From positions 1 through 33,234 of the forward strand of contig JAFRCV010000010.1 of the NCBI GenBank assembly GCA_017404205.1: a DNA stretch of 33,234 bases, written 5' to 3'. Within the stretch, counting starts at the first letter, position 1. The number at the start of each line of letters is the position of its first letter. The position numbers and the translations under genes were made by a program. The stretch comes from Erysipelotrichaceae bacterium (GTDB lineage Bacteria > Bacillota_I > Bacilli_A > Erysipelotrichales > Erysipelotrichaceae). A model generated the notes under the pieces. It did not search any database and had not been told where the DNA came from. It saw only the letters and a list, made by a program, of their open reading frames with translations. Positions 1 through 33,234 of the stretch are shown here, in pieces.

Positions 1-1
1 A

Positions 2-1663
2 AATGCTCCAAGTCAAATTGAAGGTTTAAAATATACAGGTTCAGAACAAGTTATAGTTAATGCAGCTACAACAAATTATGGAAAAGTATTATATAGCTTA
101 GATGGCACTAACTATTCTGAAGATCTTCCAAAAGCTACAAATGCTGGCACATATACTGTTTATTACAAAGTAAATGAAGGTGACAACAATAATGCTGTTG
201 CTGCTCAAAGTGTACAAGTTGTAGTAGATAAGGCTAATGGTCCTGATTTAACAAATGTACTTACACCAACATATGAAAGCGAATCTGGTAAATTAGATGG
301 AAAGATTTCAGGTGTTGATGAAACAATGGAATACTCTAATGATGGCGGTAATTCATGGCATAAAGTTTCAAGTGGTGTAAGTGAGTTAACTGGCTTAGAA
401 CATGGAAGTTATTTATTTAGAAAAGTAGGCGATATCAATCATTATCCAAGTGCTGTTGTTACAGTAACTATTGGTATTAAGGATACTCCTTTAGCTCCAC
501 TATCACCTGTTGGCGTAAATGCAATAGGAACAGCTAGTGATGGCAAGATTACTGGTGTAGATAATACTATGGAATATTCTGCTGATGGTGGTAACACATG
601 GACTGCTATTACAGGTGTAGAAATTGAAAATCTTTCTCCTGGCGATTATCTAGTTAGAACTAAAGCTAACAACTTAAGCAATCCTTCATATGCTGCTACT
701 GTAACTGTTGGAATTGATAAAGTTGATCAAGAAGGACCAAAAGCTGAAAATATGCATCTAACATTTGCAAGTTCTAATGATGCGCAAGATGGTAAGGTTG
801 CTGGTGTAGATAACACTATGGAATATTCTGCTGATGGTGGTAACACATGGACTGCTATTGAAGGAGAAACAATTGATAATCTTAAAGTTGGTGATTATTT
901 AATTAGAAAAGCTGAAACAACTTATTTAAAACCTTCAGAAGCAATCAGTGTTACTATGGAAGCAAAAGCAGCTGCTCAATCTCCAAGTGCACTTGGAAAA
1001 ATAGATACAACTGATAGCACAGAAAACGATGGCGTATTATCAGGTCTTAATGATAGTATGGAATATTCTATTGATGGTGGTAACACATGGACAAGAGTTC
1101 CAACAGGAACAACTAAACTTGAAAACCTACCAGTAGGCACAGTATTAGTAAGATATGCTGAAACAGATACAACATTGCCAAGTGCTCCTGTAGCAGTTGA
1201 AATCAAAGCCGGTTTAGTTGTATATTCTGCTTATTCTGGTGCTGGTCAAGATTGGACAAGAGGATCTAAATTAAATGGCAGATTTGTCTTCAAACGTAAT
1301 GTAAATGACCACAAGACATTTGATGCATTTGCTGGATTAGTAATTGATGGAAAAGATGTTGATTCAAATAATTATGAATTAAGTTCTGGTTCTGTAATTG
1401 TTGCGTTAAAACCAGCGTTCTTAAATAGATTATCTGTTGGAACACATACATTAACCGCTAAATTTAATGATGGTGATGATGTAACAATCAGCTTCAATAT
1501 TAAAGATAGATCATACACTGTTCCAAATACTAGTGTTGATAATCCAAATGCTGTAAATAATTTTGGTCTATTGGCTTTGGAAATTATGTTAGGATTATCA
1601 ATTATAACTTTGACAAGTGTATTAATCTTAAAAAGAAGACAAAATAAAGAATCTACTAAATAG
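2..1663 (+). CDS. Repetitive cell-surface protein, 3' part (5' end outside window)
   Basis: The reading frame is open from the first bases of the window, so the start lies upstream; 553 residues are visible. The first 80 or so residues form an Ig-like segment ending in a typical strand motif (VQVVVDKA). Four units of about 80 residues follow, each with a core like MEYSADGGNTWTAI. That core matches the Asp-box pattern S-x-D-x-G-x-T-W and probably sits in small beta-sandwich domains. A different domain of about 100 residues then leads to a C-terminal hydrophobic helix (about 24 residues, GLLALEIMLGLSIITLTSVL) followed by KRRQNKESTK, a stop-transfer tail. No LPxTG motif precedes the helix, so it looks membrane-anchored rather than sortase-linked, unless the motif is degenerate. 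The role, adhesion or glycan binding, is inference only. Confidence 0.85.
   Translation, partial: NAPSQIEGLKYTGSEQVIVNAATTNYGKVLYSLDGTNYSEDLPKATNAGTYTVYYKVNEGDNNNAVAAQSVQVVVDKANGPDLTNVLTPTYESESGKLDGKISGVDETMEYSNDGGNSWHKVSSGVSELTGLEHGSYLFRKVGDINHYPSAVVTVTIGIKDTPLAPLSPVGVNAIGTASDGKITGVDNTMEYSADGGNTWTAITGVEIENLSPGDYLVRTKANNLSNPSYAATVTVGIDKVDQEGPKAENMHLTFASSNDAQDGKVAGVDNTMEYSADGGNTWTAIEGETIDNLKVGDYLIRKAETTYLKPSEAISVTMEAKAAAQSPSALGKIDTTDSTENDGVLSGLNDSMEYSIDGGNTWTRVPTGTTKLENLPVGTVLVRYAETDTTLPSAPVAVEIKAGLVVYSAYSGAGQDWTRGSKLNGRFVFKRNVNDHKTFDAFAGLVIDGKDVDSNNYELSSGSVIVALKPAFLNRLSVGTHTLTAKFNDGDDVTISFNIKDRSYTVPNTSVDNPNAVNNFGLLALEIMLGLSIITLTSVLILKRRQNKESTK
299..1210 (+). repeat. Four tandem coding repeats with Asp-box-like cores
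   Basis: Units begin at 299, 542, 791 and 1031, giving periods of 243, 249 and 240 bases. Each starts with a G-K-I/V-x-G-V-D-like stretch. Units 2 and 3 share a 45-base identical segment (566-610 and 815-859), which suggests recent duplication or gene conversion; unit 1 and unit 4 are more diverged. Confidence 0.85.
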
Positions 1664-1677
1664 ATTTAAAGAAAAAT

Positions 1678-1711
1678 AAAATCCCTAAATCATTTGATTT
1701 AGGGATTTTTT
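1678..1711. terminator. Bidirectional intrinsic terminator
   Basis: A perfect 14-bp stem (1678-1691 with 1696-1709) has a 4-base loop and is flanked by T-runs on the plus strand and A-runs that serve the minus strand. It lies between the convergent stop codons of the surface protein and the flavodiiron gene, so it can end both transcripts. Confidence 0.9.
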
Positions 1712-1732
1712 ATTATGGCTTATTAATATTAA

Positions 1733-3064
1733 TTATTTTATTTCTTCAAAGTCATCAGCGCCATGTTTACATAGTGGACAAATAAAGTCTTCTGGAAGTT
1801 CATTTCCTTCATAAACATATCCACATATTTTGCAGACATATTTTTTCTTAATATCTGTATCATTATTTAAACTATCTTCATTTACTGACAAGCTATCTTT
1901 TTCAATTTGACAATTAGATATTTTTTCAGCTAATTCTTCTATTTTATTCTCTGATTCAATATTTAATGCTGATTTGATAGTGACAATAGGCTCTAAAAAG
2001 AAAATGTTCTTTGATTTTTCAAACATTTCTTTAATTGTCTTGGCAGCCATTGGTGCCCATGATCCGTTTTCAATGATGCCAATATATTTATTTTGAAAAT
2101 TTCTTTCTATTAGATGATTGATAAACTCTTTCATAAATGGATATATATCAGCATTATATGTTGTTGTTGCAAGAATTATTTTTGAATAGGCGAACGCATC
2201 GCTAACAGCCTTAGACATGTCACATCTAGCTAAATCATATGTTTTAATATCTGAAATATTACTTTCTTTTAATTTATTCACTAATAAATCAATTCCCTTT
2301 TTGGTGTGTCCATAAACTGATGTGTAACAAATAACTATTCCATCTTTTTCAGCTTCATAGCTTGACCAAATATTGTATAAATTAATGTAATATGCAAGGT
2401 TGTCTTTTAATAATGGTCCATGAAGTGGAAGAATCATATTTATTTCAAGTCCGCTTACTTTTTTTAATAAGTTTTGTACTTGTGTTCCATATTTTCCAAC
2501 TATGCCAATATAATATCTTCTTGCTTCTTCTAGCCAATCTTCATTAATATCTAATGCGCCAAATTTGCCAAATGCATCAGCAGAAAAAAATAATTTATCC
2601 GTTTCATCATAAGTCATCATAACTTCTGGCCAATGAACCATAGGTGCTGAAACAAATTTTAGTTTGTGTTTTCCCAAATCTAATTGATCACCATTAGCAA
2701 TTCTAATCTGTCTTTCCACAAAATCGTTTCCAAAAAAATTCTTCATCATCATAAAAGCTTTATCACTTGCGACAATGAATGCATCCTTATAAATAGATAT
2801 AAAATTAGCGATGTTTGCGCTATGGTCTGGTTCCATGTGTTGAACAATCAAAAAGTCTGGTTGTCTATCTCCAAGTGCCTTTTGAATGTTATCTAGCCAT
2901 TCATCAGTGAAATTTTTATCTACAGTGTCTAATACTGCGATTCTTTCATCAATTATTACATAAGAATTGTACGCCATGCCCTTAGGGACTTTATATTGTC
3001 CTTCAAATAAATCAATTTTATGGTCATTAACGCCTACATATTTAATATCATCTAAAATCTCCAT
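1733..3064 (-). CDS. Flavodiiron protein with C-terminal rubredoxin (flavorubredoxin type)
   Basis: This is a 443-residue soluble enzyme expected to reduce O2 to water and/or NO to N2O, protecting an anaerobe. The N-terminal metallo-beta-lactamase domain (about 1-240) carries the di-iron ligands H76-x-E78-x-D80-H81, H144, D163 and H215. A flavodoxin FMN domain starts near residue 243 (YTSVYGHT phosphate loop). A linker leads to a complete rubredoxin at 409-443 with C411-x2-C414 and C429-x2-C432. The fused rubredoxin puts it in the class B flavodiiron group; NorV is the best-known member. All iron ligands are present, so it should be active. The start has a good AGGAGG on the minus strand (3071-3077). 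It is divergent from the next gene with 68 bases between. Whether O2 or NO is preferred cannot be read from sequence. Confidence 0.95.
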   Translation of the reverse strand: MEILDDIKYVGVNDHKIDLFEGQYKVPKGMAYNSYVIIDERIAVLDTVDKNFTDEWLDNIQKALGDRQPDFLIVQHMEPDHSANIANFISIYKDAFIVASDKAFMMMKNFFGNDFVERQIRIANGDQLDLGKHKLKFVSAPMVHWPEVMMTYDETDKLFFSADAFGKFGALDINEDWLEEARRYYIGIVGKYGTQVQNLLKKVSGLEINMILPLHGPLLKDNLAYYINLYNIWSSYEAEKDGIVICYTSVYGHTKKGIDLLVNKLKESNISDIKTYDLARCDMSKAVSDAFAYSKIILATTTYNADIYPFMKEFINHLIERNFQNKYIGIIENGSWAPMAAKTIKEMFEKSKNIFFLEPIVTIKSALNIESENKIEELAEKISNCQIEKDSLSVNEDSLNNDTDIKKKYVCKICGYVYEGNELPEDFICPLCKHGADDFEEIK

Positions 3065-3132
3065 TTCAAATCCTCCTACATTATTATAATTGAATATTAT
3101 CTAATAGATGTGCTTTATGATAGAATTTTCTT

Positions 3133-3756
3133 ATGAATTATTATGATGATATCTTAAACAAAATTAATGAACTTATCAAAAATAATGATATTAATAAAGC
3201 ATTATCTATAGTTGAAGAAGAATTAAGAGCACCATATCTTCCAAAAGATTTTAATGAAAAGCTTTTATCTATTTATGACAACTTTCATAAAAACAATCCA
3301 TTTATCATGAATGATGAGATGATTGAAGATTTCTTATACTCTACTAATGAAAAACAATTAATCGCAGTTGATCAATTAAATAAAAAGAATTTAAGAGAGT
3401 ATATTGACCTTTGTAATGAATATCTAACTTCAAAAGGTTTTATTAACGCTAAAGTATTGTTAGTAGACTCTTTGATAAGACAAGAAATAGGTGAAGAAAT
3501 AAAAATGGATAAGGATGGCTTATTATTTGAATTTATTCCAAAATATCAATTGCCTATTGAAGAATCTGATGGCTATTTAAGTGGCAAAAAGCATTTAAAT
3601 GATTATTATTTAAAAGAACCTAGTAAGGCAAAGATAGCCCTAGATTTGCTATATAAGGAAATGATTATGAATTTGCCTATCAACATGAATGAAGAAGAAG
3701 GGATAGAGATCGCTATCAAGATTATTGATTATATTAATTGCGCTTTTAACAAATAG
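3133..3756 (+). CDS. DUF3196-like protein, function unknown
   Basis: A 207-residue acidic soluble protein without signal peptide or membrane segment. The N-terminus (YYDDILNKINELI... ALSIVEEELRAPYLP) is a helical, TPR-like repeat pattern that I recognise as the DUF3196 family of Bacillota and Mollicutes; this assignment is from memory of the family pattern and is moderately sure. No Shine-Dalgarno sequence precedes the ATG. A TATGAT hexamer at 3116-3121 would place transcription start at about the start codon, so the mRNA may be leaderless. No function is known to me. Confidence 0.8.
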   Translation: MNYYDDILNKINELIKNNDINKALSIVEEELRAPYLPKDFNEKLLSIYDNFHKNNPFIMNDEMIEDFLYSTNEKQLIAVDQLNKKNLREYIDLCNEYLTSKGFINAKVLLVDSLIRQEIGEEIKMDKDGLLFEFIPKYQLPIEESDGYLSGKKHLNDYYLKEPSKAKIALDLLYKEMIMNLPINMNEEEGIEIAIKIIDYINCAFNK

Positions 3757-3858
3757 CAATTTATTGAATTCTACAACATATTTTTCCTAAAAAATTTAAG
3801 CATTAATATTTGATTTATAAATATTTGAGGATATTTAAAACAATTTAATAATAATAAA

Positions 3859-3908
3859 ATAGAGTAATTTACCAACAACTATATGTATTAAGTTACTCTA
3901 TGGTTTTT
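3859..3908 (+). terminator. Probable intrinsic terminator after the DUF3196-like gene
   Basis: A 9-bp perfect stem (3859-3867 with 3893-3901) with a long loop of about 25 bases is followed by GGTTTTTAT. The long loop makes it weaker than the other terminators here. It ends just before a possible upstream ATG at 3911, which argues against that ATG being the start of the next gene. Confidence 0.5.
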
Positions 3909-3976
3909 ATATGGTAATTTATTTTATTATTGATTTGCTTATAAAGAATATTTATTTAATTGAAGAAGTAATAATA

Positions 3977-4744
3977 ATGATCGCAAATGATGAAACAGTG
4001 TTACTGATATATTTATCTATCCTGATGTTTATTTTGGGAGGTCTTTTTGGCGGTTTTATTGATTGTGTATCTTGTGATATGATTGCAAGCTTAGATGACA
4101 ATCATGAAAGGAATTGTTTTGATATTTGTGTTCACGAATTAGGCTTTAAAAGCTTTTTTAATAATATTCTAAAAGTAAAATGTTGTCATTGTCCTAATAA
4201 ACACAAGATACAACATTTATTAGTTGAAATTATCACTGCAACTTTGTTTGTCTTGATTTTTTTAAAGACTAGAATAATTGATTTGACATTTTTGGAAAGA
4301 ATTATCTTAGTGGGCATTTTGATTGGCTTATCTTTAGTGGATATTAATTGTTACATTATTCCAAATGAATATATTATTGTTGGTGTAATTAATTGGCTTA
4401 TTTTTTCATTAATTAGAATGGATTGGCATTTAATGCTTGAAGGAATACTAAGTAGTTTCATCATAAGCCTATCAATTTATTTATTATCAATAATTATGAA
4501 GAATATAACAAAAGAAGAAAGCATAGGGGGTGGCGATATAAAACTGCTATTTTTAATATGCTTATATTTTGATTTATTATCTTCATTATTTATTGTTTTC
4601 TTATCTTCTATAATAGGTATATTTTTTATCATAATACTTAAAACTAAAAAGATAGCCTTTGGACCAGCGATATCTCTAGCTTATTTATTATTCTACCTTG
4701 GAGGACATTTAATTGACTTTAAGTGCTTATTTGAAGCTTTATAA
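3977..4744 (+). CDS. Prepilin peptidase, A24 family (type IV leader peptidase)
   Basis: An integral membrane aspartic protease that cleaves, and in some family members N-methylates, type IV pilin-like or competence pseudopilin precursors. The two catalytic aspartates are visible: D122 in GLSLVDINCYIIPNE and D187 in the GGGDIKLL motif. Multiple hydrophobic helices span most of the 255 residues. The N-terminal cytoplasmic loop has a cysteine arrangement C-x3-C (NCFDIC) and C-x-x-C (KCCHC), resembling the family's zinc site but with altered spacing. I chose ATG 3977 because GAAGAAG lies 8 bases upstream; the frame also opens at ATG 3911, but that has no ribosome binding site and abuts a terminator. 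No pilin or com gene is adjacent, so its substrates lie elsewhere. Confidence 0.85.
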   Translation: MIANDETVLLIYLSILMFILGGLFGGFIDCVSCDMIASLDDNHERNCFDICVHELGFKSFFNNILKVKCCHCPNKHKIQHLLVEIITATLFVLIFLKTRIIDLTFLERIILVGILIGLSLVDINCYIIPNEYIIVGVINWLIFSLIRMDWHLMLEGILSSFIISLSIYLLSIIMKNITKEESIGGGDIKLLFLICLYFDLLSSLFIVFLSSIIGIFFIIILKTKKIAFGPAISLAYLLFYLGGHLIDFKCLFEAL

Positions 4745-4817
4745 TTAATTTTTAAAGGTTCTGACTTTATATTAACACTTATTTAGCAAGCCTTTTATAG
4801 TATTATTTTGTGGTTTT

Positions 4818-4826
4818 TGATATAAT
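4818..4826 (+). promoter_or_regulatory. Extended -10 promoter for tig
   Basis: TGATATAAT matches an extended -10 (TGnTATAAT). No good -35 is found at the proper distance, which is tolerable for extended -10 promoters. An excellent ribosome binding site AAGGAGGA (4845-4852) follows before the tig ATG. Confidence 0.6.
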
Positions 4827-4855
4827 AACTAAGCGTTTATTTTCAAGGAGGACTT

Positions 4856-6121
4856 ATGTCAGAGTATAAAAAAATTGAAGATGGTAAAGCTAGTATTACT
4901 GTCGAAATAGCTGGTGAAAAATGGGAAGAAGCAAAAAATAAAGCTTTTAACAAATTATCTAAAAATCTACAAATCAAAGGCTTTAGAAAAGGACAAGTAC
5001 CTACAACTTTAGCTAAAAAATATATTAGTGAAGGCGAAATCAATTTAGAAGCTGCAAATAGTTTAACTAATTCTACATTTGAAGAAGTATTAAAAGAACA
5101 TGATGTTGAACTAATTGATCGTGCAAATTTAGATTTTAAAGAGTTAAATAATGATAAAGTAGTAATGGAATTTAATTGTCCAATTAAACCTGATGTTAAA
5201 TTAGGTGACTACAAGAGCTTAAAATATGAAGAACCTGATGTATCTGTAAGTGATGAAGAATTAGATGAAGAAATCAATCGCGTTCTTGAAAGAAAAGCCG
5301 ATTTAGAATTAAAAGAAGAAGGAAGTGTTGAATCTGGCGATACAGCCGTAATTGATTTTGAAGGCTTTAAAGATGGTGTTGCTTTTGAAGGTGGCAAAGG
5401 TGAAAATTATGATTTAGTCATTGGTTCTAATTCATTTATTCCAGGCTTTGAAGATCAATTGATTGGTATGAAAGCTGAAGAAGAAAAAGAAATCAATGTT
5501 ACATTCCCTGAAAACTATCACGTTGATGATTTAAAGGGTGCACCAGTTGTCTTCAAAGTTAAAGTTCATGAAATCAAAAGAAAAGTGTTACCAACTCTTG
5601 ATGATGAATTTGTTAAAGATTTAAAGATTGACAATGTAAATACTGTTGACGAATATAAGAATTATTTAAAAGAGCAAAAACTAAATGCTAAAAAGTCTGA
5701 AGCGGAAAATACAGCAACTGAAGCTCTATTAGATAATTTATCAGAAATGTGTGAAGTTAATATTCCACAAGTAATGATTGATACAGAAGTTGACAACATG
5801 TTCCAAGAACAAGCACAAAGACTAATGTATCAAGGAATTTCAATGGAACAATATCAAAAAATCATTGGTCAAAACAATGAAGAAATGAAAAAGGTATTAG
5901 AACCTATGGCTTCAAGAAGAGTTAAAACTTCTTTATGTTTAGAAGCTGTTGGAAAAGCTGAAAATGTTGAAATTAGTGATGAAGATATTGAAAAACATTA
6001 TGACGAATTAGCTGATATGTATAAGATGGACAAAGAAGAAGTTAAAAAATATGTAACAGTTAAAAATGTCAAAGATGATTTAAAAATCACTAAGACAATT
6101 GAAATTCTTAAAAATAAATAA
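4856..6121 (+). CDS. tig: Trigger factor, ribosome-associated chaperone and prolyl isomerase
   Basis: 421 residues, the usual length. The N-terminal ribosome-binding domain carries the signature G42-F43-R44-K45-G-x-x-P that docks at the exit tunnel. An FKBP-type PPIase domain spans about 160-245 (SGDTAVIDFEGFKDG to the FKVKVHEIKRK strand), followed by the long helical C-terminal chaperone domain. It holds nascent chains as they leave the ribosome. It lies upstream of lon with 41 bases and a small hairpin between, so chaperone and protease probably share at least part of a transcript. Confidence 0.97.
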   Translation: MSEYKKIEDGKASITVEIAGEKWEEAKNKAFNKLSKNLQIKGFRKGQVPTTLAKKYISEGEINLEAANSLTNSTFEEVLKEHDVELIDRANLDFKELNNDKVVMEFNCPIKPDVKLGDYKSLKYEEPDVSVSDEELDEEINRVLERKADLELKEEGSVESGDTAVIDFEGFKDGVAFEGGKGENYDLVIGSNSFIPGFEDQLIGMKAEEEKEINVTFPENYHVDDLKGAPVVFKVKVHEIKRKVLPTLDDEFVKDLKIDNVNTVDEYKNYLKEQKLNAKKSEAENTATEALLDNLSEMCEVNIPQVMIDTEVDNMFQEQAQRLMYQGISMEQYQKIIGQNNEEMKKVLEPMASRRVKTSLCLEAVGKAENVEISDEDIEKHYDELADMYKMDKEEVKKYVTVKNVKDDLKITKTIEILKNK

Positions 6122-6122
6122 T

Positions 6123-6142
6123 AAAGGCGCTTCGCGTCTTTT
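6123..6142 (+). terminator. Small hairpin between tig and lon, possibly a leaky terminator
   Basis: An 8-bp stem with one G-T pair (6123-6130 with 6134-6141) and a 3-base loop is followed by only a short T-rich stretch. It may reduce read-through from tig into lon or stabilise the upstream message. Confidence 0.5.
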
Positions 6143-6162
6143 AATATAGAAGGAGGAAATTT

Positions 6163-8466
6163 ATGGAATTTATTGATTATCCTTTATTATGCACAAGAGG
6201 TGCAATTGTCTTTCCCCTTCAAGAAATAGCTATTGAAGTAGGAAGAGATGATAGTGTTAGAGCCGTTAATTATGCACTTGAGAATGTCTTAGATATGGTT
6301 CTTGTATCACAAATAGACTTAAGTATTGATTCACCAAAAGCGGAAGATTTATATACATATGGTACATTATGCCGTATTAAATCAAGTAGAAATCGTGGTG
6401 ATCATCTTAAAGTTGTTTTTGCTGGTGTTTCAAGAGTAAGAATCAATAATCATTATGTCAAAGACAATGTAAAACATGTAAGTGTTGAAGTTTTAAATGA
6501 AGATATAAGTGATGAACTATCAATCAAGGTTATTTGTAAGAAAGCTTTAACAGAATTTAATGTTGTTGCTCAAAAATATGGACGACCAGGTTTTCCAATT
6601 GGTGGTGTTGTTGAATTTGATGCTCAATTAGCGTCTTCACTTGTTGATACTTTTGCTCAAGTCTATATTCAAAATATTGAAGAGAAACAAAAATATCTTG
6701 AAGAATTATCTGTTAAGAATCGTTTAGAGATGATGCTTGAATATATCTCTAAGGAAAAACAAATGGATGCTATCGAAAGAGAAATAAATGAAAAAGTAAA
6801 AGAGAAAATTGAAGAAGGTCAAAAAGATTACTATTTAAGAGAAAAATTAAGAGCTATAAAAGAAGAATTAGGCGATAGCAGTGGTGGCAGTGATATCGAT
6901 GATCTAAAAGAAAAATTAGAAAATAATCCTTATCCAGAAAATGTTAAAGCTAAAGCTAGAGAAGAATTCAAACATTATGAAATGTTACCACCTTCAAGTG
7001 GAGAAACAGGTGTTATTAGATCATATCTTGAATGGCTTTTAAATGTGCCTTGGTGGCAAAAATCAAAAGACAATGATGATTTAAATCTTGTCCAAAAAAT
7101 ATTAGATGAAGATCATTATGGACTTGAAAAGGTAAAAGAAAGAATTCTTGAATATTTAGCTGTTAAGCAAATGACAAATTCTTTAAAATCACCAATTATT
7201 TGTCTTGTTGGTCCTCCAGGCGTAGGTAAAACTTCACTGGCAAAATCAGTAGCTAGAGCACTTGATAGAAAATTTGTGAAGATTTCTTTAGGTGGCGTAA
7301 AAGATGAAGCAGAAATTCGTGGACACAGAAGAACTTATCTTGGTTCATTACCTGGAAGAATCATTCAAGGAATGAAAAAAGCTGCTACATTAAATCCTGT
7401 CTTCTTAATTGATGAAATAGATAAAATGGGCGCTGATTATAAAGGCGATCCAAGCAGTGCGATGCTTGAAGTATTAGATCCTGAACAAAATAATCAGTTC
7501 TCAGATCATTACTTAGAAGAACCATATGATTTAAGTGATGTTTTATTCATCGCAACAGCTAACTATATGGAGAATATTCCAGCTGCATTAATTGATCGTT
7601 TAGAGATTATTAATTTAAGTTCATATACTGAAGTTGAAAAATTAATGATTGCGAAAAATCATTTAATTAAGAAACAAAGAGAAATCAATGGCTTAAATGA
7701 AAAACAAATATCAATTGATGATGATATTATTTATTATTTAATAAGACATTACACAAGAGAAGCTGGTGTACGTCAACTTGAAAGAATAATTGGCGCTTTA
7801 TGTAGAAAGAGTGTTCTTGAAGTATTAAAGAATAATAAACGTTCTATTAAGATTACTAAGCCTATAGTTAAAAAGTGGCTTGGCAATGAAAAATTTGATT
7901 ATGGTCAAAAAGAAAAGACTAATCAAATTGGCGTTGTTACAGGGCTTGCCTATACGCAATTTGGTGGTGATATTTTACCAGTTGAAGTTAATTATTTTGA
8001 AGGTAAGGGTAAGCTTATTGTCACTGGCCAACTTGGCGATGTTATGAAGGAATCAACAGAAATCGCATTAGACTATATAAAGGCAAATGCTAAGAAATAT
8101 GGTATTGCGATCAAATTCTTTGAAGAGCATGATATTCATATTCATGTTCCTGAAGGCGCCGTTCCAAAAGATGGTCCTTCTGCTGGGGTTACTTTGACAA
8201 CAGCAATTGTTTCGGCAATTACAAAAACACCTGTAAACTCAAATATTGCAATGACGGGTGAAGTAACTTTAAGAGGTAATGTTTTACCAATCGGTGGCTT
8301 AAAAGAAAAGTCTTTAGCTGCTCATCGTTCAGGAATTAAAAAGATTATAATTCCAAAAGGAAATGTTAAAGATTTAGATGAACTACCTAGTGTTGTTAAG
8401 GAATCAATTGAATTTGTTCCTTGTGACAAAGTAGATAATGTTATTAAAGAGGCTTTTGTTAAATAA
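6163..8466 (+). CDS. lon: ATP-dependent protease La (Lon)
   Basis: 767 residues. The order is N-terminal substrate-binding LAN domain (about 1-190), a coiled-coil region, the AAA+ module with Walker A GPPGVGKT (350-357, K356) and Walker B VFLIDEID (413-420), and a C-terminal S16 protease domain. The catalytic Ser-Lys dyad is S673 in PKDGPSAG and K716 in GGLKEKSLAAH; the 43-residue spacing equals that of E. coli Lon. It degrades misfolded and regulatory proteins in the cytosol. The strong AGGAGG (6151-6156) fixes the start. It overlaps ysxC by one base (TAATG), so the two are translationally coupled. No CIRCE-like or other heat-shock operator was seen upstream. Confidence 0.98.
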   Translation: MEFIDYPLLCTRGAIVFPLQEIAIEVGRDDSVRAVNYALENVLDMVLVSQIDLSIDSPKAEDLYTYGTLCRIKSSRNRGDHLKVVFAGVSRVRINNHYVKDNVKHVSVEVLNEDISDELSIKVICKKALTEFNVVAQKYGRPGFPIGGVVEFDAQLASSLVDTFAQVYIQNIEEKQKYLEELSVKNRLEMMLEYISKEKQMDAIEREINEKVKEKIEEGQKDYYLREKLRAIKEELGDSSGGSDIDDLKEKLENNPYPENVKAKAREEFKHYEMLPPSSGETGVIRSYLEWLLNVPWWQKSKDNDDLNLVQKILDEDHYGLEKVKERILEYLAVKQMTNSLKSPIICLVGPPGVGKTSLAKSVARALDRKFVKISLGGVKDEAEIRGHRRTYLGSLPGRIIQGMKKAATLNPVFLIDEIDKMGADYKGDPSSAMLEVLDPEQNNQFSDHYLEEPYDLSDVLFIATANYMENIPAALIDRLEIINLSSYTEVEKLMIAKNHLIKKQREINGLNEKQISIDDDIIYYLIRHYTREAGVRQLERIIGALCRKSVLEVLKNNKRSIKITKPIVKKWLGNEKFDYGQKEKTNQIGVVTGLAYTQFGGDILPVEVNYFEGKGKLIVTGQLGDVMKESTEIALDYIKANAKKYGIAIKFFEEHDIHIHVPEGAVPKDGPSAGVTLTTAIVSAITKTPVNSNIAMTGEVTLRGNVLPIGGLKEKSLAAHRSGIKKIIIPKGNVKDLDELPSVVKESIEFVPCDKVDNVIKEAFVK

Positions 8467-9032
8467 TGATTAAATTTATTACTTCAGCAAATAATTTAAA
8501 CAGTTATCCTGATAGTGAAAAGGAAGTTGTTTTTGTGGGTCGAAGTAATGTTGGCAAATCTTCTTTAATCAATGCTTTATATGGTGAAGTTGCCTATGTA
8601 GGTAAAACGCCAGGCAAAACAAAATTGTTGAATTTCTTTAATTATGATGATATATATACTATTTGTGATGTTCCAGGATATGGCTATGCCAAATTATCAG
8701 ATCGACAAATAATAGAATTTGGCGAAATGATGGAGGAATACTTCACAAATAGAAAAGCTATTAAATTGTGTGTTGTTATTTTAGATATTCGTCGTGTGCC
8801 TAATGATGATGATTTAGATATGATTGAATATCTAAATTACAATCACATTGATAGCTTGTATGTTTTAAATAAGGCTGACAAATTATCAAATAATCAAATC
8901 ACTAATCAAGTTAAACTGATTGGCGAAAAATTAAATACAGATACAAAAGAATTTGTAATATGTAGTTGCCTCAGTGGCAAAAATATCGATAATTTGAAAG
9001 ACCTTATCAAGAAAAAGGTTTATGGTATTTAA
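8466..9032 (+). CDS. ysxC: Ribosome biogenesis GTPase YsxC/EngB
   Basis: 188 residues, typical for the EngB family needed for 50S subunit assembly. G1 is GRSNVGKS (25-32), G2 is the Thr in GKTPGKT (46-52), G3 is DVPG (68-71) and G4 is NKAD (135-138). A G5-like CSCLSGKN lies near the C-terminus. The start codon overlaps the lon stop, so translation is coupled; lon-ysxC is a gene pair also found together in many Bacillota. Its 3' end overlaps the next gene by 11 bases. Confidence 0.97.
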   Translation: MIKFITSANNLNSYPDSEKEVVFVGRSNVGKSSLINALYGEVAYVGKTPGKTKLLNFFNYDDIYTICDVPGYGYAKLSDRQIIEFGEMMEEYFTNRKAIKLCVVILDIRRVPNDDDLDMIEYLNYNHIDSLYVLNKADKLSNNQITNQVKLIGEKLNTDTKEFVICSCLSGKNIDNLKDLIKKKVYGI

Positions 9033-9603
9033 AAGAATATTAATTACAATTGGACTAATATGTGCCTTATTGATACAAACTCCGATACTTGAAGTAAATG
9101 CTGAAGTACTTACAGCTCCTTTTAAAAGTGTTTTTGCAGTCGACATTGCATCTCCTTCAACTATTTTAAATGTTCCAAGAACGGCCATAAAAGACACAAA
9201 GACTTTGAATTATTTAGCGAAATTCTTAGACAATAAGATTAAAACAGTATCAAAGAATATTGAAAACAGTCTAGAGAATGGAAAAACTAATTTGACAAGT
9301 CTTAATTCTGCATGGGATATCGCTAATTTCTTAGTGGGGAAACCAGGCACTTGTTTCTATATCGCTTCTTTATTCGTTGAAATGTATCAAGGTAAGGAAC
9401 ATAAAATAGCCAATGCCTATGAAGTTAGTGAGCCAATGCTTGGTGATGTCATATATTATGCAGACGGTGGCTTAGGAATAGAACATTGGGCTATTTATCT
9501 AGGCGACAATTTAGCTTTACAAGGTAACTATTTAGGAACTACGATTATTGGTCCTGTATATATCAATAACGCAAGTGAACCGATATATTATCGCGTTCCA
9601 TAA
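9022..9603 (+). CDS. Exported NlpC/P60-like cysteine peptidase or amidase
   Basis: A 193-residue protein with an N-terminal signal peptide (K4-R5, hydrophobic core about 6-23, likely cleavage after A27). The C-terminal half resembles NlpC/P60 folds: C111 in KPGTCFYIASLF as nucleophile, then LGDVIYYADGG, then H155 in EHWAIYLGD and an ALQGN stretch. It likely cleaves or binds cell-wall peptide outside the membrane. The Cys motif lacks the usual DCSG, so it is a divergent member; a CHAP-like relative is an alternative. The ATG lies inside the last codons of ysxC, giving a lon-ysxC-peptidase operon. The ribosome binding site (GAAAAAGG) is weak and close. Confidence 0.75.
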   Translation: MVFKRILITIGLICALLIQTPILEVNAEVLTAPFKSVFAVDIASPSTILNVPRTAIKDTKTLNYLAKFLDNKIKTVSKNIENSLENGKTNLTSLNSAWDIANFLVGKPGTCFYIASLFVEMYQGKEHKIANAYEVSEPMLGDVIYYADGGLGIEHWAIYLGDNLALQGNYLGTTIIGPVYINNASEPIYYRVP

Positions 9604-9645
9604 TGAAAAAATTTACATTTTATTGAAAAAACATATCAAAATCAA

Positions 9646-9674
9646 TTGACTGTATTAAATTATAATGTTAGTAT
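9646..9674 (+). promoter_or_regulatory. Probable promoter of the liv operon leader
   Basis: TTGACT (9646-9651) is followed after 17 bases by TAGTAT (9669-9674). A better -10-like TATAAT lies at 9661-9666 but has no matching -35. Either choice puts transcription start at about 9673-9682, just before the putative leader peptide start at 9689. Confidence 0.55.
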
Positions 9675-9688
9675 TTTTTTATAGATTT

Positions 9689-9787
9689 ATGAAAAGACTA
9701 ACTGAACGATGTATAAAAAGCATCAATGAAATTATTGTCATTATTATTCGACTACAAGTCTTATGTGGCCTTGTTATTGTTGCGTAA
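9689..9787 (+). CDS. Putative Ile/Val/Leu-rich leader peptide of the liv operon
   Basis: A 32-codon ORF (ATG 9689, TAA 9785) lies between the likely liv promoter and an intrinsic terminator. Sixteen of its 32 residues are Ile, Val or Leu, clustered in the second half as IIVIIIRLQVLCGLVIVA, much like the control region of the enterobacterial ilv leader peptide. Its stop lies two bases before the 5' arm of a potential antiterminator, the position needed for ribosome-controlled attenuation. Against it: no Shine-Dalgarno sequence is visible and the 5' untranslated region would be very short. A second overlapping ORF (9726-9821, 31 residues, with a run of four Leu codons) is an alternative reading. 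The role is inference. Confidence 0.5.
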   Translation: MKRLTERCIKSINEIIVIIIRLQVLCGLVIVA

Positions 9788-9789
9788 TA

Positions 9790-9856
9790 TTGATAATGTT
9801 TCAGTTATGATTGTTATTTAGATGAGCTGAAGTTATCAATGCTCATCTTTTATTTT
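9790..9856 (+). promoter_or_regulatory. Transcription attenuator of the liv operon: antiterminator and terminator
   Basis: Terminator: 8-bp stem 9820-9827 with 9841-9848, extended inward by TGA/TCA, followed by TTTTATTTT (9848-9856). Competing antiterminator: 9790-9796 pairs with 9833-9839 (7 bp) and 9800-9804 pairs with 9827-9831 (5 bp, plus a possible G-T pair), about 12-13 pairs with a 2-base bulge. Forming the antiterminator traps the terminator's 5' arm in its loop, so the two exclude each other. No T-box motif (GGTGG...CCGCG) is present. The terminator is clear; the switching model is inference from the pairing and the upstream ORF. Confidence 0.7.
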
Positions 9857-9895
9857 GAGTATCTAGTTAGATATTTCATATAGAAGGGAAAGGTT

Positions 9896-11044
9896 ATGAA
9901 AAAATTATTAGCTATTTTATTTGCATTACTTCTTCTTGTTGCTTGTGGAAGCGATAAAGGAAGTGGCGATCCAACAACTATTAAAATTGGTGGATCTGGA
10001 CCATTAAGCGGTGGCGCTGCTGTTTATGGTAATGATGTCTATCATGCTGCTTTATTAGCTGTTGAAGAAATCAATGAACTTGAAGGAAAAGAATTCTTTG
10101 AATTACGTTTTGAAGATGATGAAGCTGATCCTGAAAAATCACCAAATGCTTATGGCGTATTAAAGGATTGGGGCATGCAAGTTTCAATTTATACAACAAC
10201 TTCAGGTGCAGGACTAGCTGTTGCTGAAGATTATTACAATGATCGTATATTTGCTTTAACTCCAAGTGGTTCAAATCCTGGCTTGGTTTATACAAACAAT
10301 ATGGTTTATGACAACTGTTTCCAAGTATGTTTTACTGACCCTAACCAAGGTGTAGCTTCTGCTGATTACATCAAACAAAATGAACTTGGTGATAAAGTCG
10401 CAATTATTTATCGTTCTGATGATGATTATTCAACGGCTATTTATCAAACATTTAAAGCTGAAGCTGAAAAGATTGGCTTAAATGTTGTGTATGAAGGATC
10501 ATTTATTAATACTGACAGTGATTATTCAACTCAATTAAATGCTTCAATGAATGCTGAAGCAGATGTTGTTTTCCTTCCTATTTATTATGGCCCAGCTGCT
10601 AGTATCTTAACACAAGCTGATGGTATGAATTATAAGCCAATCTTCTTTGGTGTTGATGGTATGGATGGCATCTTAACACAAGAAGGTTTCAATGTTGAAC
10701 TTGCTGAAGGCGTATATTTATTAACACCATTTGCTGCTGATAGTGATGATGAAAAGACAGTTAATTTTGTTAATGCATTTAAGGCAAAATTTGGTGGTAG
10801 TGTTCCTACTCAATTTGGTGCTGATGCTTATGATGCTGTCTATGCAATTTATCAAGCATGCAAAAATGCTGGTGTTGATGGAACGAATACTGCTGAAGAA
10901 ATTTGTGATGCTTTAATCAAGCAATTCACAACTATGTCTTTTGATGGATTGACAGGTGAGGCAACATGGAATTTAAAAGGTGAAGTTTCTAAATCACCTA
11001 AAGCTGTTATTATTGAAAACGGTGCATATACTGCTGCTGAATAA
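9896..11044 (+). CDS. livJ: Branched-chain amino acid ABC transporter substrate-binding lipoprotein
   Basis: A 382-residue extracellular type I periplasmic-binding-fold protein (Peripla_BP_6 family). The signal peptide ends in a lipobox VAC with C17 as the lipidated residue. The mature part begins IKIGGSGPLSGGAAVYG, the family's typical first strand and ligand-binding loop. It captures Leu/Ile/Val, or possibly other neutral amino acids or amides, and delivers them to LivHM. The start has GAAGGGAAAGG upstream. Expression is probably set by the attenuator immediately upstream, and a hairpin separates it from livH. Confidence 0.95.
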   Translation: MKKLLAILFALLLLVACGSDKGSGDPTTIKIGGSGPLSGGAAVYGNDVYHAALLAVEEINELEGKEFFELRFEDDEADPEKSPNAYGVLKDWGMQVSIYTTTSGAGLAVAEDYYNDRIFALTPSGSNPGLVYTNNMVYDNCFQVCFTDPNQGVASADYIKQNELGDKVAIIYRSDDDYSTAIYQTFKAEAEKIGLNVVYEGSFINTDSDYSTQLNASMNAEADVVFLPIYYGPAASILTQADGMNYKPIFFGVDGMDGILTQEGFNVELAEGVYLLTPFAADSDDEKTVNFVNAFKAKFGGSVPTQFGADAYDAVYAIYQACKNAGVDGTNTAEEICDALIKQFTTMSFDGLTGEATWNLKGEVSKSPKAVIIENGAYTAAE

Positions 11045-11052
11045 TAATGATT

Positions 11053-11088
11053 AAGTAGAGCTTATCTTTTGATAAGCTCTACTTGTTT
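11053..11088 (+). terminator. Strong hairpin between livJ and livH
   Basis: A perfect 14-bp stem (11053-11066 with 11071-11084) with a TTTT loop is followed by GTTTAA, a short T-run. It may be a partial terminator or a 3'-end stabiliser that lets the binding protein be made in excess over the membrane and ATPase subunits. Confidence 0.7.
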
Positions 11089-11103
11089 AAATGGAGAATT
11101 GTT

Positions 11104-11985
11104 ATGGTATTTTTATCTTATTTAATATCAGGAATTGGTTTGGGTTCTGTTTATGCAATTATTGCGTTAGGATACTCAATGGTTTATGGCATTGCGAAGA
11201 TGCTTAATTTTGCGCATGGCGATGTTATTATGGTTGGCGCTTATGTTGCTTTCTTTGCGTTAAATCGCTTTAATATGCCAGCTATTTTAGCTGTTTTTAT
11301 GTCAGTAGTTGTTTGTACATTGCTTGGTGTAATTATTGAAAAATTGGCTTATAAACCGCTTAGAAACGCATCTTCATTAGCTGTATTAATAACAGCTATT
11401 GGTGTTTCTTATTTCTTGCAAAACTTTGCTCAACTAATATGGACATCTTCTCCAAAATTCTTTACTTCGATTGTTGGTAATGAATCATTTAGTCTATTTG
11501 ATGGAAAACTGAATATTTCTTATATAAATGTTTTAACAATTGTTTCATGTATTGTCATCATGATTGTTTTGACCTTGTTTATAAATAACACAAAAACTGG
11601 TAGGGCAATGCGTGCTTGTTCAGAAGATAAAGATGCTGCTAGACTTATGGGAATCAATGTCAATAGAACAATTTCAATTACTTTCGCTATTGGCTCAGGA
11701 CTTGCAGCAATTGCTTCAGTATTGCTATGTTCAACATATCCATCTGTTTCGCCAACTTTAGGATCAATGCCTGGAATTAAAGCTTTCACAGCTGCTGTAT
11801 TTGGGGGCATTGGTTCAATTCCTGGTGCTTTTGTTGGTGGCTTACTATTAGGAATTATTGAGAATCTATCTAAAGCGTATATTTCTACGCAATTATCTGA
11901 TGCAATTGTCTTTGCTGTTTTGATTATTGTTTTACTTATCAAACCTGCTGGAATTTTAGGTAAGAAAGTTAATGAGAAAGTGTAG
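11104..11985 (+). CDS. livH: Branched-chain amino acid ABC transporter permease LivH
   Basis: A 293-residue polytopic membrane protein of the LivH/LivM family. It contains the family's GIGLGSVYAIIALGYSMVYG and NFAHGD motifs near the N-terminus and a C-terminal A-F-T-A-A-V-F-G-G-I-G-S-I-P-G-A loop that contacts the ATPase. ATG 11104 is preferred because GGAGAA lies five bases upstream; the frame also opens at a TTG at 11083 inside the preceding hairpin, which is unlikely. It forms the translocation pore with LivM. Confidence 0.95.
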   Translation: MVFLSYLISGIGLGSVYAIIALGYSMVYGIAKMLNFAHGDVIMVGAYVAFFALNRFNMPAILAVFMSVVVCTLLGVIIEKLAYKPLRNASSLAVLITAIGVSYFLQNFAQLIWTSSPKFFTSIVGNESFSLFDGKLNISYINVLTIVSCIVIMIVLTLFINNTKTGRAMRACSEDKDAARLMGINVNRTISITFAIGSGLAAIASVLLCSTYPSVSPTLGSMPGIKAFTAAVFGGIGSIPGAFVGGLLLGIIENLSKAYISTQLSDAIVFAVLIIVLLIKPAGILGKKVNEKV

Positions 11986-11992
11986 GTTTGTT

Positions 11993-13060
11993 ATGAAAAA
12001 GAATAATATTTTGAAAAATATTTTAAATAAAAAAAGCTATCTTGCATATGGCTTAGTAATTGTTATTTATCTAATATGTGAAATCTTATTAAAGACAGGG
12101 AATATTTCTTCTTTGTTTAAAAATTTACTTGTCCCATGTACTTGTTATATAGTTGCTGCCTTGGCGTTGAATCTTTGTGTTGGACTATCTGGCGAATTGT
12201 CATTAGGTCATGCTGGATTTATGTCAATTGGTGCTTATAGTGCTATTTGTTTATCAGGACTACTAGCTAGTGCTATTCCTAATGCAATTTTAAGGCTTAT
12301 TTTAGCGATAATATTTGGAACAATAATGAGTGCGATATTTGGTTTTTTGATTGGCATACCTGTCTTAAAACTTGAAGGAGACTATTTAGCGATTGTTACT
12401 TTAGCTTTTTGTCAAATAATAGCTTCAATTCTAAATAATATTTATTTAGGATTTGATGAAAAAGGAATTCAATTCTCTTTTATAGAAAATAAACTTAATT
12501 TAAGTGATAGTGGTAAAGTCCTTTTAGGCGGTCCAATAGGCGCTTCAGGTACTGAAAGAATTTCAACTTTTACTGTGGGAATTGTTTTGATACTGATAAC
12601 TTTATTTATTATTTTTAATTTAATGAATTCAAAATACGGCCGTGCAATTATGGCAGCAAGAGATAACAGAATTGCTGCAGCATCTGTTGGCATCAATGTC
12701 ACAAAAACAAAAATGTTAGCATTTGTCCTATCCGCTGGACTTGCAGGAGCAGCAGGCGCTTTATATGGTCTTAATTTTTCAACTTTAGCTCCCGCAAAAT
12801 TTAGTTTTAATCAATCAATATTAATACTTGTGTATGTTGTGCTCGGTGGCTTAGGCAATATTGTTGGAACAATCGTTTCAACAAGTGCATTATTTATTCT
12901 TCCTGAATTATTAAGATCATTTGAATCATATCGTATGATTATTTATTCATTGATTTTAATTGGTATTATGCTAATAACAAACAACAAATTAATTAAACAA
13001 AAGATAGAAGAATTTAAGAATAAGAAAAAAACTTCTAAGGAGGTAATAGACAATGAATAA
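11993..13060 (+). CDS. livM: Branched-chain amino acid ABC transporter permease LivM
   Basis: About 355 residues with roughly ten hydrophobic segments. It has the LivM motif NLCVGLSGELSLGHAGFMSIGAYS and a C-terminal VYVVLGGLGNIVGT loop, the ATPase contact region. An upstream in-frame ATG at 11972 overlaps the end of livH; I prefer ATG 11993, which has GTAGG seven bases before it, but either is possible. The C-terminal tail is Lys-rich and cytoplasmic and overlaps livG by eight bases, so the two are translationally coupled. Confidence 0.93.
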   Translation: MKKNNILKNILNKKSYLAYGLVIVIYLICEILLKTGNISSLFKNLLVPCTCYIVAALALNLCVGLSGELSLGHAGFMSIGAYSAICLSGLLASAIPNAILRLILAIIFGTIMSAIFGFLIGIPVLKLEGDYLAIVTLAFCQIIASILNNIYLGFDEKGIQFSFIENKLNLSDSGKVLLGGPIGASGTERISTFTVGIVLILITLFIIFNLMNSKYGRAIMAARDNRIAAASVGINVTKTKMLAFVLSAGLAGAAGALYGLNFSTLAPAKFSFNQSILILVYVVLGGLGNIVGTIVSTSALFILPELLRSFESYRMIIYSLILIGIMLITNNKLIKQKIEEFKNKKKTSKEVIDNE

Positions 13061-13823
13061 TATCCCTGTATTAGAAGTTAGAAATTTAGGAATTGATTTT
13101 GGTGGCTTAACAGCAGTTAATCGATTTAATATTGTCATTAATAAACATCAAATTGTTGGCTTAATTGGTCCTAACGGTGCTGGTAAAACAACAGTCTTCA
13201 ATATGTTAACAAAAGTATATGAGCCAAGTAGAGGAACAATTGAATTAAATGGTAAAGAAATAAATAAATTATCGACTGTTGAAGTTAATAAAGCCGGCAT
13301 TGCAAGAACATTCCAAAATATTCGTCTATTCGACAATTTATCCGTAATAGATAATGTTTTAATTGGCATGCATAATTCAATTGAATATTCAGTTGCTTCT
13401 GGAATTATCAAATCTATTGCTTTTCGTAAACAAGAAAAGCAAGCCTATGATAAAGCACTAGAATTATTGAATATATTTAAACTTCAAGATTATAAAGATC
13501 ATCTTGCAAGCTCACTTCCATATGGTGGTCAAAGAAGACTTGAAATTTGTCGTGCACTTGCAAGTAATCCTTTGCTACTTTTACTTGATGAACCTGCTGC
13601 AGGTATGAATCCAAGTGAGACTGCTGAACTTATGAATACAATAAAAGACATTCGTGATCATTTTGATATTGCAATCTTGTTGATTGAACACGATATGAAA
13701 TTTGTCATGGGAATTTGTGATGAGATAACTGTATTGAACTATGGCACGACATTAGCTCATGGAACTCCTGAAGAAATTCAAAACAATAAAGAAGTTATTA
13801 AAGCTTATTTGGGAGGTGAATAA
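13053..13823 (+). CDS. livG: Branched-chain amino acid ABC transporter ATPase LivG
   Basis: 256 residues with Walker A GPNGAGKTT, a variant ABC signature YGGQRRLEICRAL, Walker B LLLLLDEPAAGMN and the switch histidine in IEHDM. The AGMNPSE after Walker B is characteristic of LivG. A full AAGGAGG (13037-13043) sits inside the end of livM. It pairs with LivF to energise LivHM, and its stop overlaps the livF start (TAATG). Confidence 0.96.
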   Translation: MNNIPVLEVRNLGIDFGGLTAVNRFNIVINKHQIVGLIGPNGAGKTTVFNMLTKVYEPSRGTIELNGKEINKLSTVEVNKAGIARTFQNIRLFDNLSVIDNVLIGMHNSIEYSVASGIIKSIAFRKQEKQAYDKALELLNIFKLQDYKDHLASSLPYGGQRRLEICRALASNPLLLLLDEPAAGMNPSETAELMNTIKDIRDHFDIAILLIEHDMKFVMGICDEITVLNYGTTLAHGTPEEIQNNKEVIKAYLGGE

Positions 13824-14521
13824 TGCTAGAGATTAAAAATCTATCTGTAAGTTATGGCATGATTGAAGCCGTTAAAAATGTTAATATAACAATCAATGAT
13901 AATGAGATATGTTCATTGATAGGCGCAAATGGAGCAGGCAAGACAACTATCATGCATACAATATCTGGATTACTAAGTCCAACAAGTGGTGAAATTCTAT
14001 TAGATGGTGAAAATCTTTTAAAGATGAGTAGTGAAGAGATAGTTAAAAGAGGTATCATTCAAGTTCCAGAAGGTCGTCGTATCTTTCAAAAAATGAGTGT
14101 AAATGAAAATATTCTTTTGGGCGCTTATCAAAGAAAAAATATTGAAGATGAAGAATATGATTATATTTATTCTTTATTTCCAATTCTTAAAGAAAGATCA
14201 AAACAATTAGCTGGAACATTATCTGGTGGTGAACAACAGATGTTGGCAATGGCTAGAGCGCTTGTTGGAAAACCAAAAATAATGTTGTTAGATGAACCAA
14301 GTATGGGACTTGCACCATTACTTGTTAAGAATATTTTCGATATAATAAAGACGATAAATGAAAAGGGAACAACAATATTCTTAGTTGAACAAAACGCTAA
14401 TATGGCATTAGCTATCGCAAGTCACGCTTATGTTATGGAAACCGGAAAAATTGCTTTAGAAGGTACAGGCAAAGAATTAGCAGAAAGCGAAAAGGTACAA
14501 AAACTTTATTTAGGAGGTTAG
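13823..14521 (+). CDS. livF: Branched-chain amino acid ABC transporter ATPase LivF
   Basis: 232 residues with Walker A GANGAGKTT, signature LSGGEQQMLAMARAL, Walker B IMLLDEPSMGLAP and the switch histidine position replaced by Q in VEQNAN, which is normal for LivF. The PEGRRIFQKMSVNENILLGAY stretch is also LivF-typical. It is coupled by a one-base overlap to livG and followed after one base by the CBS-ACT gene, whose ribosome binding site lies in the end of livF. Confidence 0.96.
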   Translation: MLEIKNLSVSYGMIEAVKNVNITINDNEICSLIGANGAGKTTIMHTISGLLSPTSGEILLDGENLLKMSSEEIVKRGIIQVPEGRRIFQKMSVNENILLGAYQRKNIEDEEYDYIYSLFPILKERSKQLAGTLSGGEQQMLAMARALVGKPKIMLLDEPSMGLAPLLVKNIFDIIKTINEKGTTIFLVEQNANMALAIASHAYVMETGKIALEGTGKELAESEKVQKLYLGG

Positions 14522-14522
14522 T

Positions 14523-15161
14523 ATGTTTGTTAAAGATGTAATGACAAAAAATCCAATCACAATCACACCTGATGATGTAGTATCAAATGCTGTAGATATA
14601 TTTCAAAATAATAATTTTCATCGTCTACCTGTTGTCGATAAATCAAATCATGTAGTTGGTTTAATTACTGAAAGAATAGTTGCTGAAAATGTTCCAAGTA
14701 AGGCGACTTCTCTTTCAATTCATGAAATTAATTATTTATTAAATAAAACTACTATTGGCGACATTATGCTTAAAGATATTAAATCAATTGGTCCTAATGC
14801 ATTGCTTGAAGAAGCTGCTGCATTAATGATGGAAACTAGAGTATTTACACTACCAGTTGTTGACCAAGGATTTTTAATTGGCGTTATAACCCAAAAAGAT
14901 ATCTTTAATGCTTTTATTGAAGTTCAAGGCTACTACAATAAAGGCACAAGAGTTGTTGTGACAATTGAAAATGACCAACCAGGTATTTTAAGAGATATTG
15001 CAACAATCTTTGCAAACAATAATATTTCGATTACGCATTTAGTGGTTGAAAGAAATGAGGCAATCAATATTGTTATTCGTGTTGATGAAATTGATAGTGA
15101 TAAAGTAAAAGATTTACTTTCTGATAGATATCAAATTATCGATATTAAGTCTTATAAGTAA
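14523..15161 (+). CDS. CBS-CBS-ACT domain protein (AcuB-like), likely ligand sensor of the liv operon
   Basis: A 212-residue soluble protein. Two CBS motifs form a Bateman module (about 1-56, VKDVMTKNPITITPDD, and about 75-130, IGDIMLKDIKSIGPNA). An ACT domain follows (about 140-212, VVVTIENDQPGILRDIATIF). CBS pairs commonly bind adenosyl nucleotides and ACT domains bind amino acids. Being the last gene of livJHMGF with one base of spacing, it may sense energy state and an amino acid to regulate transport or metabolism; that is inference. AGGAGG (about 14513-14518) sets the start. AcuB of Bacillus shares this domain order, but a link to acetoin use is not supported here. Confidence 0.88.
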   Translation: MFVKDVMTKNPITITPDDVVSNAVDIFQNNNFHRLPVVDKSNHVVGLITERIVAENVPSKATSLSIHEINYLLNKTTIGDIMLKDIKSIGPNALLEEAAALMMETRVFTLPVVDQGFLIGVITQKDIFNAFIEVQGYYNKGTRVVVTIENDQPGILRDIATIFANNNISITHLVVERNEAINIVIRVDEIDSDKVKDLLSDRYQIIDIKSYK

Positions 15162-15191
15162 TTGATTATTTGTTGGCTTATATATTAAAAT
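15162..15191 (+). promoter_or_regulatory. Probable promoter of the valS T-box leader
   Basis: TTGATT (15162-15167) and TAAAAT (15186-15191) are 18 bases apart, immediately after the CBS-ACT stop. Transcription would start at about 15198, exactly at the base of T-box Stem I. Confidence 0.55.
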
Positions 15192-15197
15192 TAAAAA

Positions 15198-15400
15198 GGT
15201 TAAGAAAAGAAGGAAGTAATTATTGCTGGTAATAAGAGATATTCTGTTTGCTGAAAAGGATACAAGGCAATAATGAAAAGTAGTCTTGGAGCCTATATAT
15301 TGAAATAGTAGTAAATATATACGTTTACTCGCGTTAAGAGTTTAAGTAAAAAATAAGGTGGTACCGCGCGTTTGCGCCCTTTTACCACCTTTTATTTATT
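15198..15400 (+). ncRNA. T-box leader of valS, Val specifier
   Basis: The conserved T-box sequence AAGGTGGTACCGCG is at 15355-15368. Stem I can be folded from TTAAGA (15200-15205) with TCTT (15284-15287) at the base and TTATTGC with GCAATAA (about 15220-15273) above. This leaves a specifier loop containing GTA (15280-15282), a Val codon; the next three bases, GTC, also read Val. The terminator uses AAGGTGGTA (15355-15363) with TACCACCTT (15383-15391), enclosing a GCGC/GCGC inner stem and followed by TTTATTTATTTT. Uncharged tRNA-Val would favour the antiterminator and raise valS expression. Confidence 0.93.
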
Positions 15401-15412
15401 TTAGGAGGATTT

Positions 15413-17989
15413 ATGTTAGAAACTAAATATGATGCTAAAAAAGTAGAAGATGGCAAATATCAAAAATGGATTGAGAAGGGATATTTTAATTCTGGGGATT
15501 TAAGTAAAAGCCCATATTGTATGGTTATACCTCCACCAAACGTAACAGGTAAACTTCATATAGGCCATACTTTAGATAATGCTTTACAAGATTCAATTAT
15601 TCTTTATAAAAGAATGCGTGGCTATGATTGTTTATGGCTTCCTGGTATGGACCATGCAGGTATTGCAACTCAAGCTAAAGTTGATGCACGATTAAAACAA
15701 GAAGGCATTTCTCGTTACGATATTGGAAGAGAAGCATTTTTACAAAAAGCTTGGGAATGGAAAGATGAATATTCTAATTTCATTCGTAAACAATGGGCCA
15801 AGACAGGCTTATCAGTAGATTATCGTAAAGAAAGATTTACTCTTGATGAAGGCTTATCAAAAGCTGTTAGTAAAGTATTTGTTGATTATTATAAAGAAGG
15901 GTTAATCTATCAAGGCAAAAGAGTTATCAACTGGGACCCTCAAGCTAAAACAGCTTTAAGTAATGTTGAAGTAATTCATAAAGAAGTTAAAGGTAAAATG
16001 TATTACTTTAGATATAAAGTAGTTGATAGCGATGAAACATTTGATGTTGCGACAACAAGACCAGAAACGATGTATGGTGATGTATGTGTTGTTGTTCATC
16101 CTAAAGATGAAAAATTAAATCACTTGATTGGTAAAAAGTGTATCAACCCTGCTAATGGTGATATCTTGCCAATTATTGGTGATGAGTATATTGAAATTGG
16201 TTTTGGAACTGGAGCAATGAAATGCACACCAGCTCATGATCCTAATGATTATCAAATAGCGTTAAGACATTCATTGGATATGCCTATTTGTATGAATGAA
16301 GATGGTACGATGAATGAATTGGCTGGAGATTTAAAAGGCTTAGATCGTTATGAAGCAAGAGAGAAGACAGTTGAAAAAATCAAAGAACTAGGTCAACTTG
16401 TAAAAATTGAAGACATTATACATAATGTCGGCTTCTCTGAAAGAACAGATGTAATGGTTGAGCCATATCTATCTAAACAATGGTTTGTTAAGATGAAGCC
16501 TTTAGCTGATGATGTATTAAAGGCACAAGAAAATCCAAATACAAAAATAAATTTCTATCCTGCTAGATTTGAAAAAACATTTGCATCTTGGCTTGAGAAC
16601 ATTGAAGATTGGTGCATATCTAGACAACTTTGGTGGGGACACAGAATTCCTGTTTGGTATCATAAAGAAACTGGTGAAATATATTGTGAATACAATCCTC
16701 CAAAAGATATTGAAAACTATATTCAAGATGAAGATGTTTTGGATACATGGTTTTCAAGTGCTCTGTGGCCATTTACAACACTTGGTTGGCCCGAAGAAAC
16801 AGAAGATTTAAAAAGATATTATCCAACTAATTGTTTAGTAACTGGATATGATATTATTTTCTTCTGGGTTGCAAGAATGGCAGTAAGCGCAAGACATTTT
16901 ACAAATAGTGTTCCATTTAAAGATTGTTTAATTCACGGCTTAGTAAGAGATGAACAAGGACGCAAGATGTCAAAAACTCTTGGCAACGGAATTGATCCAA
17001 TTGATGTTATCGATAAATATGGCTATGATTCATTAAGGTTATTCTTAACAACAAACGCAACACCTGGCTATGATTTAAATTATTCAAACGAAAAAGTAGA
17101 AGCATCTTGGAACTTTATCAATAAACTTTGGAATGCAACAAGATTTGTATTAATGAATATAGATGATGAATACAAATATAATGAACCAACAATTGATAAT
17201 GAAATAGATCATTGGATTATTTCTAAACTTGATTACATCATTGATCAAACAACAACAAATTTAGATCGCTATGAATTAGGAATTGCTGGAAACGAATTGA
17301 TGAATTTTATTTGGAATGATTTTTGTTCATCATATATTGAATTTACAAAAGCAACTTTAACAAGTGACAACAAAGAAGAAAAACACAAAACATTAAATAC
17401 ATTAATTTATGTATTAGATGCAATAGTTAAATTACTTCATCCATTTATTCCATTTGTTACAGAAGAGTTATATCAAGCAATTCATGGTGATAAAGAAAGT
17501 ATTTGTTTAGCATCATGGCCAACAAAAAAATCTTTTGATTTAACAAAAGCAAAACAAATAGACATCTTATTAGAAATAATTAAAACAACAAGAGAAATAA
17601 AAACAGAAAATAATATTAAGCCATCAAAAGAATTAGTATTAATGATTGAAGGCTTTAATATTAATGAAAATGAAATATCAATATTAAATAAGATGTGTAA
17701 ATTAAATGTTGTAAAAGAAATAAATGATGAAACAATTGTTCGTCCAATCAGCAATGGAAAAATTTATTTCAAGATGTCAGAAGTTGTAAACAAAGAAGAA
17801 GAACTTCAAAAATTAGAAAAAGAGTTACAACGTTTAGAAGCAGAAATAAAGCGCTCTACAAGCGTTTTAGCGAATAAAGGTTTTGTAGAAAAAGCACCAA
17901 AAGAAAAAGTTGAAGAAGAAAAAAATAAATTAATTAATTATCAAAATTCATATGATACATTAATGAAAAAGAAAAAAGAATTTATTTAA
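15413..17989 (+). CDS. valS: Valyl-tRNA synthetase
   Basis: 858 residues, class Ia synthetase. The HIGH motif is at 49-52 (NVTGKLHIGH) and the KMSKS motif reads K518-M-S-K-T. A CP1 editing domain lies between (around the TTRPETMYGD stretch). The ILVS-type anticodon-binding domain and a C-terminal Lys/Glu-rich coiled coil (about 795-858, EEELQKLEKELQRLEAEI) that binds tRNA are present. AGGAGG (15403-15408) precedes ATG. It is controlled by the T-box just upstream. The second half of the gene is noticeably more A-rich than the first, without loss of frame. Confidence 0.98.
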   Translation: MLETKYDAKKVEDGKYQKWIEKGYFNSGDLSKSPYCMVIPPPNVTGKLHIGHTLDNALQDSIILYKRMRGYDCLWLPGMDHAGIATQAKVDARLKQEGISRYDIGREAFLQKAWEWKDEYSNFIRKQWAKTGLSVDYRKERFTLDEGLSKAVSKVFVDYYKEGLIYQGKRVINWDPQAKTALSNVEVIHKEVKGKMYYFRYKVVDSDETFDVATTRPETMYGDVCVVVHPKDEKLNHLIGKKCINPANGDILPIIGDEYIEIGFGTGAMKCTPAHDPNDYQIALRHSLDMPICMNEDGTMNELAGDLKGLDRYEAREKTVEKIKELGQLVKIEDIIHNVGFSERTDVMVEPYLSKQWFVKMKPLADDVLKAQENPNTKINFYPARFEKTFASWLENIEDWCISRQLWWGHRIPVWYHKETGEIYCEYNPPKDIENYIQDEDVLDTWFSSALWPFTTLGWPEETEDLKRYYPTNCLVTGYDIIFFWVARMAVSARHFTNSVPFKDCLIHGLVRDEQGRKMSKTLGNGIDPIDVIDKYGYDSLRLFLTTNATPGYDLNYSNEKVEASWNFINKLWNATRFVLMNIDDEYKYNEPTIDNEIDHWIISKLDYIIDQTTTNLDRYELGIAGNELMNFIWNDFCSSYIEFTKATLTSDNKEEKHKTLNTLIYVLDAIVKLLHPFIPFVTEELYQAIHGDKESICLASWPTKKSFDLTKAKQIDILLEIIKTTREIKTENNIKPSKELVLMIEGFNINENEISILNKMCKLNVVKEINDETIVRPISNGKIYFKMSEVVNKEEELQKLEKELQRLEAEIKRSTSVLANKGFVEKAPKEKVEEEKNKLINYQNSYDTLMKKKKEFI

Positions 17990-18053
17990 AAAAATATTTT
18001 TTTCAAAAAAATTTTTTTCAAAATATTGAAAATAAAATCAAGAGATATATAAT
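17988..18053 (+). promoter_or_regulatory. Strong promoter with A/T-tract UP element for the Lys-rich protein
   Basis: TTGAAA (18026-18031) and TATAAT (18048-18053) are separated by 16 bases. Directly upstream lie pure A7/T7 tracts (17988-18003 and 18005-18018), one of them a perfect A7T7 block. They fall at about -38 to -70 relative to the expected start at 18060, which suits an UP element and intrinsic curvature. This predicts high expression. Confidence 0.7.
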
Positions 18054-18105
18054 TTTAATTAGATGAATATTTTTATTTATCGATAATTAAAGAAAGGGAA
18101 AAGAT

Positions 18106-18405
18106 ATGCCAGTTGCTAAAAAAACTGCTCCTGCTAAAAAAGCAGTAGCTAAAAAAGCTCCAGCTAAGAAAGCTGCTCCTGCTAAAAAGCCAGTAGCTAA
18201 GAAAGCTCCAGCTAAGAAAGCTGCTCCTGCTAAAAAAGCAGTAGCTAAGAAAGCTCCAGCTAAAAAAGCTGCTCCTGCTAAAAAAGCAGTAGTTAAGAAA
18301 GCTGCTCCAGCTAAAAAGCCTGTTGCTAAAAAAGCTGCTCCTGCTAAAAAAGCAGTAGCTAAAAAGCCAGTTGCTAAAAAAGCTCCAGCTAAAAAAGCTA
18401 AATAA
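18106..18405 (+). CDS. Alanine/lysine/proline-rich histone H1-like protein
   Basis: A 99-residue protein made almost only of 5-6 residue units ending in KK ([21 protein letters not shown]): 18 such units, 37 lysines, no acidic residue. This composition matches eukaryotic histone H1 tails and bacterial PAKKA-type proteins, which bind DNA non-specifically. It is expected to be unstructured, extremely basic and associated with the nucleoid or RNA. The units are near-identical at DNA level, so unit number may vary between strains. AAAGGGAAAAG precedes ATG. It has its own strong promoter and terminator, so it is a single-gene unit between valS and mscL. A surface or secretion role is unlikely, as no signal peptide is present. 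Confidence 0.8.
18116..18402 (+). repeat. Tandem 15-18 bp coding repeats (AKK units)
   Basis: Degenerate tandem copies of a unit like CCAGCTAAGAAAGCT, many containing A6 runs, fill the gene. Slippage or recombination would change the protein by whole units if in multiples of the unit, or frameshift it at the A6 runs. Confidence 0.8.
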
Positions 18406-18430
18406 GTTATTAAGTAATTGATAACCTAGA

Positions 18431-18480
18431 CATGAAATAATATTTCATGGATAAAACAGCTATAATAGCTGTTTTAATTT
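18431..18480 (+). terminator. Tandem hairpins ending the Lys-rich gene
   Basis: The first hairpin is a near-perfect palindrome (18431-18438 with 18442-18449). The second (AAAACAGCT at 18453-18461 with AGCTGTTTT at 18467-18475) ends in TTTTAATTT and looks like the intrinsic terminator. Confidence 0.8.
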
Positions 18481-18523
18481 CCTATCTGGCATGTGTTAAT
18501 ATTTAATTAAGGAGAAAAAACAT

Positions 18524-18919
18524 ATGAAAAAATTTTTAGATGAATTTAAACAGTTCGCTGTTAAAGGTAATGTATTAGATATGGCTATTGGTGTTGTAAT
18601 AGGTGGCGCATTTACGGCAATCGTTACATCATTAGTTAACGATATCATCATGCCTTTTATCGCTTTGATTACAGGTGATGTTGCATTTGGTGATTTGGCA
18701 TTAACATTAAAAGGTGATATTACATTAAACTATGGCGCATTCATTCAATGTGTTGTAAACTTTGTTCTTGTTGCTTTAGTTTTATTCTTTGTTGTTAAAG
18801 CTATTAATAAAATGAATAAGCCAAAAGAAGAAGTTAAAGAAGAACCAAAAAAACCAGAACAAAGTGAAGAATTAAAAGCACTAAAGAAGATTATTAAATT
18901 GCTTGAAAAGAAAAACTAA
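18524..18919 (+). CDS. mscL: Large-conductance mechanosensitive channel
   Basis: 131 residues. The N-terminal amphipathic helix ([18 protein letters not shown]) runs into TM1 ([23 protein letters not shown]), with the glycine-rich pore constriction. A short periplasmic loop (about 46-70), TM2 and a charged C-terminal helical bundle ([16 protein letters not shown]) follow. It opens under membrane tension to release solutes in osmotic downshock. AAGGAG lies before the ATG. It ends 19 bases before the inferred transcription start of the thrS leader. Confidence 0.97.
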
Positions 18920-18931
18920 TTGGTTCATAAT
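18903..18931 (+). promoter_or_regulatory. Probable promoter of the thrS T-box leader
   Basis: TTGAAA (18903-18908), within the last codons of mscL, and CATAAT (18926-18931) are 17 bases apart. The transcript would start at about 18938, just before T-box Stem I. Confidence 0.65.
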
Positions 18932-18937
18932 TTAAGT

Positions 18938-19120
18938 ATATCGATGAATGAGACATGATTATATTGTCAATGTTAAAGAGAGGTTGTGGATGGTGCAAAC
19001 AACTACTAAACAATATGATTACTACTCAGGAGATCTTCTAATAAAAGACGTTACTCGCGTTAAGAGTTCAAGTTAGAAATTAAGGTGGTACCGCGCATTG
19101 CGCCCTTTTACCACCTTTTA
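18938..19120 (+). ncRNA. T-box leader of thrS, Thr specifier
   Basis: The T-box motif AAGGTGGTACCGCG is at 19082-19095. In Stem I, ATATTGT pairs with ACAATAT and TGAG with CTCA, leaving ACT (19021-19023), a Thr codon, in the specifier loop in the same position as GTA in the valS leader. The terminator pairs 19082-19090 with 19109-19117 and ends in TTTTATTTTT. The 3' half closely resembles that of the valS leader, including TTACTCGCGTTAAGAGTT. Uncharged tRNA-Thr should allow read-through into thrS and possibly the two genes behind it. Confidence 0.93.
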
Positions 19121-19134
19121 TTTTTGGGGGTATT

Positions 19135-20883
19135 ATGATTGATATTAAAGCTAATGAAAAATTAAATGTTCTTAATCACTCTTGTGCTCATTTATTAGCA
19201 CAAGCAATTTCTCATCTTTATCCTGGAGCTAAGTTTTGGGTTGGCCCAGTTATTAAAGAAGGTTTTTATTATGATATTGATTTAGGCGATAAGGTAGTTT
19301 CTGAAGCTGATTTTCCAGCTATTGAAAAAGAAATGAAAAAAATTTCTAAAGATGGTAAAAGAATTGTTCGTAATGAAATATCAAAAAAAGATGCATTAGA
19401 AATGTTTAAAGATGATCCATATAAAATTGATTTAATTAATAACATGGATGAAGATACAACTGTTATCTCAACATATACACAAGGCGATTTTACTGATTTG
19501 TGTCGTGGTCCACATGTTGAATCAGTTAAACAATTGAAGTATTTCAAATTATTAAAGGCTTCTGGTGCTTATTGGAAAAATGATGCTAAGAATAAGATGC
19601 TTCAAAGAATTTATGGTGTTTGTTATGAGAATGAAGAAGATTTAAATGCTCATCTAAAAGAATTAGAAGAAGCTAAGGAAAGAGACCATCGTAAAATTGG
19701 AAAAGATCAAGAAATCTTTATGACTTCACCACTTGTTGGTGCTGGTATGCCTATGTGGCTTCCAAACGGTGCTGTTATTAGAAAAGAACTTGAAAATTAT
19801 ATTTATAAAAAAGAAAGAGCTTTAGGATATGATCATGTCTATACACCATGTGTAGGCACTAAACAATTATATGTAACTTCAGGACACTGGGATCATTATC
19901 AAAAAAATATGTTTCCAGTAATGAAAGTTGATGAAGAAGAATTTGTACTTCGTCCAATGAATTGTCCTCATCATATGATTATTTATAAGAGCAAATTACA
20001 TTCATATCGTGATTTACCAGTAAGAATTGGCGAATTTGCGACTGATTTCAGATATGAAGCTTCTGGTGCTGTTAAAGGTCTAGAAAGAGTTAGATGCATG
20101 TGTCAAAATGATGCCCATTTATTTGTTAGACCTGATCAAATTGGCGAAGAGTTTAAACGTGTTGTAACTTTAATCCTTGATGTCTATAAAGACTTTGGCT
20201 TAAAGAACTATAAATTTAGATTGTCATTAAGAGATCCTGCTGATAAAGAAAAATATTTTGATGATGATCAAATGTGGAATGAAGCTGAAAATAAATTAAG
20301 AGATGTACTAAATGAAATAGGTATGCCTTATGAAGAAGCAATAGGTGAAGCAGCATTCTATGGACCAAAACTAGATGTTGAAGTCAAGCCCGCTATTGGA
20401 CCAGAAGTTACTTTATCTACTTGTCAATTAGACTTTTTACTACCTCGTAGATTTGAATTGAACTATATTGATTCAAATGGTGAAAAACAAGTACCAGTTG
20501 TAATTCATAGAGCTATCTTTGGAACATTCGATAGATTTACTGCTTTCTTAATTGAAGAAACTAAAGGCGCTATGCCTTTATGGTTAGCTCCTAAGCAAAT
20601 TGAAATTATTCCAGTAAATTCAGAAATTCACGCTGATTATGCATATAAAGTGAAAGAACAATTTGCTTCAAATGGCTTTAGAGTTGAAGTTGATGATCGA
20701 AATGAAAAATTAGGTTATCGTATTAGAGAAGCACAACTTAAAAAGATTCCAGTTGAAATAGTAGTGGGTGATAATGAAAAAGATAACAAAACCGTAAATA
20801 TCCGCAGATATGGTAAAGAAGGAAATACAACTTTAACAATCGAAGAAGCTATAAAGGAATTTAAAAAAGAGATCAATAAATAA
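19135..20883 (+). CDS. thrS: Threonyl-tRNA synthetase lacking the N-terminal TGS domain
   Basis: 582 residues. The editing domain is present with H15-x3-H19 and C123-x3-H127, equivalent to H73/H77 and C182/H186 of the E. coli enzyme. The offset of about 58 residues shows that the N-terminal TGS domain is absent. The class II catalytic core has the zinc ligands C277, H328 and H458, and a normal anticodon-binding domain follows (about 480-582). No upstream in-frame extension is possible, because the T-box terminator lies directly before the start. The ribosome binding site is an unusual GGGGG (19126-19130). The loss of TGS is shared with some Mollicutes and relatives. Confidence 0.97.
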
Positions 20884-20885
20884 TC

Positions 20886-21785
20886 ATGTTTAAAAAAGTA
20901 ATACTTTTATTGTTGGCATTAATGATGTGCGCTTGTAGGCCTATTGCTCATTATGATGACAACAGTAGCTCATATTCAATATTGACCTATAAGTCCAGTG
21001 CGGCATTAACACTGTTGCCATTTTTAAATGATGATTATTCAATTACAAACAGCAGCAGTGTTGATACTTTCGCTCATGCTTTTGATGAAGAAAAACATGA
21101 TATTATTATTGCTCCATTAAACGTTGGCATTAATAGCTGTTTAAAAGGTTGTGAATATAAACTTTTAGCAATTATCGAATATGGAACATATAACATCATT
21201 TCAACTAAAGAGACACTTAGAAGAGGTGTGCTTGGAGTTTTAGGACAAAATACTGTAAATGATTATGTTATTAAGTATCTTCAAGATAGTAATAATCCTA
21301 ATTTTGAGATTAAATGGTATGAGGATATCGATGCCTTAAAGACTAGTTTTATGAATCAAGAACTAGATGGAATGATTCTTGATGAGATTAATTTTAATTA
21401 CATGAAAGGCCAAGTCGATTATGACTTATATAAGACAACGGACTTAAATAATGAATATGAATATAAAACAGGATTCATAAAATATCCAGTTGTGGGTTTA
21501 TTTGTTTTAAATGAAGTTATTAATAACGATCAAAATGGACTTGTAGAATTTTCAAGAAGATTAAGATCAAATATCAATACATATAAAAACGACAAAACAA
21601 CTTTCAACAATACACTTATGAATTCTGATATATCACGACTAGGCTATAATGATTATAAACTAATTAGAGAATCATATAATTTCTGTGGTTTAGATTTTGT
21701 CTATGCTTCAAGCATTTATGATGAACTTAATGTTCTGATGGAAATTTGTGATATTGAACTTAATGAAAGCGTAATAATCAAATAA
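20886..21785 (+). CDS. ABC transporter substrate-binding lipoprotein, NMT1/SsuA-like
   Basis: A 299-residue lipoprotein: signal peptide with a Cys-rich lipobox MCAC (C17 most likely lipidated; C15 also possible). The mature chain reads like a type II periplasmic-binding protein of the NMT1/THI5/TauA group (YSILTYKSSAALTLLPF, then ...GVLGVLGQNTVNDYVIKYL). The ligand cannot be read; thiamine precursors, aliphatic sulfonates or other small organics are known for this group. It starts two bases after thrS with no promoter between and overlaps the permease start, so it is probably co-transcribed with thrS under the Thr T-box. Confidence 0.75.
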   Translation: MFKKVILLLLALMMCACRPIAHYDDNSSSYSILTYKSSAALTLLPFLNDDYSITNSSSVDTFAHAFDEEKHDIIIAPLNVGINSCLKGCEYKLLAIIEYGTYNIISTKETLRRGVLGVLGQNTVNDYVIKYLQDSNNPNFEIKWYEDIDALKTSFMNQELDGMILDEINFNYMKGQVDYDLYKTTDLNNEYEYKTGFIKYPVVGLFVLNEVINNDQNGLVEFSRRLRSNINTYKNDKTTFNNTLMNSDISRLGYNDYKLIRESYNFCGLDFVYASSIYDELNVLMEICDIELNESVIIK

Positions 21786-22501
21786 TGAAAAAGAATTATA
21801 TCTTATCAATATTAAGCATATTAATAATTTATATATTATTGAGTAGTCTCATTAATAAGGCATACATACTTCCTAGTATTGTTGAGATTTTGATATCTTT
21901 AAAGAATATTGTTTTTTCTTCATCATTTTTAATGATTATTTTTACAACAATATGGCGCACACTATTAGGATTGATTATTAGTTTTACTATTGCCCTTATT
22001 TTAGCTTTTTTAGCTTACTTCAATGAAAATATAAGAGACTTTATGCATCCTTTATATGTGTTACTAAAAACAATTCCAAATATCACTTATATAATCATTG
22101 CGCTATTGTGGCTAGGAAGAGATGGCAGTGCCATACTTGTATCTTTTCTTGTGGTATTTCCAATATTCTATATTTCGATATTGAATGCTTTGCTTAATAT
22201 TGACGAGTCATTGATTGAAGTAACTGAGATGTATGATGTAGCTATTTTATACAAGATTCGTAAAGTTTACTTGCCATTAATTAAAAATGACATTCTTACA
22301 TCTTTAAGTAATTGTTGTTCACTTGGTTTTAAAGTTTCAATAATGGCTGAAATATTGTCACAAGTAAAAAGCGGAATAGGCAAAGAATTGTATTTCGCAA
22401 AAGCCAACTTTATGATGGCTGATATAATAGCTTGGACTATCATAATCATCTTGATTTCTTCACTTGTTGATTATTTATTATCATTAAACAAAAAAAGATA
22501 A
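21785..22501 (+). CDS. ABC transporter permease, SsuC/TauC-like
   Basis: A 238-residue membrane protein with about six hydrophobic helices and the BPD_transp_1 pattern: TIWRTLLGLIISFTIALILAF, LLKTIPNITYIIIALLWLG, and a later GFKVSIMAEIL loop for the ATPase contact. It is coupled (TAATG) to the binding protein before it. No ATPase gene follows; instead proS is convergent four bases away, so the ATPase must be encoded elsewhere or shared. Substrate unknown. Confidence 0.82.
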   Translation: MKKNYILSILSILIIYILLSSLINKAYILPSIVEILISLKNIVFSSSFLMIIFTTIWRTLLGLIISFTIALILAFLAYFNENIRDFMHPLYVLLKTIPNITYIIIALLWLGRDGSAILVSFLVVFPIFYISILNALLNIDESLIEVTEMYDVAILYKIRKVYLPLIKNDILTSLSNCCSLGFKVSIMAEILSQVKSGIGKELYFAKANFMMADIIAWTIIIILISSLVDYLLSLNKKR

Positions 22502-22522
22502 ATGGTTATCCATTTATCTTTT
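22493..22522. terminator. Bidirectional terminator embedding both stop codons
   Basis: A 13-bp stem (22493-22505 with 22510-22522) has a 4-base loop. The 5' arm contains the permease stop, and the proS stop begins in the loop. A- and T-runs flank both sides, so it can end both convergent transcripts within only four intergenic bases. Confidence 0.88.
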
Positions 22523-24191
22523 CTTTTAAGAATTCAATTAATTCATCAACTGATAAATTTTTACTTTCTTCTTCATCGCGCTTTTTAATCTCAACAATAT
22601 TTTCACTTGCGCCTCTTCCAACGGTAATTCGATATGGAATACCAATTAAATCAGCATCGTTGAATTTAATACCTGGTCTTTCATTGCGATCATCAAGTAT
22701 ACATTCAATGCCTAAACTATTTAATTGATCATATAAGTCATTAGCTAATTTATTTTGGATTTCATCTTTACTTGACATGACAAGAATGATTGCGTGATAT
22801 GGAGCGATATTTATTGGCCAGATAATTCCTTTATCATCATTATTTTGTTCAACGATGGCTGCCATGGTTCTACCAAGACCAATACCATAAGAACCCATCC
22901 ATACATCTTCTTCTTTGTTGTTGGCATTTAAATAATGTAGGTCCATTGCTTTTGCATATTTTGTGCCTAATTTAAATGTATTGCCAATTTCAATACCTTT
23001 TGTTTGCTTTAATGGTTTGCCACAAATAGGACAAATGTCTCCTTGTTTCACATTTACGATATCGCCATGTATATCATATTTAAAATCTTTAGGATTGGCA
23101 TTGATGTAGTGATAACCATGTTTATTAGCTCCACAACAGAAATTTCTCATTGCTAAAACTTCATCATCAACAACTATTTTGGCATTTAAACCAATTGGAC
23201 CAGTAAAACCTGGAATTGCATTTGAAGTTGCAATTAAAGAATCATCCGCAAAGCCAATTTCATTTGCTTTTAATAATTTTTGAACCTTTGTTTCGTTTAA
23301 TTCTCTATCTCCTCTAATAAAGAAGACTACAAATTCACCATCAACATTCATTAATAGAGCTTTTACAGAATTCTTTTGATCAATATTTAAGAATTCACAA
23401 ACATCTTCAATGCTTTCTTTCTCTGGTGTTTCAACTAATTGTAATTCTTTTTCTTCCTCATCACTGTGGTCTATATATTTTAAAGCAGCCACTTCTAGAT
23501 TGCTAGAATAACCACAATCACAATAGAAGATACTATCTTCACCAATTTCACTAATTGCTTGAAATTCTTCAGATAGTAAACCGCCCATAATACCTGTATC
23601 GGCTCTTACAATACGATAATTGATTCCCATTTCATCAAACGACTTCTTATAGGTATCAAACATCTTTTTGTATGATACATCTAATCCTTGTTCATCTGCA
23701 TCAAAAGAATAAGCATCTTTCATTACAAATTCTTTTACTCTAATTAGTCCAAAACGTGCTCGAGGTTCATCACGATATTTAGTTTGGAATTGATAAAGAT
23801 TAAATGGCATATCTTTATATGATCTAATCATCGATTTAGCACCATAGGCAAAAAGTTCCTCGTGTGTTGGTCCTAAGACCATATCTTTATTATTACGGTC
23901 TTTTAGTTTGTAAATTGATGGGCCAAATCCTGAAAGTCTTCCTGAATCTTCATAATATTCACTAGCTATTAAAGCAGGCATTTTAACTTCTTGGGCACCA
24001 GTTTCATTCATGTGCTTACGAATAATATTTTCTATTTTATTTTGTACTCTTAAGCCAAGAGGCAACATCATATATATACCAGCTGATGTTTTTTTGATAA
24101 AACCAGCTTTTACTAGTAAATTACCACTTTTAGAGTCTTCATCTCTAACATCTTCTCTCAAGGTAAAAAAATAAGAATTCTTTAATTTCAT
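22506..24191 (-). CDS. proS: Prolyl-tRNA synthetase, bacterial type with editing domain
   Basis: 561 residues, class II. Motif 1 and 2 regions (LPLGLRVQNKIENIIR; TKYRDEPRARFGLIRVKEFVMKDAYSF) and motif 3 (GSYGIGLGRTMAAIVEQ) are clear. The long insertion between motifs 2 and 3 (about 225-400) is the YbaK-like domain that removes alanine from tRNA-Pro. It includes a CxC and a C-P-I-C pair that may bind metal. A C-terminal anticodon domain completes it. AGGAG on the minus strand lies before the ATG. Unlike valS and thrS it has no T-box; only 84 bases separate it from guaB. Confidence 0.97.
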   Translation of the reverse strand: MKLKNSYFFTLREDVRDEDSKSGNLLVKAGFIKKTSAGIYMMLPLGLRVQNKIENIIRKHMNETGAQEVKMPALIASEYYEDSGRLSGFGPSIYKLKDRNNKDMVLGPTHEELFAYGAKSMIRSYKDMPFNLYQFQTKYRDEPRARFGLIRVKEFVMKDAYSFDADEQGLDVSYKKMFDTYKKSFDEMGINYRIVRADTGIMGGLLSEEFQAISEIGEDSIFYCDCGYSSNLEVAALKYIDHSDEEEKELQLVETPEKESIEDVCEFLNIDQKNSVKALLMNVDGEFVVFFIRGDRELNETKVQKLLKANEIGFADDSLIATSNAIPGFTGPIGLNAKIVVDDEVLAMRNFCCGANKHGYHYINANPKDFKYDIHGDIVNVKQGDICPICGKPLKQTKGIEIGNTFKLGTKYAKAMDLHYLNANNKEEDVWMGSYGIGLGRTMAAIVEQNNDDKGIIWPINIAPYHAIILVMSSKDEIQNKLANDLYDQLNSLGIECILDDRNERPGIKFNDADLIGIPYRITVGRGASENIVEIKKRDEEESKNLSVDELIEFLKEKING

Positions 24192-24225
24192 AGTTCTTGA
24201 CTCCTAACTATCAAATTTTATCATA

Positions 24226-24255
24226 TTTACTAATAATAAAATTATGTTTTATAAT
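24226..24255 (+). promoter_or_regulatory. Probable guaB promoter in the proS-guaB divergent region
   Basis: TTTACT (24226-24231) and TATAAT (24250-24255) are 18 bases apart; start of transcription about 24262, giving a 14-base leader with AAGGAG. On the minus strand, TGATAAAAT (complement of 24215-24223) may be an extended -10 for proS, so the two promoters overlap closely. Confidence 0.6.
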
Positions 24256-24275
24256 AGTGCAAAAAAGGAGCATGT

Positions 24276-25775
24276 ATGGCAAAGTTTTTTAAAGAAGAAT
24301 CAAGAACATTTAATGAATATCTATTAGTTCCAGGACTTTCAACTAAAAAGAATACTCCAGAAAATATTGATTTAACTACTCCATTAGTTAAGTATTCAAA
24401 GGGCAAGAAACCTAGTTTGAGTTTAAAACTGCCAATGGTTTCTGCAATTATGCAATCAGTATCAGACAATAATATGGCAATTGCGTTAGCTAAAGAGGGT
24501 GGCATAAGTTTCATTTTTGGCTCACAAGCAATTGAATCACAAGCTGAAATGATTAGAAAAGTTAAAAGATATAAGGCAGGCTTTGTAGTATCAGATTCAA
24601 ACATCAAACCTGATTCAAGTCTTGAAGAATTATTAACATTAATAGAAAAAACTGGGCATTCAACAGTTGCGGTTACTGATAACGGTTTATCTAATGGAAA
24701 ATTAAAAGGCTTAATTACTTCAAGAGATTATCGTATAAATAAAGTTGACTTAAAAGATCCTGTATCTAAATATATGACACCAATTAATAAATTAATATGT
24801 GCAAATGTAAAAGATGATTTAAGTCGTTGCAATGATATTATTTGGGATCATAAACTAAACACTTTGCCAGTAATAGATGATAAGGGCAACTTGGTTTATA
24901 TGGTCTTTAGAAAAGATTATGAATCACACAAAGAAAACCCAAATGAATTATTAGATGATGATAAAAGATTTATCGTTGGGGCAGGAATAAATACTAGAGA
25001 TTATAAAGAAAGAGTGCCAGCATTAATTGAAGCGGGTGTTGATGTTTTATGTATTGATTCTTCTGAAGGTTTTACTGAATATCAAAAAGACACAATAGCA
25101 TGGATTAAAAAGCATTATAAGAATATGAAAGTTGGTGCTGGTAATATTGTTGATGCCGAAGGATTTAAATATTTAGCTGATTGTGGTGCTGATTTTATTA
25201 AAATAGGTATTGGTGGTGGTTCAATTTGTATCACCAGAGAAACAAAAGGAATAGGTAGAGGACAAGCTACATCAGTTATTGAAGTAGCTAAGGCAAGAGA
25301 TGAATATTATAAAAAGACAGGTTATTATATTCCTATTTGTTCAGATGGTGGAATTGTTTATGATCATCATATAACTTTAGCTTTAGCAATGGGTGCTGAT
25401 TTTGTAATGTTAGGAAGATACTTCGCAAGATTTGAAGAATCACCTTCAAGTCTAATTAACTTCAATGGTTCATATTATAAAGAATATTGGGGTGAAGGTT
25501 CTACACGTGCTCGTAATTGGCAAAGATATGATCTTGGTGGTAAGGGCGGCTTCAAGTTTGAAGAAGGTGTTGATTCTTATGTTCCTTATGCAGGTAAACT
25601 TAAAGATAATGTCTTAACAACGGTTTCTAAAATAAAATCAACAATGGCTAATTGTGGTGCTAATAATTTAAAAGAATTTAGAAAGAAAGCACGCTTAACT
25701 GTTGTATCTGCTACTTCAATTGTTGAAGGTGGAGCACATGATGTTGTGGTAAAACACAATAAAGGCGCGGAATAA
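24276..25775 (+). CDS. guaB: IMP dehydrogenase of the Tritrichomonas foetus type
   Basis: 499 residues; converts IMP to XMP with NAD+, the committed step to GMP. It is a TIM barrel with an inserted CBS pair (about 95-225). The catalytic loop [20 protein letters not shown] places the nucleophile at C318, and the flap dyad is R417-Y418 in [12 protein letters not shown]. The start follows AAGGAG with five bases of spacing. From memory, its whole length, including the N-terminal [12 protein letters not shown] and the C-terminal [13 protein letters not shown], is strikingly close to the protozoan T. foetus enzyme and differs from standard bacterial GuaB (GPGSICTTR loop). Genes 25779 and 26590 follow within three bases and may be co-transcribed. 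Confidence 0.95.
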
Positions 25776-25778
25776 TTT

Positions 25779-26588
25779 ATGAGCAGTAACAATAGAAAAG
25801 AAAAAGAAAAGAAAAACGACAGTTTTGTAAAAGACGTACTTAAAAAAACTAAAGAAGCACATCGTGATATTAAAGACGTATTTAAATTTGGCAAAGAAGT
25901 TGTCGACATTTTTAACGAGTTTAAAGACATAGTGCCAACTATTCCATCTATTATATTGCCTAAAAAATATCTAAGTGAAGATGCATTAGTTGTTAACAAA
26001 GGAATTATCGAGTTAATTGAAGATTTAGCTGATGATTACTATCAAGTATTTAAGGCTTTTTGTAGTGAGTTTATTGTTTTTAATTATTTAGATGATAATA
26101 ATATCGATAAAGACATCTTTATTGAAAAAGTTCTTGATTATATTGAAACATATCATATAAAGAACAACGTCAATTATAAAGATGTTTTACAAAACTATGT
26201 TAATTGTCTTTTGCCTGCAATATCAAGCTTTGATAAAAAGGGTGGTCGCGAAGAAAAATACTTTAATAAAGCTGAAGAAATAGTAAATGAATTAAAAAAG
26301 GATTCTAAATACGATTTTGAAAAGGCAAAAGATTTTACTAGAATATTTGTTTCTTTGTATGTTTCAAGAGACGAGAAAAGAGAATTTGATTTTGATTTAA
26401 CAAAAGATAAGATAAATGAAACTATTAAACGATTAAGAGGTACCAAGTCATATAAAGCATTATTCCAAAATGGTAGAACATCAGCTGATATGAATATTAA
26501 ATATCACAAATTTAATTTCGTTGATATGCTGTTGATTCTTTTATATTTAAATATGCTTAGCAATAGATCCGAAAGTGAGTTAGACTAA
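25779..26588 (+). CDS. Unrecognised helical protein, first of an unknown pair
   Basis: A 269-residue, highly charged, largely helical protein with no signal peptide. The N-terminus is Lys-rich (RKEKEKKNDSFVKDVLKKTKE), suggesting contact with membrane or nucleic acid. It has a short hydrophobic stretch near the C-terminus (FVDMLLILLYLNML) that may be an amphipathic or membrane helix. I recognise no catalytic motif or family. It starts three bases after guaB and is followed after one base by gene 26590; the ribosome binding sites are poor for both, which suggests coupling. It is neither conserved housekeeping nor an obvious phage gene. Confidence 0.75.
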   Translation: MSSNNRKEKEKKNDSFVKDVLKKTKEAHRDIKDVFKFGKEVVDIFNEFKDIVPTIPSIILPKKYLSEDALVVNKGIIELIEDLADDYYQVFKAFCSEFIVFNYLDDNNIDKDIFIEKVLDYIETYHIKNNVNYKDVLQNYVNCLLPAISSFDKKGGREEKYFNKAEEIVNELKKDSKYDFEKAKDFTRIFVSLYVSRDEKREFDFDLTKDKINETIKRLRGTKSYKALFQNGRTSADMNIKYHKFNFVDMLLILLYLNMLSNRSESELD

Positions 26589-26589
26589 T

Positions 26590-27606
26590 ATGGCTAAAGC
26601 ACCTACACCAATGACATTAAGCCAGTTTTATGAAAAATTCGGAAGCAAAGCATTTGAAGCTTTCAATAGGCAAAAGAATGGAAAATACAATCCTTTTAGT
26701 AAGATTATTTTGAAAGATGATAGTTATGAAATTCAAAAAGCTATAAAGGACGGAATAAAGAATTTATCCAAAAATGTTGATAATTTGAATAAGTTCTCTA
26801 TTGATTTATCAAAACAACTTAATCTTTCAAATGTATTATCTACAGTTAGTGCTGTTACAGGTGTTTTGAATCTTTGTGCAACAGTTGCGGGTTTTGCTTT
26901 AGTTCATAAAGATTTAAAGGATGTCAAAGATAATATTAATAGTCTAGCAGAAACAGTTCTAGATAAACATGACCAGGAAACTTTTTATAAGTTTGATAAA
27001 ATGCTTGGAACTTATAAAAACATGCTAGACCGCAAGAAAATAGGAAATGAATTTTCTGAAGATGAATATTATGAACTAATTAATGAAGAACAAGCTATTT
27101 TGAAATTATTAATTACAATATTCAACAAATCTACAAGCAACAATAAAAATGATATTTTATCAGCGATAGTCACTTTAGCATCTATGTTCGCATGTACTAT
27201 ATCTAATTATGACGAAGTATATTACTTTAGTCATAAAGATGTTCAAAAATGGCATGGGTATCACGATGATTGGGTAGATACATATGAATCTTTATTATCT
27301 AAGCAATTCAAAAACGAATTGTATGATTTCATATTTATAGACGAGAATCACAATCAAAATGAAACTGATTTAATCGTAGAATCTATTGTAAATTCTTTTA
27401 AAGAAGCAAAACAATCAATAAAAGATAAACAAACTTTAATTGGATTAAATTCTACTAGAAAAGAGTATTCTACACTAATAAATATGATTAATCAAAGTGT
27501 GTTAGATGACGTGAAAGAGACATTTGATGAAATGAATTTAAGCAATAATGTCCAAATACAAAATTTAGTTAAAGAAGTTGCGCAAACGCTTGAGATGAGT
27601 AAATAA
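26590..27606 (+). CDS. Unrecognised protein with hydrophobic helix and coiled coil, second of an unknown pair
   Basis: 338 residues. A long helical N-terminal part (about 45-80) leads to a hydrophobic segment at 82-105 (TVSAVTGVLNLCATVAGFAL) directly followed by a charged heptad-like helix (KDLKDVKDNINSLAETV). A second hydrophobic stretch lies at 189-204. A HDDWVD patch and a helical C-terminus follow. The hydrophobic segment with flanking coiled coil is seen in membrane-inserting alpha-helical toxins and in several phage-defence effectors, but I see no specific family motif and assign no function. It follows gene 25779 by one base and ends at a terminator. Confidence 0.75.
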   Translation: MAKAPTPMTLSQFYEKFGSKAFEAFNRQKNGKYNPFSKIILKDDSYEIQKAIKDGIKNLSKNVDNLNKFSIDLSKQLNLSNVLSTVSAVTGVLNLCATVAGFALVHKDLKDVKDNINSLAETVLDKHDQETFYKFDKMLGTYKNMLDRKKIGNEFSEDEYYELINEEQAILKLLITIFNKSTSNNKNDILSAIVTLASMFACTISNYDEVYYFSHKDVQKWHGYHDDWVDTYESLLSKQFKNELYDFIFIDENHNQNETDLIVESIVNSFKEAKQSIKDKQTLIGLNSTRKEYSTLINMINQSVLDDVKETFDEMNLSNNVQIQNLVKEVAQTLEMSK

Positions 27607-27635
27607 CAAAAGTATATTTTAAAATAATTAAAATC

Positions 27636-27664
27636 AAGAATTGCTTATAAAAAGCGATTCTTTT
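27636..27664 (+). terminator. Intrinsic terminator after the unknown pair
   Basis: An 11-bp stem with one G-T pair (27636-27646 with 27652-27662), 5-base loop, then TTTTC. It closes the guaB-unknown-unknown unit. Confidence 0.8.
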
Positions 27665-27691
27665 CATTATGTCTCTTCTTTTATATATTAA

Positions 27692-27700
27692 TGTTAAAAT
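27692..27700 (+). promoter_or_regulatory. Extended -10 for the FAD oxidoreductase
   Basis: TGTTAAAAT fits an extended -10 (TGnTAAAAT); no good -35. AAGGAAAAAG follows before the ATG at 27722. Confidence 0.45.
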
Positions 27701-27721
27701 TAATATGTAAGGAAAAAGTTA

Positions 27722-29098
27722 ATGAAATATGATATTGCGATAATAGGGGCTGGCCCTGGTGGTATTTATGCGGCCTATGAATTAGTTAAGAATAATAATT
27801 CTCTTAAGATTGCGATTATTGATTGTGGACACGAATTAAGTAAGAGAAAATGCCCAATCGATAATGACAAGGTTAAGAGCTGTATCAATTGTAAGACATG
27901 TTCAATCATGAATGGTTTTGGTGGGGCAGGTGCTTTTTCTGATGGAAAATATAACATCACTAATGACTTTGGTGGTTCTTTATATGAATATATTGGTAAA
28001 GATAAAGCTTTAAAATTAATGGAATATATTGATGAAATAAATATGTCTTATGCAGGCCAAGATATTAAAATGTATTCTACAGCTAATAGTGATCTTAAAA
28101 AGATTTGTATGCAAAATGGTCTACAACTATTAAATGCCTCTGTAAGACATTTAGGTACTGATATTAATTATGTTGTATTAGAAAACTTATACAATGTCTT
28201 AAAGGAACATGTAGACTTCTATTTTGATACTAAAATTGAAGATATTAAAGTTAATGATGATTCTTATTCATTAATATATGAAAATGGTCAAATAGATTGT
28301 GAGTATTGTATTGTTTCGGTTGGTAGAAGTGGTTCTAAATGGTCTGAAGCTATTTGTAAGAAACTAGGAATCGAGACAAGAAGTAATCGTGTTGATATTG
28401 GAGTTAGAGTTGAGCTTCCAGCTGCAATCTTCTCACATATTACTGATCAATTATATGAAAGTAAGATTGTATATCGTACAGCTAAGTTTGAAGATAATGT
28501 ACGTACTTTCTGTATGAATCCAAATGGCTTAGTAGTTAATGAAAATACTAATGGTATCGTAACTGTTAATGGACATTCATTTGAAGATCCATCTAAAAAG
28601 ACTGAGAACACAAACTTTGCGTTACTTGTATCTAAGAAATTCTCCGTTCCATTTAAGGATTCTACTGGTTACGCTGAATCTATCGCTAGACTTTCTAATA
28701 TGTTAGGTGGTGGCGTAATTGTTCAAAGATTTGGAGATCTTGAAAGAGGTAGAAGATCTACTGAAGAAAGAATCGCTGCTAGTACAGTTAGACTTACCTT
28801 AAATGCGACACCAGGTGATTTAAGCCTAGTATTACCAAAAAGAATATTAGATGGTATTGTCGAAATGATTTATGCATTAGATAAGATTGCCCCAGGCACT
28901 GCCAATGATGATACCTTATTATATGGTGTAGAAGTTAAGTTCTATAATATGCAAGTAGATGTCGACAATAATCTAGAAACTAAGTATAAGAAGTTATATA
29001 TGATAGGTGATGGCAGTGGTGTTACGCATTCTTTATCACATGCTAGTGCATCTGGCGTATATGTTGCAGATAATATCTTAAAAGAAATAGCTAAATAA
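27722..29098 (+). CDS. FAD-dependent oxidoreductase, COG2509-type
   Basis: 458 residues. An N-terminal Rossmann dinucleotide motif (IIGAGPGGIYAAYEL, G9-x-G11-x-x-G14) binds FAD. A Cys-rich region follows (C44, C54, C57, C60) and then NGFGGAGAFSDGKYN, the hallmark of the uncharacterised FAD-dependent dehydrogenase group COG2509. Near the C-terminus, MIGDGSGVTHSLSHASASGVYVADNI closes the FAD site, as in related flavoproteins. Substrate and electron partner are unknown; the C-x2-C-x2-C could hold iron-sulfur or a redox disulfide. It is a single gene with its own terminator. Confidence 0.88.
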   Translation: MKYDIAIIGAGPGGIYAAYELVKNNNSLKIAIIDCGHELSKRKCPIDNDKVKSCINCKTCSIMNGFGGAGAFSDGKYNITNDFGGSLYEYIGKDKALKLMEYIDEINMSYAGQDIKMYSTANSDLKKICMQNGLQLLNASVRHLGTDINYVVLENLYNVLKEHVDFYFDTKIEDIKVNDDSYSLIYENGQIDCEYCIVSVGRSGSKWSEAICKKLGIETRSNRVDIGVRVELPAAIFSHITDQLYESKIVYRTAKFEDNVRTFCMNPNGLVVNENTNGIVTVNGHSFEDPSKKTENTNFALLVSKKFSVPFKDSTGYAESIARLSNMLGGGVIVQRFGDLERGRRSTEERIAASTVRLTLNATPGDLSLVLPKRILDGIVEMIYALDKIAPGTANDDTLLYGVEVKFYNMQVDVDNNLETKYKKLYMIGDGSGVTHSLSHASASGVYVADNILKEIAK

Positions 29099-29118
29099 AT
29101 TAAAAAACAATATATCGT

Positions 29119-29157
29119 AAAAAACCACATTTTTTTTCATAAAAATGTGGTTTTTTT
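29119..29157 (+). terminator. Strong intrinsic terminator before the division cluster
   Basis: A perfect 16-bp stem (29119-29134 with 29141-29156) with a 6-base loop and a T7 tail. It isolates the division operon from the FAD oxidoreductase gene. Confidence 0.93.
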
Positions 29158-29158
29158 A

Positions 29159-29187
29159 TTGACTTGATGTTATATTTAAGTCATAAT
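29159..29187 (+). promoter_or_regulatory. Promoter of the mraZ division operon
   Basis: TTGACT (29159-29164), 17-base spacer, CATAAT (29182-29187). Start of transcription about 29194, inside the MraZ boxes, so the 5' leader is about 32 bases. Confidence 0.8.
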
Positions 29188-29188
29188 A

Positions 29189-29223
29189 GTGGTATAAAGT
29201 GGTTAAAAGTGGGTAAAAGTGGG
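29189..29223 (+). promoter_or_regulatory. Putative MraZ operator: four GTGG boxes at 10-bp spacing
   Basis: GTGG occurs at 29189, 29199, 29209 and 29219, each separated by exactly 10 bases, with A/T-rich spacers (AAAGTGG or AAAAGTGGG). Such tandem boxes upstream of mraZ are bound by MraZ in Mollicutes and other bacteria. Here they run from the -10 to the start codon and overlap the ribosome binding region, so bound MraZ would block both initiation and early elongation. Confidence 0.85.
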
Positions 29224-29225
29224 AA

Positions 29226-29663
29226 ATGTTTATAGGTGAATATTCGCATAATTTAGATGCTAAAGGAAGAATAATCATACCTAGTAAGTTAAGAAATGAA
29301 CTTCATTCATCTTTTATATTGACTAGAGGTTTAGATAATTGTTTAACAATTTATTCACTTGAACAATGGGAAAAGATATTCATTGAAATAAACAAACTTC
29401 CAACTACAAAAAAAGCTACAAGACAATATATCAGAGTCTTAACAAGTAGCGCATGTGAATGTACATTAGATAACCAAGGACGTATCTTAATACCTACAAA
29501 TTTAGCTGAACCATTAGGCATCAAAAAAGAAGTAACGATCATTGGTGCTAATGACCATATTGAAATCTGGGATAAGAAAACTTGGGATGAATATATTGAT
29601 GAAGCTGATAAGAGCTTCGAAGATGTAGCTGAAAACTTAAGCGACTTACTAGACAATGACTAA
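29226..29663 (+). CDS. mraZ: Transcriptional regulator MraZ
   Basis: 145 residues: two AbrB-like swapped-hairpin halves with DAKGRIIIPSKLR and DNQGRILIPTNLAEPLGI as the paired DNA-binding motifs. It forms a ring that binds the repeated boxes upstream and represses the division cluster. No classical AGGAGG precedes the ATG; the last GTGGG box is next to it. Its 3' end overlaps rsmH by 8 bases. Confidence 0.97.
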   Translation: MFIGEYSHNLDAKGRIIIPSKLRNELHSSFILTRGLDNCLTIYSLEQWEKIFIEINKLPTTKKATRQYIRVLTSSACECTLDNQGRILIPTNLAEPLGIKKEVTIIGANDHIEIWDKKTWDEYIDEADKSFEDVAENLSDLLDND

Positions 29664-30573
29664 ACATATAAGTGTCCTTCTAAATGAAGCACTAGAATTA
29701 TTAGATGTCAAAGAAGGTGGCACCTATATAGATGGAACGCTTGGCCGCGGAGGTCATAGCAAGAAGATTCTTGAAAAGCTTGGAAATGGCAAACTATATT
29801 GTTTCGATTTAGATAATCAAGCAATTGAAGAATCAAAAGAAGTCTTAAAAGACTATAAAAATGTAATTTATATTCATGACAATTACATGAATATGAATAA
29901 ATATGTGGATTCAGTTGATGGCATCTTGTTAGATCTTGGTGTCTCATCTCCACAATTTGATGAAGCTAGTAGGGGCTTCTCATATCGCTATGATGGACCA
30001 TTAGATATGCGCATGAATAGCGATAATGATTTAACAGCCTACACAATCATTAACACCTACAGTCAAGAAGAATTAATCAAAATATTCTATGACTATGGTG
30101 AAGAAAAATTCGCTAGAAGAATAGCGGAGAAAATAGTGGAACATAGAAAAACTGTTCCAATTGAAACAACATTACAACTGGTTGAAGTTATCAAAGAAGC
30201 CCTCCCTTCAAAAATTCTCAGCCAAAAAGGGCATCCTGCTAAACAAGTATTTCAAGCTTTGCGTATAGCAGTTAACCACGAATTAGATTCCCTTTCTTTC
30301 TTCTTAGATAACTTCGATCAAATATTAAAAAAAGATGGAAAGGCAGTAATAATAAGCTTTCATTCTCTAGAAGACAGACTAATTAAAAGGAAATTTAAAC
30401 AGTTAAGTAGCGTGGAAGATGACAAAAGAATATTTAAACTTCCAGAAGAAATAGAAAAAGCTAAATTTGCCTTAATAAATCATAAGGCAATAAGTCCTAG
30501 CGAAGATGAAATTAAGAATAACCCAAGAAGTAAAAGCGCCAAATTAAGAGGAATTGTAAGATTAGGAGATTGA
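29656..30573 (+). CDS. rsmH: 16S rRNA (cytosine-1402-N4) methyltransferase RsmH
   Basis: 305 residues, formerly MraW. The SAM-binding loop is YIDGTLGRGGHSKKIL; other family motifs are DGILLDLGVSSPQFDEASRGFSYR and ISFHSLEDRLIKRKF. It methylates C1402 in the 30S P site. It overlaps mraZ and precedes the ftsL-like gene by one base, the canonical division-cluster order. Confidence 0.98.
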   Translation: MTKHISVLLNEALELLDVKEGGTYIDGTLGRGGHSKKILEKLGNGKLYCFDLDNQAIEESKEVLKDYKNVIYIHDNYMNMNKYVDSVDGILLDLGVSSPQFDEASRGFSYRYDGPLDMRMNSDNDLTAYTIINTYSQEELIKIFYDYGEEKFARRIAEKIVEHRKTVPIETTLQLVEVIKEALPSKILSQKGHPAKQVFQALRIAVNHELDSLSFFLDNFDQILKKDGKAVIISFHSLEDRLIKRKFKQLSSVEDDKRIFKLPEEIEKAKFALINHKAISPSEDEIKNNPRSKSAKLRGIVRLGD

Positions 30574-30574
30574 T

Positions 30575-30871
30575 ATGGCAAAGATTAGAAAAAGAAAAGT
30601 TGATCATTTAAATCGTTTCGCAAGATTGTTTTTCACTTTATCAATTTTGAGTTTACTTTTTTCAGGAATTTTTGTTAACATTCATACTACATCTTTAACT
30701 ATGAAAATACAAAATATGAATAATCAAATAAATGATTTAAGAGCAGACAATCAAAAACTTAATGTTGAAATTGCTAGCTTAGAAAATAAAGATCGTATTT
30801 ATATGATTGCTCAAGATGCAGGTCTTAATCAAAATCAAGATAATATAATTTCTATCCAAGGCGGTTATTAA
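30575..30871 (+). CDS. ftsL: FtsL-like cell division protein
   Basis: 98 residues: a basic cytoplasmic N-terminus (KIRKRKVDHLNRF), one transmembrane helix (about 18-36) and an extracytoplasmic coiled coil (KIQNMNNQINDLRADNQKL). The length, topology and position between rsmH and the division PBP fit FtsL, which bridges FtsB/DivIC and the septal synthase. Sequence identity in this family is weak, so the call rests on topology and context. Confidence 0.88.
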   Translation: MAKIRKRKVDHLNRFARLFFTLSILSLLFSGIFVNIHTTSLTMKIQNMNNQINDLRADNQKLNVEIASLENKDRIYMIAQDAGLNQNQDNIISIQGGY

Positions 30872-30872
30872 T

Positions 30873-33089
30873 ATGAAGCAAAGCAACGCTATGCTTCGCA
30901 TTATCTATCTTTTGGCTTTAACATTGACAATAATTTGTATTGTCAATGTTTTTATTGTCTCAGTTTTTAAGGTACACATTCGTTCAAATACTTCTCTTGA
31001 ACCATATATTGAATCTGTTTCTCTAGTATCAGAAACTATTTATGCTAAAAGAGGCAATATTTATGATGCTAATGGACAAATAGTTGCTCAAGATCAAAAA
31101 ACATATGACATAATTTGCTATTTAGATAAAAATCGTAAAAGTGGCAAGAATGTGGCTTATGTAGATGATCCGCTTTATACTTCACAAGTATTAGCTAATT
31201 ATTTAGATATGGATGCAAGCGATATTTTTTATTATCTGACTAATAATCCTAATCTTTATCAAACTGAATTAGGCCTAAAAGGAAGAAATCTTAGTGAAGA
31301 AACAAAAAACGCCATCTTAAATTATGATGGTATACATGGCATAGGTTTTAAAGAATCAACAAAAAGAATTTATAATCAAGGCAGAAATTTTGCACCATAC
31401 CTAATTGGCTATGCTCAAAGTGATGAAGATGGAAAACTAATAGGCAAGATGGGCCTTGAAGCTTATTTAAATGATGAACTATCAGGTATTGATGGCAAGC
31501 ATATTTATCAAAAAGATAAAAACGGTTATGTTTTAACAGGAATGAGGGAAGAAGTTGAACCTGCAAGCAATGGTTATGATGTATATACAACTATTGATAC
31601 TTCTATTCAACAAGCATTAGAAACTGCTTTTGATGAAGTAACAAGTCAAAATAATGCCTCAAAAGCTTGGGGCTCAGTAATGGAAATAAATACAGGCAAA
31701 ATATTAGCTTGGGGACAAACGCCATCTTTTGATCCAAACGACATGAATACTATTGAAGATTGGACAAATATGGGCTCACAAGTTCCATATGAGCCTGGTT
31801 CAGTAATGAAATCATTTATCTATGCTACAGCAATGGATATTGGCACATATAATGGAAATGCAACATTTGATTCTAGCGCATATTGTTATTTAACAAATGG
31901 TAATCAACCATATAGATCATATGGAGAAAACTATGGTTGTATTTCTAATGCCGCAGGTAAATCATGGGGAACAATAGAACTAGACTATGGATTAATATAT
32001 TCAAGTAATGTTGCAACTTCAACTCTATTATCTGATTATGTTGGTGTCGAAAAATATTCGGAATATTTAGATAAATTTGGTTTCTTTAAGAAAGTTGATA
32101 CTGATGGCATTGAAGAAGTTAGTGGAGTTAAACATTACAATTGGCCAAGTGAAAAATTGTCACTTACTTATGGGCAGGGAAGTAGTGTTACCATGCTTCA
32201 ATTAATGCAAGGATACAGTGCAATTTTTGGAAATGGGGAAATGGTCAAACCTTATTATATTGATAAGATAGTTGATAGTGATAATGATGAAATAATATAT
32301 AGTGGTAAAAGAACAGTTGTTTCAACGCCAATTAAACAATCAACTGCCAAGCAAATGCAAGAATTGCTCACAAGAGTAGTTAGTGATAAAGCAGGTACTG
32401 CTAAATATTATGCCGTAGATGAAGTTGATATTATGGCCAAGACAGGTACATCAGAGATTATTGAAGGTGGTGGATATAACTCAGATGATTCAATTACATC
32501 GGTAATGTTAGCTTTTCCAGCCAATAATCCTCAATATATGATTTATTTTGCATATATTTCTCCTTATGATTATTACAATCATACTTTCTCAAATCCAATT
32601 AAAAACTTAATTAAAAGAACCGCAATCTTAACAGAAGTTGGATACAATCAAAATGAACACCAAATAAATAACATTATTAAAAAAGAAGAAATGCCTAATG
32701 TTATTGGTGAAAACTATAATGATGCTTATGAATTATTAAATGCTGAATATGAACTTGATGTCATAAGAATAGGCAATGGAGATATTGTATATAAACAATA
32801 TCCTGAGGCCAATAGTCAAGTTTATTCAAAAACAAAAGTATATTTATTAACTGATACAAATACTATAAGTCTTCCTAATTTTAATGGTTGGACAAGAAAA
32901 GAAGTAATAAATTATTGGAATATTAGTGGTGTTCCAATAATGATGGATGGCTATGGAGTTGCATATGAACAATCACTTCCTGCAGGAAGCAATGTTAATG
33001 AATATAGCGATGTAACAGTTAAATTTAAAAATATTGAAAGTAGTGTAGATACAAGTATTAAAGAAGTTATTCCAGAAGCTGATGAATGA
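30873..33089 (+). CDS. Class B penicillin-binding protein with two PASTA domains, septal transpeptidase
   Basis: 738 residues. A short cytoplasmic tail and one signal-anchor helix (about 9-30) precede the PBP dimerisation domain (about 55-220) and the transpeptidase domain. Active-site motifs are S310-V-M-K313, S377-S-N379 and K523-T-G525. The C-terminus has two PASTA-like domains (about 605-660, MPNVIGENYNDAYELL, and about 670-730, LPNFNGWTRKEVINYW), as in PBP2x and PBP1 of cocci. It cross-links septal peptidoglycan and is a beta-lactam target. It is the last gene of the transcript; a strong terminator follows, so mraY, murD and the rest of the cluster are not co-transcribed through here. 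Confidence 0.96.
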   Translation: MKQSNAMLRIIYLLALTLTIICIVNVFIVSVFKVHIRSNTSLEPYIESVSLVSETIYAKRGNIYDANGQIVAQDQKTYDIICYLDKNRKSGKNVAYVDDPLYTSQVLANYLDMDASDIFYYLTNNPNLYQTELGLKGRNLSEETKNAILNYDGIHGIGFKESTKRIYNQGRNFAPYLIGYAQSDEDGKLIGKMGLEAYLNDELSGIDGKHIYQKDKNGYVLTGMREEVEPASNGYDVYTTIDTSIQQALETAFDEVTSQNNASKAWGSVMEINTGKILAWGQTPSFDPNDMNTIEDWTNMGSQVPYEPGSVMKSFIYATAMDIGTYNGNATFDSSAYCYLTNGNQPYRSYGENYGCISNAAGKSWGTIELDYGLIYSSNVATSTLLSDYVGVEKYSEYLDKFGFFKKVDTDGIEEVSGVKHYNWPSEKLSLTYGQGSSVTMLQLMQGYSAIFGNGEMVKPYYIDKIVDSDNDEIIYSGKRTVVSTPIKQSTAKQMQELLTRVVSDKAGTAKYYAVDEVDIMAKTGTSEIIEGGGYNSDDSITSVMLAFPANNPQYMIYFAYISPYDYYNHTFSNPIKNLIKRTAILTEVGYNQNEHQINNIIKKEEMPNVIGENYNDAYELLNAEYELDVIRIGNGDIVYKQYPEANSQVYSKTKVYLLTDTNTISLPNFNGWTRKEVINYWNISGVPIMMDGYGVAYEQSLPAGSNVNEYSDVTVKFKNIESSVDTSIKEVIPEADE

Positions 33090-33120
33090 TTTACGTTACC
33101 TTCTAAAGTAATTAAGACAA

Positions 33121-33172
33121 ATATAAAATAGGCATGATTTTATACAAATCGTGCCTATTTTATATGTTTTTT
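33121..33172 (+). terminator. Strong intrinsic terminator ending the mraZ operon
   Basis: A stem of up to 20 bp with one G-T pair (33121-33140 with 33146-33165), 5-base loop, then GTTTTTTTG. The remaining bases to the window end hold no recognisable gene. Confidence 0.93.
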
Positions 33173-33234
33173 TGTTTTATTAACTATGATAAGTAACTAT
33201 ATTTGTTTTAATTAGTTCTATTTTTGGGTATATT

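Follow-up and report, generated by a model that had tools for sequence, protein, structure and literature searches.

A conserved candidate leader-peptide attenuator upstream of a branched-chain amino acid importer operon in Erysipelotrichaceae

What controls the livJHMGF operon of an Erysipelotrichaceae bacterium, and is its sensor a short ORF, crowded with isoleucine, valine and leucine codons, that lies just upstream? Leader-peptide attenuation is a classical mechanism, and the control of amino acid genes in Bacillota has mostly been described through T-boxes and CodY. The DNA analyzed here (“the window”; 33,234 nt) forms contig 6 in a genome assembly of 1.62 Mb; its closest relatives with a name are MAGs labelled Solobacterium and Erysipelotrichaceae. 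The operon (9896–14521) is assigned to a branched-chain amino acid ABC importer from its best NCBIfam matches, which are to a livJ-type SBP, LivH, LivM, LivG and LivF, all below the curated cut-offs. A sequence-only reading of the window had proposed that a ribosome translating the short ORF governs transcription of these genes. Here, we compare the locus with its relatives, consider what else could explain it, and discuss its relation to known systems.

The gap between the upstream gene (end, 9603) and livJ (start, 9896) is 294 bases long and contains, in 5′ to 3′ order, a promoter-like pair, the ORF, an antiterminator, a terminator, and the livJ Shine-Dalgarno sequence. These features and the importer genes are on the + strand. 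The promoter-like elements claimed earlier are present, i.e., TTGACT (9646–9651) and, after 17 nt, TAGTAT (9669–9674), the latter preceded by TG. Promoter-like sites are no more frequent in the window than in shuffled sequence; TTGACT and an identical TGTTAGTAT also occur in L002, the nearest relative. We regard 9646–9674 as a probable promoter, from which transcription would start at ~9681. The ORF, re-read from the sequence, runs from ATG at 9689 to TAA at 9785–9787 and has the reported 32 codons, 16 of them for Ile, Val or Leu (peptide MKRLTERCIKSINEIIVIIIRLQVLCGLVIVA*). An ATG-initiated ORF of 25–45 aa with at least 16 such codons arises in 47 of 3000 dinucleotide shuffles (1.6%). On its own, the window ORF is modest evidence and could be due to chance; judged from the sequences, it is conservation in relatives that makes the leader ORF convincing.

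We gathered livJ relatives from 100 related genomes plus related contigs, and added further upstream stretches. A further 28 genomes of the genus have a homologous ORF, and in all 29 the frame is open, with neither a stop codon nor a frameshift inside. The leaders are 32–41 codons long, 11–19 of which specify Ile, Leu or Val, and the differences in length remain in frame. Codons for these three amino acids make up 43% of the leaders, as compared with 24% of the window genes. In every genome, the leader stop codon lies 0–9 nt 5′ of the first arm of the antiterminator (region 2; see below). A proposed check, whether relatives keep both the Ile/Val/Leu codons and the position of the stop, therefore came out in favor of the earlier reading. 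The codons that would serve as control codons fall in two places. Codons 15–20 of the window (Ile Ile Val Ile Ile Ile; 9731–9748) align, across the 29 peptides, with columns that are 69–100% Ile/Leu/Val, except for an Asp column that is conserved in the relatives. Codons 28–31 (Leu Val Ile Val; 9770–9781) include three columns that are 100% Ile/Leu/Val where aligned; most relatives have Ile-Ile-Ile (ATTATTATT) at this site. The shared pattern of the aligned peptides is x-V-I-I-D-I-L-V-L-R-x-L-R-G-I-I-I-M, with several columns that are 100% Ile/Leu/Val. In frame, the leaders have a pN/pS of ~0.40, with second codon positions the least changed, although the weight of this ratio is reduced because the ORF overlaps RNA stems.

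Three RNA helices, each named for the two regions that pair, accompany the ORF. The intrinsic terminator (3:4; 9820–9857) was found where it had been placed, immediately before livJ: its stem (9820–9827/9841–9848) is followed by TTTTATTTT, a T-rich tail. A simple terminator scan does not report it because such a scan allows loops of only 3–8 nt and the loop here is 13 nt. In the antiterminator (2:3), region 2 (9788–9806) pairs through 9788–9797 and 9800–9806 with region 3 (9825–9841), giving 17 pairs and −15.5 kcal/mol; only 0.7% of region 2 shuffles pair equally well. Region 3 overlaps the terminator in its 5′ arm (9825–9827), its loop, and the first base of its 3′ arm. The sequence-only reading had described a slightly shorter pairing (9790–9804 with 9827–9839), separated from the stop codon by two bases. 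The pairing stands and the stop does adjoin it, but there is no gap, since the TAA ends at 9787 and region 2 starts at 9788. Similarly, a protector stem (1:2) exists, but not where it had been drawn: the homologous site pairs region 1 (9734–9742) with 9789–9797, while the pairing suggested earlier, 9739–9746 with 9791–9798, is also complementary on paper in the window.

The relatives retain these helices through sequence change. In alignment A1, helix 1:2 is paired in 86.6% of cells, with a covariation score of 0.247 (0.173 when shuffled, ≤0.139 in slid registers), and helix 2:3 is paired in 83.1% of cells, with a score of 0.281. Helix 3:4 is paired in 97.8% of cells (score 0.180), and five of its eight pairs have changed on both sides. 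For all three helices, the score is higher than in any of 500 shuffles or any slid register, as the earlier reading required, with the proviso that the counts are drawn from related sequences, which can beat shuffles without any structure, a concern that the slid controls partly address. A test that needs no alignment gives a similar picture: cognate duplexes of regions 2 and 3 have a mean energy of −17.4 kcal/mol, versus −13.6 kcal/mol when arms are swapped between species. The cognate arm is unmatched by any foreign arm in L003, L009, L028, L096, L098 and L103, and L096 and L098 have divergent arm sequences with pairing retained. These comparisons indicate that the RNA switch is under selection.

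Within the loop of 1:2, and overlapping conserved codons, lies an inner hairpin (CTACA-N7-TGTGG; 9752–9768), which we add to the elements listed before. It is 88% paired, and four of its five pairs have changed on both sides, with most relatives having CTACG-N7-CGTGG where the window has CTACA/TGTGG. Its covariation, too, is higher than in the shuffled and slid controls. This hairpin may account for the retained codons Leu-Arg ... Leu-Arg-Gly and for the rare CTA codon. Separately, most relatives have a second small hairpin, TAG(A/T)(A/T)ACAG-loop-CTGT..CTA, between the terminator and the livJ Shine-Dalgarno sequence. Its stems have changed across relatives yet remain complementary; the window has a reduced form at 9860–9873 (TATCTAGTTAGATA), and the hairpin is missing in L016, L020, L096 and L098.

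This layout suggests a model in which RNA polymerase would start near 9681 and a ribosome would translate the leader. If charged tRNA for Ile, Leu or Val ran short, the ribosome would stall at the clustered codons and block the 1:2 stem, leaving region 2 free to pair with region 3 once the latter is made. Formation of 2:3 would make the terminator impossible, and livJHMGF would be transcribed. When amino acids are plentiful, the ribosome would reach the stop codon, against region 2, and would cover much of that region; region 3 would then pair with region 4, and transcription would end before livJ. Translation of the leader, stalling, and the response to starvation are steps that we infer. With such a device, the importer would probably be switched on only when ribosomes are short of Ile, Leu or Val.

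Folding predictions bear on several of these steps. The minimum-free-energy fold, which had been proposed as a check, gives a 1:2-type structure plus the terminator (z −2.1). To represent the ribosome, RNA was masked to 15 bases beyond the first base of the P-site codon, a rule-of-thumb footprint; to represent the co-transcriptional setting, RNA was folded up to region 3 only, with region 4 not yet made. The mean predicted probability of 2:3 is 0.81 with the ribosome stalled at Ile/Leu/Val codons versus 0.38 with the ribosome at the stop codon, and the stalled value is the higher one in 29/29 sequences. For the window, the probabilities are 0.02 (naked RNA), 0.81 (stalled) and 0.39 (at the stop). 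Across the family, naked RNA has a mean 2:3 probability of 0.47, and roughly half of the sequences are still predicted to form 2:3, meaning that basal termination by 1:2 is not uniform. In these predictions, 1:2 plainly acts as a protector in the window, but not throughout the family. We also tried, and set aside, folding of the full-length RNA to equilibrium under the ribosome mask. Even when the ribosome is stalled, most sequences still favor the terminator, such that the states are not separated as they are by folding to region 3; hence, the decision of the switch must be kinetic.

The window's own leader raises a further question. The absence of a Shine-Dalgarno sequence before the ORF had been noted as a caveat. 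For the family, this concern largely falls away, as 27 of the 29 genomes have such a sequence before the leader ATG; it stands for the window copy, which lacks one, as does L103. In the window, the ATG is preceded by ATAGATTT, where L002 has AAGGATGATAA. The 5′ leader would indeed be as short as had been claimed, with the ATG ~8 nt past the predicted start site. The L103 ATG lies ~6 bases past its −10 element, and this closeness to the predicted start site suggests leaderless or near-leaderless initiation. Either translation of the window and L103 leaders starts on a nearly leaderless mRNA, or the window copy is poorly translated. In the latter case, the family could consist of attenuators while the window copy is decaying, its leader barely translated without a Shine-Dalgarno sequence and the element largely reduced to a fixed terminator or constant-level device. 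We consider such decay unlikely. The comparison of ATAGATTT-ATG with AAGGATGATAA-ATG in L002 points toward it, as does the very low 2:3 probability of naked window RNA, but the window retains the ORF, its codons, the position of its stop, and a 17-bp antiterminator, and the similar placement of the L103 ATG suggests leaderless initiation instead. Continued use of the window leader is favored because the codons and the antiterminator are intact.

It is also conceivable, but very improbable, that the RNA switch is real and has a different sensor, i.e., a riboswitch or a leader-binding protein, with the ORF being incidental. The RNA-level conservation of the inner hairpin and of parts of the leader fits this explanation, as do the two ORFs (of 29, and including that of the window) without a Shine-Dalgarno sequence. 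An incidental ORF is at odds with an open frame in all 29 genomes, in-frame changes in length, a pN/pS of 0.4, a Shine-Dalgarno sequence in 27 genomes, and a stop codon at region 2. Moreover, no Rfam family matches 9600–9900, and the T-box model (RF00230) has no match there even at an E-value of 5. Hardly credible is the notion that the ORF product is a small, hydrophobic membrane protein with a function of its own, its ORF separated from livJ by a plain terminator: hydrophobicity and a conserved C-terminal half fit such a peptide, but the N-terminal half, the length and the last residues (the final 3–6 most of all) vary, only the Ile/Leu/Val columns persist, and the conserved 1:2 and 2:3 pairings and the fixed stop position would be left unexplained.

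By far the most probable explanation remains that a ribosome-mediated transcription attenuator controls the livJHMGF importer, as had been proposed. At the level of sequence, the family shows the layout expected of such an attenuator: a conserved ORF with clustered codons, a stop codon held in position beside an antiterminator, an intrinsic terminator, and a 1:2 stem, with 1:2, 2:3 and 3:4 all covarying.

Searched with a covariance model built from the 29 leaders, the 36 genomes of the genus yield the element in 29 cases, with one full-length copy in each and always at livJ; four extra matches in the genus are partial (E = 0.03–0.1). When 395 genomes from the class were searched with the model, under stricter filters than the genus, the window was recovered along with just two weak matches (L140 and L141). 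We took these two for chance matches because they lie away from branched-chain genes; the surroundings are purine-permease/PyrR-like in one case, and an ABC-type binding protein followed by an opposite-strand dehydratase-like gene in the other. No comparable leader was found in the 400 bases checked at livJ relatives of Lachnospiraceae and other Clostridia. Thus, the element looks confined to the genus, bearing in mind the stricter filters used for the larger class set. Four genomes of the genus (G008, G016, G018 and G025) have livJ without the element, and near the window in the LivJ tree, carriers (L006) and non-carriers (L004 and L005) are intermixed. Given this mixture and the weakness of the deepest forks, the order of gains and losses cannot be read from the tree.

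KARI (ilvC; PF01450) was found in none of the 36 genus genomes, whereas all 14 control genomes were positive, making de novo synthesis of valine, leucine and isoleucine by the usual route unlikely. CodY above the Pfam cut-off was likewise found in 0/36 genomes, with control genomes positive, and BrnQ was not found in the window genome. Many of the 36 genomes are incomplete, but absence across all 36 is still informative. Without KARI, CodY or, in the window genome, BrnQ, the lineage seems to rely on import for its branched-chain amino acids. Directly after livF is a further + strand gene (14523–15161) with weak CBS matches; its product has two CBS-type stretches and, by eye, an ACT-like C-terminus. 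This product may sense a ligand and serve as a regulator linked to the importer.

The view that such attenuators are hardly used in Bacillota is outdated, since two have experimental support: Rli60 of Listeria monocytogenes, which controls ilv-leu (PMC5864092), and the leucine-rich attenuator peptide of Staphylococcus aureus ilvD (PMC5794164). Rli60 resembles the window family in having an Ile/Leu/Val leader peptide and an antiterminator opposed to an intrinsic terminator, but it serves biosynthesis, with a 13-aa peptide and under CodY, whereas the window family serves an importer, with leaders of 32–41 aa and no CodY found (PMC5864092). Similarly, the S. aureus system is one of leader-peptide transcription attenuation by branched-chain supply, but it has mainly Leu codons and a biosynthetic operon, with CodY above it (PMC5794164). 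Branched-chain biosynthesis leader-peptide attenuators have been predicted in Lactococcus and Streptococcus (PMC6123439), and histidine leaders in Bacilli (PMC2965389). Within the same order, candidate histidine-leader attenuators have been predicted by comparison on the his operons of six Erysipelotrichales species; the kind of device is the same, but the codons are His, the operons biosynthetic, and the genera different (PMC9413887). The Escherichia coli ilvGMEDA and ilvBN leaders, like that of the window, are 32 aa long and rich in Ile/Val/Leu (15 and 11 residues, respectively), and follow the 1:2, 2:3, 3:4 logic. They are, however, from Proteobacteria and on biosynthetic operons, and the likeness drawn here is one of layout (reviewed in PMC6123439). 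The Corynebacterium ilvB-II uORF shares Ile/Leu/Val codons, a terminator and an antiterminator, but belongs to Actinobacteria and to ilvBNC biosynthesis (PMC10272879, PMC11109978). The Streptomyces livJ motif lies, like the window element, 5′ of genes for LIVBP-type proteins, but is a riboswitch candidate with predicted Shine-Dalgarno sequestration and no leader peptide described (PMC11109978).

We found no published leader-peptide attenuator on a LIV importer, in a literature search that covered few subscription journals; this narrow coverage makes the absence weak evidence of novelty. Target, lineage and family appear to be new, while the kind of device is known. The placement, on an importer in a lineage apparently unable to make Ile, Leu or Val, appears to be undescribed. 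A more ambitious proposal is that the attenuator is the main or only branched-chain sensor of the importer, in a lineage that has lost both branched-chain biosynthesis and CodY, that it is the first of its kind described on a LIV importer, and that in some members, the window included, the mRNA carrying the leader ORF is nearly leaderless; we hold this tentatively, at somewhat less than even confidence. What the comparison adds to the Bacillota is a compact, strongly supported attenuator family, placed on uptake and not on synthesis. Such an attenuator would match import to demand in a lineage that is apparently auxotrophic and has no detectable CodY.

The window genome has twelve T-boxes. Two of these are in the window, on valS and thrS, where they had been reported: the former (15193–15384) scores above the Rfam gathering threshold, and the latter (18935–19110), at 89.7 bits, falls just short of that threshold (93) and is therefore missed by Rfam scans at default settings. 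Apparently, the same bacterium reads charged tRNA by T-boxes at some genes and by ribosome stalling at livJ. T-boxes on aminoacyl-tRNA synthetases in the same genome thus offer a natural comparison of two charged-tRNA readouts. Elsewhere in the window, 18106–18405 encodes a 99-residue protein of Ala/Lys/Pro repeats (KKAPAKKA...), which resembles a histone H1-like or HU-tail DNA-binding protein.
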